Shown here piece by piece: positions 1-64,000 of a stretch of DNA of 64,000 nt. The stretch is from Idiomarina tyrosinivorans. GTDB lineage: Bacteria; Pseudomonadota; Gammaproteobacteria; Enterobacterales; Alteromonadaceae. The position numbers and the translations under genes were made by a program. The stretch covers positions 1-64,000 of the forward strand of contig NZ_PIQH01000006.1 of the NCBI RefSeq assembly GCF_003987475.1. Direction: 5' to 3'. How positions within the stretch are numbered: position 1 is the first letter of the stretch; every line of letters begins with the position of its first letter. The notes below the pieces were generated by a model, which saw only the letters and a list, made by a program, of their open reading frames with translations, ran no database searches and was not told the origin of the DNA.

Positions 1-30
1 TGAATCGCGTAGCGCGCGGCTGAGAGACAT

Positions 31-67
31 AAAAAAACTCCAGTGACAGTTACTATCACTGGAGTTT
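31..67 (-). terminator. Rho-independent terminator after mdh
   Basis: A perfect 12-bp inverted repeat (35-46 with 56-67, 9-nt loop) is followed on the minus strand by seven T residues (A run at 31-37). It lies about 100 bp past the mdh stop and is oriented to end leftward transcription. Nothing else is recognisable between position 1 and mdh. Confidence 0.85.
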
Positions 68-169
68 GACAGCTCCACTTGATCGGTCAATGGATCGCTA
101 AATTATTTCTTAACTGATCAGCATTGCGCTGCTATAGCGGGCTTTTTTAAGGCTAAAACTTGTTTGGGT

Positions 170-1102
170 TTAGCTGACGAAGTCGATGCCTTTTTGGATA
201 TCGCCTTTCAGGCCTTCTAGCATGTCGTTCATGCATTGTTTTTCGAAGGCGCTGATTTCGCCGTACGGTAAGACTTCTTCTACACCGCCTTTACCTAAAC
301 GTACCGGCTGTGCGAAGAATTCTGCGTGTTCGCTACCGCCGTCGACATAGGTGCATTCAACCACTGATTGGCCTTCTAAGGCTTTAACCAACGACAAGCA
401 GAAGCGTGCCGCTGCTTGCCCCATCGACAAGGTTGCAGAACCGCCACCGGCTTTTGCTTCAACCACTTCTGTACCGGCGTTTTGAATGCGGTGTGTTAAT
501 GCTTTGATTTCTTCATCAGTGAAGCTTACCCCTTCCACTTGCGACAACAATGGCAAGATAGTTGTACCACTGTGGCCACCGATCACTGGCACGGTGACAT
601 TCGCTGGGTTTAAACCGCGCAATTCAGCAACAAACGCTTCTGAACGGATAACGTCTAGCGTCGTCACACCGAACAATTTGTTTTTGTTGTAACAACCACG
701 TTGCTTCAATACTTCGCGCGCGATTGGCACGGTCGTGTTCACTGGGTTAGTGATAATACCGATGCAGGCGTCTGGGCAGTTATCGGCGATGCCTTCAACC
801 AGGTTCTTCACGATACCTGCGTTCATGTTAAACAAGTCTGAACGATCCATACCCGGTTTACGTGGTACACCTGCAGGGATTAGAACGATATCGCTACCGA
901 CCAATGCCGAAGCTAAATCGTCTTTACCGAAGCCCTGTACCTTAACGTCGGTTGGGATGTGGCTTAAATCGACTGCAACACCCGGGACAACTGGGGCAAC
1001 GTCGTACAACGATAACTCAGAACCTGCCGGTAATTGAGTTTTCAACAACAATGATAATGCTTGGCCAATACCGCCAGCAGCTCCTAGAACGGCAACTTTC
1101 AT
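170..1102 (-). CDS. mdh: Malate dehydrogenase (NAD)
   Basis: This TCA-cycle enzyme interconverts malate and oxaloacetate with NAD in the cytosol. The 310-aa protein has the usual length of the enterobacterial-type enzyme. The N-terminal Rossmann motif GAAGGIG spans residues 7-13. The substrate arginines lie in [10 protein letters not shown] (about 80-89) and in the LDVIRSE segment (about 149-155). The catalytic histidine is in VIGGHSG (His177). The start ATG has a GGAG ribosome-binding site. It is divergent from argR, a pairing common in Vibrio- and Shewanella-type genomes. Identification is essentially certain. Confidence 0.98.
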
Positions 1103-1135
1103 TTCAGACTCCGTTATGCTTCTAAATGTGCCGAA

Positions 1136-1164
1136 ACTTTACTCTAATCCCCCTAAAAATACAA
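1136..1164 (-). promoter_or_regulatory. Possible mdh promoter
   Basis: On the minus strand TTGTAT (1159-1164) and TAAAGT (1136-1141) are separated by 17 bp, about 35 bp upstream of the mdh ATG. The -35 match is weak, so this is a tentative sigma70 assignment. Confidence 0.4.
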
Positions 1165-1205
1165 CTTGCACGGGCATTAGCCAATCGTCGAATTGGCAAC
1201 AAAAA

Positions 1206-1222
1206 TGCGCTAGACTAGCGCA
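1206..1222. promoter_or_regulatory. 17-bp palindrome between mdh and argR
   Basis: TGCGCTAG and CTAGCGCA are exact inverted arms around a single central A, midway between the divergent mdh and argR starts. It does not resemble the ARG-box consensus (TGAAT and ATTCA arms). It could be an operator for either promoter; the binding protein is unknown. Confidence 0.45.
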
Positions 1223-1274
1223 GAATCGAATATGACGGTGAATCACTCCATTACCTGTAGGGACGGCTCGGCAC

Positions 1275-1751
1275 ATGCCAACAACTAAGCAAGATGCGCT
1301 TGTTGACGCATTTAAAGCATTATTAAAAGAAGAACGGTTTGGTTCGCAGTCGGCTATCGTGAATGCCTTAAACCAACAAGGCTTTGATAATATTAGCCAA
1401 TCGAAAGTATCGCGGATGCTGAGCAAGTTTGGCGCGGTACGCACACGCAACGCGAAGCAGGAAATGGTGTACTGCTTGCCGCCCGAGTTGGGTATTCCTT
1501 CTACTCAAGCACCACTGAGCCAACTGGTGTTAGATATTCAACACAACGACGTGATGGTGATCATTCGCACGAGCCCAGGAGCCGCGCAATTGATCGCTAG
1601 ATTGCTAGATTCGGTGGGTAAAAAAGAGGGAGTGTTGGGAACCATTGCCGGTGACGACACCATTTTTATCGCACCGCTTAAGGTCGCGGACATTGATTTT
1701 ACCCTGCAAAAAGTTCGCGAGTTGTTTAAAAAGCGTGGTGTGTCGCACTAA
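1275..1751 (+). CDS. argR: Arginine repressor ArgR
   Basis: This hexameric, arginine-responsive DNA-binding protein represses arginine biosynthesis genes. The 158-aa length is typical (E. coli 156). The N-terminal winged-helix domain contains the recognition segment [19 protein letters not shown] (about residues 41-59). The C-terminal oligomerisation and arginine-binding domain contains the GDDT motif (about 126-129). Its stop overlaps the convergent peroxidase gene by 4 bp. No clear ARG box was found in the upstream gap, so autoregulation is not visible here. Confidence 0.96.
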
Positions 1752-2701
1752 GCCGTCTGGCTTTCTGAGTCTGTCGCCGGTTGACCATGTTTCAGTAAAA
1801 AGGTCGGCGAAGGGATAAAAAAGCTGGCGTTGGTGACTGCTTGGGTAAAATCCAGTAGCGGATCGTAATCGCCCTGGCTGTCGGCGTAGTAACGGCGCTT
1901 CAGCCACTCCACCACTTTTTTCGGCTGGTTGCTGCAATACATTGCCAGCAGACCCTGTTCACGCAGATCACCCCACGGCATGTTTTGCCGCAACAGCGGA
2001 ATAGGTTGTTCATTTTGGTCCAATAAGCGCGTTTTCGAGGCATGGGTCACACTCTCGATTTCCGCCTCAGACAAACGCTCACCCGAGACTTTCTCCCGCC
2101 CCATCAACTGTTCTTGACGTTGCGGACCAATATGTTCCCACCGGCGCAGGTCATGGCGGAACTTCTGCAACAACAAATAACTGCCAGCCGCAAACGCTGG
2201 CTCTTCGCTGGCGTTCACTAACGCAACTTCGCGTTTACGCAGGCCACGCGGATTGTCTGGCGCATCGATAAAACCTAACAGATCACGGCCGTCTAAATAA
2301 CGGAAGGTGCGGATTTGCTCAACAATCTCGATATCGTGTCCAAACCATTCTATGAGGGCTCTTGCCGCAAGAAAGTTGGCATCAAAGCGGTCTGAGCGAA
2401 TGTGTAACAGAATATCGAAGGGTTGCCGTGGCGCTTCGCGGTCGTCGTCACGCAGTTCTGGAAATGCTTGTAGGTACAGCGGGCGCTGCTCTGGGTAGAC
2501 GATATCCCAATAGTCACTGCCGATCGCGACAAAGCCATTAAGCATGGCCTCGGAAAAACGTTCGTCCAGTTCGTCGAGGATGATCGGCATTCTACCGAGT
2601 TTTCGCCGTAGTCCATCGACATCGTCGGTCATAACATTGCACAACAACGTAAGCCCGTGTAGGTTTGGCTCAGCACACACGCCAGTTTGCGCCTTTTGCA
2701 A
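1748..2701 (-). CDS. DyP-type (YfeX-like) haem peroxidase
   Basis: The product looks like a dye-decolorizing-type haem peroxidase of the cytosolic YfeX class, about 317 aa. It follows YfeX through the [12 protein letters not shown] segment and the distal haem motif GFIDAPDNP, where the catalytic Asp is kept but the usual GxxDG final Gly is Ala. The proximal His lies in SVTHASKTR, followed by a distal-type Arg in LLRQNMPWG. An ATG exists at 2722, but no ribosome-binding site precedes it. TTG at 2701 has GGAGA 6 bases upstream and gives the family-like N terminus (QTGVCAEP), so TTG is preferred. The physiological substrate cannot be read from sequence. Confidence 0.85.
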
Positions 2702-2721
2702 ATCGCATCTCCATTTGTACA

Positions 2722-2753
2722 TTGCGTAGCAAACAATGCATCATACAATGATG
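2722..2753 (+). promoter_or_regulatory. Putative promoter with overlapping palindrome
   Basis: TTGCGT (2722-2727) and TACAAT (2744-2749) are spaced 16 bp, 35 bp before the DUF885 ATG. The -10 is embedded in a 15-bp palindrome, CATCAT-ACA-ATGATG (2739-2753), which could be an operator. Confidence 0.45.
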
Positions 2754-2783
2754 TTATGACTAACGGAACCTCAAGGAAATACT

Positions 2784-4541
2784 ATGCGCCATTTGATGGT
2801 TTTACTGTGCCTTGCTGCACCTCTCAGCATGGTGGGTTGTGCCAGCACAACAAGCCAAGATTCATCTGCGAAAGCAACCACACAGCAGTCGCTAGACAGC
2901 CAATTTAGCCAACTTGCCGACCGCATTTGGGACGGACTGAGCGAGAGCGACCCGCGTGCACTTCCCGATATGTCAGCGGCGACGTTGGAACAGACATTTC
3001 AGCGCAATCAGGCGTGGTTGAATAAACTCGACAGTATCGATACCACCAAGCTGAGCCAACAGAACCAAATGAATTACGCGATGATTCGTTACGCGTTGGC
3101 CGATGCGGTTGACCGTTATCGTTTTCATGACCACTACATGCCATTAACTTCAGAGGGCGGTTTTCATACCGAGTTGGCATTTATGCCAAGCTCAACGGCC
3201 TTTCATAAGCGCCAAGACTATGAGGACTACCTGGCTAAGCTACAAACCATTCCACGTTATATGGAACAACAAACCGCGTGGTTAAAAAAGGGCATTGAAG
3301 AAGGTTTTACCCAGCCAGCGGCAGCAATGAAAGGCTTTGAAGAAAGTATTGCCGCTTATATTGTGCAACGCCCACAAGATAGCGTGTTTTACGACCCCTT
3401 CGAAAAACGCCCTGACAGCATTAACCCAGTAGACTGGGCCTTACTGCAAGAACAGGCCGCCGATATCATTGATAACCAAGTGATGCCGGCTTATGACGAC
3501 TATTTTACCTTTATGGTTACCGAATATTTGCCAAACTGCCGCGACAGCATTGGTGCCAGTGAGTTACCTAACGGAAGCGCTTGGTACAATAACCGCATCA
3601 TGCATTACACCACATTGGATTTAAGCGCCGAACAAATCCACCAAATTGGTCTGCAAGAAGTGGCACGCATCCGTGCAGAAATGGATACCATTATTGAAAA
3701 ACTGGATTTCAAAGGCAGCTTTGCTGATTTCGTTAATTTCTTGCGAACCGATAAACGTTTCTACCCACAAAGCGCTGATGAATTGATGCGCACGGCAACC
3801 TACATTGCCAAAAAAATGGACGGTAAGCTATTGACCCTGTTCAATAAATTACCGCGCAAACCGTATGGTGTGGAGCCGGTTCCGGCAGAAATCGCACCGA
3901 AATACACTACTGGCCGTTATAAAGATCCTACCCGCGCTGATGAGCCCGGCATGTATTGGGTGAATACCTACGCGTTAGATCGCCGGCCGCTATACCAAAT
4001 GGAAGCATTGACCTTCCACGAGGCAGTGCCCGGGCACCATATACAAGTATCACTCGCGCTAGAAATGGATGACCTACCCGCTTACCGGCAGAACACCTAT
4101 ATTTCGGCCTTCGGTGAAGGTTGGGGTCTGTATGCCGAGTACCTAGGTTTAGAGGCCGGATTCTACCAAGACCCGTACAGCAACTTCGGGCGGTTAAGCT
4201 ATGAAATGTGGCGCGCCGCAAGGCTAGTGGTAGATACCGGTATGCATGCTATGGGCTGGAGCCGCCAACAAGCCATCGATTACATGGCAGAAAATACCGC
4301 ATTATCACTGCACAATTGCACCACAGAAATCGATCGCTATATCACCTGGCCAGCGCAAGCACTGTCTTACAAACTCGGCGAACTCACCATTAAACGCTTG
4401 CGTAACGAAGCCGAGGAAGCGCTCGGCGAAGACTTTGATGTGCGTGATTTCCACGACGCAGTGCTAGAAAACGGCAGTATTCCACTGCAAATGCTCGAGC
4501 AACACATCCGCCAGTGGATCGCAAAGCAAAAATCCGCGTAG
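2784..4541 (+). CDS. DUF885 family lipoprotein, putative metallopeptidase
   Basis: This 585-aa protein starts with a lipoprotein signal (hydrophobic residues 4-16, lipobox MVGC with Cys19), so it is probably anchored in the periplasm or outer membrane. The body is a DUF885 domain. The family-specific HEAVPGHH motif begins at about residue 412, an HExxH-like arrangement expected to bind zinc, and FGEGWGLYAE follows. DUF885 proteins are generally thought to be metallopeptidases, but substrates are unknown, so function is inferred. AAGGA precedes the ATG. It is monocistronic: divergent from the peroxidase and followed by the foldback element. Confidence 0.88.
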   Translation: MRHLMVLLCLAAPLSMVGCASTTSQDSSAKATTQQSLDSQFSQLADRIWDGLSESDPRALPDMSAATLEQTFQRNQAWLNKLDSIDTTKLSQQNQMNYAMIRYALADAVDRYRFHDHYMPLTSEGGFHTELAFMPSSTAFHKRQDYEDYLAKLQTIPRYMEQQTAWLKKGIEEGFTQPAAAMKGFEESIAAYIVQRPQDSVFYDPFEKRPDSINPVDWALLQEQAADIIDNQVMPAYDDYFTFMVTEYLPNCRDSIGASELPNGSAWYNNRIMHYTTLDLSAEQIHQIGLQEVARIRAEMDTIIEKLDFKGSFADFVNFLRTDKRFYPQSADELMRTATYIAKKMDGKLLTLFNKLPRKPYGVEPVPAEIAPKYTTGRYKDPTRADEPGMYWVNTYALDRRPLYQMEALTFHEAVPGHHIQVSLALEMDDLPAYRQNTYISAFGEGWGLYAEYLGLEAGFYQDPYSNFGRLSYEMWRAARLVVDTGMHAMGWSRQQAIDYMAENTALSLHNCTTEIDRYITWPAQALSYKLGELTIKRLRNEAEEALGEDFDVRDFHDAVLENGSIPLQMLEQHIRQWIAKQKSA

Positions 4542-4625
4542 CGGCATCGTAACTCGGTAGCGCACTCGTCCCGCCAAGGCCGCTAATTCTTTACTGCGGC
4601 CGGGGCTTGGGCTCGCGGCAGGCTC

Positions 4626-4950
4626 GGGATTGGTTGCTCTCTACCACGGCGATTAGCTTGGGTGGGTCGGCATCGTGAGGGGCTGGAGGGCGCTTGATGT
4701 GTAGGCGCTTGGTAGAGTCATTGCACGGCACCCCGCCGGTTCACGAAGCTGGGGAAAAAGCCGCTCAAGCTCATCCATGAGGCGCTTAGTCTCCGGCCGT
4801 CCATGGCCGGAGATACTTTTTCCCCAGCTTCGCGCCCCAACGTTGTGCGTTAAATGTAGGAGAAGTCGCGCCTACACCCCAAGCTTAGGGCTACGGAGAA
4901 GCGATGCCGATACAACACCGAGCGCGCCGTGGCAGAGAACAACCAACCCC
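4626..4950. repeat. Foldback hairpin A
   Basis: This long imperfect palindrome is centred near 4788. Paired blocks from outside inwards are 4626-4651 with 4925-4950 (imperfect), 4667-4675 with 4902-4910 (9 bp perfect), 4699-4708 with 4868-4877 (10 bp perfect) and 4744-4760 with 4816-4832 (17 bp perfect). The tip carries two small stems: CTCAT/ATGAG (4770-4781) and a 9-bp TCTCCGGCC stem (4790-4798 with 4805-4813). It has the same architecture as hairpin B, in inverted orientation. Confidence 0.78.
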
Positions 4951-5002
4951 AAACAGGCTGTCTGAAGCTAATAGATAGAAGCGAGTAGATAAAGGCGGAT
5001 AC

Positions 5003-5307
5003 TTCTTTACTGCGGCTTTCCTCGATGGTGGGCGGCATCGCTTCTCCGCACCTATTTGACTCGGGGTGTGGGCGCGTTTACCTCGATATTGATTGGCGTC
5101 TCGTTGGGGCGCGGGGGCTCCGGTAAAAAGCATCTCTGGCCAGGGAGGGCCAGAGACTGAGCGGCCATGGATGGCTCGAGCGTCTTTTTACCGGAGGCAC
5201 CGTGAACCGACGGGACGCTAAGCACTCACCACCCTAGCGCCCACACCCCGAGCCTTCCCCCAACCCTGACGATGCCGCGAACCCAAGTTAACCGCCGCAG
5301 TAAAGAA
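5003..5307. repeat. Foldback hairpin B
   Basis: Paired blocks from outside inwards are 5003-5016 with 5294-5307 (14 bp perfect), 5033-5040 with 5270-5277 (8 bp), 5060-5075 with 5237-5252 (16 bp perfect) and 5118-5130 with 5184-5196 (13 bp perfect). The tip has a 9-bp TCTCTGGCC stem (5133-5141 with 5148-5156) and a small stem around CATGGATG (about 5165-5175). Against hairpin A, the tip stems differ in sequence but keep pairing, which implies selection on the folded form. Confidence 0.8.
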
Positions 5308-5318
5308 TTGGCAGGCAC

Positions 5319-5345
5319 AAAAAAGCCCGCGGCTGCGGGCTTTTT
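5319..5345 (-). terminator. Bidirectional terminator after acnB
   Basis: GCCCGC and GCGGGC (5325-5330, 5335-5340) pair around a GGCT loop. A6 on the left and T5 on the right make a terminator that works in either direction. It lies 16 bp past the acnB stop and also separates acnB from the foldback element. Confidence 0.9.
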
Positions 5346-5360
5346 GCTTAGTGCTTACGC

Positions 5361-7949
5361 TTAAGCAACGTTAATGGTAGGAATGATATTTTCCTTCGCC
5401 GCTTTTTCGGCGTTGCGGAATTCTTCCATGCGGTCAAAGTTCAAGTATTGGTAAACTTCGCCTGCCATTGCATTGATATCGCTTGCGTATTGTAAGTACT
5501 CTTCTGGTGTCGGCAAGCGACCCACAATTGCACCTACTGCGGCTAATTCAGCCGAGGTTAAGTAAACATTCGCGCCGTCACCGAGACGGTTTGGGAAGTT
5601 ACGGGTAGACGTCGACAATACCGTGGCGCCGGCTTCTACTCGTGCTTGGTTACCCATGCACAATGAACAACCTGGCATTTCGGTACGCACGCCATTGCGG
5701 CTGTAGATATCGTAATAGCCTTCGCTTTCTAATTGCGCTTTATCCATTTTGGTCGGCGGCGCAATCCACAAGCGGGTATTCAATGGGTCGCTGTTCTTCT
5801 CCAGCAACTTACCTGCGGCACGGAAGTGACCGATGTTGGTCATGCACGAACCGATGAAGACTTCGTCAACTTTATCGCCAGCAACTTCGCTCAAGAATTT
5901 GGCGTCGTCTGGATCGTTCGGGCAACAAACGATTGGCTCTTTGATATCGTTCAAGTCGATCTCGATAACCGCTGCGTATTCCGCGTCTTTATCGGCACGG
6001 GTTAACTGCGGGTTCTCTAACCACTCTTCCATCTTCCGTGCACGGCGCTCAAGTGTGCGCGCATCGCCATAACCTTCGTTGATCATCCAACGTAGCATGG
6101 TGATGTTAGAGCGTAGGTATTCGGCCACTGATTGTTCTGACAAATCAATGGTACAGCCCGCTGCTGAACGTTCTGCTGATGCATCTGACAGTTCGAATGC
6201 TTGCTCTACGGTTAAGTGGTTCAAACCTTCGATTTCAAGAATACGGCCAGAGAAGATATTCTTCTTACCGCGTTTCTCAACGGTTAATAGGCCCTCTTTT
6301 ATGGCAAATGCAGGGATTGCATGAACCAAGTCGCGCAGCGTGATGCCTGGCTGCATTTCGCCTTTAAAGCGTACCAATACAGACTCTGGCATATCCAATG
6401 GCATCACCCCTGTTGCCGCCGCAAACGCGACTAAACCCGAACCGGCTGGGAATGAGATACCTAATGGGAAACGCGTGTGTGAGTCACCACCTGTACCGAC
6501 GGTGTCTGGCAACAACATACGGTTCAACCAGCTGTGGATGATACCGTCACCTGGACGCAACGATACACCACCACGGTTCATAATGAAGTCTGGCAAGGTG
6601 TGTTGGGTTTCAACGTCTACCGGTTTTGGATACGCCGCGGTGTGGCAGAATGACTGCATCACTAAGTCTGAGTTAAAGCCCAGGCAAGCCAAGTCTTTCA
6701 ACTCGTCACGGGTCATTGGCCCGGTGGTGTCTTGTGAGCCTACGGTCGTCATTTTCGGTTCACAGTATGTGCCTGGACGAACGCCTTCCATACCACAGGC
6801 TTTACCCACCAATTTCTGCGCTAAAGAATAGCCTGCGCCTGAGTCTGCGGGCTGCTCAGGTTTCAAAAACAGCTCAGAAGCTCCTAAACCTAAGCACTCA
6901 CGTGCTTTTTCAGTTAACCCACGGCCGATAATCAGATTGATACGGCCACCGGCGCGCACTTCATCTAAGATCACACGAGAGGCGTAGTCGTATTCTGCGA
7001 TCACTTCGCCTGCTTCGTTTTCAATTTTACCTTGATACGGGTAAATGGTGATCACATCACCCATGTTCATTTTTTCAACGTCGGCTTCGAACACCAACGC
7101 ACCAGCGTCTTTCATGGTGTTGAAGAAAATTGGCGCAACTTTAGAGCCAATGCAGATACCGCCTGCACGTTTGTTTGGTGTACCTGGCATATCTTCACCG
7201 ATGTACCATAGTACCGAGTTAGTCGCCGATTTACGCGACGAGCCAGTACCGACAACGTCACCAACAAACGCCACAGGATGGCCTTTTTGCTTCAGTTCGT
7301 CGATCTGTTTTGCCGCATCGGTCACGCCTTCACGCGGCATTTTGTACATGGCTTTGGCGTGCAAAGGAATGTCTGGACGTGACCAAGCGTCAGGCGCTGG
7401 AGACAGGTCATCGGTGTTGGTTTCACCGGTCACTTTAAACACGGATGCTTTGATTTGTTCTGGCATCTTGTCACGGCCAGTGAACCACTCGCCTTCGGCC
7501 CAAGATTCGATGACTTCTTTTGCCAGCTCATTGCCAGCTTTCATCTTCTCTTCCACATCGTGGAAAGCATCGAACATCAAAATAGTGTGCTTTAATTCTT
7601 CAGCCGCCAAACGGCTAAGTTCTGCGTCGTCTAATAACGCCACTAGGGTTTCGATATTATAGCCGCCGTGCATATTGCCCAACAATTTTACGGCGTGCTC
7701 TTTTGAGATAACCGGGGAGTTTACTTCGCCTTTTACAATAGCGCTTAAAAAGCCTGCTTTCACATAGGCCGCTTCGTCTACACCCGGCGGTACACGCTCT
7801 GCTAACAACTCAACCAAAAACGCTTCTTCACCCGCAGGTGGATTTTTTAGAAGCTCAACCAGATCGGCCACTTGTTCTGCTGTTAGTGGCTTTGGTGGGA
7901 TACCTTCTGCGGCACGCTCTTCTACGTGCTGGCGATACTCTTTAAGCAC
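5361..7949 (-). CDS. acnB: Aconitate hydratase B
   Basis: This TCA-cycle [4Fe-4S] enzyme interconverts citrate and isocitrate; in relatives the apo-form also binds mRNA. The protein is about 862 aa (E. coli 865) and collinear with AcnB. It has an N-terminal HEAT-like domain ([21 protein letters not shown]), a swivel domain with [19 protein letters not shown], and cluster-binding cysteines in [10 protein letters not shown] and PGCSLCMGN. The open frame extends to a TTG at 7991. GTG at 7949 gives the family N terminus (M)[15 protein letters not shown] and has GAAGAGG about 9 bases upstream, so GTG is chosen. Confidence 0.97.
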
Positions 7950-8172
7950 TCTCACTACCTCTTCGTTAAGGACGAAAAAATTTACGCGCAATTATAGGGG
8001 GTTTTCCGTGAAATTCCTATGACAGTCACGGCTTCAGAGGGCTATATCTGGCATAAGTGTGATGAATGGTAGCAGCGACATACTTGGTTACAACTGAATG
8101 TTCGCCAACACAACCTTTTCTATTTTGCTGACGACTAAACTAATGAACGGGCAAACGAGGGAGGGCCTCATC

Positions 8173-8460
8173 ATGAAACGCCTAATTATTGCAGTAGCCA
8201 TGTTGTGTAGCTTTAGTGCTCTCGCTGAAGTACCTTCAGCAGAGAACATGCCGCACTATTTAGTCACCGCCAATAGCGCACATTATCAAGATACGATTCG
8301 CGGTTCCATCAAGCTGATGCAACGGCAAACCTATCAACAGTTGTTGGTCAATAACCAGCAAATGAATCGCCAACATTTAGAAGCCACTGCTAACGCAGTT
8401 GCCGCGCAATTAGGATACGCGTATGAAACCAATGCTGTTGCGCATTTCCACGCGCCGTAA
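8173..8460 (+). CDS. Small secreted protein, unknown function
   Basis: This 95-aa protein has a clear Sec signal peptide (MKRLIIAVAMLCSFSALA, cleavage likely after Ala18). The mature part is about 77 residues, rich in Gln, Asn, Ala and His, with no cysteines. Residues about 45-80 read as a helix-forming segment (QRQTYQQLLVNNQQMNRQHL). A GAGGGAGGG ribosome-binding site precedes ATG 8173; upstream in-frame starts would bury the signal peptide. It is divergent from acnB and followed by a strong terminator, so it appears monocistronic. I do not recognise the family. Confidence 0.72.
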   Translation: MKRLIIAVAMLCSFSALAEVPSAENMPHYLVTANSAHYQDTIRGSIKLMQRQTYQQLLVNNQQMNRQHLEATANAVAAQLGYAYETNAVAHFHAP

Positions 8461-8490
8461 AAGCAAAACTAAGCGGTTATGGCTGACTGT

Positions 8491-8532
8491 TTGAATGCCT
8501 AATACCATTGCGTGTTAGGCATTCAATTTTTT
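8491..8532 (+). terminator. Terminator after the small secreted protein gene
   Basis: A perfect 12-bp stem (8491-8502 with 8515-8526, 12-nt loop) is followed by six T residues. It lies between convergent genes, just before the LysR gene stop. Confidence 0.88.
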
Positions 8533-8536
8533 CTCC

Positions 8537-9421
8537 TCATTTGCCGGGTAAATAATCCTGCCAAATTATAGAGGCGGCAGGACCTAGGGTTTGGTTGGCT
8601 GAGCGAATTAGGTGCACCGCTAAATCCACTCGCTGAATAAATCCGGGTATAACAATTTCTTCTAGCACTCCTTCATCCAGAGCATCGGCAATCAGTGGTC
8701 TTGGGATGACCCCCCAACCCATACCGGCTAGCAATAATTCCTTTTGCGACGCGATATCATTAACGCGAATACGCCGCTGATTTGGCAATTTAAGAATCGT
8801 ATCTAAATCAATCCCGATGGCTAAGTTTTGCGGTACCAGCATCGGCAATTCCAGTAACTGTTGGCGGGTACTCGGTTTATCGTATTCTCGGTACAATTGC
8901 GGCGTCAGTGCCACCACTAAAGAAAATGGCGATATCGTCAGCGTTTCAAAATCACCATATTGGCGAAATAATGGCATCCATGGGCTAATAGCAAGATCTG
9001 CCGACCCTTCAGCAATCCGCTGTAATGCGCGTAACTGAGACTCACCTTCAATGCGTACTTCGGTGGCCGGAAATTGTTGCTGAATTTTGCGCACATGCGG
9101 CAACCACAGTTGTGCGTCACAGGTATGGTCATAGCACAGGGTTATCGACGGCTCCGCGCCAAACCGTAGCTGTTCACTTAAACTGGCTAAGCGTTGATGC
9201 TGACGAATGACTTCTTGAGCTTGGCGCAAATAATGGCTGCCCCGTTCCGTCAGCATTAAACGGTAGGCACCACGTTCGAACAACGCAAAACCCGCCTCTT
9301 GCTCAAGCTTCTTTAATGCCATGCTGGTTGCAGATTGGGTGCGATGCAATGATTCCGCAGCGCGCTGCAAACTTCCGAGTTCAGCAACGGCCGCAAACAT
9401 TTTCAAATGGGTGATATTCAT
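8537..9421 (-). CDS. LysR-family transcriptional regulator
   Basis: The product is a 294-aa LysR-type regulator. The N-terminal winged helix-turn-helix (residues about 1-60) contains MFAAVAELGSLQRAAESLHRT and SATSMALKKLEQEAG, followed by the family FERG and LTERG motifs. The C-terminal periplasmic-binding-like effector domain covers about 90-290. It is divergent from the RND adaptor gene with 108 bp between them, the classical layout for a regulator of the adjacent pump. A TTAAC-N4-GTTAA palindrome lies 10 bp upstream of its ATG. The effector is unknown. Confidence 0.92.
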   Translation of the reverse strand: MNITHLKMFAAVAELGSLQRAAESLHRTQSATSMALKKLEQEAGFALFERGAYRLMLTERGSHYLRQAQEVIRQHQRLASLSEQLRFGAEPSITLCYDHTCDAQLWLPHVRKIQQQFPATEVRIEGESQLRALQRIAEGSADLAISPWMPLFRQYGDFETLTISPFSLVVALTPQLYREYDKPSTRQQLLELPMLVPQNLAIGIDLDTILKLPNQRRIRVNDIASQKELLLAGMGWGVIPRPLIADALDEGVLEEIVIPGFIQRVDLAVHLIRSANQTLGPAASIIWQDYLPGK

Positions 9422-9431
9422 TCAGCTTTTC

Positions 9432-9445
9432 TTAACTAGTGTTAA
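9432..9445. promoter_or_regulatory. Putative LysR-type operator
   Basis: TTAAC and GTTAA are inverted around TAGT in the divergent LysR/RND-adaptor gap. LysR-type regulators usually bind interrupted AT-rich dyads (T-N11-A) in such intergenic regions. Assignment is by position and motif shape only. Confidence 0.45.
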
Positions 9446-9529
9446 ATTTATTTTCAATATAACTGTACATCATTGTGGTCTACACTACACCGTATTATTT
9501 GCTACTCGTTGCTAAACCAAAGGCCGACT

Positions 9530-10618
9530 ATGCCACTTACCACTCGTACCCTTTCCCTGCTGAGTGTTATCGCGCTCAGCGTTTTATTAACGGCTTGCTC
9601 TGAACCGGCGCCAGTAGCCGAAGATAACGCCGTACCCGCTCGTCCGGTAAAATGGATAACTGTCGCTGACCCAGCGGGTAAAAAACTGCGCCAGTTTCCG
9701 GCCGTGCTTGAGGCGTCAGAAGTGGCGCAGCTAACCTTCCGAGTATCGGGCGAACTTAAACAGCTTCCGGTTCACGCGGGTTCACATGTGAAGCAAGGCG
9801 AACTGGTGGCAAAGCTCGACCCTACCGATTACCAACTGGTAGTCGACCAAGCAAAAGCGCGGTATCAGCTCGCCTCATCGCAATACCAGCGGAGCAAAAA
9901 TTTGGTCGCCCAAGGGCTTATGTCTGAGGCGCAATTTGATGAGGTGTCTTCACAATTAGCCGTGGCCAAGTCGAACTACGAAACGGCCCAAGCGAATTTA
10001 CGCTACAGCGAGTTGCGAGCACCTTTTAGCGGCACTATTGCACACCTATACGTGGAGAATTACGAGAACATTCAGGCCAAGCAGCCTATCGCAACGCTGC
10101 AAATTAGCGACGCCATTGACGTGAGCATTCAAGTGCCTGAAAACTTGTTCGCCAAAGTCAGTCGTCAACCTGACTATCAACCTGTTGTCATTTTCGATGC
10201 CGCTCCCGACCAACATTTTTCGGCGTCCTTGAAAGAATGGGATACCCAAGCCGACCCGGCAACGAACACCTACAAGGTTGTACTTACCATGGCTAAACCG
10301 GAGAACCTCAATGTTTTACCGGGAATGTCAGCGACCGTGGTGGTCGATCTTCGAGAAATCATTCAGCACAGTGATCAAGCGATCGTCATTCCTGCATCAG
10401 CGGTGTTTTCGCCCACCGATGGCGGCAAGCGTTATGTATGGCGTGTCACTGCTAACAATACCGTTGATAAAGTGGCCGTTGAAGTGGGTCCAATGACCAA
10501 CGAAGGCATCGAGATTCGCGCTGGGTTGAATCCCGGCGATAAGGTGGTGATTGCTGGGGTACACCAACTACAAAACGGACAACAGGTTCGTGAATGGACC
10601 CGTGAGCGGGGGCTGTAA
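9530..10618 (+). CDS. RND efflux periplasmic adaptor lipoprotein
   Basis: This membrane-fusion protein links an inner-membrane RND pump to an outer-membrane channel. It is 362 aa from ATG 9530 (AAAGG upstream). The lipoprotein signal ends in LTAC (Cys at about residue 20). The lipoyl half-motif VSGELKQLPVHAGSHVKQGELVAKLD precedes an alpha-helical hairpin (about 100-150) and the second lipoyl part (YSELRAPFSGTIAHLY), then beta-barrel and membrane-proximal domains. Its stop overlaps the permease ATG (TAATG). No TolC-type gene follows, so it probably uses a channel encoded elsewhere. Confidence 0.92.
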   Translation: MPLTTRTLSLLSVIALSVLLTACSEPAPVAEDNAVPARPVKWITVADPAGKKLRQFPAVLEASEVAQLTFRVSGELKQLPVHAGSHVKQGELVAKLDPTDYQLVVDQAKARYQLASSQYQRSKNLVAQGLMSEAQFDEVSSQLAVAKSNYETAQANLRYSELRAPFSGTIAHLYVENYENIQAKQPIATLQISDAIDVSIQVPENLFAKVSRQPDYQPVVIFDAAPDQHFSASLKEWDTQADPATNTYKVVLTMAKPENLNVLPGMSATVVVDLREIIQHSDQAIVIPASAVFSPTDGGKRYVWRVTANNTVDKVAVEVGPMTNEGIEIRAGLNPGDKVVIAGVHQLQNGQQVREWTRERGL

Positions 10619-13600
10619 TGAATATTGCTGAATACAGTATCCGGCGCAAAACCAGTAGCTGGTTGCTACTGTTTATTTTACTCATTGGCGGAGTGGTATC
10701 GTTACTGCAACTGGGTCGCTTGGAAGACCCCCACTTTACCTTAAAAAAAGCAATGGTCATCACCCAGTACCCTGGCGCCTCCTCACAACAGGTCGAAGAG
10801 GAAGTGACCTATCGTTTGGAAAACGCGATCCAAAGTCTTAGCTACGTGGACCATATTACGTCGATTTCTAAACCGGGTCTGTCACAGATTACGGTAGAGA
10901 TGAAAAGTATCTATCGCGCCGATGATCTGGCACAAATTTGGGACGAATTACGACGTAAAATTCATGATGCGCAAGGCATGTTACCTCCCGGGGTCGGCAC
11001 GCCTATCGTCAAAGACGATTTCGCCGATGTTTATGGCGTGCTAATGGCCATTACCGGCGATGGTTACGAATACCAAGATATTGCCGACTACGCCGATTAC
11101 TTACGCCGTGAATTAGTGTTGATCGATGGGGTTGGCAAGGTCACCCTGTCGGGCGAACAGCAAGAGCAAGTGATGGTGGAAGTGTCCCGCAGTCAGTTGG
11201 CAAACGTAGGAATTCCACCAGCGCGCATTGCCCAACTACTGACTACCCAAAATGCGGTCGCCGATGCAGGCAGGGTCATGGTCGATAAAGAAGCCATGCG
11301 CTTCGCCACCAGTGGCGAATTTACCAGTGTCGATGAGCTGGCTAACCTCGTTATCAGTAACCCTGGAGCCGAAGAGCGTATTTACTTGCGCGATGTTGCG
11401 CATATCTATCGTGACTACGGCGAAATTCCGCAACATTTAGTGCGCTTTGATGGCGAGCAATCTATTTGGTTGGGGCTGTCCTTTGCTAACGATGTGAATG
11501 TGGTGGAAGTGGGTGAACGTATCAAGCAACGTTTGCAACAGCTAGATTACGCACGTCCAGCCGGTATGACCCTGCATGCGATTTATGACCAACCCAAAGA
11601 AGTCGCAAATTCTGTACAAGGCTTTTTGCTCAACCTGTTAGAAGCTGTCGCCATCGTCATTCTGGCGCTGCTACTCACTATGGGCTTTCGCAGCGGCGTA
11701 CTGATTGGGGTAGTGCTGTTGCTCACCGTACTCGGCACCTTTATTTTTATGCTGCTACAAGGAATAAACCTACAGCGAGTGTCACTCGGGGCGCTGATCA
11801 TTGCCTTAGGGATGCTGGTTGATAATGCCATTGTTATCGCCGAAGGTATTGTTATGGGCATGCGCCAAGGCATGTCTAAACTACAAGCTGCGGTGAATGT
11901 CACCCGCCAAAACCAGTGGCCGTTACTGGGTGCGACAATCATCGCTATTATTGCCTTCGCTCCGATAGGCCTCTCTAAAGATGCCACCGGTGAATTTGCG
12001 GGAAGCCTGTTTTGGGTATTATTAATCTCGTTATTATTGAGCTGGTTCACCGCACTCACACTCACGCCATTTTTGGCTGACCGGCTGTTCTCCAATAAAG
12101 ATATTGCGGAACAACAGAATAACGACAGCGAAAGCTTGTACGCACACCCGATTTATCGGCGTTACCGGCAGCTGCTAACCTGGTGCGTGAGTCATCGTGC
12201 CATCGCTATCGGCAGCATGCTGGGGCTACTGGTAGTGGCAGTGCTTGGCTTTAGCCAAGTGAAACAGTCGTTCTTTCCGCCGTCGACCACGCCACTATTT
12301 TATGTCGATATGTGGTACCCACAAGGTACCGATATTCGAGCGACCAGCGAGGATGTTAAACGCGCCGAGCAGTTTATGAAGGCGCAACCAGAAGTGGAAA
12401 ATGTATCCACCACTATCGGCCAAGGGGCTCCTCGCTTTACCCTCACTTATTTAGTGGAAAAGCAGTACGAGAGTTATGCGCAGCTGATCGTTCGAGCGCA
12501 GTCGACCGAACAATTGGAACAACTTTTACCCCGGGTGCGCAGTTACATTGCGCAAGAGCACCCAGATGTTGAGGATAAACTGATTCGCTTGGAGATAGGT
12601 CCTGCCACACCGGCGAAGATTGAAGCTCGCTTTAGTGGTCCTGACCCCAAAGTACTTCGAGAACTTAGCGGCAAAGCGCAGGATATTCTGCGTGCAGATG
12701 GCGGCGCGGTAAATATTCGAGATGACTGGCGCCAACGTACAAAAGTGCTAAGACCCATTTTCCACGAAGCGGCAGCTCGCAAGCTGGGTATTACCAAGGA
12801 AGATGTTAACAACCTGCTACTTACCAACTTTGTTGGTCGCACCGTGGGGATCTACCGCGATGGCACTGATTTGCTGCCGATTTTGATACGGCCGCCCGCG
12901 CAAGAACGCGCTGATTTAGATAACTGGCAAGATTTACAGGTTTACAGTTCAGTACTGCAAGATTTCGTGCCGCTATCGCAAGTAGTGAAACGCATAGAAG
13001 TGGATTGGGAAAACCCGCTGATTATGCGCCGAGATCGTAAACGTACGCTTACCGTAATGGCAGACCACGATATATTGACCGATGAAACCGCCGCGCAAGT
13101 ATTCAACCGAGTCCGACCAAAGTTGGAGGCTATACCACTGCCAATAGGGTACCAATTAACTTGGGGCGGCGAGCACGAAGCGTCAGCAAAAGCAAAAAAG
13201 GCCCTATTTGGCGCGTTACCGCTCGGCTTTTTAGCGATGTTTATTATTACTGTGCTGCTGTTTAATAGCTTGCGCCTCGCCGGTGTACTTTGGACCACCG
13301 TGCCGCTATCCATCATCGGTGTGACGCTCGGTCTGCTGGTTCTCGATAAGCCTTTTGGCTTTATGGCACTATTAGGCTTCCTGAGTTTGTCGGGCATGCT
13401 GATCAAGAATGGCGTGGTGCTGCTAGAACAAGTTAACGTTGAGCTCAGCCAAGGCAAAGCTGCTTACCAAGCACTGATCGACGCCTCGGTGAGTCGGGTA
13501 AGGCCCGTCAGCATGGCAGCCATCACCACTATTTTAGGGATGCTACCACTGCTATTCGATGACTTCTTCGCTAGCATGGCAGTGGTCATTATGTTTGGCC

Positions 13601-13674
13601 TAGGCTTCGCCACCATACTAACCCTGTTCGTCGTGCCAGTGATGTACGCCATCGTTCAACGCGTCAAGGCTTAA
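10618..13674 (+). CDS. RND efflux permease (AcrB/HAE1-like)
   Basis: This 1018-aa proton-driven exporter has the duplicated RND plan of 12 membrane segments and two large periplasmic loops. Features include the N-terminal TM and porter start (YPGASSQQVEEEVTYRLE), TM4 segment GMLVDNAIVIAEG, TM10 segment GMLIKNGVVLLEQ with the relay Lys, and a C-terminal FATILTLFVVPVMY. The AcrB relay pair Asp407-Asp408 reads Asp-Asn here, a variant expected in some sub-families. It is translationally coupled to the adaptor and probably controlled by the divergent LysR protein. Substrate range cannot be inferred. Confidence 0.93.
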   Translation: MNIAEYSIRRKTSSWLLLFILLIGGVVSLLQLGRLEDPHFTLKKAMVITQYPGASSQQVEEEVTYRLENAIQSLSYVDHITSISKPGLSQITVEMKSIYRADDLAQIWDELRRKIHDAQGMLPPGVGTPIVKDDFADVYGVLMAITGDGYEYQDIADYADYLRRELVLIDGVGKVTLSGEQQEQVMVEVSRSQLANVGIPPARIAQLLTTQNAVADAGRVMVDKEAMRFATSGEFTSVDELANLVISNPGAEERIYLRDVAHIYRDYGEIPQHLVRFDGEQSIWLGLSFANDVNVVEVGERIKQRLQQLDYARPAGMTLHAIYDQPKEVANSVQGFLLNLLEAVAIVILALLLTMGFRSGVLIGVVLLLTVLGTFIFMLLQGINLQRVSLGALIIALGMLVDNAIVIAEGIVMGMRQGMSKLQAAVNVTRQNQWPLLGATIIAIIAFAPIGLSKDATGEFAGSLFWVLLISLLLSWFTALTLTPFLADRLFSNKDIAEQQNNDSESLYAHPIYRRYRQLLTWCVSHRAIAIGSMLGLLVVAVLGFSQVKQSFFPPSTTPLFYVDMWYPQGTDIRATSEDVKRAEQFMKAQPEVENVSTTIGQGAPRFTLTYLVEKQYESYAQLIVRAQSTEQLEQLLPRVRSYIAQEHPDVEDKLIRLEIGPATPAKIEARFSGPDPKVLRELSGKAQDILRADGGAVNIRDDWRQRTKVLRPIFHEAAARKLGITKEDVNNLLLTNFVGRTVGIYRDGTDLLPILIRPPAQERADLDNWQDLQVYSSVLQDFVPLSQVVKRIEVDWENPLIMRRDRKRTLTVMADHDILTDETAAQVFNRVRPKLEAIPLPIGYQLTWGGEHEASAKAKKALFGALPLGFLAMFIITVLLFNSLRLAGVLWTTVPLSIIGVTLGLLVLDKPFGFMALLGFLSLSGMLIKNGVVLLEQVNVELSQGKAAYQALIDASVSRVRPVSMAAITTILGMLPLLFDDFFASMAVVIMFGLGFATILTLFVVPVMYAIVQRVKA

Positions 13675-13680
13675 CGGCTG

Positions 13681-13709
13681 CACTCAAGCGCATTCAATGC
13701 GCTTGAGTG
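13681..13709. other. Stem-loop between convergent RND operons
   Basis: A perfect 12-bp stem (13681-13692 with 13698-13709) with a TTCAA loop sits between the 3' ends of the two pump operons. There is no T tract on either side, so it is not a canonical terminator. It could still stabilise or define both transcript ends. Confidence 0.6.
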
Positions 13710-13720
13710 ACAACACCCTG

Positions 13721-16700
13721 TTAACGACGGCTTTTATGCCAAAGATAAAAGACCGCAGGTATTAAAAACATCGAAATCATTGGCGCAAGTAACATTCCCC
13801 CCAGCATCGGGGCAGCTATACGCTGCATGACTTCATTGCCAACACCACCGCCAAGCATAATGGGCAATAACCCGATCACAATGGTGAGTACCGTCATTGC
13901 CTTTGGTCGTACCCGTAACACCGCGCCAGACTCAATGGCTTGTAGTAATTGTTCTGACTGTTGGTTATGGCTTTGCCATGCCTTGTTTAGATACAACAAC
14001 ATCACTACACCAAATTCAGCCGCTACGCCCGCGAGCGCTATCATGCCGATAATCACCGCTAGCGATAACTTATACTGCAATAGGTAAATTAGCCACAAAC
14101 TCCCAGACACCGCTAGCGGCAAGGTTAACAGCACTAACAAAGCCTGCGCCATGGAACGGAAGGTCATATACAGTAGCAACAATACTAATAGTAAAGTTAA
14201 CGGGATAATTTCCGTAAGCTGTTGTTTGGTCTGCTGCAAACTACGGTATTGGCCAGTCCAACTCCAACTATAGCCTTGTGGCAACTGAATATTCTCAACC
14301 GTGGGCGTGACCGCGTCGATATATTCACTGACGGTCACTCCATCTTGAGGCTCAATATAGATCCAATTACTTAACCGGGCATTTTCGCTTTTCATCACCG
14401 CTGGACCATTCGTTAGCGTCACGGAGGCGACATCTCCCAGCGTCAACCAACGACCCGAAGCACTTACAATGCTCAGATTTTCAATAGCGTCGAGATAGTC
14501 CCTTTGTCCCCGCGGATAACGGATATTAATGGGAAACCGCTCATTTCCCTGAATCGAGATCGCAACGTTTTCGCCACCAATAGCATAGCGAATATAATCT
14601 TGTACCTGCTGCTGCGTCAGTCCGTATCGCGCGGCGTCCACAACTCGAGGCGTTATCTCAATGTAACGTCCAGCCGCCGGTCGTTCAGCAATCACCTCAG
14701 CACTGACTTCGGCATTATTCAGCGCTTCTTCGATAGTGGTACTGAGGTTTTGTAGCTGGTTAAAATCACTACCACTGACTTTAATTGCAAGCGGTGTTTT
14801 AACGCCCGTCGCGAGCATGTCGATACGCGTCTTTATTGGCATTACCCAGGCATTACTAATTCCTGGAACAGTCACCATGCTGTCTAATTCGGCAATCACA
14901 TCATCAAGTGTTTTTCCCTCTGGCCAACGCGCTTTTGGTGCTAACGAGATCGTTGTTTCAATCATGGTCATGGGCGATGGATCCGTTGCTGTATCCGCTC
15001 GACCGATCTTGCCAAAAACTCGCTCTACTTGCGGGTGCTTACTAATAATTGCATCGACTTGCTGCAATAGTTCACCCGCTTCATCAACGCTGATCCCCGG
15101 CAATGTTGTTGGCATATACATTAGGTCGCCCTCATCAAGCGTGGGCATTAACTCATATTGCGTTTGTTGCCATGGGATCCACGCAGAAGCAGCAATGGCT
15201 AACGCGGCGACAATTGTCAGCTTTGGCCACCGCAACACCCAACGCAGTAGCGGTCGATACAGCCAAATTAACCCGCGGGTTAACAGGTTCTTGTCTTCAC
15301 GTACGATGTTTCCGCGAATAAAATAACCACACAACACTGGAATGAGCGTGATCGAGAGTAGCGCTGCTGCGGCCATTGCCAACGTTTTGGTTAACGCCAG
15401 CGGTTCAAACAGTCTGCCTTGTTGCCCTTGCAACGCGAAAACGGGTAAAAAGCTTACCGTAATCACGATTAGCGAAAAGAATAACGAGGGTCCCACTTCA
15501 AGCGTTGCTTGAGCCGTTATTTGCCAACGGTTTTTACCGCGAGCCGGCTCACCGTTGGCTTGCTGAAAGTCTAACAAGTGTTTGTGGACGTTTTCGATGA
15601 TCACAATGGCGGCATCGACCAAAGCCCCTATCGCAATCGCGATTCCCCCGAGACTCATGATATTTGCAGAGACGCCAAACAAATTCATGATACCAACAGC
15701 AAATAGCACAGAGAGAGGCAGACTAATCACAGCCACAAGAGCGGAGCGGAAGTGCCAAAGAAAAACCGTACACACCAACGCTACCAAAATGACTTCTTCT
15801 ATAACCTTTTCGGTGAGATTATTAACCGAAGCTTTTATAAGGTTAGAACGATCATAGGTTGGCACTATTTCGACACCCGAAGGTAGTCCTTGCTTAAGCT
15901 GTTGCAGTTTTTCCTTCACCGCATTAATGGTGTCCAAGGCATTTGCACCGTAACGCATCACAATAATGCCACCCACCACTTCACCCGCACCATTTAAGTC
16001 AGCGACACCACGCCTTACCTGCGGACCGATACGAACCGTTGCCACGTCTTTCAGCTGGAGTATGCCGTTTTGCGCCGAGCGTTTGGGTAACGGAAGCTGT
16101 TCGAGATCATCTATCGATTGCAGATACCCTGTTCCTCGAACCATATATTCCGCTTCCGCCATCTGCACCACCGAGCCTCCAACTTCGGCATTTGCGGTTT
16201 GAATAGCTTGTTTAACGTCAATAAGCGTTAACCCAAACTCGCGCAATTTTTGCGGTTCTACAACCACTTGGTAGGTTTCAACCATGCCGCCCACTCTGGC
16301 GACCTCGGAAACTCCCTCTACAGTCTGTAGCTCTTGCTGCAAAAACCAATTTTGCAGTCGCGTTAGCTCACCTAAATCGTGATTACCGGTGCGGTCAACC
16401 AATGCGTACTGGTAAATCCAACCAACACCTGTCGCATCGGGTCCAAGACTAGGCTGCACAGACTCCGGCAGTTGCTGTTGCGCTTGCTGCAAGTATTCGA
16501 GCACTCGGCTACGTGCCCAGTAAGGATCGGTACCCTCTTCGAATATCACGTAGATATATGAGTCGCCGAAGAACGAATATCCTCTAACCGACTGAGTCTG
16601 CGGTACCGACAGCATTACGCTTGATAATGGATAAGTTACCTGCTGTTCGACTACACTCGGTGCTTGACCTGGATAGCTTGTTTTAACGATGACTTGAACG

Positions 16701-16831
16701 TCCGAGAGGTCAGGAATCGCATCGAGCTTCGTTTGCTGAAGGGCTTGGACTGATAAAACGGTTAAAAGTCCCACCACTACCAACACGACCGTTTTATTTT
16801 GCAGTGACGTATTAATCAGCCAACGGATCAT
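13721..16831 (-). CDS. CusA-like heavy-metal RND efflux permease
   Basis: This 1036-aa HME-type RND transporter is predicted to export Cu(I)/Ag(I) or a related metal. The start matches the CusA family (MIRWLINTSLQNKTVVLV, then TKLDAIPDLSDVQVIV). TM4 has the HME signature GALVDAAIVIIEN. Methionines that could form the relay occur in YMPTTLPGIS, PMTMIETTISL and WVMPIKTRIDML. It overlaps the upstream cusB-like stop by 1 nt and has GGAGAG before its ATG. No outer-membrane channel (CusC) or two-component regulator is present nearby. Metal specificity is inferred from the family. Confidence 0.92.
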   Translation of the reverse strand: MIRWLINTSLQNKTVVLVVVGLLTVLSVQALQQTKLDAIPDLSDVQVIVKTSYPGQAPSVVEQQVTYPLSSVMLSVPQTQSVRGYSFFGDSYIYVIFEEGTDPYWARSRVLEYLQQAQQQLPESVQPSLGPDATGVGWIYQYALVDRTGNHDLGELTRLQNWFLQQELQTVEGVSEVARVGGMVETYQVVVEPQKLREFGLTLIDVKQAIQTANAEVGGSVVQMAEAEYMVRGTGYLQSIDDLEQLPLPKRSAQNGILQLKDVATVRIGPQVRRGVADLNGAGEVVGGIIVMRYGANALDTINAVKEKLQQLKQGLPSGVEIVPTYDRSNLIKASVNNLTEKVIEEVILVALVCTVFLWHFRSALVAVISLPLSVLFAVGIMNLFGVSANIMSLGGIAIAIGALVDAAIVIIENVHKHLLDFQQANGEPARGKNRWQITAQATLEVGPSLFFSLIVITVSFLPVFALQGQQGRLFEPLALTKTLAMAAAALLSITLIPVLCGYFIRGNIVREDKNLLTRGLIWLYRPLLRWVLRWPKLTIVAALAIAASAWIPWQQTQYELMPTLDEGDLMYMPTTLPGISVDEAGELLQQVDAIISKHPQVERVFGKIGRADTATDPSPMTMIETTISLAPKARWPEGKTLDDVIAELDSMVTVPGISNAWVMPIKTRIDMLATGVKTPLAIKVSGSDFNQLQNLSTTIEEALNNAEVSAEVIAERPAAGRYIEITPRVVDAARYGLTQQQVQDYIRYAIGGENVAISIQGNERFPINIRYPRGQRDYLDAIENLSIVSASGRWLTLGDVASVTLTNGPAVMKSENARLSNWIYIEPQDGVTVSEYIDAVTPTVENIQLPQGYSWSWTGQYRSLQQTKQQLTEIIPLTLLLVLLLLYMTFRSMAQALLVLLTLPLAVSGSLWLIYLLQYKLSLAVIIGMIALAGVAAEFGVVMLLYLNKAWQSHNQQSEQLLQAIESGAVLRVRPKAMTVLTIVIGLLPIMLGGGVGNEVMQRIAAPMLGGMLLAPMISMFLIPAVFYLWHKSRR

Positions 16832-18060
16832 TAGTTGCTCTCCATTGCCGCTGGAAGAGTAAACCCACGAAGTGTCGCTTCTGAGTCAATTAAGAATTGA
16901 CCATTAGTAACAACGCGTTCACCCTGCGTCAGCCCAGAGTCAACAATAAATCGATCACCGTATCTATCCCCGAGAATGACCGCCCTTACCGTGAATTTCC
17001 CGTTCGCATCTTGAACCACCACTCGGTCAATGTTGGCTTCCCGTATTACACTGCTCACCGGTATCACCAGCACATTCTTTTGCTCCGGCAGTGCCACTCT
17101 CGCAGTCAGCCAGTCTCCCACTTTAAGCGTCTCAGGGAGCCGCTTCAGTACGGCTCGTGCCACTAACGTTTGGGTTCGTTGATCAAGTTGTGGATAGAGA
17201 TAACTAATTGACGTTTTGCCAACTAGCCGCTCACCATAAGAGCCGGAGTAAAGCGTTACGGATTGACCAACCTTTACTTGGCTCGCGTGCTGAGTAGGAA
17301 TATCCAACAAGACCCAAGGCCGCTCATAACCGCTGAGCGTCAGAACCCGCGTGCTCGGTTTAACATACATTCCCTCACGGACGTTTAAGTCAGTCAGATA
17401 ACCAGCTTGGGGCGCAAAATAATCTATCTGATACTCGGATGTTCCACGCTGTTGAAGCTTAGAAATTTGTTCGTCGGTCATCCCTAATAAGCGTAACCGT
17501 TGTTTACCACGCATTTTCATCATTCGCTGTTCTTCAGCGCCCTGGATACTCTGGAGATTCTGCAAAAGTTGGAGATAATCGTCTTGGGCAACGACCACGT
17601 CGGGGGCATAAATTCGGTATAGCTTATCGCCCTTATTCACCCAGTCCCCAGGGTTTTTGGTATAAAGCTTCTCAATCCATCCAGACGCGCGTGGATGAAC
17701 ACTCACCACTTCGCTCATATTCCAATTAACCTGAGCAGAGAGTGACAGAAACGGCTTCAAATCCATTCTTATAACCGTTGCAGTAGCAATATTTATCGCC
17801 TGTTGCTGCTCTTCGCTTAGTGAAAATGAGCGTTTCGCTGCTGGCTTGTTTACCGGTGACTGTTTAACGACCAAAGCCATTCCACAAATTGGACAGGTTC
17901 CTGGTTCATCACGAATGATGTGATGGTGCATAGGGCACATATACACTTTGCCCTGAGCCGCCTGTTGCGGATGAAAGGTAATTTGGATCGCTGTAAAGCC
18001 TGCCGAATAGGCAGGAGTAGCCAGTGCAAAGGTTAGCACGGCAAGAAACACTGCTCGCAT
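16831..18060 (-). CDS. CusB-like metal efflux adaptor with N-terminal metal-binding domain
   Basis: This 409-aa periplasmic adaptor of the heavy-metal RND system has an N-terminal signal peptide (cleavage near YSA, residue 20). A heavy-metal-binding domain with YMCPMHHHIIRDEPGTCPIC (about residues 40-59) is typical of extended CusB-type proteins. The membrane-fusion body follows (lipoyl SGWIEKLYTKNPGDWVNKGD, hairpin about 150-200, beta-barrel). It is co-transcribed with the cusA-like gene. The Cys/His/Met-rich N-terminal module may take over the metal-delivery role of CusF, which is not found here. Confidence 0.92.
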   Translation of the reverse strand: MRAVFLAVLTFALATPAYSAGFTAIQITFHPQQAAQGKVYMCPMHHHIIRDEPGTCPICGMALVVKQSPVNKPAAKRSFSLSEEQQQAINIATATVIRMDLKPFLSLSAQVNWNMSEVVSVHPRASGWIEKLYTKNPGDWVNKGDKLYRIYAPDVVVAQDDYLQLLQNLQSIQGAEEQRMMKMRGKQRLRLLGMTDEQISKLQQRGTSEYQIDYFAPQAGYLTDLNVREGMYVKPSTRVLTLSGYERPWVLLDIPTQHASQVKVGQSVTLYSGSYGERLVGKTSISYLYPQLDQRTQTLVARAVLKRLPETLKVGDWLTARVALPEQKNVLVIPVSSVIREANIDRVVVQDANGKFTVRAVILGDRYGDRFIVDSGLTQGERVVTNGQFLIDSEATLRGFTLPAAMESN

Positions 18061-18101
18061 GATAAACGCCTCAATAATGACAACTTAAAAATAAAACGTG
18101 A

Positions 18102-18455
18102 TTAAGCGGTCAAACTTTTGGGCGGTCGAATAAGGACTTCCGAGAAGGTAATTGGATTGGCTTCGTTAACAAAAACCCGTTCGGTCGAAGCTGCAATACA
18201 TGCCACCTTAGGATAGTGAAACAACGCCACCTGTGCTGAGCACTTTCCCTGACAATGTTGGCATTGCTCAGCTTTAGCATTTTCTTGGTTACAGTTTTGC
18301 TGTTCCTGCGAACCAAGTTGCTCCTGCATTTCACAGCAAGGCTTATGCTGCGCTTGGGTTACACCACTGTCAGCAGCCATAGAAGAAAACGCTGGTGGAG
18401 AAAAACTCCCCACCAGCATCATAATTAACGCCATTACAAATAATGAAATTCGCAT
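18102..18455 (-). CDS. Small Cys/His-rich exported protein in the Cus cluster
   Basis: This 117-aa protein starts at ATG 18455 with a hydrophobic signal segment (about residues 3-24) ending near FSSMA. The mature part has CC, then CNQ and CQHCQGKC, a cysteine-rich patch suited to binding soft metals, and a C-terminal IRPPKS motif seen in DUF2946/CopL-like proteins. It lies upstream of the cusBA-like genes on the same strand and 10 bp after the peptidase gene. A role in metal sensing or handling is inferred from composition and context. No strong ribosome-binding site is visible, so the start is less certain. Confidence 0.65.
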   Translation of the reverse strand: MRISLFVMALIMMLVGSFSPPAFSSMAADSGVTQAQHKPCCEMQEQLGSQEQQNCNQENAKAEQCQHCQGKCSAQVALFHYPKVACIAASTERVFVNEANPITFSEVLIRPPKSLTA

Positions 18456-18465
18456 GGCGTGCAGT

Positions 18466-20538
18466 TTACCAGATGTAGACGCGTTGGTCTTCTGGTACGT
18501 ACATGTCGTCACCTGGTTTCACGTTAAACGCTTCGTAAAACGCCGGTACGTTAGTTACTGTGCCGTTTACGCGGAACTCTGCTGGAGAGTGTGGGTCGCT
18601 CATGACTTGCTCGCGAATTGCGTCTTCGCGGTATTTAGAGCGCCAAACTTGTGCCCAGCCAATGAAGACACGTTGGTCACCGGTAAAGCCATCCATGACT
18701 GGTGCTTCTTTACCGTCTAGCGACATTTTGTAGGCTTCATAGGCGATTGTTAGGCCTGCCAAGTCACCGATGTTCTCACCTAGAGTCAGCTTACCGTTGA
18801 TGTTTAGTCCTTCAATCGGCTCATAGCTGCTGTATTGCTCTGCCAGTTCATTTGCACGCTTTTCAAAAGCGTTGCGATCTTCTTCTGTCCACCAGCTCTT
18901 CAGATTACCATCACCATCGTATTTCGAGCCTTGGTCATCAAAACCGTGTCCCATTTCGTGGCCGATAACGGCGCCGATACCACCGTAGTTAACTGCTGGT
19001 TCCGCATTCATATCAAAGAATGGCGGTTGCAAGATACCCGCTGGGAATACGATTTCGTTACGCACTGGGCTGTAGTAAGCGTTGATAGTTTGTGGTGTCA
19101 TGCCCCACTCTTCTTCATCAACTGGCCCACCAATTTTGCCGATTTCTTCTTGGTAGTTGAACTCGGCGTAGGCTTTGTAGTTACCTACCAAGTCGTCTTT
19201 AGAAATGCTTAAGTCGCTGTAATCACGCCATTTGTTCGGGTAACCGATTTTTGGCGTGAATTTTTCCAGTTTCTCTAAGGCTTCCTGTTGCGTCTCTTCG
19301 CTCATCCAATCCAAGTTTTTGATCGATGCCGCATAAGCTTTACGCAAGTTCTCCACCAATGCTTCCATTTTCTGTTTAGCTTCTGGTGGGAAGTATTGCT
19401 TCACGTAGACTTGGCCAAGCACTTCGCCCAACACTGAGTTGGTCGCATTCACGCCACGCTTCCAACGCGGTTCTTGTTTTGGAACGCCACGCAAGGTTTT
19501 GCCATAGAATTCGAAACGGCGTTGACCAAAATCTTCGCTCAGCACGCTCGCGTATTCGTTGATCACACGGAAGGTCATATAGTCTTTCCATGCTTGCAAG
19601 TCGACGTCTTTATACAGTTTGCCTAGGTCTTCAAAGAATGAAGGCTGGCTAATAACCATTTCGTTAACGTTCGATAATGCGGCGGCTTCTTGCCATGCAC
19701 CGAAATCAAAATCACCTAGCATTTCGGCAACTTCTGCAGCCGTTCTGCGGTTGTAGGTCTTTTCCGCATCACGACTTTCGACGCGTGACCATTGAATTTC
19801 TGCTAATTGCTTTTCAATGTCCATGACATTTTTTGCTGCCGCTTCAGGGTCTTCGTAACCCACTTTAGCCAGCATGTCTTGTACATACTTCACATACTCT
19901 TGACGGAACTTTTGGAACTTCTCGTCATCACTCAAATAGTAGTCACGATCGGGCATACCAAGGCCAGACTGTGAGGCGTACATGGTGTTAACTTCTGGGT
20001 TTTTCGCATCTGGGTAAACGTAAAAACCAAACGGGATGGTTACGCCAATACGGTATAGGTTTGCCATTTCAGCCGCCATACCCTCGTAGCTATCCACTTG
20101 TTGGATATCTGACAAGTCGCCTTTGATCGGGTCGTAACCTTTCTTATTTATGGTTTCTACATCCATGTACGCGTTATAAAAGTCGCCGACTTTCTGCTCG
20201 TTAGTGCCCATTTCAGGCGAACCGTTGGCGGACTTTTCAATGATGTCGCGCAGGCGCTTTTGGTTTTGTTGATACAAGTCATAGAATGCGCCAATGCTTG
20301 AGCGGTCCGCTGGAATTTCAGTGTTCTTCATCCACGTACCGTTAACGTACTGATAGAAGTCGTCCTGAGGGCGAACGCTGTGGTCGAAGTTTTCTAAAAT
20401 AACCCCCGACTCTAGTGCTTGCTGTTGTTCAGCTTGTGCGGTTTTTGTGTTGTTTTGCTCGGCATTGTTCTGCGGTGAACAGGCGCCAAGTGCTAGCGCC
20501 ATAGAGACACCCAGCGCAACTGCTGTGAGTTTTTTCAT
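18466..20538 (-). CDS. M13-family zinc endopeptidase lipoprotein (PepO-like)
   Basis: This 690-aa metallopeptidase of the neprilysin family is predicted to be a periplasmic or outer-membrane lipoprotein. The signal peptide ends in ALGAC (Cys about residue 20). The substrate-contact motif NAYYSPVRNEIVFPAG precedes the zinc motif VIGHEMGHGFDDQG (about residue 527), and the third ligand lies in ENIGDLAGL. The C terminus is RVYIW, close to the family's CRVW end. The frame extends to TTG 20559, but ATG 20538 has AAGG upstream and starts the signal peptide. Such enzymes cut short peptides; the target is unknown. Confidence 0.94.
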   Translation of the reverse strand: MKKLTAVALGVSMALALGACSPQNNAEQNNTKTAQAEQQQALESGVILENFDHSVRPQDDFYQYVNGTWMKNTEIPADRSSIGAFYDLYQQNQKRLRDIIEKSANGSPEMGTNEQKVGDFYNAYMDVETINKKGYDPIKGDLSDIQQVDSYEGMAAEMANLYRIGVTIPFGFYVYPDAKNPEVNTMYASQSGLGMPDRDYYLSDDEKFQKFRQEYVKYVQDMLAKVGYEDPEAAAKNVMDIEKQLAEIQWSRVESRDAEKTYNRRTAAEVAEMLGDFDFGAWQEAAALSNVNEMVISQPSFFEDLGKLYKDVDLQAWKDYMTFRVINEYASVLSEDFGQRRFEFYGKTLRGVPKQEPRWKRGVNATNSVLGEVLGQVYVKQYFPPEAKQKMEALVENLRKAYAASIKNLDWMSEETQQEALEKLEKFTPKIGYPNKWRDYSDLSISKDDLVGNYKAYAEFNYQEEIGKIGGPVDEEEWGMTPQTINAYYSPVRNEIVFPAGILQPPFFDMNAEPAVNYGGIGAVIGHEMGHGFDDQGSKYDGDGNLKSWWTEEDRNAFEKRANELAEQYSSYEPIEGLNINGKLTLGENIGDLAGLTIAYEAYKMSLDGKEAPVMDGFTGDQRVFIGWAQVWRSKYREDAIREQVMSDPHSPAEFRVNGTVTNVPAFYEAFNVKPGDDMYVPEDQRVYIW

Positions 20539-20579
20539 AACTAATACCTTGTTGTTCAAGTTTGTAGGTTTGACCCAAT

Positions 20580-20608
20580 ATATTATTTTTGTTGTAGCCG
20601 CAGGGCAA
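20580..20608 (-). promoter_or_regulatory. Probable promoter of the M13 peptidase gene
   Basis: On the minus strand TTGCCC (20603-20608) and TAATAT (20580-20585) are 17 bp apart, about 40 bp before the ATG. The AT-rich surroundings support it. Confidence 0.5.
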
Positions 20609-20637
20609 AAACAAGTTTGTAAACATTAGTTACAAAC
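20607..20637 (-). terminator. Weak terminator after the small membrane protein gene
   Basis: Arms GTTTGTAA and TTACAAAC (20615-20622, 20630-20637) form an AT-rich stem overlapping the stop codon. TTGTTTTT follows on the minus strand. The low stem stability makes this uncertain. Confidence 0.4.
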
Positions 20638-21028
20638 GGTTCACCACCGGAGGCATACGCAGTAATAGCCAAGCAAACAGCAACGCGAACAACGCGTAAA
20701 CTGCACAGGTGATCAGCAATGCTAACGATGGCACGCCGTTCCATAACGCTCCGATGAGTGCCAGCGCCCCCACCATGGCATGGAAAAAGTTTCCGACGCA
20801 TAGTGGGCGACCATAAATACCACCAATCAATTGCCCCTTGGCCAACCAGTTTCCATACCCCATGCCCACATAAACTGCCGCCAATACGGAGGTTAATTCC
20901 CGTGGGTAAGCGTCACGGTGAAATGCTGCCGCCACTTGCTCGGGCACAAAGAGCAATATTGCTCCTGCTGCCACCATCAGTACGGCACTTAACCCCATAA
21001 TAAACCGCCCCGATCGTGTGGCCGCCAT
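20630..21028 (-). CDS. Small integral membrane protein, unknown function
   Basis: This 132-aa protein has about four predicted membrane helices, roughly residues 10-28, 44-62, 78-98 and 102-124. Short polar connections include FHRDAYPREL and KGQLIGGIYGRPLC. It has no enzyme motif that I recognise. A GGGAG ribosome-binding site precedes ATG 21028. It lies between the lpdA terminator and the M13 peptidase gene on the same strand, so it begins the leftward accessory block and is probably transcribed from its own promoter. Confidence 0.7.
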   Translation of the reverse strand: MAATRSGRFIMGLSAVLMVAAGAILLFVPEQVAAAFHRDAYPRELTSVLAAVYVGMGYGNWLAKGQLIGGIYGRPLCVGNFFHAMVGALALIGALWNGVPSLALLITCAVYALFALLFAWLLLRMPPVVNRL

Positions 21029-21112
21029 GACGACTCCCTGTGTTGCTCTTTACGAATATAGAAAATCAAGATTTACCATACGGTATAGCCGCATAAACCG
21101 CAATTATCGGAC

Positions 21113-21150
21113 AAAAAAAACTGCCGCATCGGCGACCGATGCGGCAGTTT
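21113..21150 (-). terminator. Terminator of the pyruvate dehydrogenase operon
   Basis: A perfect 15-bp GC-rich stem (21118-21132 with 21136-21150, CGA loop) is followed on the minus strand by a run of eight T residues. It lies about 25 bp past the lpdA stop. Confidence 0.95.
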
Positions 21151-21173
21151 TGTCGATGAAATGGCGAGAAAGC

Positions 21174-22601
21174 TTACTTTTTCTTCTTCGCTTTCGGATT
21201 TGGCATATCGGTGATTGAACCTTCATGGATTTCTGCCGCCAAACCAACTGACTCATGCAAGGTTGGGTGCGCATGTACCGTCAAGGCGATATCTTCCGCA
21301 TCGCAGCCCATTTCGATGGCCAGGCAAACTTCGCCCAGTAATTCACCGGCATTGGTTCCGACCATGGCACCGCCAATAATGCGATTGTTCTTGTCGAAAA
21401 TCAGCTTGGTCATGCCTTGTTGCGCATTTGACGCAATTGCCCGACCCGAAGCAGACCACGGGAAGGTCACGGCATCATATTCAATGCCTTGCTCTTTCGC
21501 TTCTTTCTCGGTCACACCTGCCCAAGCCATTTCTGGGTCGGTGTACATGATTGAAGGAATCGTCTTCGGCTCGAAGAAGTGTTTCTTACCCGCAATAACT
21601 TCTGCTGCAACATGTGCTTCGTGAACCGCTTTGTGTGCCAACATCGGCTGACCCACTAAATCCCCAATAGCGAAGATGTGGTTCACGTTGGTGCGCATTT
21701 GGCTATCGACTTTGATGAAGCCACGTTCATCAACATTGACACCAGCCTTATCAGCATCTAGTTTGCCGCCGTTCGGGGTACGACCCACAGCCACCAACAC
21801 TGCATCATATTTGACCGGCTTCTCAGGCGCATCTTTACCCTCAAAGGTCACATGGATAGCATCTTTCTTGGCTTCCACTTTTGCCGCTTTGGTGTTCAAC
21901 ATAACATTGTCGAATTTACCTTTGATTTGCTTCATAAAGTTTTTGATGATGTCTTTATCCGCTGGTGGAACCAGCTGATCGGTCATTTCGACAACATCTA
22001 CTTTCGAACCTAGGGCACTGTATACCGTACCCATTTCTAGGCCGATAATACCGCCACCTAAAAGCAGCATACGTTTTGGAATTTCTTTCAACTCTAGTGC
22101 GTCAGTTGAATCCCAAATGCGCTCATCGTCGTGTGGTACAAACGGCAACTTCACCGGTTGTGAACCAGCGGCAATAATCGCATGTTCAAATTCGATCGTG
22201 GTTTCACCGTCATCACCTTCAACTTTCAGGGTGTTAGCGCCAGTGAATTTACCATAGCCGTTGACTACATTAACTTTGCGCATCTTCGACATTTGTCCAA
22301 GACCGCCTGTCAGTTGGCCAACCACTTTTTCTTTGTGCTTACGGATTTTGTCGAGGTCGATTTTAGGTTCGCCGAAGTCGATACCTTCGTCGCCTAGCAC
22401 TTTCGCATCTTCAATATGCTTGGCCAAGTGCAACAACGCTTTCGACGGGATACACCCAACGTTCAAACAAACACCGCCAAGGGTGCTGTAACGTTCTACC
22501 AATACCGTATCCAAGCCCAAGTCAGCAGCACGGAATGCCGCCGAATAACCACCAGGACCTGCACCTAAGACTACGACTTGCGCTTTAATCGTCTTGCTCA
22601 T
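21174..22601 (-). CDS. lpdA: Dihydrolipoamide dehydrogenase (E3)
   Basis: This FAD disulfide oxidoreductase reoxidises lipoyl groups of pyruvate and 2-oxoglutarate dehydrogenases and passes electrons to NAD. It is 475 aa (E. coli 474). The FAD-binding motif is GAGPGG near residue 15. The redox-active disulfide is in GGVCLNVGCIPSK, the NAD fold in LGGGIIGLEMG, and the C-terminal catalytic His-Glu in HAHPTLHES. GTG at 22607 is also in frame, but ATG 22601 is better spaced from AGAGG. It is the last gene of the pdh operon, 115 bp after aceF, with two stem-loops in the gap. Confidence 0.97.
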   Translation of the reverse strand: MSKTIKAQVVVLGAGPGGYSAAFRAADLGLDTVLVERYSTLGGVCLNVGCIPSKALLHLAKHIEDAKVLGDEGIDFGEPKIDLDKIRKHKEKVVGQLTGGLGQMSKMRKVNVVNGYGKFTGANTLKVEGDDGETTIEFEHAIIAAGSQPVKLPFVPHDDERIWDSTDALELKEIPKRMLLLGGGIIGLEMGTVYSALGSKVDVVEMTDQLVPPADKDIIKNFMKQIKGKFDNVMLNTKAAKVEAKKDAIHVTFEGKDAPEKPVKYDAVLVAVGRTPNGGKLDADKAGVNVDERGFIKVDSQMRTNVNHIFAIGDLVGQPMLAHKAVHEAHVAAEVIAGKKHFFEPKTIPSIMYTDPEMAWAGVTEKEAKEQGIEYDAVTFPWSASGRAIASNAQQGMTKLIFDKNNRIIGGAMVGTNAGELLGEVCLAIEMGCDAEDIALTVHAHPTLHESVGLAAEIHEGSITDMPNPKAKKKK

Positions 22602-22621
22602 GATCACCTCTGTTTCAGTCT

Positions 22622-22702
22622 CTGCTGTGCGAGCTCACAGCAGGATGTATCCAATGCGTAAAACGGCTTGTAACAATTGCGCGCTATTGTAGCGCGAAAT
22701 TG
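22622..22702 (-). other. Two stem-loops between aceF and lpdA
   Basis: The first stem pairs 22674-22686 with 22690-22702 (12 pairs, one mismatch). The second pairs CTGCTGTG (22622-22629) with CACAGCAG (22636-22643), just upstream of the lpdA ribosome-binding site. Neither has a T tract. They could be processing or stability elements that let lpdA be expressed separately from aceEF; in E. coli lpd also has independent expression. Confidence 0.55.
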
Positions 22703-22716
22703 TCGCTAAGTCCTGT

Positions 22717-24465
22717 TTACAGAATCAATTTCCGAATGTCGCCCATTACACTGCTCAAGTAACTGGTAAAGCGGGCGGCTAAGGCACCGTCAATAACTCG
22801 GTGGTCGTATGACAGTGATAACGGCAACATTAACTTCGGTTCAAAGTCTTTGCCGTTCCACTTCGGTTTCATTTCACTCTTCGATACGCCGAGAATGGCA
22901 ACATCTGGGGCGTTGACAATCGGCGTAAACGCGATACCACCAATACCACCTAAGCTTGAAATTGAGAAACAGCCACCTTGCATGTCGGCCGCTTTTAACT
23001 TGCCGTCACGCGCTTTGCCACTGATCTCAACCAACTCTTCTGACAGTTCGTAGATGCCTTTCTTGTCGACATCACGAATAACCGGAACCACCAAGCCATT
23101 CCGGGTATCCACGGCTATACCGATATGAATGTATTTTTTCATAATCAGTGATTCGCCGCTTTCACTAAGCGAAGAATTGAAAACCGGGAATTCCTGCAGC
23201 GCTTTCGCACATGCCTTCATAATGAACACCAACGGGGTGATCTTGAAGCCTAGTTCTTTCTTCTTCGCCACTTCGTTTTCGGCTTTCCGGAACGCTTCTA
23301 GCTCAGTGATATCCGCCTCGTCAAACTGTGTGACGTGCGGAATGGTGACCCAGTTACGATGCAGGTTAGGTCCAGAAATTTTCTGAATTCGCGTGAGTGG
23401 TACTTCTTCCACTTCACCAAACTTACTGAAGTCGACAGCAGGACGGTCAATAACCTGCAAACCGCCGCCTCCGGTTTGACCGGCAGCGCCGGCAACCGCT
23501 TTTGGCCGTGACAGTTCATACTTCACATATTCCTGCACGTCTTCTTTGAGAATGCGGTTCTTCGGACCAGAACCTTTCACTTGCGACAGGTCGACGCCAA
23601 ATTCACGAGCAACACGACGTACCGCCGGCGACGCGTGAATAAGCCCTTGTTTGCGGTCGTTGCGCTGGCTTGGATGGTCAGGCACTGGCGGTTCACGTTC
23701 GCTAGTGGGTCGTGAATCGCGCTTCGGATGTTCATCGTCACTGTCATCTTGCTGGCTAGCTTCACTTTGACTCGCTTCGCTAGATGGCGTGCTATCGTCG
23801 TCGGCCGCGTCGCCTTCACCTTCGCTGCTGACCACTTTAAGTTTCGCGATGACCGAGCCTTCGCTAACTTTGTCACCGGTGCTGACCAGCATTTCGACAA
23901 TCTCACCGTCTTCGGGGCAAGGTACATCCATGGTCGCTTTATCAGTTTCTAGGGTGATCAGGCCATCTTCTTTGGCAACGCTGTCGCCCTTGCTAACTAA
24001 TACTTCGATGATTTCCACGTCACTGGCGTCACCAATGTCAGGCACCGAGACTTCGATCACTTTTTCGCTACCACCAGACGCAGATTTACTTTGCGATTGC
24101 TGCGGTTTATCGTCTTCTTCCGCTTTTGCCTTGTCTTCCTGCTCGGCTGAGCCGTCTTTTTCTTCCGTCTCTTCAGATGAATTGTCTTCTGCGTCGTCCT
24201 TATCAGCGGCACTGTCCGCGGAATCATCCGCTGCTTTCACCATCGCTAATAAATCGCCTTCGCTGATGCTGTCGCCGACTTTTACTTTGATGCTATCGAT
24301 AGTGCCAGCAAACGGCGCTGGAATATCCATCGAGGCTTTGTCACTCTCGACGGTGATCAGCGAGTCTTCTGCTTCTATGCTGTCACCTTCGCTGACCAAC
24401 ACCTCGATTATTTCGACCGATTCGCCACCGACGTCGGGGACTTTGACTTCTTTTAAATCTGCCAT
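22717..24465 (-). CDS. aceF: Dihydrolipoamide acetyltransferase (E2) of pyruvate dehydrogenase
   Basis: This core subunit transfers acetyl groups from lipoate to CoA. The 582-aa protein has two lipoyl domains (lysines in ESDKASMDIP, about residue 44, and ETDKATMDVP, about 170), where E. coli has three. Long acidic, Ser- and Lys-rich linkers (about 80-125 and 215-270) join the parts. An E3-binding domain (ASPAVRRVAREFGVDLSQV, about 277-315) precedes the catalytic domain with the DHRVIDG active-site motif. A 12-bp gap and AAGGAG follow aceE, indicating tight coupling. Confidence 0.97.
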   Translation of the reverse strand: MADLKEVKVPDVGGESVEIIEVLVSEGDSIEAEDSLITVESDKASMDIPAPFAGTIDSIKVKVGDSISEGDLLAMVKAADDSADSAADKDDAEDNSSEETEEKDGSAEQEDKAKAEEDDKPQQSQSKSASGGSEKVIEVSVPDIGDASDVEIIEVLVSKGDSVAKEDGLITLETDKATMDVPCPEDGEIVEMLVSTGDKVSEGSVIAKLKVVSSEGEGDAADDDSTPSSEASQSEASQQDDSDDEHPKRDSRPTSEREPPVPDHPSQRNDRKQGLIHASPAVRRVAREFGVDLSQVKGSGPKNRILKEDVQEYVKYELSRPKAVAGAAGQTGGGGLQVIDRPAVDFSKFGEVEEVPLTRIQKISGPNLHRNWVTIPHVTQFDEADITELEAFRKAENEVAKKKELGFKITPLVFIMKACAKALQEFPVFNSSLSESGESLIMKKYIHIGIAVDTRNGLVVPVIRDVDKKGIYELSEELVEISGKARDGKLKAADMQGGCFSISSLGGIGGIAFTPIVNAPDVAILGVSKSEMKPKWNGKDFEPKLMLPLSLSYDHRVIDGALAARFTSYLSSVMGDIRKLIL

Positions 24466-24477
24466 GTCAGGGTCTCC

Positions 24478-27150
24478 TTACGCGTGCAATGGGTTGATCT
24501 TGTCAACGTCGATGCCAAACGATTTAATCGCTTTGGCGACCACTTTCTTATCGATATCACCGGCCTTAGCTAATTCACTTAACGCAGCGACGACAATGTA
24601 ATTGGCGTCCACCTCGAAGTGTTTACGCAAGTTCTCGCGGCTATCTGAGCGACCGAAGCCATCAGTACCCAACACTCGATATGAGGTTGGAACCCACGCT
24701 CGAACTTGGTCAGCGTAAAGTTTCTGGTAATCGGTTGCGGCAACCGCAGGACCTTTTGCCTTGCTCATTAACTCGGTGATGTACGCCGTTTTCTCTTTCT
24801 TCTCTGGGTGCAACATGTTCCAGCGTTCGACTTCCAGACCATCACGGGCCAGTTCGTTGAACGAGGTTACGCTGTATACGGTCGAATTGATGTCGTACTC
24901 TTCAGCAAGAATCTTCGCCGCTTCACGCACTTGCAACAAGATTGTTCCGCTACCCATTAACTGCACATCGGCTTTGGCTTTGTTCTTCGCCTTCACCTTG
25001 TCCAATGAGTACATTCCTTTCAGAATGCCTTCTTCACAGCCTTCAGGTAGTTCTGGTTGCTGATAGTTTTCGTTCATCACCGTCAAGTAATAGAACACGT
25101 TCTCTTGATCGCCGTACATGCGCTTCAAGCCGTCTTGTACAATGACCGCAATTTCGTAACCGTAGGTTGGGTCATAAGTAATACAGTTAGGCACAGTACC
25201 GAACAAAATATGGCTGTGGCCATCTTGGTGTTGCAGGCCTTCGCCATTTAGCGTTGTCCGCCCTGCAGTACCACCAATCAAGAAGCCTTTGGTCTGGCTA
25301 TCACCGGCGGCCCAGACTAAATCACCAACCCGTTGGAAACCGAACATCGAATAATAGATGTAGAAAGGAATCATTGGTTCGTTGTTGAGTGAGTAGCTGG
25401 TACCCGCTGCCACGAACGATGCCATCGCACCCAATTCGTTGATGCCTTCTTGAATCACTTGGCCTTTTTTATCTTCGCGATAGTAAGCCACTTGGTCCGC
25501 ATCTTGTGGGGTATATTTTTGTCCGTGGTGAGCGTAAATACCGACCTGTCGGAACAAGCCCTCCATCCCAAATGTACGCGCCTCATCCGGAATAATCGGC
25601 ACAATCCGCTTACCGATTTGTTTATCCTTCAGCAATGCGGTTAAGATTCGAACAAACGCCATGGTGCTAGAAATTTCGCGGTCGCCTGAGCCTTTTAGTA
25701 CCGCATCGAACGCTTTCAATGCGGGTAGCTCGAGCTCAACGTCGGCTTTCGCTCGGCGCACCGGCATATAGCCGCCTAACTTCTCGCGACGCTCGTTAAG
25801 ATAGTTTAACTCGTCACTGTCTTTATCGAACTGGTAATACGGCAAATCTTCCAGCTCTTCATCTTTAAACGGAATGTTAAAACGGTCACGGAAGTGTTTA
25901 ATGGCTTCCATATCCATTTTCTTCACCTGGTGAGCGACGTTTTTGCCCTCACCTGCGGCGCCCATGCCGTAACCTTTAACGGTTTTCGCTAGGATAACCT
26001 GTGGCCGGCCTTCGGTATTGACTGCTTTGTGGTAAGCCGCATACATTTTCACCGGGTCGTGACCACCACGGTTTAAACGCCAGATATCTTCGTCTGACAG
26101 GTTTGCCACCATTTCTTTGGTTTCTGGGTATTTGGCAAAGAAATGCTCGCGGGTGTATTTACCACCTTTGGCTTTAAAGTTTTGATAGTCACCGTCTACG
26201 GTTTCTTCCATCAACTGCGCCAACTTCCCTTCGGTGTCACGGTAAAGCAATGGATCCCAGTAGCGGCCCCAAATCACCTTAATCACTTCCCAGCCCGCGC
26301 CGCGGAAGGTGCCTTCGAGCTCTTGGATGATCTTGCCGTTACCGCGAACCGGACCATCCAAGCGTTGCAAGTTACAGTTGATAACAAAGGTTAAGTTATC
26401 TAATCCTTCACGTGCCGCAAGGTTGATCGCTCCCAAGCTTTCTGGCTCATCGGTTTCACCGTCGCCCATAAAGCAGTACACGCGCTGATTTGAGCAGTCT
26501 TTAATGCCACGGTCAGTCATGTATTTCAGGAAGCGCGCAAGGTAGATTGCTTGAATCGGGCCAAGACCCATAGACACCGTTGGGAATTGCCAGAAATCCG
26601 GCATCAATTTCGGGTGCGGATATGATGACAAGCCGTCACCTTGGGTTTCTTGGCGGAAGTTGTCTAACTGCTCTTGGCTCAAGCGTCCTTCGATAAAGGC
26701 ACGCGCATAAATACCTGGCGATGCGTGGCCTTGAATAAAGAGGTAATCGCCGCCGTCTTTTTCGGTTGGTGCTTTGAAGAAGTGGTTAAAACCCACGTCG
26801 TACAGCATTGCCGATGAGGCGAAGCTAGAGATATGGCCGCCAAGCTCTAAGCCTTTCTTCGAAGCCCGCAACACCATCACTAATGCGTTCCAGCGAATCG
26901 CTGAACGAATCCGTGCTTCCATGCTCTGGTCGCCCGGCATGGTCGGTTCTTTACTGGCTGGGATGGTGTTTAAATAGGCGGTGGTTGGCTTATACGGTAA
27001 ATAAGCCCCGTTGCGGCGCGCTGTATCAATCAGTTGTTCTAACAGATAATGGGCACGGTCTGGGCCTTCGGCCTCAAGTACCGCTTCGAGGGCATCTAGC
27101 CACTCTTGCGTTTCTTGTTGATCGATATCGTGCGTTGCTTGATCACTCAT
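24478..27150 (-). CDS. aceE: Pyruvate dehydrogenase E1 component
   Basis: This homodimeric thiamine-diphosphate enzyme decarboxylates pyruvate and acetylates the E2 lipoyl group. The 890-aa length matches E. coli AceE (887). The ThDP/Mg motif begins GDGETDEPE and ends in VINCNLQRLDG. The N terminus (QQETQEWLDALEAVLEAEG) is the E2-binding region in relatives. AAGGA precedes ATG. It is downstream of pdhR and upstream of aceF and is expected to be repressed by PdhR in the absence of pyruvate. Confidence 0.98.
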   Translation of the reverse strand: MSDQATHDIDQQETQEWLDALEAVLEAEGPDRAHYLLEQLIDTARRNGAYLPYKPTTAYLNTIPASKEPTMPGDQSMEARIRSAIRWNALVMVLRASKKGLELGGHISSFASSAMLYDVGFNHFFKAPTEKDGGDYLFIQGHASPGIYARAFIEGRLSQEQLDNFRQETQGDGLSSYPHPKLMPDFWQFPTVSMGLGPIQAIYLARFLKYMTDRGIKDCSNQRVYCFMGDGETDEPESLGAINLAAREGLDNLTFVINCNLQRLDGPVRGNGKIIQELEGTFRGAGWEVIKVIWGRYWDPLLYRDTEGKLAQLMEETVDGDYQNFKAKGGKYTREHFFAKYPETKEMVANLSDEDIWRLNRGGHDPVKMYAAYHKAVNTEGRPQVILAKTVKGYGMGAAGEGKNVAHQVKKMDMEAIKHFRDRFNIPFKDEELEDLPYYQFDKDSDELNYLNERREKLGGYMPVRRAKADVELELPALKAFDAVLKGSGDREISSTMAFVRILTALLKDKQIGKRIVPIIPDEARTFGMEGLFRQVGIYAHHGQKYTPQDADQVAYYREDKKGQVIQEGINELGAMASFVAAGTSYSLNNEPMIPFYIYYSMFGFQRVGDLVWAAGDSQTKGFLIGGTAGRTTLNGEGLQHQDGHSHILFGTVPNCITYDPTYGYEIAVIVQDGLKRMYGDQENVFYYLTVMNENYQQPELPEGCEEGILKGMYSLDKVKAKNKAKADVQLMGSGTILLQVREAAKILAEEYDINSTVYSVTSFNELARDGLEVERWNMLHPEKKEKTAYITELMSKAKGPAVAATDYQKLYADQVRAWVPTSYRVLGTDGFGRSDSRENLRKHFEVDANYIVVAALSELAKAGDIDKKVVAKAIKSFGIDVDKINPLHA

Positions 27151-27175
27151 ATCTATTCCTTTATTTCAGCTCAAT

Positions 27176-27922
27176 TCAGGAACGTCGCAGTGAGCGTTGA
27201 ATGCGAGATTGCTCTTGGCTCAATTGCAATAGTGCCTGTTCAATATAGGCTAAATGTTGGTGGCAGGCTTCGCGCGCCTGCTCCGGTTCACCGTCGACGA
27301 TAGCTTTCACTATACGTTGGCGATGGGCATTTAGTTGTGTCAGGATGCCGTCATGACCCGCCAGCATCGCTAAATTTTGGTAAATATTTTCTGCCAGTAA
27401 CTCTTGCATACCGCGCACCACGTGCAACAAGATCACATTATGTGACGCTTCGGCGATGCGAATGTAAAAGTCGACCAGCGCTTGCGCCTGCTTGTTGGCG
27501 TCGTATTGCTGGCTGGCAATAATGTTTTCTACACTTTCATGAATTCTAACGATATCCGCTTCTGTTCCGCGTAAAGCCGCATAAAACGAAGAGATACCCT
27601 CAAGGGCATGGCGAAACTCCAGCAAGTCAAATTGCGATTCTGGATGTTGCGCCAGTAATTCGAACAGTGGGTCAGAAAGCGTTGGCGAGAAGCCCTCAGT
27701 AACGTAGGTTCCGCCACCTTGTTTACGCTGAACTAGCCCTTTCGCCTCCAATTTCTGGATGGCTTCACGCAAAGATGGCCGCGACACATCAAACTGTGCC
27801 GCCAAATCGCGCTCTGAGGGTAACCGCTGTCCAGCTTGCAAACGGCCATCAACAATCATCGCCTCGAGTTGCTCGACGATAACATCTGACAGCTTGGTTT
27901 GCTTTACCCTTTCGTAGGCCAT
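27176..27922 (-). CDS. pdhR: Pyruvate-responsive regulator PdhR (GntR/FadR family)
   Basis: The 248-aa protein has an N-terminal GntR winged helix (LQAGQRLPSERDLAAQFDVS and RPSLREAIQKLEAKGLVQRK, about residues 30-72). The C-terminal FadR-type helical effector domain has candidate metal and ligand residues around FRHALEG and AEASHN. It is the first gene of the pdh operon, and a near-consensus PdhR site lies 16 bp before its ATG, indicating autoregulation. In E. coli pyruvate releases PdhR from DNA; the same is inferred here. Confidence 0.95.
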   Translation of the reverse strand: MAYERVKQTKLSDVIVEQLEAMIVDGRLQAGQRLPSERDLAAQFDVSRPSLREAIQKLEAKGLVQRKQGGGTYVTEGFSPTLSDPLFELLAQHPESQFDLLEFRHALEGISSFYAALRGTEADIVRIHESVENIIASQQYDANKQAQALVDFYIRIAEASHNVILLHVVRGMQELLAENIYQNLAMLAGHDGILTQLNAHRQRIVKAIVDGEPEQAREACHQHLAYIEQALLQLSQEQSRIQRSLRRS

Positions 27923-27937
27923 CCACCCTCTCGGTAA

Positions 27938-27952
27938 ATTGGTCTTACCAAA
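27938..27952 (-). promoter_or_regulatory. PdhR operator
   Basis: The sequence ATTGGTCTTACCAAA matches the known PdhR consensus ATTGGT-N3-ACCAAT apart from its last base. It is palindromic (TTGGT and ACCAA around CTT). It lies between the predicted promoter and the pdhR ribosome-binding site, a position suited to blocking transcription. Confidence 0.88.
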
Positions 27953-27962
27953 TGAAGTGGTT

Positions 27963-27992
27963 ATTGTAGATCAGTTTACCCAACGCCCCCAA
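27963..27992 (-). promoter_or_regulatory. Predicted pdhR-aceEF-lpdA promoter
   Basis: On the minus strand TTGGGG (27987-27992) and TACAAT (27963-27968) are 18 bp apart. The expected transcript start near 27956 falls just before the PdhR operator. Confidence 0.6.
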
Positions 27993-28042
27993 ATTTTTTC
28001 TGGGTGGTACGATCAGTTCAGACAGTAAAGAAAACCTTGCGA

Positions 28043-28876
28043 CTAGTGGCCAAACAGCGTCAAGATAGCGACCAGACACACCAATAACAGTAAATTACGC
28101 TTCAACAATTCAATCGCATGGGTTAGCCGCCCCGAGTGATTATCATCATCTTCATGCGGGTCCATCGCTGCTTCTGCAGTTTGCAACAATATCTCATGTC
28201 CACCGAGTTGCGGCTGAGTGATTAATCGCGTCCAAACACCCAGCGCTTGGCTGAAGTGTCCGACTAATAAGAGCCCAGCGGCCGTTGCTCGCGCTGGCAC
28301 CCAATCTAACACCCACAACACGCGGCTCCAATTGAGTTGGAATTGGCTAGGATAGCGTGTGGCTAAAATCGCGGTTTCTCTGACGGTCGCGTATGACACT
28401 ACACCGACGATGCCGAACAGCAAGTAGAAGATCACGACGGCGGCATAATGTTGATAATGCTGCCAAATCAACACGCTACGCATTCCCTCAATAGGAACTG
28501 CATCGAGCTGTTGCTGTGCCTGTTGCGCGTATTGGTCGCATAAATCCTGTTCGCCGCGATTTGCCGCTTGCAGGTACTGACGGTACAGCGCGCGCTGCGG
28601 TTGACAGTTTATCGCCATAAATAACAGCACGATACTGAGCACGAACTCCACCAATCCATGGTTTGCCAGTGCAATAATGACTAACACGGCAAGCGCCGGT
28701 AACAGCATCCACAGCGCTTCTTGCCAAGGCTCTGGCGATTGCTCGGCATGTCGACGACGCCACATCGCTTCACCCCGCAGCAACCAAATTCGTTGGTAGT
28801 GCTGCCAATGCCAACGCGGGCCTGCCCGATACAGGCGCTCTATAGCAAGGGCGAATAAAATGACCAATAATTGCAT
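28043..28876 (-). CDS. ampE: AmpE-like inner-membrane protein
   Basis: This 277-aa polytopic membrane protein of the AmpE/CobD-like family begins MQLLVILFALAIERLYR. Four or so membrane helices lie near residues 1-15, 55-88, 145-165 and 258-276, with a Gln-rich cytoplasmic loop at about 100-130. In E. coli AmpE accompanies AmpD and is proposed to act in beta-lactamase induction sensing, but its molecular role is unclear. It follows ampD by 13 bp on the same strand. Confidence 0.9.
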   Translation of the reverse strand: MQLLVILFALAIERLYRAGPRWHWQHYQRIWLLRGEAMWRRRHAEQSPEPWQEALWMLLPALAVLVIIALANHGLVEFVLSIVLLFMAINCQPQRALYRQYLQAANRGEQDLCDQYAQQAQQQLDAVPIEGMRSVLIWQHYQHYAAVVIFYLLFGIVGVVSYATVRETAILATRYPSQFQLNWSRVLWVLDWVPARATAAGLLLVGHFSQALGVWTRLITQPQLGGHEILLQTAEAAMDPHEDDDNHSGRLTHAIELLKRNLLLLVCLVAILTLFGH

Positions 28877-28889
28877 AGCGTCTATTCCT

Positions 28890-29438
28890 TTATAATGCCG
28901 CTAAATAATGCGACCAGTTAAATGCCGGGCCGGGGTCGGTTTTCCGCCCTGGAGCAATATGCTGGTGCCCAACAATGCGGCGCCGTGTCAGTTGCGGGTA
29001 GTGCGCCAGCAGCGCTTTACTCACCGCAATTAAGCTTTGGTATTGCTGTTCAGTATATGGTGTGTCGTCGGTCCCTTCCAACTCAATTCCAATCGCATAA
29101 TCATTACACCGTTTGCGCCCGCAGTAACGCGACTTGCCAGCATGCCAGGCGCGTTGATTGAAGGGCACATATTGCACCACCCGGCCATCACGGTGAATCA
29201 CTAGGTGTGCCGACACTCGCAACCCCGCCAGTGCTTCAAACCCAGACTCCGGACCGGTGTCTAGCTGCCCCATAAACAACTCGTCAATATGCGGTAAGGC
29301 AAACTCACCGGCCGGTAAACTGATGCTATGAATCACCAACAAGCTAATGTCATCGGTATTGGGCCGTTGATCAAAATGTGGCGACGGGCGTTGCTCAACG
29401 CCAGTTAAACAATGATTTTCGATACAATAACTTTTCAC
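28890..29438 (-). CDS. ampD: 1,6-anhydro-N-acetylmuramyl-L-alanine amidase
   Basis: This cytosolic zinc amidase cleaves the peptide from 1,6-anhydroMurNAc-peptides during wall recycling, which controls AmpR-type beta-lactamase induction. It is 182 aa (E. coli 183). Zinc ligands are expected at the His of LLVIHSISLP (about 37), the His of VGHQHIAPGRKTDPG (about 157) and the Asp of the same segment (about 167). AHLVIHRDGRVVQYVP and RAWHAGKS are also family-typical. It is co-directional with ampE and divergent from nadC. Confidence 0.96.
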   Translation of the reverse strand: MKSYCIENHCLTGVEQRPSPHFDQRPNTDDISLLVIHSISLPAGEFALPHIDELFMGQLDTGPESGFEALAGLRVSAHLVIHRDGRVVQYVPFNQRAWHAGKSRYCGRKRCNDYAIGIELEGTDDTPYTEQQYQSLIAVSKALLAHYPQLTRRRIVGHQHIAPGRKTDPGPAFNWSHYLAAL

Positions 29439-29497
29439 TTCAGCGACAAACAGGTAAAGTTTGCCACCTAGTATCGGTACAGAAGCATTAAAGGTAA

Positions 29498-30349
<852 letters not shown>

Positions 30350-30409
30350 CCAAGGGCTAAACGCTTACAGTGGCTTCCACTTTACGCAGGTAGTAATCTG
30401 TTCAACAGT

Positions 30410-30442
30410 TTCGGGCTCACTTTATTGGTTAAGGAGCCCGAA
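30410..30442 (+). promoter_or_regulatory. Stem-loop overlapping the pilin ribosome-binding site
   Basis: TTCGGGCTC (30410-30418) pairs perfectly with GAGCCCGAA (30434-30442) around a 15-nt loop. The 3' arm contains the GAG of the AAGGAG ribosome-binding site (30431-30436) of the pilin ATG at 30445. The stem would occlude translation when formed. Confidence 0.65.
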
Positions 30443-30444
30443 CC

Positions 30445-30906
30445 ATGTACCGGAAAAGCCAAGCGTTCAGTTTACTCGAGTTGATGGTCGTCATGGCCAT
30501 TATGGGTATTTTGAGCGCCATCGCGGTACCCGCGTATCAGCACTACACCGCACGTGCCAGATCCTTGAATGCGGAACAGTTAGTGAAACCTTGGCAATTG
30601 GGTATTGGCGTTTGTCTACAATTGTATGGGCAAGCCACTCAGTGCGGTCAACCGGGCCAGCATGACGTTCCAGCGCTTCCGACGTTGTTTGCCGAGCCCT
30701 TAACCACACTCACGATCGATCCCAACGATGCCAGCATTACTGCGCAATTTAGTCTACTCGGCAGCGACCAGCAAGCACTCACTATTCGCTGGCGACCACA
30801 GCTCAACGCGGCAGGGTTACAATGGCAAAAACACTGTTCTGATTATAGTGCTGGACAATCGGTAGTCAGTAACTGCCAAGGACCCCTTGACGGTAGCTCT
30901 CAGTGA
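30445..30906 (+). CDS. pilA: Type IV major-type pilin
   Basis: This 153-aa prepilin has a 7-residue leader (MYRKSQA) followed by FSLLELMVVMAIMGILSAIA, the N-methylated hydrophobic helix with Glu5. The residue before the cut is Ala rather than the usual Gly. The C-terminal domain has four cysteines (positions about 57, 62, 132 and 143), the last two probably forming the D-region disulfide. It overlaps the GTG start of pilB by 4 bp, so synthesis of pilin and assembly ATPase is coupled. It could be a major or a minor pilin. Confidence 0.88.
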   Translation: MYRKSQAFSLLELMVVMAIMGILSAIAVPAYQHYTARARSLNAEQLVKPWQLGIGVCLQLYGQATQCGQPGQHDVPALPTLFAEPLTTLTIDPNDASITAQFSLLGSDQQALTIRWRPQLNAAGLQWQKHCSDYSAGQSVVSNCQGPLDGSSQ

Positions 30907-32279
30907 GTGCTTGCTTACTCGAGAAATGGGATGCAAGAGCACTTCCGCCACAACCCTTTAGCCATAATTTTTTGCAGCAAACGCCCTGTGTGGTGCTCCA
31001 AGACTATCCCGAGCTCATCGTGGTTGCCGCTGCTGCTGAAATGTTGCCACGTTTACGCCAAACACTGCGCTTTGCCGGCTACCAACAGCTACTGATGGTC
31101 TGTAGCGATAGTCATGCCGTAGAGCAATATTTGGAAATGTTAAGCCAGCCAAAAGCGATCTCACCCGGCGCAAGCGAAGCCGCTGACGACCCGCTACTGC
31201 AACTGCTGCAGCAAACTGAGCTTCAACAACTTTCCGATATACATATTGAACCGCAGCAGTTTGGTACCAATATTCGGCAGCGACTACAAGGTAAGTTGCA
31301 GCGCGTGACGCAACTGTCATTACAACAGGGTCACAAGTTAATCACCCGTATTAAGGTTGCCGCTGAACTGGACATCGGTGAACAGCGGCGCCCACAAGAT
31401 GGCCGTTTACAACACACCGTCGGCCAGCAGAGTTGGCAGTTTCGAGTGAGCAGCTTAGCCAGCCTATGGGGAGAGAAACTGGTTCTCCGGAAGCTTGCCA
31501 ACGCCAGCGAACTCCCGCAATTAGCCGCGTTAGGCCTAACTGAACCGCAGTATCAATTATGGGTTAAGCAGTTACAGCGCGCCCAAGGGTTAATTTTGGT
31601 AACCGGCCCTACTGGCAGTGGCAAAACCACGTCACTGTATGCTGCGTTGCAATCTCTTAGCCACGAGCAGCTAAACATTTGTAGCGTCGAGGACCCAGTA
31701 GAAATGGCACTTGCTGGCGTTCAGCAAGTCACGGTCAATGACGCCATTGGGTTACGTTTCGCGACCATTTTACGGGCATTATTACGGCAAGATCCGGATG
31801 TTATTCTGGTTGGCGAAATCCGTGACGCTGAAACCGCGTGTATTGCTGTACAAGCGGCGCAAACCGGTCATTTGGTACTGGCATCTGTGCACACGCAGAG
31901 CGCTATCGATACTCTCCAACGGTTGCAACAACTCGGTATTGCCGAAGCCGACCTAGCCGCAAGCCTGCAGTTAATTATCAGTCAGCGGCTGGTGCGCGTG
32001 CTTTGCCAACACTGCCGGCAACAACGTGAGGATGGCTTTTGGCAAGCTATTGGTTGTTCGCGCTGTCGTTACGGCTACCGTCAGCGCAAGGCATTCTTTG
32101 AAGTGGTACCGACGCATTCAGCGCACGGGGCGGCCAGCAAGTTGAGTAGCGATGCCGACATTCAGCAATGGCTCGCTCCATGGGGGCTCGCGCCGTTATC
32201 CAACAGCCTATTAATGGCTGCTCGCAACGGCGAAATTTCCGTAGACGACTTGCAGCGCTGGCGAGGTATTGATGACTGA
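30903..32279 (+). CDS. pilB: Type IV pilus assembly ATPase PilB
   Basis: This hexameric secretion-type ATPase drives pilus extension at the inner membrane. It is 458 aa, about 100 residues shorter than typical PilB, with the shortfall in the N-terminal region. Motifs include the Walker A GPTGSGKTTS (about 235-244), the Asp-box segment SVEDPVEMALAGVQQV, Walker B (LRQDPDVILVGEIRD) and a zinc-binding CQHC...CSRCRYGY set near the C terminus (about 367-385). The start is GTG overlapping the pilin stop. The reduced N domain resembles the HofB-like branch. Confidence 0.9.
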   Translation: MSACLLEKWDARALPPQPFSHNFLQQTPCVVLQDYPELIVVAAAAEMLPRLRQTLRFAGYQQLLMVCSDSHAVEQYLEMLSQPKAISPGASEAADDPLLQLLQQTELQQLSDIHIEPQQFGTNIRQRLQGKLQRVTQLSLQQGHKLITRIKVAAELDIGEQRRPQDGRLQHTVGQQSWQFRVSSLASLWGEKLVLRKLANASELPQLAALGLTEPQYQLWVKQLQRAQGLILVTGPTGSGKTTSLYAALQSLSHEQLNICSVEDPVEMALAGVQQVTVNDAIGLRFATILRALLRQDPDVILVGEIRDAETACIAVQAAQTGHLVLASVHTQSAIDTLQRLQQLGIAEADLAASLQLIISQRLVRVLCQHCRQQREDGFWQAIGCSRCRYGYRQRKAFFEVVPTHSAHGAASKLSSDADIQQWLAPWGLAPLSNSLLMAARNGEISVDDLQRWRGIDD

Positions 32280-33450
32280 GCAGCGTTGGTGTTACCAATA
32301 TCAACAGCAATCCGGCATCGTTCATGCGGCAACAGCGTTTAAAGCACGGCAGAAGTTAGTTAGCGCCAACCTCGCTAACGCTAAATTAACTCGCTATCGA
32401 CGCTGGCGCCATGGTGAACTCTGTAGCCAGAAACAATGGACGGCGGTATTGGCAGGCCTGCAGCAACTGCTTGCTGGCGGCGTGCGAATAGCGCAAGCGC
32501 TCCAACTTCTTACACATCGCTGCGCGCAACGGCCAAGTTGGCTATTAATGGATTTACAACGGCAACTAGAGCAAGGCGAGAGCCTAGCCTCAGCACTACG
32601 CTTTTATACCGACATTGTTTCCAGTTTTAGCCAACAACTACTCGCTGTTGCTGAGCAAAGTGGGCAGCTAACCCTGATGTTACAGCGCTTAGTGGAGCTT
32701 GCAGAAGCCGCAGATAAAAGAACCCTACAGCGACGCCAAGCATTACTCTACCCGAAAATTCTACTCGCCGTCAGTGCCTTGGTATTCGCCATTATGTTGC
32801 AGTGGATTACACCGCAATTCCAGCAACTGTTTAGCTTAAATGGCAACCACGATCCAGCCGCTTTACCTGGCCTGACGAGATGGATTTTTCGACTCTCCGA
32901 GTACTTTGTTTCCCATAACGGTACAATAGTGGCCGCTTTATCGGCGATTGCAGGAATATTACGGCTGGTGTGGCACTATCACAGTCAGAGCTTGTGGTGG
33001 CTAGTAAAGCCACTACTGCGACGCTGGTTGGTAAATGACCAGCGCTATTGGCGTTATTACCTGTTGGCGGTGCTGCTAAAAACTGGAATACCTGCCTTGA
33101 AGGCTGTAGCGATGGTCGGCGCTATTAGTCAGGAAAAAGCCGAGCGTGCTATGATGGATCGCGCTCACCAACACCTCAGTGAGGGCAGCTCTTGGGCTGA
33201 GGCTTTTAGCGAGAGTCAACTGGGTAGCCATTGGGATTGCCAACTATTGCAGTTGGCCGAGCATTCTGGAACTATCGACCGAGCAATGCAGCAGCTGGCT
33301 GACGATTACCTACAGCGGCAACAACAGCAATTAGCAACCTTACAAAAGCTCGCTGAACCCATGCTGTTACTGGTTGTTGGTGCGTTGATTGGCGGCTTTT
33401 TATTGGCAATGTACATTCCGTTATTACAACTTGGAATGGCGTTTTATTGA
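32272..33450 (+). CDS. pilC: Type IV pilus inner-membrane platform protein PilC
   Basis: This platform protein works with PilB to assemble the pilus. The 392-aa protein has two repeated GspF-type cytoplasmic domains (about 55-175 and 260-375), each followed by membrane helices (about 160-185, 215-235 and 363-385). ATG 32272 overlaps the pilB stop by 8 bp; an upstream TTG (32269) is also in frame but unnecessary. It is part of the compact pilin-B-C-D operon. Confidence 0.92.
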   Translation: MTEQRWCYQYQQQSGIVHAATAFKARQKLVSANLANAKLTRYRRWRHGELCSQKQWTAVLAGLQQLLAGGVRIAQALQLLTHRCAQRPSWLLMDLQRQLEQGESLASALRFYTDIVSSFSQQLLAVAEQSGQLTLMLQRLVELAEAADKRTLQRRQALLYPKILLAVSALVFAIMLQWITPQFQQLFSLNGNHDPAALPGLTRWIFRLSEYFVSHNGTIVAALSAIAGILRLVWHYHSQSLWWLVKPLLRRWLVNDQRYWRYYLLAVLLKTGIPALKAVAMVGAISQEKAERAMMDRAHQHLSEGSSWAEAFSESQLGSHWDCQLLQLAEHSGTIDRAMQQLADDYLQRQQQQLATLQKLAEPMLLLVVGALIGGFLLAMYIPLLQLGMAFY

Positions 33451-33460
33451 GGCAGGGAAA

Positions 33461-34321
33461 ATGGCTGAGTGGTTAATTCAGGGATCCATCATCGGTACCA
33501 TTTTGGCGACCATTATTGGTGCTGTAATTGGCAGTTTTGGCAACGTTGTTATTGTGCGTTTGCCGCAACAGCTACAACGACAATGGCGGCGCGATTGTAA
33601 GCTGCTACTGGAACAGCCATTAGCAGAACCCGAGCAACAAGCATTTAATATTGCCGTTCCTCGTTCTCACTGTCCCAACTGCCAAACAACGCTCAGTTGG
33701 TACGATAATATTCCACTAGTCAGCCAGTTATTGCTCGGTAGTCGCTGTCGCCACTGTAAAGCGCCGATTGCCGCCCGTTACGCCATTATCGAAGCGCTGA
33801 GCGCTGCATTGTTCGGTGCGCTTGCTTGGTATCAAGGGGTTAACCTCGACAGCATATGCTTCGCCATTGTTGGCTTTGGCTTGCTGCTGTTATTCATGAT
33901 CGATGCCGAGCACCAACTGCTTCCCGACGTATTAACCCTAGGGCTATTGTGGTTAGTACTGTGGTGGTCGGCAATTGGTGGCCCGATCGCTCCCGAACAA
34001 GCCATCATTGGTGCCGTTGCTGGCTATTTGTCGTTATGGTCGGTGTATTGGTTATTTAAAGCGCTAACAGGCAAAGACGGCTTAGGCTTTGGCGATTTCA
34101 AATTGCTGGCGCTGATCACCGCGATGACCGGTATTACGCTTTTGCCCGTGACCATTATTCTTAGCTCAGTGGTCGGGGCATTGTTTGGCGGCCTACTACT
34201 GATTAAGAACGGACGTTCGCAACCCATTCCTTTTGGACCTTTCTTAATTGTAGCGGGAATTATCAGCTACTTTTACGGTCAACCTATGCTAACGGCCTAT
34301 TGGCAATGGTTATTGAGTTAA
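33461..34321 (+). CDS. pilD: Prepilin leader peptidase / N-methyltransferase PilD
   Basis: This inner-membrane aspartyl protease cuts and N-methylates type IV prepilins. The 286-aa protein has a cytoplasmic domain with two CxxC pairs (CPNC and CRHC, zinc). The membrane domain has the first catalytic Asp in FMIDAEHQLLPD and the second in GLGFGDFKL. ATG 33461 has AGGGA upstream; the longer frame from 33389 overlaps pilC and lacks family similarity. It follows pilC by 10 bp and precedes coaE by 1 bp. Confidence 0.95.
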   Translation: MAEWLIQGSIIGTILATIIGAVIGSFGNVVIVRLPQQLQRQWRRDCKLLLEQPLAEPEQQAFNIAVPRSHCPNCQTTLSWYDNIPLVSQLLLGSRCRHCKAPIAARYAIIEALSAALFGALAWYQGVNLDSICFAIVGFGLLLLFMIDAEHQLLPDVLTLGLLWLVLWWSAIGGPIAPEQAIIGAVAGYLSLWSVYWLFKALTGKDGLGFGDFKLLALITAMTGITLLPVTIILSSVVGALFGGLLLIKNGRSQPIPFGPFLIVAGIISYFYGQPMLTAYWQWLLS

Positions 34322-34322
34322 G

Positions 34323-34931
34323 ATGGTGATTATTGGTTTAACAGGTGGCATTGGCAGTGGCAAATCTGCGGCCAGTGCCGCATTTGCGGAATGTGGCATT
34401 GATATTGTTGATGCCGATGTCGTCGCGCGCCAAGTGGTTCAACCTGGGTCGGAGGCGTTAGCAAAAATTTCCGCGCATTTCGGCGCCTCGATTATTCGCG
34501 CTAACGGCAGCCTAGATCGCGCCGCGTTACGGGAAAAAATATTTGCCAACCATGATGCGAAAGCGTGGCTAAATAACCTATTGCACCCGTTAATTCGGGC
34601 ACAGATCATTCAGCAATTACAAGCAGCCAAAAGTCCTTATGTAGTGCTTGTCGCGCCACTACTATTCGAAAATGGATTGGATGCGCTATGCCAAGCAACG
34701 GTATTAATCGACGTGCCAGAAGCACTGCAAATTAGCCGCACGCAAAAGCGTGACGGGGTGAGTTCCGAGCAAGTTCGTGCGATAATGGCATCGCAATGGT
34801 CGCGCCAGGAAAAACAGGCAGCAGCAACTTATATTATTGATAATTCAGGCACTGTTGCCGACTTAAAACGGCATGTTGAAAGCCTTCACCGGCAATTATT
34901 CGAGCTAGCAACCACGAAAACATCGCAATGA
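34323..34931 (+). CDS. coaE: Dephospho-CoA kinase
   Basis: This enzyme performs the last step of CoA synthesis, phosphorylating the 3'-hydroxyl of dephospho-CoA with ATP. It is 202 aa. The P-loop GLTGGIGSGKS begins at residue 5, the substrate-binding DADVVARQVV at about 31-40, and the LID segment includes RTQKRDGVS. It sits between pilD and zapD (ATGA overlap with zapD), as in many gammaproteobacteria. Confidence 0.97.
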   Translation: MVIIGLTGGIGSGKSAASAAFAECGIDIVDADVVARQVVQPGSEALAKISAHFGASIIRANGSLDRAALREKIFANHDAKAWLNNLLHPLIRAQIIQQLQAAKSPYVVLVAPLLFENGLDALCQATVLIDVPEALQISRTQKRDGVSSEQVRAIMASQWSRQEKQAAATYIIDNSGTVADLKRHVESLHRQLFELATTKTSQ

Positions 34932-35704
34932 GCAGCCAAGCATCACTATTTGAACAGCCAATTCTGTATGAATTTCCGTTGCAGGAAAAAGTGCGTAACT
35001 ACCTGCGTTTAGAACAGCTCAGTGCGCGCTTAAAGCAATGTTGTGATGTTCAAGGCGGCGATAGTTTTCACTATTTTACCGTGCTGTTTAATTTGCTTGA
35101 GTTGGTCGAGCGCAGCGACTGCCGTAACGACTTAATCAAAGACTTAGAGCGACGCCTAGCGGCTGCTGAGCAATGGCAGTCACATCCTGGTGTCGATAAA
35201 GTTGCTTTGGCGGCCACGGTTAAAGATATACAGCAGCTATTACAAGCGTTACAAGACAGTGTCAAAGCCACGCTCGCGCTGAAATCTGACAAATTCCTGG
35301 CAAGCCTACGCCAACGTTTTAGCATGCCGGGAATCACTGCCTACTTTGATCTGCCGCAGTTGAACTATTGGTGTGCGCAGCCGCATACAGTGAAAGTAAA
35401 GCAACGGCAGCAATGGGCACAAGCCTTTGAGCCATTACAACAAGCGGTTATGATGGCGTTGAAATTCTTGCGGGAAAATGCTGAGTTGGCGCCCTTAACC
35501 GCTGTTAATGGTCTCATTCAAGGTAGCGGCGAGGGGTTGATCTTGCTGCGTATAGAGGTGCCTGCCACCGTTTCGGCTTATCCGGTAGTGAGTGGCCACA
35601 AACAACGCTATACCATTCGCTTTATCAATGCTGACAGCAACGCCAATAGCTCATCCTACCCACATACGGTTGAGTGCCGCGTTGCCACTTGCCAAGACAA
35701 ATAG
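34928..35704 (+). CDS. zapD: Cell division protein ZapD
   Basis: This FtsZ-associated protein cross-links FtsZ filaments. The 258-aa protein starts with the family-typical [23 protein letters not shown] and has an alpha-helical N half. The C half contains [17 protein letters not shown] and a beta-rich end ([30 protein letters not shown] in two strands). It overlaps coaE by 4 bp and precedes yacG by 16 bp. Confidence 0.94.
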
Positions 35705-35720
35705 TGTAAGGACATCATCC

Positions 35721-35906
35721 ATGAGTTTAACCGTTAAATGCCCAGAATGCGGCAAGCCTGTTAAATGGCAAGCCGAATCATCTTTTCGACCATTCTGTAG
35801 CGAACGTTGCCGGATGATCGATCTCGGTGAATGGGCCAACGAAGAGAAAGCCATTCCCGGCGAACAGGTCATTTTGCCGGACGCCGAGAACGATGAAGGT
35901 TATTGA
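35721..35906 (+). CDS. yacG: DNA gyrase inhibitor YacG (zinc protein)
   Basis: This 61-aa zinc-ribbon protein has [10 protein letters not shown] and [17 protein letters not shown], the four-cysteine pattern and DLGEW motif of YacG, which binds GyrB and inhibits gyrase in E. coli. TAAGGA precedes ATG 35721; a longer open frame (from 35592) runs inside zapD and is not credible. Its last 7 bp overlap the convergent mutT gene. Confidence 0.93.
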
Positions 35907-36307
35907 TAGTTTTGCGCGGTCATTAAAATACGTTCAATGATCGCTCTGTTGGCATCGGGAAACTGAAAGGCATCGAGTTGGTGTTTTTCTACCCAACGCC
36001 ACTCTTGCCCTTCAAGCTGCTTTGCTTCGCCCGTGAAGCGCTGTACCCACCAAACGTCTAAACGTACCCGTTTATCGTCATACTGATGTTCAATCACGGT
36101 CAATGGCGCGCAATCTTGCACGGTGATGTTGCATTCTTCTTGCAATTCTCGGCACAGGGCTTGATGCACAGACTCTCCTGGCTCTACTTTACCGCCGGGA
36201 AACTCCCATTTGCCACCTTGATGTTGTTGCTGATGACGACGACTGATAAAAATACGACCGTGGGCGTCTTCGATAACCCCCACGGCAACATGAATCGTCT
36301 TAGACAT
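35900..36307 (-). CDS. mutT: 8-oxo-dGTP diphosphatase MutT-like Nudix hydrolase
   Basis: This enzyme cleans 8-oxo-dGTP from the nucleotide pool. The 135-aa protein has MutT-type flanks ([20 protein letters not shown]) and the metal-binding Nudix box. The box's last Gly, usually in EEVGI, is Asn here (EECNI). All catalytic glutamates are kept. ATG 36307 is 15 bp after secA, as in the E. coli secA-mutT order. The Nudix substrate could differ, but position and overall fit support MutT. Confidence 0.88.
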
Positions 36308-36322
36308 GATTATCTCGACAGC

Positions 36323-39025
36323 CTATAGCTGGCCGTGACAATGCTTGAACTTCTTGCCTGAGCCACAAGGGCAAGGGTCGTTACGCCCGACTTTTTGTAC
36401 TCGCCGCGGCTGCGGTGCAGCATCATCGTTTTGTTCTGCTGTGGCAGAGCTTTGCTCATGGCGGAATTCGCGTGGCCCGCTATCGGCTTGACGACGTTGC
36501 TGGTCGACCGCATCTACGTCTTCTTCCGCGCGAACTTTTACTTTACTCAGAATCGTCACCACGTCTAGCTTCAAGTTTTCCAGCATTTCGGTGAACAACT
36601 CGAACGCTTCACGTTTGTATTCTTGTTTTGGGTTCTTCTGTGCATAGCCACGCAAATGAATACCTTGGCGCAGGTGATCCATTGCCGCTAGGTGTTCTTT
36701 CCAGTGTTGGTCTAAGCTCTGTAGCATGATAGATTTTTCGAATCGACGCATTACTTGGTCGCCGACCATCTGCTCTTTCTCTTTATAAGCTTCTACCAAC
36801 GCCGCTAAAACGCGCTCTCGCAATACTTCCTCATGGAAATGGTCTTCTTCGTCCAACCATTTTTGCAGCGGCAACTGAATGTGGAAGTCGCTGACTAAGC
36901 GCTCTTCTAACGCGGGTAAATCCCACAACTCTGCCAACGATTGTGGTGGCACGTATTCATCAATTACCGCATTGACCACATCTTCCCGGATCACGTCGAT
37001 GGTTTCAGAAATGTCGCCTTCGTCCAACAGCTCGTTGCGCTGTTCGTACACGACTGTGCGCTGGTCGTTTGCCACGTCATCGTACTCTAACAACTGCTTA
37101 CGGATATCGAAGTTGCGTCCCTCAACTTTACGTTGTGCGTTTTCGATGGCGCGTGTAACCCACGGGTGCTCAATCGCTTCGCCTTCTTTCATACCTAGGC
37201 GTTTCATCATCGACGCCATCCGCTCTGAGGCAAAAATACGCATCAGTGGATCTTCTAACGATAAGTAGAAGCGCGATGAACCTGGGTCCCCTTGACGTCC
37301 CGCACGACCACGCAACTGGTTATCAATACGGCGTGATTCATGACGCTCGGTACCGACGATATGCAAGCCGCCTGCTTCAATCACTTCGTCATGTACTTTT
37401 TGCCAATCGGCTTTGATTTTATCAATCTGTGCTTGGCTCGGATCTTCCAGTTTTTCGACTTCAACTTGCCAGTTACCACCCAAGACGATATCGGTACCGC
37501 GACCAGCCATGTTGGTTGCAATGGTGACGGCACCAGGGCGACCCGCTTGCGCGATAATATCCGCTTCTTGTGCGTGGAATTTTGCGTTAAGTACGCTGTG
37601 CTTGATCTTCTTTTGCTTTAGCAGTTGCGAAAGCAGCTCCGAGTTTTCGATCGAGACCGTACCCACCAACACAGGTCGCCCTTGCTTACGGCATTCTTCA
37701 ATGTCCTCAGCAATGGCTTCGTATTTCTCCCGTGTGGTTAGATAAATCAGATCAGCTCGGTCATCACGCACCATCGGACGGTTGGTCGGAATAACCACGG
37801 TTTCTAAGCCGTAAATTGATTGGAATTCGAACGCTTCAGTATCTGCTGTACCGGTCATACCGGCCAGTTTATTGTATAAACGGAAATAGTTCTGGAACGT
37901 GATTGACGCCAGAGTCTGGTTTTCATTTTGAATGGTAACGCCTTCTTTCGCTTCCATTGCTTGGTGTAAACCTTCTGACCAACGGCGCCCTTCCATGGTA
38001 CGACCCGTATGCTCATCAACAATGATGATTTGGTCGTCTTTAACAATATAATCGACGTCTTTTTGGAACAGGTGATGTGCGCGTAATGCCGCGTTCACGT
38101 GGTGCAACAGAGTAATGTTGGCGGCTGAATAGAGCGAATCATCGGCGGCTAACATGCCCTTTTCTTTGAGCAGCTCTTCTACATGCTCCTGACCATTTTC
38201 GGTTAAATGCAACTGTTTGGCTTTTTCATCAATGGTGAAGTCGCCATCACCGCGTTCTTCTTCGGTATCTTCCTTTTCTTGACGAACCAATGATGGCACT
38301 AACTCATTCATTTGCCGATAGAGCTCTGAACTGTCTTCCGCTGGACCTGAGATAATCAGTGGGGTCCGCGCTTCGTCGATTAAGATTGAATCGACTTCAT
38401 CGATTAACGCATAATGCAATTCGCGCTGAACTCGGTCTTCTGGTGAAAACGCCATGTTATCGCGCAAATAATCGAAGCCGAATTCGTTGTTAGTACCGTA
38501 AGTAATATCTGCTTGATAGGCGGCTTTTTTATCCTCCGGCGACATCCCCGGAATGTTAAACGCGACTGTCATGCCAAGGAACTCAAACAACGGTCGATTC
38601 CATTCAGCATCACGTTTGGCCAAATAGTCGTTTACGGTAATCACGTGCACGCCTTTGCCGGCTAATGCATTGAGATAAGCGGGTAAGGTTGCGGTAAGGG
38701 TTTTACCTTCACCGGTACGCATCTCAGCAATTTTATTGTCGTGAAGCACCATACCACCGACCAATTGAACGTCGAAATGGCGCATCCCAAACACGCGTTT
38801 AGAAGCCTCACGTACCGTCGCGTAAGCCTCTACCTGAAGCTGTTCAATGCTCTCGTCCTGCAACAACCGCTTGCGAAACTCTGCGGTCTTTTCACGTAAC
38901 TGTTCATCGCTCAGCGCTTCGAAGTCTTTTTCTAACGCGTTGATTTGTTCTACTTTTTTTTGTAGCGATTTCAGAATCCGATCGTTGCGGCTACCAAATA
39001 CTTTACGAAACAAACTGCCAATCAT
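36323..39025 (-). CDS. secA: Preprotein translocase ATPase SecA
   Basis: This peripheral motor pushes unfolded preproteins through SecYEG. The 900-aa protein has the nucleotide-binding motif [16 protein letters not shown] (about 100-115), the Walker B region [16 protein letters not shown], the helicase motif [22 protein letters not shown], and the C-terminal zinc tail [20 protein letters not shown] that binds SecB. The frame extends to 39064, but ATG 39025 gives the family start ([16 protein letters not shown]). There is no secM upstream; a terminator-like hairpin occupies the leader. Confidence 0.98.
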
Positions 39026-39062
39026 GCGCCTGATCTTTCCTATCGTGTCAATGTGATAAAAC

Positions 39063-39085
39063 AAAAACGGTACCTGGAGGTACCG
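39063..39085 (-). terminator. Terminator-like hairpin upstream of secA
   Basis: CGGTACC and GGTACCG (39068-39074, 39079-39085) pair around a 4-nt loop and are followed on the minus strand by TTTTT. It lies between the M23 peptidase stop and the secA ATG, about 40 bp before secA. It may end the upstream transcript or act as a leader attenuator. Confidence 0.6.
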
Positions 39086-39107
39086 CTGCAGCCACTACTG
39101 CGGATAA

Positions 39108-40040
39108 TTATTTGTCGTCTATTTTGCGATAGACAAATTTATAAGGGTCTATTTGACGACCGTTGCGAAGCACTTCGTAGTGCACATGGGGTCCAGTAGA
39201 CCGTCCGGTACTGCCCATTTCCGCAATTTGCTGGCCGCGGGTAACCACGTCACCCACTTTTACTAAAACTTTCTTATTGTGACCATAACGGGTTCTTAAA
39301 CCGCCGCCATGGTCAATTTCTACCAGATTGCCGTAGCCATATCGTTCACCAGCCCAAGTGACTACACCCGCACCGGTGGCTTTAATTTTAACGTCTTCGT
39401 CGTAACTGGCGAAGTCTAAACCTTCATGCATTGCTGGAACCCCGGTAAAGGGATCCTTACGCACGCCAAACTGCGATGACAACCAACCCGAGTCGATGGG
39501 ACGCCCAGCAATGAAGCTTTCACTATTGATATTGTGATTCATCATCACAGACTCAAGTAGTGATAGCTGATTTTGTTTGTCAGAAATTCTTGCCAACATT
39601 TGGTCGATTTGGCTGAGCACTTCGCCACCAGTGGCTTTCGGTAAGTCTGCAACGGCCAGTTCTGGCCCCCCAGCAGGAACGGGTTGGCTGAAGTCAAACT
39701 CGCCGTTGTCGAGTTCAGCCACCGACGCCAAACGCTGGCCAAGCGCGTCAAGACGACGCATTTGGGCACGCAATTCCCCCAAATAGAGTGTCATTGCGCC
39801 AAGCTTCTTTTCTGTTTCGGCACGTAATGACTTCAATGCTTGTTGCTGCAACACCAGTTGCTGCTGCTCCTTGCTGATGCGCTGCTGCGCATAGTCGCTA
39901 TCGAGCCCCTTGTATGCCCAAGGTTGCCAATAGACCATGAGCCCTACCGCAACGATTCCGGCATATGACAGTAAGCGTCGCCGACTGAGCGATATTTTGA
40001 AACGAATTTTGGAGCCTCTGTACAAGACTGATAAACTCAT
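39108..40040 (-). CDS. M23 (LytM-type) peptidase with coiled coil
   Basis: This 310-aa protein is anchored by one membrane helix near the N terminus (about residues 22-38), with a periplasmic coiled coil (about 50-110, Gln/Leu/Arg-rich). The C-terminal M23 domain retains zinc and catalytic residues in MHEGLDFAS (HxxxD, about residue 207), RTRYGHNKK and GPHVHYEV (HxH). Such enzymes cut peptidoglycan cross-links or regulate division and wall hydrolysis. It sits just upstream of secA, a position held by secM in enterobacteria, and is divergent from dciA. Confidence 0.93.
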   Translation of the reverse strand: MSLSVLYRGSKIRFKISLSRRRLLSYAGIVAVGLMVYWQPWAYKGLDSDYAQQRISKEQQQLVLQQQALKSLRAETEKKLGAMTLYLGELRAQMRRLDALGQRLASVAELDNGEFDFSQPVPAGGPELAVADLPKATGGEVLSQIDQMLARISDKQNQLSLLESVMMNHNINSESFIAGRPIDSGWLSSQFGVRKDPFTGVPAMHEGLDFASYDEDVKIKATGAGVVTWAGERYGYGNLVEIDHGGGLRTRYGHNKKVLVKVGDVVTRGQQIAEMGSTGRSTGPHVHYEVLRNGRQIDPYKFVYRKIDDK

Positions 40041-40082
40041 GCTAATTCTCTATACTGTCTTCTAAGCGACCTAAACTTACCC

Positions 40083-40541
40083 ATGGCCGATCGTCCCAAA
40101 ACTACAAGTGCGTTAGTCGCTACTGGACTTACCGAAAACAGTAGCCAGTTACGCCAATACCAAAGCTTCGCCGAGCAATTTAAACGCTGGCAAAAGCAGC
40201 TAGTGGATTGCCTCGATAACGAACTTGCAAATCATTGTCGGGTTGTACGCATTAAGGGCGACACATTAATTGTCAGTGTTTCTTCGGCCGCTTGGGCAAC
40301 CCGATTAAAGTTTCAACAAGGCGCCATTATAACGCATTTTTCGAAAGACGCGACGATTGCGCCACTTCGCCATGTTGATATTAGAATTCATCCTGAAGCA
40401 TTTGCCCGGCAAGAGCAACAGAAAAACGATGAAAGTGACACTGCAAAACGGCTGAGAAAATTGGCAGAGGGAAGTACTGGGGCGTTGCGGGAACAATTGT
40501 TGGCGCTGGCGGAGAGAGCAGCCAGCGCCGACAAAAAATGA
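40083..40541 (+). CDS. dciA: DciA (DUF721) replicative-helicase loader
   Basis: This 152-aa protein has a DUF721 core with the family-like pattern WQKQLVDCLDNELANHCRVVRIKGDTLIVSVSSAAWATRLKF split over about 55-100. Family members (DciA) assist loading of DnaB helicase in bacteria without DnaC. The C terminus is a charged helical tail. It is divergent from the M23 peptidase gene and convergent with lpxC, with stop codons adjacent. The helicase-loading role is inferred from the family. Confidence 0.85.
   Translation: MADRPKTTSALVATGLTENSSQLRQYQSFAEQFKRWQKQLVDCLDNELANHCRVVRIKGDTLIVSVSSAAWATRLKFQQGAIITHFSKDATIAPLRHVDIRIHPEAFARQEQQKNDESDTAKRLRKLAEGSTGALREQLLALAERAASADKK
40502..40529. other. Stem-loop at the dciA/lpxC 3' ends
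   Basis: GGCGCTGGC and GCCAGCGCC (40502-40510, 40521-40529) form a perfect 9-bp GC stem inside the end of dciA, about 12 bp from the lpxC stop. No T tract follows on either strand, so it may protect transcript ends rather than terminate. Confidence 0.45.
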
Positions 40542-41459
40542 TTACTGGCTTAATACCGGCGCAGCATAGGCGATTGGAGAGCGGTCAGCTTCACTTTCAA
40601 AGGTGACAAATTCCCAGTTTTCTTGCTCAGCGAATACCGCTTGTAATAACTGGTTATTCAATGCATGACCTGATTTAAATGCGCGTAAGTGACCCAATAG
40701 GCTATGCCCGCACATATATAAGTCGCCCACCGCATCTAAGATTTTGTGCTTAACAAACTCGTCGTCGTAACGCAGTCCATCGGTATTCATGACCCGAAAC
40801 TCGTCTAATACCACGGCGTTATCGAAACTGCCGCCTAACGCCAAGTTGTTCGCACGCAAATACTCGATGTCTTTCATAAAGCCGAAGGTACGTGCGCGGC
40901 TAATATCTTTGACAAAGCCCTTACTGCTGAAATCCATACTAACCACTTGGTTGGTGTCAGCAATTGCGGGGTGATTAAAATCGATGGCGAAATCGATTTT
41001 AAAACCATTGTGCGGCAACAACTCTGCCCACTTGTCACCCTCTTCTACACGCACTGGACGCTTAACGCGAACGAATTTCTTCGCCGCATTCTGTAGTTCG
41101 ATACCCGCACTTTGTAGCAGGTAAACAAACGGGTGCGAACTACCGTCCATGATCGGGATTTCATGTGAATCAACTTCCACAATCAGGTTATCAATTCCCA
41201 ATCCAGCAACGGCCGCTAGTAAATGCTCAACAGTCGACACACGAATATTGTTGTCGTTGATTAAACAGGTACACATTTGCGTATCGCGCACCCAATCAGC
41301 CCGGGCAGGTATATCCACTGCTGGCTCAAGGTCGGTACGGCGAAAGATAACCCCAGTATTAGCCGGCGCAGGACGCAAGGTCAGGTTAACCTTATTGCCC
41401 TTATGCAAGCCAACCCCAGTGGTTGCTATCGCTTGTTTCAGTGTACGTTGTCTAATCAT
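40542..41459 (-). CDS. lpxC: UDP-3-O-acyl-GlcNAc deacetylase LpxC
   Basis: This zinc amidase catalyses the first committed step of lipid A synthesis. It is 305 aa as in E. coli. Motifs include [17 protein letters not shown] with the first zinc His (about 79), [15 protein letters not shown], and [15 protein letters not shown] with the other zinc His/Asp (about 238 and 242). The start is [19 protein letters not shown]. Although it ends the dcw cluster, it has its own promoter in the 117-bp gap after ftsZ, as in relatives. Confidence 0.98.
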
Positions 41460-41524
41460 TACTTAGTGCTCACCTACTCTTCTGTTGGCAAACGGAAATA
41501 CCCGTTCCCAAAAATCGGCGGAAT

Positions 41525-41554
41525 ATTATACGACATTTGCTAGTTTGCAAGCAA
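41525..41554 (-). promoter_or_regulatory. lpxC promoter
   Basis: On the minus strand a perfect TATAAT (41525-41530) and TTGCTT (41549-41554) are 18 bp apart. This gives an lpxC leader of about 60 nt. Confidence 0.7.
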
Positions 41555-41576
41555 ATTTTCTTATTAAGTCAGCCAG

Positions 41577-42770
41577 TTAATCCACTTGCTTGCGCAAAAA
41601 TGCCGGAATATCTAAATAATCCAACTCGGGCGACTCTTTTTCTTTTGCCGCCGGCTTAGCACGCGCTTGCTCTGCAGGCTTGCGCTCAGTTTGCGCCTGT
41701 TCCTGCTGGTCTAACCGCGGTGCAGCTGCAGAGCGGTCTAGGCTCGCGCTGTACTGCTGAGCTGATTCGCGCTTCGGTGCGCTGTTATTGACCAACGAAA
41801 TGTCGGGCTTACGTTCTGCGCCAATGCCTGTTGCGACAACGGTTACGCGTAATTCATTCGACATCTCAGTATCGATAACAGTTCCCACAATTACAGTGGC
41901 GTTATCAGAAGCAAACGCCTTAACGGTATTACCCACGGTTTCGAACTCATCGATACTCATGTCCATACCTGCAGTAACATTCACTAGCACGCCACGCGCG
42001 CCGGACAAGTCGATGTCTTCCAGTAGCGGGCTATTGATAGCCATTTCTGCCGCTTCTTGTGCACGGTCCTCACCGCTAGCCACACCCGTACCCATCATTG
42101 CGGTACCCATTTCTTTCATTACCGCGCGCACGTCGGCAAAGTCGACGTTGATTAAGCCTGGGCGCGTGATCAATTCGGCGATGCCTTGGACCGCGCCTAA
42201 CAGCACGTTGTTGGCGGCACTGAAGGCATCCAGCAAGCTAGTGCCTTTGCCCATTACCTTCAATAGTTTTTCGTTTGGAATGGTGATCAGTGAATCGACG
42301 TTTTGACCCAACGCGTTGATCCCATCTTCCGCGACCGCCATCCGCTTTTTACCTTCAAAGGGGAACGGTTTAGTGACGACCGCAACGGTCAGAATGCCGA
42401 GTTCTTTAGCGACTTCGGCGACCACTGGTGCAGCACCTGTACCAGTACCGCCGCCCATGCCGGCAGCAATGAATACCATGTCCGCACCTTGCAGGTGCTT
42501 CTTGATATTTTCGCGGTCTTCTTCCGCCGACTGACGGCCGACTTCAGGGTTAGCGCCTGCCCCCAAACCTTTGGTCACATCGTGACCCAATTGGATAGTG
42601 ACATCTGCCGAGTGATTGCGCAGTGCTTGCGCGTCGGTGTTCGCCGCAATAAATTGCACACCCTCAATCGACTCTTTAACCATGTGCTGGACGGCGTTAC
42701 CACCGCCACCACCGACTCCGATGACTTTAATCACCGCCTCGCTTTCGTAATTATCCATTAGTTCAAACAT
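41577..42770 (-). CDS. ftsZ: Cell division GTPase FtsZ
   Basis: This tubulin homologue forms the Z ring. The 397-aa protein has the T4 motif [10 protein letters not shown] (about 106-115), the GTPase T7 synergy loop with [11 protein letters not shown], a variable Gln/Ala/Lys-rich linker (about 320-380), and the C-terminal peptide [15 protein letters not shown] that docks FtsA, ZipA and ZapD. AGGAG precedes the ATG. It is 48 bp downstream of ftsA. Confidence 0.99.
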
Positions 42771-42818
42771 GTTGTTCTCTCCTACCTGCTTTTTTATTAC
42801 TTTGGTGCTGTCTCAGCA

Positions 42819-44060
42819 CTAAAATTCGCCTTTAAACCAGCTCTGCAAGCGTTGCCAGAGGCTGATAACGTCAGTCGACCCTCGACCGTTTTGTTGCTGT
42901 GCGGTGTCTTGCTGACCATACCGTAACAAGCCAACTGCGGTCGCATAAACCGGGTCCTCGACATAATCTTTCAATCCTTTGACACCAATCGGTTGTCCTA
43001 CCCGTACTGGCATCTGAAAAATCTCTTCAGCAAACTCAACAGCGCCTTCCATTTTGGCGCAGCCACCGGTTAACACGACACCAGCTGCAATTTGTTCATC
43101 TAAACCACTTTGCTTAATCTCTTCGCGCACTAATTCAAACAATTCTTGGTACCGCGGCTCGACCACTTCCGCCAATATATGGCGTGACATCACCCGCGAA
43201 GGGCGACCGCCAACGGACGGCACTTCGATGTTGTCTTCCATGCTAACCATTTGCCGTAATGCGCATGCATGCTGTGTTTTAATCTGTTCCGCATGATTAA
43301 TTGGGGTGCGGAAAATCTTCGCAATATCACTGGTCACTTGGTTGCCAGCCGCCGGAATCACTGCGGTGTGGCGCAACACACCACCCGAGTAAATGCAAAT
43401 ATCGATGGTGCCACCACCCATATCGACCAAAGCAACACCCAAATCTTTTTCGTCTTCGGTCAGCACTGCGATGCTCGAAGCCAACGCTGAGAAAATCAGC
43501 TTATCCACGGTTAAACCGCAGCGCTCGACGGCTTTTACAATATTCTTCGCCATATCATTCGCACAGGTAATGATGTGGACTTTCGCTTCCATGCGCACGC
43601 CTGACATGCCAATCGGGCTCTTGATACTCTCTTGCGAGTCAATCACGAACTCCTGCGGCAATACGTGTAAAATTCTGCGCTCTTGCGCAATCGGAACCGA
43701 TTTCGCGGCATGGATGACACTATCCACGTCGTCTTGCGTCACTTCCGCCTCGTTAATCGGTACCATGCCATTCTCGTTTTGGCAGGCGATATGGCGACCA
43801 GAGATATTCAAATAAACTGAGGCCACTCGACAATCCGCCATTAACTCAGCTTCGTCGACCGCACGTTGTACCGCTTGCACCACCAGGTTCAAGTCATTTA
43901 CGCCGCCCTTATCCATGCCGCGCGAGGTGGTAACGCCAACACCAATAACACTGATCTCGTCATCGGGTAGCACTTCGCCAACCAACGCCGTGACCTTACT
44001 GGTACCGATATCAAGGCCGACGACCATGTTGCGTTCTGTGGTTTTAGACATTGCGCTCAA
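42819..44060 (-). CDS. ftsA: Cell division protein FtsA
   Basis: This actin-like protein tethers FtsZ to the membrane. The 413-aa protein has the nucleotide-binding VGLDIGTSKVTALVGE near the N terminus, the phosphate-2 loop DMGGGTIDICIYSGG (about 208) and a C-terminal amphipathic helix (ISLWQRLQSWFKGEF). The start is ambiguous: TTG 44060 has GAGG 7 bases upstream inside the end of ftsQ, while ATG 44051 (MSKTTERN) lacks a good site. The TTG gives three extra residues. Confidence 0.98.
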   Translation of the reverse strand: MSAMSKTTERNMVVGLDIGTSKVTALVGEVLPDDEISVIGVGVTTSRGMDKGGVNDLNLVVQAVQRAVDEAELMADCRVASVYLNISGRHIACQNENGMVPINEAEVTQDDVDSVIHAAKSVPIAQERRILHVLPQEFVIDSQESIKSPIGMSGVRMEAKVHIITCANDMAKNIVKAVERCGLTVDKLIFSALASSIAVLTEDEKDLGVALVDMGGGTIDICIYSGGVLRHTAVIPAAGNQVTSDIAKIFRTPINHAEQIKTQHACALRQMVSMEDNIEVPSVGGRPSRVMSRHILAEVVEPRYQELFELVREEIKQSGLDEQIAAGVVLTGGCAKMEGAVEFAEEIFQMPVRVGQPIGVKGLKDYVEDPVYATAVGLLRYGQQDTAQQQNGRGSTDVISLWQRLQSWFKGEF

Positions 44061-44062
44061 TT

Positions 44063-44800
44063 TTATTCCTCTTTATCTCGCCAGCTCACCGCTACGCCCG
44101 TGTCGTAACGGCAATCGACATAATCGATGGCTTTGTCACTTTGCTTTTTTATTGTTTCGTACACATCAATAAAGCGTTTTACCCGTTCGCCGGCAGCCTC
44201 TCGCCCCAGCCTTAATTCGATGCCATTGGTGAGCACTATGTTCACCGCAAAGCGTGGACTTAACCGCAGCGCATCAATGGCAAAGCCATTAATACTGAGC
44301 AACGACTGCAACTCTCGATAACGTTGCAAGGTTTCCGCTACCGCATCTTCTGGCCCATACAACGATGGCAACGCATGATCCTTGGTCACCGCCGCCTTGA
44401 ACACTTGTCCTTGCTCATTCAGCAAGCGGTCGTGGTTCCAATGCGCGACCGGCTGTTGTTCAACCACATACACACTCAAGCGGTCCGGCCATACTTTCCG
44501 CAGCGATGCGGTCGCCACCCATGGCAGTTGCTCTACTCGCTGTCTTAACGCGTTCACGTCGGCAGAAAAAAAGCTGCCAATTGTACCACGATTCAGCGCT
44601 GCTCTAACCTGTTCTGGTTGCACATAGCGCAGCTCACCTTGCACGCTCAGTTGGTCAAGTGGCGCCTGGCGTTCGTCTAATAACGCCTGATACAACTGCC
44701 AACCGCCAATCAACGCAGTTAGAATAATGGCGACAAAGAACGCAAAGCTGAGCCAAAAGCCCCAACGCCACTCTCGCCAATGCTGTAACTGCGCGCGCAT
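44063..44800 (-). CDS. ftsQ: Cell division protein FtsQ
   Basis: This bitopic protein of the FtsQBL complex has a short cytoplasmic N tail and one membrane helix (about 15-37). A POTRA domain follows (QLSVQGELRYVQPEQVRAAL), then the beta domain with VEQLPWVATASLRKVWPDRLSV and the C-terminal FIDVYETIKKQSDKAIDYVD. It is 245 aa, slightly shorter than E. coli. It lies 6 bp after ddlB and 2 bp before ftsA. Confidence 0.95.
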   Translation of the reverse strand: MRAQLQHWREWRWGFWLSFAFFVAIILTALIGGWQLYQALLDERQAPLDQLSVQGELRYVQPEQVRAALNRGTIGSFFSADVNALRQRVEQLPWVATASLRKVWPDRLSVYVVEQQPVAHWNHDRLLNEQGQVFKAAVTKDHALPSLYGPEDAVAETLQRYRELQSLLSINGFAIDALRLSPRFAVNIVLTNGIELRLGREAAGERVKRFIDVYETIKKQSDKAIDYVDCRYDTGVAVSWRDKEE

Positions 44801-44806
44801 CCGCGC

Positions 44807-45733
44807 CTACTCCATTGTCTGTTCTAAAATTCTCAGCGTTAAATCGCCGAACGATATTCCTGCAGCTTTTGCTGCCATAGGGACTAGGCTTTTTTCTGTC
44901 ATCCCCGGTACCGTATTCACTTCCAGTAATTGCCAACGGCCTTCGCTATCTGCCATTAAGTCGACACGTCCCCAGCCGCTGCCAGCAACACTTAAAAAGG
45001 CTGCCTTTGCGAGGCTACGAACGGCCAACTCATCGCTTTCGCTTAATCCGGCAGGACAGTGGTATTGAGTATCATTGGCCTGATATTTAGCGTCATAATC
45101 ATAAAACGCATGTGAGGTCTGCAAGCGGATAACCGGTAACGCCCGATTGTCCAACAACGCGACGGTGTATTCAGGTCCTTGCAACCAGGTCTCCACTAAT
45201 AACCGTTGGTCATAATGTGCTGCTTGCTGCAGTGCCTTTCGCAGCTCTTCCGCGTTCGCCGCGATAGCCATACCAATCGATGAGCCTTCCTGCGCGGGTT
45301 TCACTATCACTCGCCCACCGAGTTCAGTGAGTACTTGCTCACAATCAAGCTCAGCAATATGACTGCTGTCCACCGCTATCGAGCGCGCCGTAGGAAGCCC
45401 CGCTGCCTGCCAAATCTGCTTGGTGCGCACTTTATCCATGGCTAAGGCACAACCCAGTACGCCACTTCCGGTGTAGGGCAATTCCAATGCGTCCAGTGCA
45501 CCCTGGATACTGCCATCTTCGCCACCCCGGCCGTGTAACGCGATAAATACTCTGTCAAAATTCTGTGCGAGCAGATCCGTAATGGGCTGTGCAGCGGGGT
45601 CAAAGGCATGAGCATCAACGCCTTCGTTGACCAACGCCTTCAACACTGCCATGCCAGACTTCAACGAGATTTCCCGTTCTGCTGAGCGGCCACCCATTAG
45701 CACCGCAACTTTTCCGAAATCAGCGGCTTTCAT
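44807..45733 (-). CDS. ddlB: D-alanine-D-alanine ligase
   Basis: This ATP-grasp enzyme makes D-Ala-D-Ala for the peptidoglycan stem. It is 308 aa from ATG 45733, which has GGGAGGTC upstream. It shows [17 protein letters not shown] near the start, [12 protein letters not shown] (about 64), the ATP-grasp [12 protein letters not shown] and the C-terminal [17 protein letters not shown]. The frame extends to 45796, but that part is inside murC. It overlaps murC by 14 bp. Confidence 0.97.
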
Positions 45734-47195
45734 GCTGACCTCCCCGCGCCAATAAGCGCGCCGGATCCAATTCCGCCGCAGCCAATTCTTTCGCAAGCGC
45801 GCCCACGTTTCCTGCGCCTTGGGTCAATACCAAGTCATTGCCTTGCATCACATCGGCCAACACCGCTGGTAACTCATCAGGGGTAGCGACAAAAATGGGA
45901 TCGATTTGTCCACGCAGACGAATGGTGCGACACAGCGAGCGCCCATCAGCGCCGCTTATCGGTGCTTCTCCAGCACTGTAAACATCCAGCATTAGCAGCA
46001 CGTCGACATCAGACAACACGGCGGCAAAATCTTCATACAAGTCTCGCGTACGCGAATAACGGTGCGGTTGAAACACCATCACCAAACGCCGATCTGGCCA
46101 GCCCTGTCGGGCGGCTTTAATGGTTGCCGCAACCTCAGACGGATGATGACCATAGTCATCGACTAACATCACGTCACCATTCTCGGCAGCAAAAGTGCCA
46201 TAGTGTTGGAAGCGGCGGCCAATTCCTTGGAATTCGTTAAGCGCTTGTACAATAGCCTGGTCTTCAATGCCCTCGTCGGTTGCCACAGCAACTGCGGCTA
46301 AGGCGTTCAAGACATTATGGCGGCCCGGCATATTGAGCGCGACAGGCAACGGCGGACGGCCATCGCGTAATACTGTAAAGTGGCTCTGACCGGCTTTTTG
46401 GCTAAATTCAACGGCACGCACGTCGGCACTCTCAGAAAAGCCATAAGTCACTGCTTGGCGACCAATGCGAGGAATCAAATTACGGACGATCTCGTCATCC
46501 ACACACATCACTGCCAAGCCGTAGAATGGCAAGTTGTGCAAGAATTCAACATAGGTATCTTGCAGGCGTTGGAAATCGCCCTCGTAGGTATCCATGTGGT
46601 CAGCTTCAATGTTCGTAATAATCGCGACCATCGGCTGTAAATGCAGAAACGACGCATCGCTCTCGTCTGCCTCTGCAATCAGATATTTACTATTACCTAA
46701 GCGTGCATTGCTGCCAGCACTATTTAACAAGCCACCAATAACAAACGTTGGATCGCGTTCTGCCTGCGCAAAAATGCTGGCCACCAATGATGTCGTGGTG
46801 GTTTTACCGTGCGTACCTGCGACAGCAATACCATGGCGGAAGCGCATCAGTTCAGCCAACATTTCAGCACGCCGAACAATCGGAATACGGTGAGCTTTAG
46901 CCGCTTGTAGTTCTACGTTTTCTGGGTTTATCGCACTTGATACCACCACCACGCTGACACCTTCAACCTGTTCCGCTCGATGGCCAATTTTAATACACGC
47001 ACCGAGTTCACGTAGACGCTGGGTGTTGGCGTTTTCAGCAATATCCGAACCCGACACTTGGTAACCTTGGTTCAAGAGAACTTCAGCAATACCACCCATT
47101 CCAGCACCGCCAATGCCGACAAAATGAATACGTTGTACCCGACGCATTTCGGGAACATTGACGATGGTGAAAGGTTGATGCTGATAGTGACTCAT
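45720..47195 (-). CDS. murC: UDP-N-acetylmuramate-L-alanine ligase
   Basis: This first Mur ligase adds L-Ala to UDP-MurNAc. The 491-aa protein has an N-terminal UDP-binding fold ([18 protein letters not shown]), the ATP loop [10 protein letters not shown] (about 122-131), the central ADESDASFL and the C-terminal [15 protein letters not shown] and [12 protein letters not shown] motifs. ATG 47195 overlaps the murG stop (ATGA) with GGAG upstream; a 33-residue upstream extension runs through murG and is rejected. Confidence 0.98.
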
Positions 47196-48286
47196 GATGC
47201 TCCGAACTCGCGTTGAATTTCCTGACACTTTGTGGCGACTCTTTGCGTCGCGTGGGGGTAGCTGGCCTGCTTTGCGGCGGCCGCCATTTTCCACAGTTGT
47301 CCGGAGGGTTGCAATAGGGCATCGATAGTCTCTGCTAACGATTCGACAGTTAACTGATCTTGCAGCATAAGTTTTGCTGCACCGGCATTGACTAGCACTT
47401 CCGCATTGGCTCTCTGGTGGTCATCGATCGCGTGCGGTAATGGCACTAAAATCGACGCAACGCCGGTAGCCGCAATTTCAGCCACGGTTAACGCGCCAGC
47501 TCGGCTAATCACCAAATCTGCTTGTTGGTAAAGCGCCAGCATGTCTTCAATAAAAGGTACAACGTCGGCCTTTATCTGTGCACAGTTTTGATACGCCTGT
47601 TGCACCATTGGCTGGTCGCGCTCGCCACATTGGTGCACGACCGTTAGCGGCTGAGCCAATTGTTGTAATGCCAATGGTACCACTTGATTCAATTTATGCG
47701 CCCCTAAGCTACCCCCGACAACCGCAATGGTTAACGGCTTAGCTGATTGTTCAGACCGCGTATTAGTCACGCTATTCGCTGCCTTTACAAAAGCTTTACG
47801 GAGCGGATTTCCGCACACTTCAAACCTGTCCCACCGCGGTAAATTCACTGGTAAGCCAAGCATCACATGCGGAGTGAATTTCGCCAATAATCGGGTGGTG
47901 GTGCCAGGGACTGCATTCTGTTCATGAGTCACTAGAGGAATTCCCAGCATTTTTGCCGCAATTCCCGCAGGTGCGCATACGTAGCCACCAAACGTCGCGA
48001 CAACAGAAGGACGGTATTGCTTGAACAGTTTGCGACAGGCGCTGACAGCGCGCAGCAGCCGTAACGGCATGGCTAACAAGCCTTTTACACCGCGACCGCG
48101 CAATCCAGACATGGTGATTTGATGCAGTTTGATGCCAGCAGCAGGTACCACTTTGCTCTCTAAGCGTTGCTCATGGGTACCCAGCCATTCCACCTGCCAG
48201 TTTTGTTCCAGCAATTGCTCAGCTACTGCCAAAGCTGGGAAAACATGGCCGCCGGTTCCAGCTGCGACAATCATCACGCGATTCAT
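47192..48286 (-). CDS. murG: MurG glycosyltransferase (lipid II synthesis)
   Basis: This peripheral membrane GT28 enzyme adds GlcNAc to lipid I. The 364-aa protein has the N-terminal [16 protein letters not shown] (lipid I site), [13 protein letters not shown], the UDP-GlcNAc-site [10 protein letters not shown] (about 190) and [15 protein letters not shown] (about 270). It overlaps ftsW and murC by 4 bp each, so it is translationally coupled on both sides. Confidence 0.98.
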
Positions 48287-49509
48287 CGGCCACCTCCACT
48301 GCGCGGAGTGACTTTTAGTTGCGATAAGCGTAATTCGTAGTCAATCCGCAGTGCCAGCGCAACGGCAGCGCAAGAGACCATCAAACTGGTGCCGCCATAA
48401 CTGACTAACGGCAGCGTCAAACCTTTAGTCGGTAACGAACCCGAGGCGACCCCAATATTTACAAACGCTTGGATTGCGAACCATACGCCAATACCGTAGG
48501 CAAGGTAACCGCCGTAATAATGTTCGTTCATTATGCAGGCACGGCCTAAACGCATTAACCGGTACACTAACAACAACACCAGCGCGATGACCGCTACCAC
48601 ACCCACAAAGCCTAATTCTTCAGCAACCACGGCCATGATGAAGTCGGTATGTGCTTCCGGCAGATATTGTAATTTTTGGATGCTATTGCCCAAGCCGAGA
48701 CCGTCAAATTGACCTTGACCAAAGGCAATGAGCGACTGCATTAATTGATAGCCAGCACCGAAGGGATCTTTTTGCGGCTCCATAAAGGATAACAGGCGCT
48801 GCATCCGATACGGTTCAACCACAATCAACAAGATAATAGCAAGAATACAGGTCATGGCGACGCCAAAGAACTGCCATAATTTAGCGCCGGCGAGAAACAG
48901 CATGGCAATGGTTGTAGCTGACATCACCACGACGGTGCCTAAATCGGGCTCTAACAATAGCAACACCGCAGCAACAAACAGCAGCACCAACGGTTTAATA
49001 AAGCCTTTTAAGTTTTCGCGCACCTCTTCTTGGCGGCGAGCCAAGTAACTGGCCATGTAAACATAGAAGAAGAGTTTCGCCAATTCTGCTGCCTGCAAGG
49101 TCAGAGGGCCTAATTTGATCCAGCGTTTTGAGCCATTCACTGAGTGGCCGATGACCAACACCATGGCTAGCAGCAGCAAGCCCGCCAACAGTAGTTTTCC
49201 GCTATGCTCCTCGACAAAACGCAGGGGCACCTGCGATACGATCGCCATACCAATCACTGCAACAATGATGTACAGGCCGTGGCGAGTCATAAAATAGAAC
49301 GGATTTCCGGTTAACCGTTCGGCCGTCGGTAACGATGCTGAACTCACCATGATAAAGCCGAACGCCAATAGCGCTAAAGTTATCCATAGCAACACACGGT
49401 CGTACAGCACCACATCGTCGCTGCTGCGGAACCAGCCCCTGAGGCGCTGCCAGAGATTAACTGGCGAACCAATAGACAAGTCGAGTTGGCGCGTATCAGT
49501 TTTTGCCAT
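48283..49509 (-). CDS. ftsW: SEDS peptidoglycan polymerase FtsW
   Basis: This septal glycan polymerase pairs with FtsI. The 408-aa protein has ten membrane segments. Family motifs include [21 protein letters not shown] and the C-terminal half with [25 protein letters not shown] in two parts. ATG 49509 has GAGG 7 bases upstream and overlaps murD by 14 bp; the longer frame from 49554 is inside murD. Confidence 0.96.
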   Translation of the reverse strand: [408 protein letters not shown]

Positions 49510-50848
49510 AATATGCCTCGACCAACTTTTTAAATTGCTCACCACGGTCTTCAAAGCCGTTGAACATGTCGTAGCTTGCGCAGGCTGGCGCTAGTAGCAC
49601 CACATCACCTTGATGGGCCATATCCGCTGCCTGTTGTACTGCAACCGCAAGACTTTCCACATAGGTGGCGTGATGGTGCTGTTCCGCCAAGCGTTCGCCG
49701 TCTTTGCCTAAGGTGATCAACACATCAACATACTCAAGGGCTGACTGCATTAAACGGAAGTCTGCTCCCTTGGCATCGCCCCCAGCGATAACGATCAAAC
49801 GCCCTTCTGTGAGCGGTCGCAAACCACGAATCGCTGCTTCCGCTGCGCCAATATTGGTGGCTTTAGAGTCGTTAATAAAACGTATTCCCTTGTATTCGCC
49901 GACAAGTTGGCAGCGGTGCGGCAATCCGACAAAGCTTAACGCCTGCCGCGCTGCGTGTTTACTGTCGATACCGAGGCCGTTGGCAAGCGCAAATGCGGCT
50001 TGAATGTTGAGTAAGTTGTGTTCACCCTGCAACAGCAGTTTTCTTACATCGATCAGGGGCTGTTCTGCCAGCGTAATGGCCTTTTCGCTACCCGATCCCG
50101 CAACTCCATAATGCCGAGGGTGAGCATCTTTACCAAAGGTAATAACGCGTTTCTCATTGACTGGTAGCTGTGGCCAACTTTGCTGCTCTTCGCGGTTAAG
50201 TACCCATTGTTTAGCATTGGCAAAAATACGGTGCTTAGCGCTGGCGTACTCTCGTTCATCTTGATACCGGTCAAGATGGTCTGCGCTAATATTCAACAGC
50301 GCGGCACAGGCGAGCTTCAGGTGGCTAGTAGACTCCAATTGAAAACTGGAAAGTTCTAAAATAATCCCGTCTGCTGGTGGTTCAAAAGCCAATACATCTA
50401 GCGCAGGTTCGCCAATATTTCCCGCAGCGACAATCCGTTTGCCGCTGTTCTTGCCCATGTGTTCGACTAGCCGCGTGACTGTAGATTTACCGTTCGAGCC
50501 AGTCACCGCAACCACAGGACAAGTCACTGCAGCGGCAAACAATTCGATATCGCCAAGCACCGGTACTCCTGCATCAATAGCCAGTGCGACCGCCGTTGTG
50601 CGGCGGTCAATACCTGGACTAAGGATAATGACGTCGGCGGCTAATGTATCCTCAACGGTCGCTTCGCGACAATCTATTTGCGCCTGCGGGAATAATTCCT
50701 GGGCGTCTGCGAGTCCAGGCGGATGTTCTCGTGAGTCAATAATTTGCGGGGTAACATTGTTGCGGTGCAAATAGCGTAGCACCGAAAGCCCGGTTTTACC
50801 GAGCCCCAGTACCAACACTTGTTTGCCAAATAATTCTGCCGCTTTCAT
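49496..50848 (-). CDS. murD: UDP-MurNAc-L-Ala-D-Glu ligase
   Basis: This ligase adds D-Glu to UDP-MurNAc-L-Ala. The 450-aa protein has VLVLGLGKTGLSVLRYL at the N terminus, the ATP loop VTGSNGKSTVTRLVEH (about 113-128), the NISADHLDRY segment and the C-terminal FINDSKATNIGAAEAA and LAPACASYDMFNGFEDRGEQ (in halves). It sits 6 bp after mraY. It has the normal length. Confidence 0.98.
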   Translation of the reverse strand: MKAAELFGKQVLVLGLGKTGLSVLRYLHRNNVTPQIIDSREHPPGLADAQELFPQAQIDCREATVEDTLAADVIILSPGIDRRTTAVALAIDAGVPVLGDIELFAAAVTCPVVAVTGSNGKSTVTRLVEHMGKNSGKRIVAAGNIGEPALDVLAFEPPADGIILELSSFQLESTSHLKLACAALLNISADHLDRYQDEREYASAKHRIFANAKQWVLNREEQQSWPQLPVNEKRVITFGKDAHPRHYGVAGSGSEKAITLAEQPLIDVRKLLLQGEHNLLNIQAAFALANGLGIDSKHAARQALSFVGLPHRCQLVGEYKGIRFINDSKATNIGAAEAAIRGLRPLTEGRLIVIAGGDAKGADFRLMQSALEYVDVLITLGKDGERLAEQHHHATYVESLAVAVQQAADMAHQGDVVLLAPACASYDMFNGFEDRGEQFKKLVEAYYGKN

Positions 50849-50854
50849 CGCTTC

Positions 50855-51937
50855 CTACCGCAGTTTCAAGGTGGCTAAGCCCACCAATACCAGCATCAAC
50901 GACACAATCCAAAACCGCACGATAACTCGGGGTTCTGGCCAACCTTTTAATTCGTAATGGTGATGGATCGGCGCCATTCGGAAAATGCGCTTACCCCGCA
51001 ACTTATATGAGCCAACTTGCAACATCACCGACAACGTTTCCATTACGAACACGCCGCCCATGATGAACAGTACCAATTCTTGCCGCACCAAGACCGCAAT
51101 GGTGCCGAGCGCCGCGCCTAACGATAACGAGCCGACGTCTCCCATAAATACCAAAGCCGGATAAGTATTGAACCAAAGGAATCCCAAGCCAGCACCGACC
51201 AGTGCCGCACACACCACTAATAACTCGGCGGTTAATGGCAAGTACGGAATTTGCAAATACTCGGAGAAATTTACGTTGCCGGTGACATAAGCGAAGATAC
51301 CCAATGCCGCAGCAACCATCACTGTTGGCATGATCGCTAAACCATCAAGACCATCGGTTAAATTCACCGCGTTGCTGGTACCAACAATGACAAAGTAGGT
51401 CAGCAACAAATAAAGCAAACCCAGTTGCGGCATTACGTCTTTAAAGAATGGCACCAATAGTGAGGTTTCCGCAGGATGCGTGCTCGACAAGAACAAATAA
51501 ATGGCTGCCGCGCTAGCAATAATAGACTGCCAAATATACTTCCATTTGGCGATTAGCCCTTTTGGGTCTTTGCGCACGACTTTACGGTAGTCATCGACAA
51601 AACCAATGATACCGAATCCGGTAATCACACTCAGCACCACCCAAACGTAACGATTCGATAAATCGGCCCAAAGCAACGTCGACCCCAGAACTGCGAGCAA
51701 AATCAGTACCCCGCCCATTGTCGGCGTACCACTTTTACTTAAGTGCGATTGCGGACCATCGTCACGCACAGTTTGGCCAATTTGCAGACGCTGTAACGAT
51801 TTAATCAACCGCGGACCCAACAACAGTGCGACCAAAAGCGCCGTCAAAATACTTAGGATGGCACGCAAGGTCAGATAGGAGAAGACGTTAAATGCCGACT
51901 CGAATTGAGTTAAATAGTCAGCTAACCAGACTAACAT
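50855..51937 (-). CDS. mraY: Phospho-MurNAc-pentapeptide transferase MraY
   Basis: This integral membrane enzyme makes lipid I on undecaprenyl phosphate. The 360-aa protein has ten membrane helices. Motifs include [13 protein letters not shown], the Asp-rich [34 protein letters not shown] and [23 protein letters not shown] overlaps murF by 7 bp and has AGGGG upstream. Confidence 0.98.
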
Positions 51938-53322
51938 GCGTGCTGCCCCTCACTCTCTTGATAATGTTCTTGCAACACGGTGACGACACGTTCCATGTGC
52001 GAGGCACGCGAACCTTTCACCAATATCGTAATACCTTGTTCTGGCTTCTCTGCGATACGCTCACTGAGCGCATCAATCAATTGCGATAACGTACTGAAGT
52101 GCTTGCCGCCATGACCATTGAACACTTCCGAGGCGCTTTGGCTGAGAACACCTAGGGTGTAAAGATTATCGATGCCGACGGCTATGCCATGAGCACCAAT
52201 TTCTTCGTGGTACGCACGCGCATCAGGACCTAGTTCGCCCATATCGCCCAACACCAAAATGCGGTAGCCAGAATAATTAGCGAGCAAATCGAGTGCGGCT
52301 TTGGTCGATGCCACGCTGGCGTTGTAGGTATCATCAATTAACCGCACACCAGGCATTAATTGGATGATATTCAAGCGTCCCTGTACCGCCTTCATACTTG
52401 CTAACCCAGTAGCAATGGTTTCAAGATCACAACCTAAGGCTAAACACGCCGCTGCCGCGCTCAGAGCATTACGCACGTTATGGCGTCCGGGCAACGGCAA
52501 CGCCACAGCCTGATGTTGCTGATTAGCGTGGAGCGTAAAGCGCACCATGCCATCGTCACCGAGTTCAATCTCCGAGCCATAGACATCCGCGACTTGCTGG
52601 TCACTGGTGGTGAGCAACTGATGTTTCGCTAATGCATTCTTCCAACATGGCAGATACTCGGAATCTGCGCTGACGATACCAATCCCTTGCTCAGGTAAGC
52701 CTTTGAAAATTTCTGTTTTTGCACGCGCCACTCCGTAAACGCTACCAAAGCCTTCAATGTGTGCGGCGCTAACGTTATTCAAAATAGCCACATCCGGTTG
52801 CGCCAATTGCGTGGTATAAGCGATCTCACCGGGATGATTAGCGCCCATTTCAATCACTGCAATTTGGTGCTCTGGTTGCAATGCTAATAAGGTTAATGGC
52901 ACACCGATATCGTTGTTTAAGTTACCCTTGGTCGCCAATACGGAGTATTTCTGGCGCATAATGGTAGCAATCATTTCTTTTACAGTGGTTTTACCGTTAC
53001 TCCCCGTAATCGCCACGGTTTTCGGTTGCACTTCGCGTTTTACCGCAGCCCCCAGCAGACCTAGGGCATGGCGAGTATCAGCAACCACAACTTGTGGTAT
53101 AGAAAGCGGTTGCTGTTGTTCTACCAACAACGCTTTCGCGCCCCGTTCAACGGCTTGATTGACAAATCGGTGGGCATCAAAGTGCTGCCCGCGTAAGGCG
53201 ATAAAGAGTGCTCCTTCAAGGTCGCCTCGGGTGTCGGTTGATACTTTGTCAACGGTGACTGATTGGTTGACCAATTGGCCGCCCACTGCTTCCGCTATCC
53301 ACGCTAGTGTGACTGAAATCAT
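51931..53322 (-). CDS. murF: UDP-MurNAc-tripeptide D-Ala-D-Ala ligase
   Basis: This last cytoplasmic Mur ligase adds D-Ala-D-Ala. It is 463 aa. The ATP loop is [14 protein letters not shown], followed by [10 protein letters not shown] and the C-terminal [20 protein letters not shown] at 53328 is in frame, but ATG 53322 forms the ATGA overlap with the murE stop and gives the family start MISVTLAW, so it is chosen. Confidence 0.97.
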
Positions 53323-54779
53323 GCGCACGCCCCCCGCATTATATCTGCCACCACCGCTCGTTCGTCATAATCGATGCGTTGATGACCAATAACTTGGTAA
53401 TTTTCATGGCCTTTGCCAGCCAACACCACAATATCGTCGGCACTAGCGTTGGCAATTGCGTCGAGCACTGCTACCTTGCGACCCAACTGCACTCGGACAT
53501 GCTGTTGCTGCGGGATTCCCGCCAAAATATCCTTGATGATTTGTTCCGGTGGCTCAGTACGCGGATTGTCATCGGTGACGACGATCTGATCCGCAAGTTG
53601 TGCTGCAACTTGTCCCATTTGAGGGCGCTTCCCACGGTCACGGTCGCCACCGCAGCCAAAGACACACCATAACTGACCACGGCAGTGGCGCCGAGTTGCC
53701 TGCAATACCTGCTGCAGCGCATCGGGTGTATGGGCGTAGTCCACCACCACTAGTGGTTTACCACTGGCATGGAATGCTTCCATTCGCCCCGGTACCGGTG
53801 ACAATTGCTTCGCGCTCGCAGCTAACGCTTGTAACGTCTCTCCTTGCGCATGCAAAGCGGTCATTGCCGCCAATAAGTTGTAAATGTTGAACTCACCCAG
53901 TAACGGCGAAACAACGGTCAAGCGTTGTTCACCACAGCACAGCGTAAATTCTGTGCGACCATCATGGTAGGCAATATCTGTCGCCCACAGGTGGCGCTCG
54001 CGTGGTTGCCCAGACAACCCAAAACTCCAGCTTTCTGGCCACTCTAAAAGCCAATTTGCCAGCCGTTGATCATCGGCATTCAACACTTTATGCTGATGCG
54101 GCAAGTCTTCGAATAGCCGCTTTTTAGCTTTGGCGTAATTCTCGAGTGTGCCATGGTAATCAAGGTGATCCCGGGAAATGTTGGTTGCCACCACGGAGCT
54201 AAACTGCAACGCTTCAACGCGCCACTGCACCAAGGCATGAGAAGAGACTTCCATTGCTACTCGCTCGGCACCCTCCGCCTTCAGCGTGGCGAGACGCTGC
54301 TGTACGGTAACCGCATCAGGCGTGGTGTGCTGCTCTGGCAATAAGCGACCGATCAGTCCGCTACCCGTGGTTCCTACCACCGCGGCGGTGTGGCCGATAA
54401 TTTGGCTCAATTGGGCCGCGATGTGAGTAACCGAGGTCTTACCGTTGGTTCCTGTTACGCCTATAACCTGCATGCCTGCACTCGGCTGTTGGTAAAAGCG
54501 CGCAGCAACTTGGCTTAGCCGTTGGCGCAACTGCGGCACATGGACAACCGGACAGCCTTGTTGCCACTCAATCTCGACAGCATCGGCTTCCGCTAAGATA
54601 GCTGCAGCGCCAGCACTGATCGCCTGTGCAATAAAATGGCGACCATCGGTTTGATACCCGGATACGGCAACAAATAAATCGCCGCCAGCGACTTGGCGGC
54701 TGTCCAATTTAATCCCCGTAATTGTCTGCTCGGGCAGCATTAACGGGTAATTTGGAAGTAACTCGCTCAAACTAGCCAT
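53319..54779 (-). CDS. murE: UDP-MurNAc-L-Ala-D-Glu:meso-DAP ligase
   Basis: This ligase adds meso-diaminopimelate to the stem peptide. The 486-aa protein has GVTGTNGKTSVTHIAAQ (about 107-123), NISRDHLDYHG, VVDYAHTPDALQQVL and the DNPR specificity motif (VVTDDNPRTEPPEQII). This points to meso-DAP peptidoglycan, as expected for a Gram-negative. It is 2 bp after ftsI. Confidence 0.98.
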   Translation of the reverse strand: MASLSELLPNYPLMLPEQTITGIKLDSRQVAGGDLFVAVSGYQTDGRHFIAQAISAGAAAILAEADAVEIEWQQGCPVVHVPQLRQRLSQVAARFYQQPSAGMQVIGVTGTNGKTSVTHIAAQLSQIIGHTAAVVGTTGSGLIGRLLPEQHTTPDAVTVQQRLATLKAEGAERVAMEVSSHALVQWRVEALQFSSVVATNISRDHLDYHGTLENYAKAKKRLFEDLPHQHKVLNADDQRLANWLLEWPESWSFGLSGQPRERHLWATDIAYHDGRTEFTLCCGEQRLTVVSPLLGEFNIYNLLAAMTALHAQGETLQALAASAKQLSPVPGRMEAFHASGKPLVVVDYAHTPDALQQVLQATRRHCRGQLWCVFGCGGDRDRGKRPQMGQVAAQLADQIVVTDDNPRTEPPEQIIKDILAGIPQQQHVRVQLGRKVAVLDAIANASADDIVVLAGKGHENYQVIGHQRIDYDERAVVADIMRGACA

Positions 54780-54781
54780 AG

Positions 54782-56518
54782 CTAACCCCCCGTACCCGCA
54801 ATTCGTAACTGCGAATCATCTAAATTATCCGGTGCGATATTAAGGATCCGCATCGACTCTGAAACAATATTGGCAAATACCGGCGCTGCGGCCGTGCCGC
54901 CGTAATAGTTATCACCACCGGGTTCATTAATTGTTACCACGGTCACAATACGAGGATTGCTGACGGGAGCGATACCAGCGAATAACGCCACGTATTCATC
55001 GCCGTAACCACCGGTCGCTTTTGACTTACGTGAAGTACCGGTTTTACCCGCGATTCGATATCCTGGTACTTTGGCTTCGCTGGCCGTGCCTTTTTGTACA
55101 ACGTTTTCTAACATCTTCAATACAGCCCGAGTATTGCTCTCTGAGAAAATTCGCTCGCCAGGCATCGGCGACTCTTGGCGAAATATCGTTAGCGGACGCT
55201 TAATGCCACCACTGGCAATAATGCTGTAAGCTTTGGCTAGTTGCAGCGTTGTCACTGACAAGCCATAGCCAAAGGAAAGCGTTGCGAGTTCGGCATCAGA
55301 CCAACTGCGGCGGCCGCCAAAAATACCGTAACTTTCTCCTAGTAAGGAGACACCAGTACCGCTACCAAAACCGACATCAAAAAAGGTTTGGAGGACATTG
55401 TCTGCACCTAACCGAAGCGCCAGCTTACTGACCCCGACATTGCTCGAATGTTCCAATATTTGCGAAATCGTTAGCTTTCCATAATTCCGGGCGTCACTGA
55501 TTCGGCGCCCACCAAGACGGTACCAACCGGGGTTGGTGTCTACCGTATCGTTCACTTTGACAATGCCCTGCTCTAGCGCAGTTAATACCACTAGGGGTTT
55601 CATCGTTGAACCCGGTTCATAAGCATCAGTAATCGCTCGATTACGCATTTTATAAGGCTGTAAGTCCGCGCGATTATTAGGGTTGTAGGACGGGCTATTG
55701 ACCATCGCCAAAACTTCGCCAGTTTTCACATCAAGAATGACCACTGAACCCGAAGTTGCTTGGTTGTAGCGCACGGCCTTTTTCAGCTCGGTATAAGCAA
55801 CTGCTTGTAGGCGCTGATCAATACTTAATGTTAACTGTTTAGGTTGTTGCGCTGCACGTTGACTCACCTCTTCAACAACCCGTCCTTGCGCGTCCTTGCG
55901 GTAAACTCGCTCGCCTGGAGTGCCGGTTAGCACATCGTTATAGAGTAATTCCAATCCCTCTTGACCTTGACCATCGACATTGGTCAACCCGACAACATGA
56001 GCCGAAATCTCGCCCGTCGGATAGTAACGGCGTGATTCCGTTTTCAGGTACACACCGGGAATGTCCAACTGGCGAACATAGTTTGCTTCGCTCGGTGCAA
56101 TCTTACGTTGAAGATAAACAAAACGACGGCTTGGATCGTCCACTTTGGCGAGTAATTCTTCGCTATTCATACGGAATGTCTCGGCCAGAGCTTGCCAACG
56201 CCGCATATCGGCAAAGCCATGCTGTTCTTTGATTCGTTTCGGATCAGCCCAAACGGTCTCAACTGGTACACTCACCGCGAGTTCACGTCCGTTACGGTCA
56301 ACGATCATACCACGCTGCACATTCATGCCTTCAGAGCGCAAGCTGCGCATGTCGCCTTGGTGAACCAAGGCACTGGCGTCGAATACTTGCAAGTAAGCAG
56401 TACGACCAATCAGTGCCGCAAATACGGTAAAAAGAATGACCAACGCCGCGTAATAACGTATGTGAAGCCCCGGTTGCGGCTTTCTTTGCGCACCTTGTCT
56501 GCGTTTTCTTACGGCCAT
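54782..56518 (-). CDS. ftsI: Septal transpeptidase PBP3 (FtsI)
   Basis: This class B penicillin-binding protein cross-links septal peptidoglycan with FtsW. The 578-aa protein has a short basic cytoplasmic tail, one membrane helix (about 23-45) and a pedestal domain (RGMIVDRNGRELAVSVPVE). The transpeptidase domain has the catalytic Ser in EPGSTMKPLV (about 300), the SSN motif in LEHSSNVGVSK and KTGTSRKS (about 490). It overlaps ftsL by 10 bp. Confidence 0.98.
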   Translation of the reverse strand: MAVRKRRQGAQRKPQPGLHIRYYAALVILFTVFAALIGRTAYLQVFDASALVHQGDMRSLRSEGMNVQRGMIVDRNGRELAVSVPVETVWADPKRIKEQHGFADMRRWQALAETFRMNSEELLAKVDDPSRRFVYLQRKIAPSEANYVRQLDIPGVYLKTESRRYYPTGEISAHVVGLTNVDGQGQEGLELLYNDVLTGTPGERVYRKDAQGRVVEEVSQRAAQQPKQLTLSIDQRLQAVAYTELKKAVRYNQATSGSVVILDVKTGEVLAMVNSPSYNPNNRADLQPYKMRNRAITDAYEPGSTMKPLVVLTALEQGIVKVNDTVDTNPGWYRLGGRRISDARNYGKLTISQILEHSSNVGVSKLALRLGADNVLQTFFDVGFGSGTGVSLLGESYGIFGGRRSWSDAELATLSFGYGLSVTTLQLAKAYSIIASGGIKRPLTIFRQESPMPGERIFSESNTRAVLKMLENVVQKGTASEAKVPGYRIAGKTGTSRKSKATGGYGDEYVALFAGIAPVSNPRIVTVVTINEPGGDNYYGGTAAAPVFANIVSESMRILNIAPDNLDDSQLRIAGTGG

Positions 56519-56826
56519 GGCACCACCACTTCATCGCTAGGCTTCGGTTTGCGCATGTCTAGTTGCTCTTGCGCCAAGCGTTCCACACGGCTGTGCTCAG
56601 TTAGCACATTTTGCTCAATGGTCAGGTGCCGCCATTCACGATCAAGTTGGTCACGGTGCGACAACAACTCGTCACGCTCACTGGTCAGGTTACGATTCAA
56701 GTGAGCAATATAAATGACCGTCATGGCTGTAGTTACCACAGCCAAGAACAAGAATAAGTTCAGCAGTTGCCGTTTAAGGTCGTAATAAACCACCTTTATT
56801 AGTGCCGGCGTGCGACGCTTAGTCAT
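56509..56826 (-). CDS. ftsL: Cell division protein FtsL
   Basis: This 105-aa bitopic protein has a basic cytoplasmic N tail and one membrane helix (about 19-40). The periplasmic leucine-zipper-like coiled coil (about 42-85, [20 protein letters not shown]) pairs with FtsB. The position between rsmH (8-bp overlap) and ftsI (10-bp overlap) confirms identity despite low sequence conservation in this family. Confidence 0.94.
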
Positions 56827-57769
56827 GTCTAACCCTCCGTGCTATTCGCAACACTGAGCTGCGAGCTCTCGGGTTTTGTTGCAGCTCTTTGGCAGACGGT
56901 TTAATGGCCTTACCGATGCTATTGAGCTGTATATCTTTTTTCCATTCTGCGTCGGTAATGGGCAATCCAGCAGGAATAGGTTTACCCTGACTCTGGGCGC
57001 GAATAAATTGCTTCACTAAGCGGTCTTCTAAGCTGTGGAAACTTATCACCGCCAATCGCGCATCATGCTTTAAGCCCTGAAGTGAAGCCGTTAATGCCGC
57101 CGCAACTTGATCGAGTTCACCATTAATGTGAATGCGAATCGCTTGGAAACTGCGTGTGGCCGCGTGCTTTTTCCGATCTTTACTGGGCGCAACCCGCGCG
57201 ATCATGTCGGCCAGTGGTTTGGTGCGAGTGTAGGGTTGTTGCTGCCGATCATGCACGATGGCACGGGCAATTTTGCGCGCAAAACGTTCCTCACCGTAGG
57301 TTTTTAATACCCAAGTGATATCGTCCTCGGACGCTTCGGCTAACCATTCAGCGGCTGTGGGGCCGGCACTGGTATCCATGCGCATATCGAGCGGTCCATC
57401 GCGCATAAAGCTAAAGCCTCGCTCGGCGTCATCCAATTGTGGGGAGGAGACACCAAGGTCGAACAAGACCCCGTCGATGGCGTTTTCTAATTGCTGTTGC
57501 TCAATCAACGAGCCAAGTTCAGCAAAGGGGGTGTGGAAAATTTCGAAACGCGGATCGCTACGTAAAAGTTCGGCTGCTGCAATCGCTTGGGGATCACGAT
57601 CAAGCGCAATCAGCCGTCCATTTTCATTGAGTTTGGCAAGAATGGCACGCGAGTGTCCGCCGCGTCCAAAGGTCGCGTCGAGGTAGGTGCCGTCAGGTCG
57701 AATAGCTAATGCATCAATCGATTCTTCTAGCAGCACCGAAATATGTTGCGGTGTCGCGTCGTTTACCAT
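56819..57769 (-). CDS. rsmH: 16S rRNA m4C1402 methyltransferase RsmH
   Basis: This SAM-dependent enzyme N4-methylates C1402 in the ribosomal P site. The 316-aa protein has [13 protein letters not shown], the SAM motif [16 protein letters not shown] (about 30), [20 protein letters not shown] and [15 protein letters not shown]. It overlaps the mraZ stop by 1 bp. Confidence 0.97.
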
Positions 57770-58227
57770 TATAACGAGAAGTCTTGTAGTCGTTCGTTAT
57801 TGGAAAAGTCTTGCTGTTGCTCGTCAGCCATATCCATGCTGACTTGGTTATGCCACGCCTGTTCATCCCAGATTTCAAACTTATTTAACTGACCAACCAG
57901 CATCAGTTTTTTTTCTAGTCCAGCATGTTGGCGAAGCGTTGGAGCAATCAGTAAGCGTCCGTTTTTATCCATTAGACAGTCATCTGCATGGCCCAATAAC
58001 AAGCGTTGCAGACGCCGTTCGGCGGGGTTCATGTTAGACAGTGTGGTGAGCTTTTGTTCGATGATTTGCCACTCAGGCAAAGGGTACAGCAATAGACACG
58101 GTTGCTGAATATCAATGGTGCACACCATTTTTCCTTCGCAATCTAACGCCAATGACTGACGATACCGTGCTGGAATAGCCAGCCGGCCTTTGTCATCCAT
58201 ATTGATTGCTGTTGCACCACGGAACAT
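57769..58227 (-). CDS. mraZ: MraZ transcriptional regulator of the dcw cluster
   Basis: This DNA-binding AbrB-fold ring protein represses its own operon in E. coli. It is 152 aa from ATG 58227 ([19 protein letters not shown]); the longer frame from 58284 runs into the operator. Two MraZ repeats are visible: [13 protein letters not shown] near the N terminus and [14 protein letters not shown] at about 88-101. GGGGA precedes the ATG. It heads the whole wall and division cluster. Confidence 0.97.
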
Positions 58228-58256
58228 ACGAAACGATCCCCACTTGATCGATAGTG

Positions 58257-58281
58257 ATCCACTATTTTCCACAAATCCCCA
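58257..58281 (-). promoter_or_regulatory. MraZ operator (three TGGNN repeats)
   Basis: On the minus strand TGGGG (58277-58281), TGGAA (58267-58271) and TGGAT (58257-58261) repeat at exactly 10-bp spacing. This is the known MraZ-box design of short TGG-type repeats with 5-bp gaps. They lie just downstream of the predicted transcript start. Confidence 0.82.
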
Positions 58282-58290
58282 CAATGTGAC

Positions 58291-58320
58291 AGTCTAGGTG
58301 TGTGTTCTTCCCACTGTCAA
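58291..58320 (-). promoter_or_regulatory. mraZ (dcw) promoter
   Basis: On the minus strand a perfect TTGACA (58315-58320) and TAGACT (58291-58296) are 18 bp apart. The transcript start is expected near 58284, immediately before the MraZ repeats. Confidence 0.7.
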
Positions 58321-58381
58321 GCAAAAACCCCCGTTATTTGCAGGGAATTTGCACCGCGATCGTCGGCTGACCAGCAAGCCG

Positions 58382-58408
58382 TTGACAGATAAATAAATTT
58401 TGCACAAT
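58382..58408 (+). promoter_or_regulatory. Possible promoter of the GGDEF-EAL gene
   Basis: A perfect TTGACA (58382-58387) is followed by CACAAT (58403-58408) with a short 15-bp spacer, about 65 bp before the ATG. The -10 placement is uncertain. Confidence 0.35.
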
Positions 58409-58471
58409 GCTTGATTTCATCAAGGGTATGGCTGACTATCAAAACTCGGTAGAGAAATCATATGGAACGGC

Positions 58472-60625
58472 ATGGCGGCAAAGCGGTTGTCAAATAAGCA
58501 TTTTTGGGCATTATTACTGTTGGGGATCGTTCTCATTTCCGCATCAGTCACTGTTGCTGAAAGTCAACACCAAGCCGCTGTGTCAGAAGCTAAACAGTCT
58601 GCGCTTCAGAATCTCAGCACTCGGCGGGCGAAAATTGAAGGCATCATTAATGCGGCGTTGGTGGTGGTACAGGCCCTCCAAGCTGAAATAAGCCTCACTC
58701 CTGAACTTAGTCAGCGGCGATTTGCACGATTGGCGAAGGAATTAATTAAACCCAACTTGCCGATACGACATATAGCGCTTGCACCCGATTTAGTGGTGCA
58801 ATACATTTTTCCGCTTACGGGCAACGAAGATGCGCTCGGTTTTGACTATCGCACCTCCGCTTCGCAGTTTGCCACGGTATCTCGCGCCATTGCGATAAAA
58901 GATATTGTAATGGCTGGACCGTTAGATCTCGTCCAAGGTGGACGGGCGTTAATTGTTCGGGCGCCAATCTTTAGTCCAGACGAGAAGTTGTGGGGGGTGA
59001 TTGCCGAAGTCATCGATATCAACCGATTGCTCGAACTCGCCGACATCAATGATGTGCACCAATGGTCAATTCGTGGTACCGACGGCGAAGGTTTAATTGG
59101 TAAAGTGTTTTATGGAAACGCTGATATTTGGAGTAAAGACTCCGTTCGCGTTGATGTTACCGTTCCAGGCGGCTCTTGGGTTCTTGCTCATGCTCCTGAG
59201 GGGAGTCAGCAATGGGCGAAACGGGGAGTTAGTTATTGGGCCATTATTAGTGCCGGGTTATTCTTAACAACCATTATCCTTAGTATCCTTTTCTCGCTCT
59301 TTCGGGCTCATCAAAAAATTCGAGATGCGTTGCAAACGATCAGTTACCAAGCGCATTACGACTCGATTACCGGGCTACCAAACCGACAACGCTTTGTTGA
59401 TACCTTACACCGACTAATTGCTCGGGCAGATGTACATACCGACCAATTTGTCGTGATGTTTATCGACTTGGATCACTTTAAAGACGTTAACGATAGCTTG
59501 GGTCATCACATTGGAGACCAACTCATCCAAAGTGTTGCTGAGCGCTTGAGCCGACTCATTCGTGCCGATGACATTGTCGCTCGGTTAGGCGGCGATGAGT
59601 TTGTCATTGTCTGTCGTGAGGTTGACAATGTTGGCGCACAACGCCGCGCTGAGCACGTTCTTCAAGCACTGCAAAACCCTTTTAGTTTTCATCAGCAGCA
59701 AGTGTACGTGTCAGCAAGTATTGGTATTGCCGACTTCCCGCGAGACGGGAGTACTGTTGACGAGCTCCTTAAGCATGCTGATTTGGCGATGTACTCTGCT
59801 AAATCGGCCGGTCGAGGCACCTTTTCGTTTTTCAACCAACAACTACGCGAAGACGCGGAACGCCATATTCAATTGCACAGCGAAATGAAACTCGGACTTG
59901 ATCTGCAGCAGTTTCATTTGGTTTACCAACCGATCATCCACCCGAAAACGGGCACCGTCTCTAAATGCGAAGCGCTGTTGCGTTGGCAACATCCTGAGAG
60001 AGGACTCATTTCCCCAGCAACGTTTATCCCAGTGGCTGAGCGCACGGGGTTAATCAACCGTATAGGTGACTGGGTGCTTGAGCAGGTTTGTGAAGACTTA
60101 ACAACTCTTGCCGACGATCGTTTAGTTATTTCGATAAACCGCTCTGAGCGCGAATTTACACATCAAAAGGACGGTAACCATTGGCTGAGCATTTTATTGA
60201 GGCACAGCATTGCACCTAAGCGTATTGTTTTTGAGATTACAGAATCGTTGTTCATGACCGACAAAGACAAGCAAAAAAGCTTGATCCTCTCAATGCGCGA
60301 AGCAGGCATCCGTTTTGCGATTGACGATTTTGGCACTGGTTATTCGAGCCTAAATTACTTACAACATTACCCAGTGGATTTTCTTAAAGTCGATCGTAGC
60401 TTCCTTGAACAAATTCCCGAAAACACACAGCAAACAGCACTGATCGATGCTATGTTACGAGTAGCTCATGCCTTAGGCATTGAAACCGTTGCCGAAGGCG
60501 TTGAACGCAAGGAGCAGTATCAACGTTTGGTTGAACTTGGGGCTGATTACGTGCAAGGATTTTACCTTGCCAAGCCAATGCGGCTTGCTGCACTTACTGA
60601 GTTCCTGCGCAGCCATCGCGAATAG
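58472..60625 (+). CDS. Membrane GGDEF-EAL protein (cyclic-di-GMP turnover)
   Basis: This 717-aa protein has two membrane helices (about 10-30 and 257-280) flanking a periplasmic sensor that looks CHASE-like (LAPDLVVQYIFPLTGNEDALG). The GGDEF domain has an intact GGDEF at 373-377 and FIDLDHFKDVNDSLGH before it. The EAL domain has EAL at 500-502, with FEITESLF, DDFGTGYSSL and ETVAEGVE metal and catalytic motifs. Both cyclase and phosphodiesterase motifs appear intact, so net activity cannot be predicted. It converges on rnpB with only a few bases between. Confidence 0.93.
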   Translation: MAAKRLSNKHFWALLLLGIVLISASVTVAESQHQAAVSEAKQSALQNLSTRRAKIEGIINAALVVVQALQAEISLTPELSQRRFARLAKELIKPNLPIRHIALAPDLVVQYIFPLTGNEDALGFDYRTSASQFATVSRAIAIKDIVMAGPLDLVQGGRALIVRAPIFSPDEKLWGVIAEVIDINRLLELADINDVHQWSIRGTDGEGLIGKVFYGNADIWSKDSVRVDVTVPGGSWVLAHAPEGSQQWAKRGVSYWAIISAGLFLTTIILSILFSLFRAHQKIRDALQTISYQAHYDSITGLPNRQRFVDTLHRLIARADVHTDQFVVMFIDLDHFKDVNDSLGHHIGDQLIQSVAERLSRLIRADDIVARLGGDEFVIVCREVDNVGAQRRAEHVLQALQNPFSFHQQQVYVSASIGIADFPRDGSTVDELLKHADLAMYSAKSAGRGTFSFFNQQLREDAERHIQLHSEMKLGLDLQQFHLVYQPIIHPKTGTVSKCEALLRWQHPERGLISPATFIPVAERTGLINRIGDWVLEQVCEDLTTLADDRLVISINRSEREFTHQKDGNHWLSILLRHSIAPKRIVFEITESLFMTDKDKQKSLILSMREAGIRFAIDDFGTGYSSLNYLQHYPVDFLKVDRSFLEQIPENTQQTALIDAMLRVAHALGIETVAEGVERKEQYQRLVELGADYVQGFYLAKPMRLAALTEFLRSHRE

Positions 60626-60626
60626 A

Positions 60627-60983
<357 letters not shown>

Positions 60984-60989
60984 GCGCGC

Positions 60990-61018
60990 ATTCTACGCTA
61001 TTGCTGCTCAATTGCCCA
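60990..61018 (-). promoter_or_regulatory. rnpB promoter inside the rsmI 3' end
   Basis: On the minus strand TGGGCA (61013-61018) and TAGAAT (60990-60995) are 17 bp apart, 7 bp before the P1-defined 5' end of the RNA. The -35 lies within the last codons of rsmI. Confidence 0.65.
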
Positions 61019-61840
61019 TTGGTAGAGGGTATTTTTTCGAGCGCCATGTATTTTAGCGGTCAGCGCTGCCGCCTTTTTTAGCGGCAACTCTTCACGCAGC
61101 ACGTTCAGCGTGGCGATGACCTCTGCGCTGGGCGCGTCGTCATCTGACTTATTGGGGCACCCAGCAACCAATAGCACTATTTCTCCACGTTGTTGATTAC
61201 TGTCCGCGTTCACTTGCGCTATTACTTCTGCAATCGAGCCAGTGAGATAAGTCTCAAACTGTTTGGTTAATTCACGCCCCATGACCATCTGTCGCTCATT
61301 ACCAAACTCTGCTGCCAAGTCTTCTAAGCTAGCAACAATACGGTGAGGGCTTTCATAAAAAATCATTGTTCGGGGTTCGTTTAATAGGCTCTGTAAGGTC
61401 TTTCTTCGTTGTCCAGACTTTGCAGGCAAAAAGCCCTCGAAACAAAACCGGTCGGTTGCTAACCCACTCGCTGATAACGCCACTGTTAGCGCACAAGCGC
61501 CCGGCAATGCCGTTACGTTGAATCCTTTTGCGCGACATTCACGCACAACGATAAATCCAGGATCACTGATCAGAGGGGTTCCAGCATCACTGATCAACGC
61601 GATGTTGTGGCCTTGCTGCAACTGTTCCAATACCCACGCCACCTTTTGTTGCTCGTTGTGCTCGTGAATGGAAACCAATTTCCGTTCAATGCCTAAGTGC
61701 CGCAACAACGTCTGGCTGTGGCGTGTATCCTCTGCGGCTATCAGGTCAACCGATGCTAATACCTGCTTGGCACGCTCGGTGATATCATCAATATTTCCAA
61801 TTGGAGTAGGAACCAGATAGAGGATTCCAGCGTCTGACAT
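60998..61840 (-). CDS. rsmI: 16S rRNA 2'-O-ribose C1402 methyltransferase RsmI
   Basis: This enzyme adds the 2'-O-methyl group to C1402, the same nucleotide modified by RsmH. The 280-aa protein has YLVPTPIGNIDDITERA at the start, AAEDTRHSQTLLRHLGI, LISDAGTPLISDPGF (SAM-binding tetrapyrrole-methylase-like fold), GACALTVALSASGL and RELTKQFET. ATG 61840 is chosen; the frame extends a further 52 codons into the region upstream of lpoA without family similarity. rnpB follows 14 bp later. Confidence 0.96.
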   Translation of the reverse strand: MSDAGILYLVPTPIGNIDDITERAKQVLASVDLIAAEDTRHSQTLLRHLGIERKLVSIHEHNEQQKVAWVLEQLQQGHNIALISDAGTPLISDPGFIVVRECRAKGFNVTALPGACALTVALSASGLATDRFCFEGFLPAKSGQRRKTLQSLLNEPRTMIFYESPHRIVASLEDLAAEFGNERQMVMGRELTKQFETYLTGSIAEVIAQVNADSNQQRGEIVLLVAGCPNKSDDDAPSAEVIATLNVLREELPLKKAAALTAKIHGARKNTLYQWAIEQQ

Positions 61841-61920
61841 AGCATTGCCTGTTTGTTTAACTGTCATTGGACGTTTATAGTAACACCCATTGGCTGCGAG
61901 ACTGGAACTTAAATTCGACC

Positions 61921-63789
61921 ATGCGTTTATCACATTCCCTTTTATTGTTGGCGAGCTCTGCGGTAATTGTTGCCTGTAGCCAGCAGCCCAGATCAATTGT
62001 CACGTCGACACCGCAAAACGTTCCGACGGTCACTGTTGCTGAGCAACCAAGCGACTATTCCAGTGATTACTGGTTGCAGCAAGCTCGTCAAGCCAGCACT
62101 TCACCACAGCAGTATCACGCCTTTGTTGAAGCTAGCTTAGCATTCGAGAGCGAAGGTTTATGGCAACAAGCAGCGGCAGTACTGTCACAGCTTAATCCTA
62201 ACGGTATGAGTCCGAGCGATGCCAGCCGCTACCACCTAGCCTATGCGCGTTGGGCCTATTCGCAAAGCGACTGGGATACGGTTGTGCAACAATTAGCGCC
62301 GCGCACGGAACAGTTCCTGACCAAACAAAGCCGAGCGGAAGTTCTGGCATTGCTGAGTTCTGCCAGTCTTAATCGTGGTGACTACTGGCGTTCACTCACC
62401 TGGCAAATTCAGGCGCAACGTTATCAAGATAACGATGCCGAGCAACAATTCATCACGCTTTGGCAAATAGCCCGTCAAGTCACCCGCAAGCAACTGCCCG
62501 AAATCGTACCCAACGACTACGATAGCGCGGGTTGGTGGCGGCTACTGGTCAACCTTCACCGTGCCATTGAACAGCCGCAACAGCGCGCAACGCTATTGCA
62601 ACAATGGTTGGATAGTTATAGCGACCACTTGGCGGCCAATTTTGTGAAACAACGTTTTGGCGATTGGCTCACTCCGACAGTACAACAACAGCAATGGGTT
62701 GCACTACTACCGTTAAGCGGACGGTACCAAAGCCAAGGAGAAATGATCCGCGACGGTATTGTTGCAGCACTTGCAGACCATCCGGACGTCGCCGAGCGGG
62801 TGGAAGTGCAATTCGTAGATACCCAGCAACAAGGTACCGAACAACAGCGCGAACTCATCCAATCGCTAGGACCACAACTCATTATTGGGCCGTTACTGAA
62901 AGAACAAATCGGACATTGGGTGCAACAGCCAGTGGTCGGCGTACCTCATCTTATGCTCAACGAGCTTGATGACTATCCAAGCGATAGCCCCGCGACACAA
63001 ACGCAGTGGTTCTATGCCTTGGACCCAGAAGATGAAGCAAACCAGGCGAGCACGTTACTGGCAACTCAGCAATTTGCCGACCCATTGGTTTTTGCTCCCA
63101 AAACTGGGTTTGGCGAACGCCTAGTCACCGCCTTTCAAAACACTCGCTTGGAATTCGGCGATGACGCCGCAGAGACAGCATATTACCAATCGACAGAGGA
63201 CATGAAGCAACAAGTCCAAAAGCACCTAGGGATTAGTGCCAGTCAAGCACGCATCCAGCAAGTAAAAATTGCCGCCGGTGAAGAGGAAATTTTTAATCAG
63301 CCACGAAGCCGTGCTGATATTGGTTCAATTTACACGCCTGCTTCGGTCGAGCAAACACGCTTGTTAAAGCCCTTTATTGATGTCAACGTAAGTCCGTTTA
63401 TGACACCGATTCCCGTGTTCGCCTCGTCGGCTAGCCATGACTCGGCCATTAACCGGCTCAGCGAAAACGATTTACGCGGCGTGACTTTTACCGAAATTCC
63501 CGCGTTGCTCCCGAATTCGCATGGCTATGAGCAGTTGAAAACATTTATGCGCTTGCGTCCAAGCGTTGGAATAGCTTTAGCTCGTCTAACCGCAATGGGT
63601 TATGACGCAGTCTCTTTAGGGCGAAGACTACCATTAATGCAACAAGTGCCTGGCTACCACTATCAAGGGCTAACTGGGGAGCTCGCTATTGGCACTCAAA
63701 GGAATAGCCACGTAGTAGGCCGCACCCTCGCTTGGGGACAGTTCGGACAACATATGATTGAAACAGTAGACAACCCGAGTGCACAATAA
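61921..63789 (+). CDS. lpoA: Outer-membrane lipoprotein LpoA, PBP1A activator
   Basis: This lipoprotein reaches from the outer membrane through the wall to stimulate PBP1A. The 622-aa protein has a lipoprotein signal ending VIVAC (Cys19), an N-terminal TPR-like helical domain (about 40-245), and a C-terminal domain like a periplasmic-binding protein (VALLPLSGRYQSQGEMIRDG, then FVDTQQQG and LIIGPLLKEQIG). ATG 61921 begins the signal peptide; the upstream extension (61867) is not needed. It is divergent from rsmI and overlaps yraN by 11 bp. Confidence 0.95.
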   Translation: MRLSHSLLLLASSAVIVACSQQPRSIVTSTPQNVPTVTVAEQPSDYSSDYWLQQARQASTSPQQYHAFVEASLAFESEGLWQQAAAVLSQLNPNGMSPSDASRYHLAYARWAYSQSDWDTVVQQLAPRTEQFLTKQSRAEVLALLSSASLNRGDYWRSLTWQIQAQRYQDNDAEQQFITLWQIARQVTRKQLPEIVPNDYDSAGWWRLLVNLHRAIEQPQQRATLLQQWLDSYSDHLAANFVKQRFGDWLTPTVQQQQWVALLPLSGRYQSQGEMIRDGIVAALADHPDVAERVEVQFVDTQQQGTEQQRELIQSLGPQLIIGPLLKEQIGHWVQQPVVGVPHLMLNELDDYPSDSPATQTQWFYALDPEDEANQASTLLATQQFADPLVFAPKTGFGERLVTAFQNTRLEFGDDAAETAYYQSTEDMKQQVQKHLGISASQARIQQVKIAAGEEEIFNQPRSRADIGSIYTPASVEQTRLLKPFIDVNVSPFMTPIPVFASSASHDSAINRLSENDLRGVTFTEIPALLPNSHGYEQLKTFMRLRPSVGIALARLTAMGYDAVSLGRRLPLMQQVPGYHYQGLTGELAIGTQRNSHVVGRTLAWGQFGQHMIETVDNPSAQ

Positions 63790-64000
63790 AAAGCGGGGTA
63801 ACCTTGGCGAGCAACGAGCTTGCCAGTTGTTACAGAGTCAAGCTATTCGAATTGTTGAGCGCAATTTTCGCACCCCACGCGGAGAAATTGATATTATCGC
63901 TAGAGACGAAGACACCTGGGTTTTTATCGAAGTAAAATTTCGCCAAGATGCCGACTTTGCCGAAGTACTCAGCCAAATTAGTCACGCTCAGTTGGCTCGA
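63779..64000 (+). CDS. yraN: YraN family (UPF0102) protein, partial
   Basis: The first 74 codons are present and the gene runs off the window. The conserved GNLGEQRACQLLQSQ, NFRTPRGEIDIIARD and WVFIEVKFRQ motifs match the UPF0102 restriction-nuclease-like fold, with candidate active-site Glu, Asp and Glu-x-Lys residues. GTG 63779 is the only usable start, because an in-frame TAG lies at 63767; it overlaps the lpoA end. The function of the family is not firmly established. Confidence 0.9.
   Translation, partial: MHNKKRGNLGEQRACQLLQSQAIRIVERNFRTPRGEIDIIARDEDTWVFIEVKFRQDADFAEVLSQISHAQLAR

Follow-up and report, generated by a model that had tools for sequence, protein, structure and literature searches.

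A multi-copy composite palindrome between convergent genes of Idiomarina tyrosinivorans with paired CANGGANG loops, a probable RNA decoy or 3'-end element that would bind CsrA

The window analysed here, a stretch of 64,000 nucleotides from Idiomarina tyrosinivorans, carries between two convergent genes a 725-bp palindromic foldback element that is real, multi-copy and structurally conserved and that, as far as its sequence can tell, probably acts as an RNA decoy or 3'-end element that binds CsrA. Its two modules, A and B, follow a common plan of a stem and then two short hairpins, and each of them presents two CANGGANG loops, on opposite strands in the two modules. It is this most telling feature that a preliminary description of the element had missed. 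CANGGANG is the core of the CsrA/RsmA consensus, and the sequence gives the CsrA reading good motivation. The best explanation overall would be a composite of the YPAL type that carries CsrA-ligand loops and has been kept by selection on its folded strand, a reading that we put forward tentatively and rate just short of even. The features in question are:

2784..4541, plus strand: left convergent gene, 585 aa, DUF885-like by eye (ORF list)
4585..5309, no strand assigned: whole composite element (genome copies; folding z -16)
4585..4600, plus strand: left terminal inverted repeat, AATTCTTTACTGCGGC (inverted-repeat search, 16 bp perfect)
4626..4950, minus strand: module A, long hairpin with GGA loops on the minus strand (fold energy by strand)
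4724..4853, minus strand: core of module A (R2 51.5 bits, E 5.4e-14; TwoAYGGAY 29.6 bits)
4772..4779, minus strand: module A loop CATGGATG, fits CANGGANG, identical in 12 of 12 aligned copies
4798..4805, minus strand: module A loop CATGGACG, fits CANGGANG, identical in 12 of 12 aligned copies
4951..5002, no strand assigned: spacer separating modules A and B, most variable part (12 copies differ in 30 of 52 columns)
5003..5307, plus strand: module B, long hairpin with GGA loops on the plus strand (fold energy by strand)
5094..5221, plus strand: core of module B (R2 32.8 bits, E 4.6e-8; TwoAYGGAY 26.1 bits)
5141..5148, plus strand: module B loop CAGGGAGG, fits CANGGANG, identical in 12 of 12 aligned copies
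5166..5173, plus strand: module B loop CATGGATG, fits CANGGANG, identical in 11 of 12 aligned copies
5294..5309, minus strand: right terminal inverted repeat, paired with 4585..4600
5320..5345, no strand assigned: two-way intrinsic terminator separating the element from acnB (identified in the sequence)
5361..7991, minus strand: right convergent gene, acnB, aconitate hydratase 2 (TIGR00117 above cut-off)

The preliminary description had drawn the element as a gene-free foldback with perfect 16-bp inverted ends and two long hairpins, which are inverted homologues of each other and can fold separately or as one giant hairpin, and all of this was borne out. The end-to-end inverted pair extends to 19 nt at 95% in the inverted-repeat search, the element and its reverse complement align with 68% identity, and the longest open reading frame listed inside it has a mere 80 aa. 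The palindromes are imperfect, with 71-79% complementarity in the longest arm pairs and the best pairing at the tips. Compared with 60 dinucleotide shuffles, the RNA of the whole element folds with z-scores of -16.1 (plus) and -15.4 (minus), module A on the minus strand with -10.8 and module B on the plus strand with -10.7; folded as DNA, the element reaches z -13.2, which none of 20 shuffles equals. Module A yields -184.6 on the minus versus -164.7 on the plus strand, and module B -168.5 on the plus versus -155.0 on the minus strand. The best fold of the whole plus-strand RNA is a single giant hairpin of -405.0 kcal/mol, compared with a total of about -333 kcal/mol for the two modules folded apart.

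The genome copy search that the preliminary description had proposed returned, from an assembly of 2.43 Mb in 21 contigs, 11 further near-full copies (90-95% identity) and 5 partial ones, about 17 in total, the whole-element matches being copies or fragments. Four of the five partial copies sit at contig starts; since the assembly seems to break at the element repeat, the true copy number may exceed this count. Among the 12 aligned copies, 3 of 105 and 5 of 107 columns vary in the two tips (8 of 212 together) and 76 of 405 in the outer arms; the spacer and the left end (4585-4640, 38 of 56 columns) are the most variable parts, and the terminal inverted repeats are less regular in the other copies than in that of the window. 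Whereas most modules of relatives are closest to a same-neighbour module of another species, these copies resemble one another, so that the I. tyrosinivorans lineage either spread its element set anew or homogenised it. The genome has 12 exact matches to GCGGGCTTTTTTGTGCC, and in 10 cases an element copy lies no more than 100 bases away, on either side. The terminator region at 5310-5345 has the tail GTGCC, and this GTGCC-tailed terminator possibly serves as target or belongs to the element as an outer part. A separate repeat at the contig start (window 1-148) recurs at the start of contig C3 (L108) and at the end of C18, the contig of the window (L111), with 96.6% identity; it is multi-copy at contig ends and stops beside a terminator that adjoins element copies.

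Relatives of the modules were reached by way of the Rfam family TwoAYGGAY (RF01731). In the own genome, all 26 matches of this model at E<=1 lie within elements and all remain below its cut-off of 43 bits; within the genus, matches at E<=0.1 occur in 13 of 19 genomes including the own one, none reaching the cut-off, and the 19 matching sequences of relatives that were examined form stable hairpins of 116-143 nt. From these we built model R2, which holds no sequence of the window and avoids the circularity that partly affects own-genome scores of model R1, made from the same 19 hairpins plus modules A and B (the 21-sequence seed). R2 scores the two window modules at 51.5 and 32.8 bits, with the next-best match in the window at 10.7, and recovers a module at all 17 places in the own genome. 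R1 finds 8-33 matches per genome, part of which read one hairpin a second time in antisense, in 14 of the 19 genus genomes and none in the other five. With at most eight candidates scored per genome, modules were found in at least 157 of 395 genomes and at least 20 of 52 genera of the family (R1, E<=1e-6), and in at least 84 of 394 genomes and at least 23 of 115 genera of the order, family included (R1, E<=1e-5). DNA similarity across 98 relatives' genomes, including the own one, gave outside the latter just 46-nt matches in two; finding relatives required the structure. Plasmids and phages, searched by DNA similarity, and viral contigs, searched with a single tip pattern, returned no match. 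The doubt raised in the preliminary description, that shuffled sequence might fold equally well and other genomes lack copies, is thereby removed, as shuffles fold far worse and related modules exist elsewhere.

CANGGANG is fitted by all four loops of the window and by 47 of 48 loops over the 12 own copies, where copy L110 has CATGGATC at the loop corresponding to 5166..5173, and the loop starts lie 26 nt apart in module A and 25 nt in module B. In four single-contig genomes of the genus, 91 matches, less 12 at <=30 bits that are mostly antisense readings of the palindrome, leave 79 modules, of which 68 have two such loops, two have three and nine have one. Among the 70 modules with at least two, the loops are spaced by 24 or 25 nt in 71 of 72 cases. 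At least two loops are also present in 46 of 47 modules from other genera and families, a count that takes 27 of the 29 matches from other families and all but three weak ones (L203) of the 23 from other genera. In the seed, both loops belong to the invariant columns while the N positions of CANGGANG vary; the models contain the loops, so that loops in the matches are partly expected, whereas the variation at the N positions is not built in. If the invariant part is a CsrA ligand, loops that stay fixed while stems change by paired substitutions are what would be expected. A csrA gene was found in all 19 genus genomes, which favours the CsrA reading; that five of these have csrA and yet are devoid of any module counts against it. 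A single csrA copy is present in 9 of 14 carriers, and all 5 non-carriers have at least two (Fisher p 0.03), a comparison on which we do not rely because the genomes are related.

Paired changes in the stems are frequent. Both sides of a pair have changed in 161 cells of the seed versus 45.5 after shuffling, in 286 versus 80.5 for the other genera (all 23 matches) and in 413 versus 128 for the other families (all 29 matches). None of 500 shuffles attains any of these counts, and sliding the partner by 1-3 columns leaves at most 52, 62 and 82 paired changes, respectively; the latter two alignments were fitted to the model and lean to its structure, and relatedness inflates all such counts. This strong covariation supports the suggestion of the preliminary description that the element could be a structured RNA gene; paired changes could also arise by repair templated from the other arm of the palindrome. 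The mispairs further distinguish the strands. On the GGA strand, G-U exceeds A-C by 117:26 in the fitted alignment of the 79 modules and by 24:6 in that of the other genera (L203 matches kept), and symmetric scoring gives 177:83 for 67 of the 79 genus modules and 68:26 for 43 of 44 modules from other genera and families (24 of the latter group's matches included, L203 left out). The GGA strand is also the better-folding one in 63 of the 79 genus modules. The window modules themselves have no such bias (2:5 and 4:5 in the seed alignment), and both nevertheless fold better on the GGA strand. Selection on RNA or single-stranded DNA of the GGA strand would leave a G-U bias of this kind, and strand-biased mutation may be another source of it.

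As for location, convergent genes flank nine of the ten own copies that have ORFs called on both sides, the remaining one (L107) lying between two plus-strand ORFs; beside each of the seven other copies, close to contig ends, a single gene is called whose 3' end faces the copy, at a distance of 446 bases in the case of L108. Ten neighbouring proteins were compared with NCBIfam, one of them being without a family; those above the cut-offs include acnB, acnA, citrate synthase, FadE, AstB, PurF and TyrS, an iron superoxide dismutase scores slightly below, and for the 585-aa gene to the left of the window element no family is named at E<=1e-20. Of 58 module sites in the four genus genomes, 33 lie in convergent and 25 in codirectional gaps and none in a divergent one, compared with 17, 85 and 34 for the other gaps of the same stretches (with ORFs as called here, and orthologous sites not being independent). 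The flanks of several relatives (L159, L168, L161, L162, L178) look rich in central metabolism by eye, with mdh, gapA, guaA, purL and sucD. Of the 58 genus sites, 51 have the GGA strand antisense to the nearest facing gene, whose own mRNA therefore lacks the loops of the nearest module. The GGA strand is antisense at 10 and sense at 4 of 14 sites in other genera, and antisense at 8, sense at 7 and without a facing gene at 5 of 20 sites in other families. A placement of the GGA loops on the mRNA strand of the neighbour was accordingly rejected, the genus being mostly antisense and the other families following no rule. Sites with several modules have the minus-then-plus order of the window in 20 of 21 cases and plus-plus in one. 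In a genome of another family (L236, bases 2131-3267), five modules are arrayed in one gap, including plus-then-minus pairs; in other relatives (L157, L164, L167, L170), short palindromes GTAGCCTGATGT..ACATCAGGTG, resembling GTAG-tagged REPs, adjoin modules; and at L217 (bases 2439-3004) three consecutive RtT RNA matches by a tRNA adjoin a module pair.

We infer from these sequence features how the element might be transcribed, bind CsrA, exert a regulatory effect and move. Modules A and B would face outward between the two convergent genes, and the RNA of each would form a long stem with two short hairpins showing CANGGANG loops about 25 nt apart, a pair that is a plausible ligand for one CsrA dimer. 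The invariant part resembles a dual CsrA ligand that is presented by the stem. Read-in from the left gene would expose B and that from the right gene A, a promoter that escaped the scan being another possible source, and an RNA spanning both modules could form the giant hairpin and hide the loops. Copies may have been spread by some mobility system and have persisted by selection on the folded strand, which would titrate CsrA or link the fate of neighbouring transcripts to it. Several observations count against this explanation, namely the mostly antisense position of the GGA strand in the genus, the modelling of Ysr224 on the other strand, the lack of a G-U bias in the two window modules, the two-way terminator that separates the element from acnB, and a scan of 4500-5400 that found no sigma-70-like promoter, the one promoter type that it covered.

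The main rival of the CsrA reading, to which we assign roughly a one-in-four chance, is a selfish miniature DNA element whose folded single strand is recognised by a strand-specific transposase, the likeness to CsrA sites being accidental and the position at gene 3' ends resulting from target choice and loss elsewhere. A single-stranded DNA substrate would also predict the strand bias, a conserved terminator adjoins many copies, and the copies are dispersed with inverted ends, as expected of the MITE-like element that the preliminary description had considered; the accessible part of PMC2229807 describes its kin YPAL as miniature insertions of about 168 bp with target duplications of 3-26 bp. 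What stands of the MITE proposal is this dispersed family with its inverted ends and YPAL/RU-2 kinship, whereas the search for a target duplication, a clean empty site or a transposase found none. No target duplication is visible by eye in the 12 aligned own copies, and the five acnB loci of other species that lack a module also have other neighbours, so that they offer no like-for-like comparison. Y1 (RAYT) transposase genes occur in 11 of 19 genus genomes; 7 of the 14 carriers lack one and 4 of the 5 non-carriers have one. The Y1 transposase was rejected as the mover since its distribution does not match that of the modules. Furthermore, modules stay in place, with acnB as neighbour in six genomes and mdh (named by eye) in four. 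Among the 76 of 79 modules that score above 60 bits, 53 have their closest match in another species next to a homologue of their own neighbour gene, sites being taken as orthologous when one flanking protein or more was alike. The 33 same-neighbour pairs differ by 75 paired and 43 one-sided changes and by 45 broken pairs, and this prevalence of paired over broken suggests upkeep after insertion.

It is somewhat less probable, and in our judgement unlikely, that the element is a 3'-end stabiliser or terminator, a hairpin that guards or ends the adjacent mRNA on either strand, with loops that are not protein sites. The preference for gene 3' ends would follow directly from such a role, for which it also speaks that on the non-GGA strand of both A and B hairpin 1 is followed by CTTTTT and scores as a terminator, that Ysr224 is modelled on the non-GGA strand, and that YPAL may influence the stability of upstream transcripts according to the available text of PMC2229807. 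This role, however, leaves unexplained why two loops are fixed at CANGGANG with free N positions; the G-U bias points to the GGA strand instead, and 4 of the 20 sites in other families lie in divergent gaps. Lastly, a DNA-level site between convergent genes (a cruciform, gyrase or nucleoid-protein site) would fit the long palindromes found there and their good fold as DNA, but is very improbable, as a double-stranded role predicts no excess of G-U over A-C such as the 177:83 observed, and the chromosomal-architecture role suggested in the preliminary description drew no support beyond that position.

Among known systems, the CsrB/CsrC/RsmX-Z sRNAs share hairpin GGA loops with the element and it could bind CsrA as they do, but it has two loops per long stem, many dispersed copies and no sigma-70-like promoter found. 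The CsrB model has no match in the own genome and two weak ones in the 19 genus genomes, none above the cut-off; the best of the genus (G013:C4:12678-12986, 31.7 bits, below the cut-off) lies in a module-free genome. An Alteromonas strain has been reported to possess separate CsrB-like RNAs, according to the part of PMC5864184 that is accessible, which counts against the CsrA reading. REP/BIME repeats with RAYT are likewise dispersed palindromes at gene 3' ends, including inverted pairs, but the element is far longer and its presence does not track Y1 transposase genes.

At the Rfam gathering cut-offs, 12 module loci had no match and 18 more had only Ysr224 (RF02770), in three; sub-threshold miRNA and leader matches were judged to be chance. 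The three Ysr224 loci, from two genomes of another family, coincide with modules (L229, L230 and L232, 66-67 bits with R2), and weaker Ysr224 matches occur elsewhere. The family models the strand opposite the GGA loops, and window positions 4300-5600 have no match to it up to E 5 (family cut-off 70 bits). TwoAYGGAY resembles a module in having two hairpins with A-Y-GGA-Y-type loops, for which the window has AUGGAC and AUGGAU in A and AUGGAU and AGGGAG in B. It differs in that one B loop departs from this type with AGGGAG, that scores remain below its cut-off of 43 bits (own best 30, genus best 40) and that the window element is composite and repeated. The accessible part of Weinberg 2010 (PMC2864571) lists TwoAYGGAY as a probable RNA that is unlikely to be cis-regulatory, and in that of PMC4333381 Gardner's group proposes it, from loop matches, as a CsrA-binding RNA. 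In the literature searched, mostly outside subscription papers, YPAL is not joined to CsrA, TwoAYGGAY or Ysr224; one review (PMC9029176) mentions both Ysr224 and CsrA.

YPAL-like repeats have usually been viewed as mobile hairpins that perhaps stabilise mRNA. The YPAL/RU-2 miniature insertion sequences of Yersinia, reportedly described by De Gregorio in 2006, are reported to lie downstream of stop codons and near terminators and to be co-transcribed with the upstream gene, and the modules are also dispersed, at gene 3' ends and beside terminators. According to PMC2229807, YPAL sits at or adjoining dyad symmetry. The RU-2/YPAL repeat sequence printed by Delihas 2007 (PMC2759123, accessible part) also bears two CANGGANG loops at its tip, and it aligns to a module of the Idiomarina group (L121) with a score of 42.0 against a shuffled maximum of 19.5; directly against window modules A and B it scores a marginal 22.0 and 21.5, where shuffles reach up to 20.5 and 21.0. 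A homologous hairpin tip is supported by R2 too, as this model finds both window modules and the three Ysr224 loci. RU-2 has about 168 bp and one module, whereas the window element has 725 bp and two inverted modules. We therefore read the element as a composite of the YPAL type and not as YPAL proper. One could speculate, at perhaps a one-in-three chance, that YPAL, Ysr224, TwoAYGGAY and these modules constitute one mobile-RNA superfamily with a ready-made CsrA-dimer ligand that forms a distributed decoy network. If so, tens of copies per genome at gene ends, many of them of central metabolism, would act as CsrA decoys, and the composite of this species would carry a ligand per strand; transcription from either direction would then expose one of them, and a full-length transcript would hide both. 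Were the invariant part indeed a CsrA ligand, a mobile element would be seeding sites for a global regulator over many genera, and TwoAYGGAY, an RNA of unknown function, would gain a far larger family and a direct binding test.
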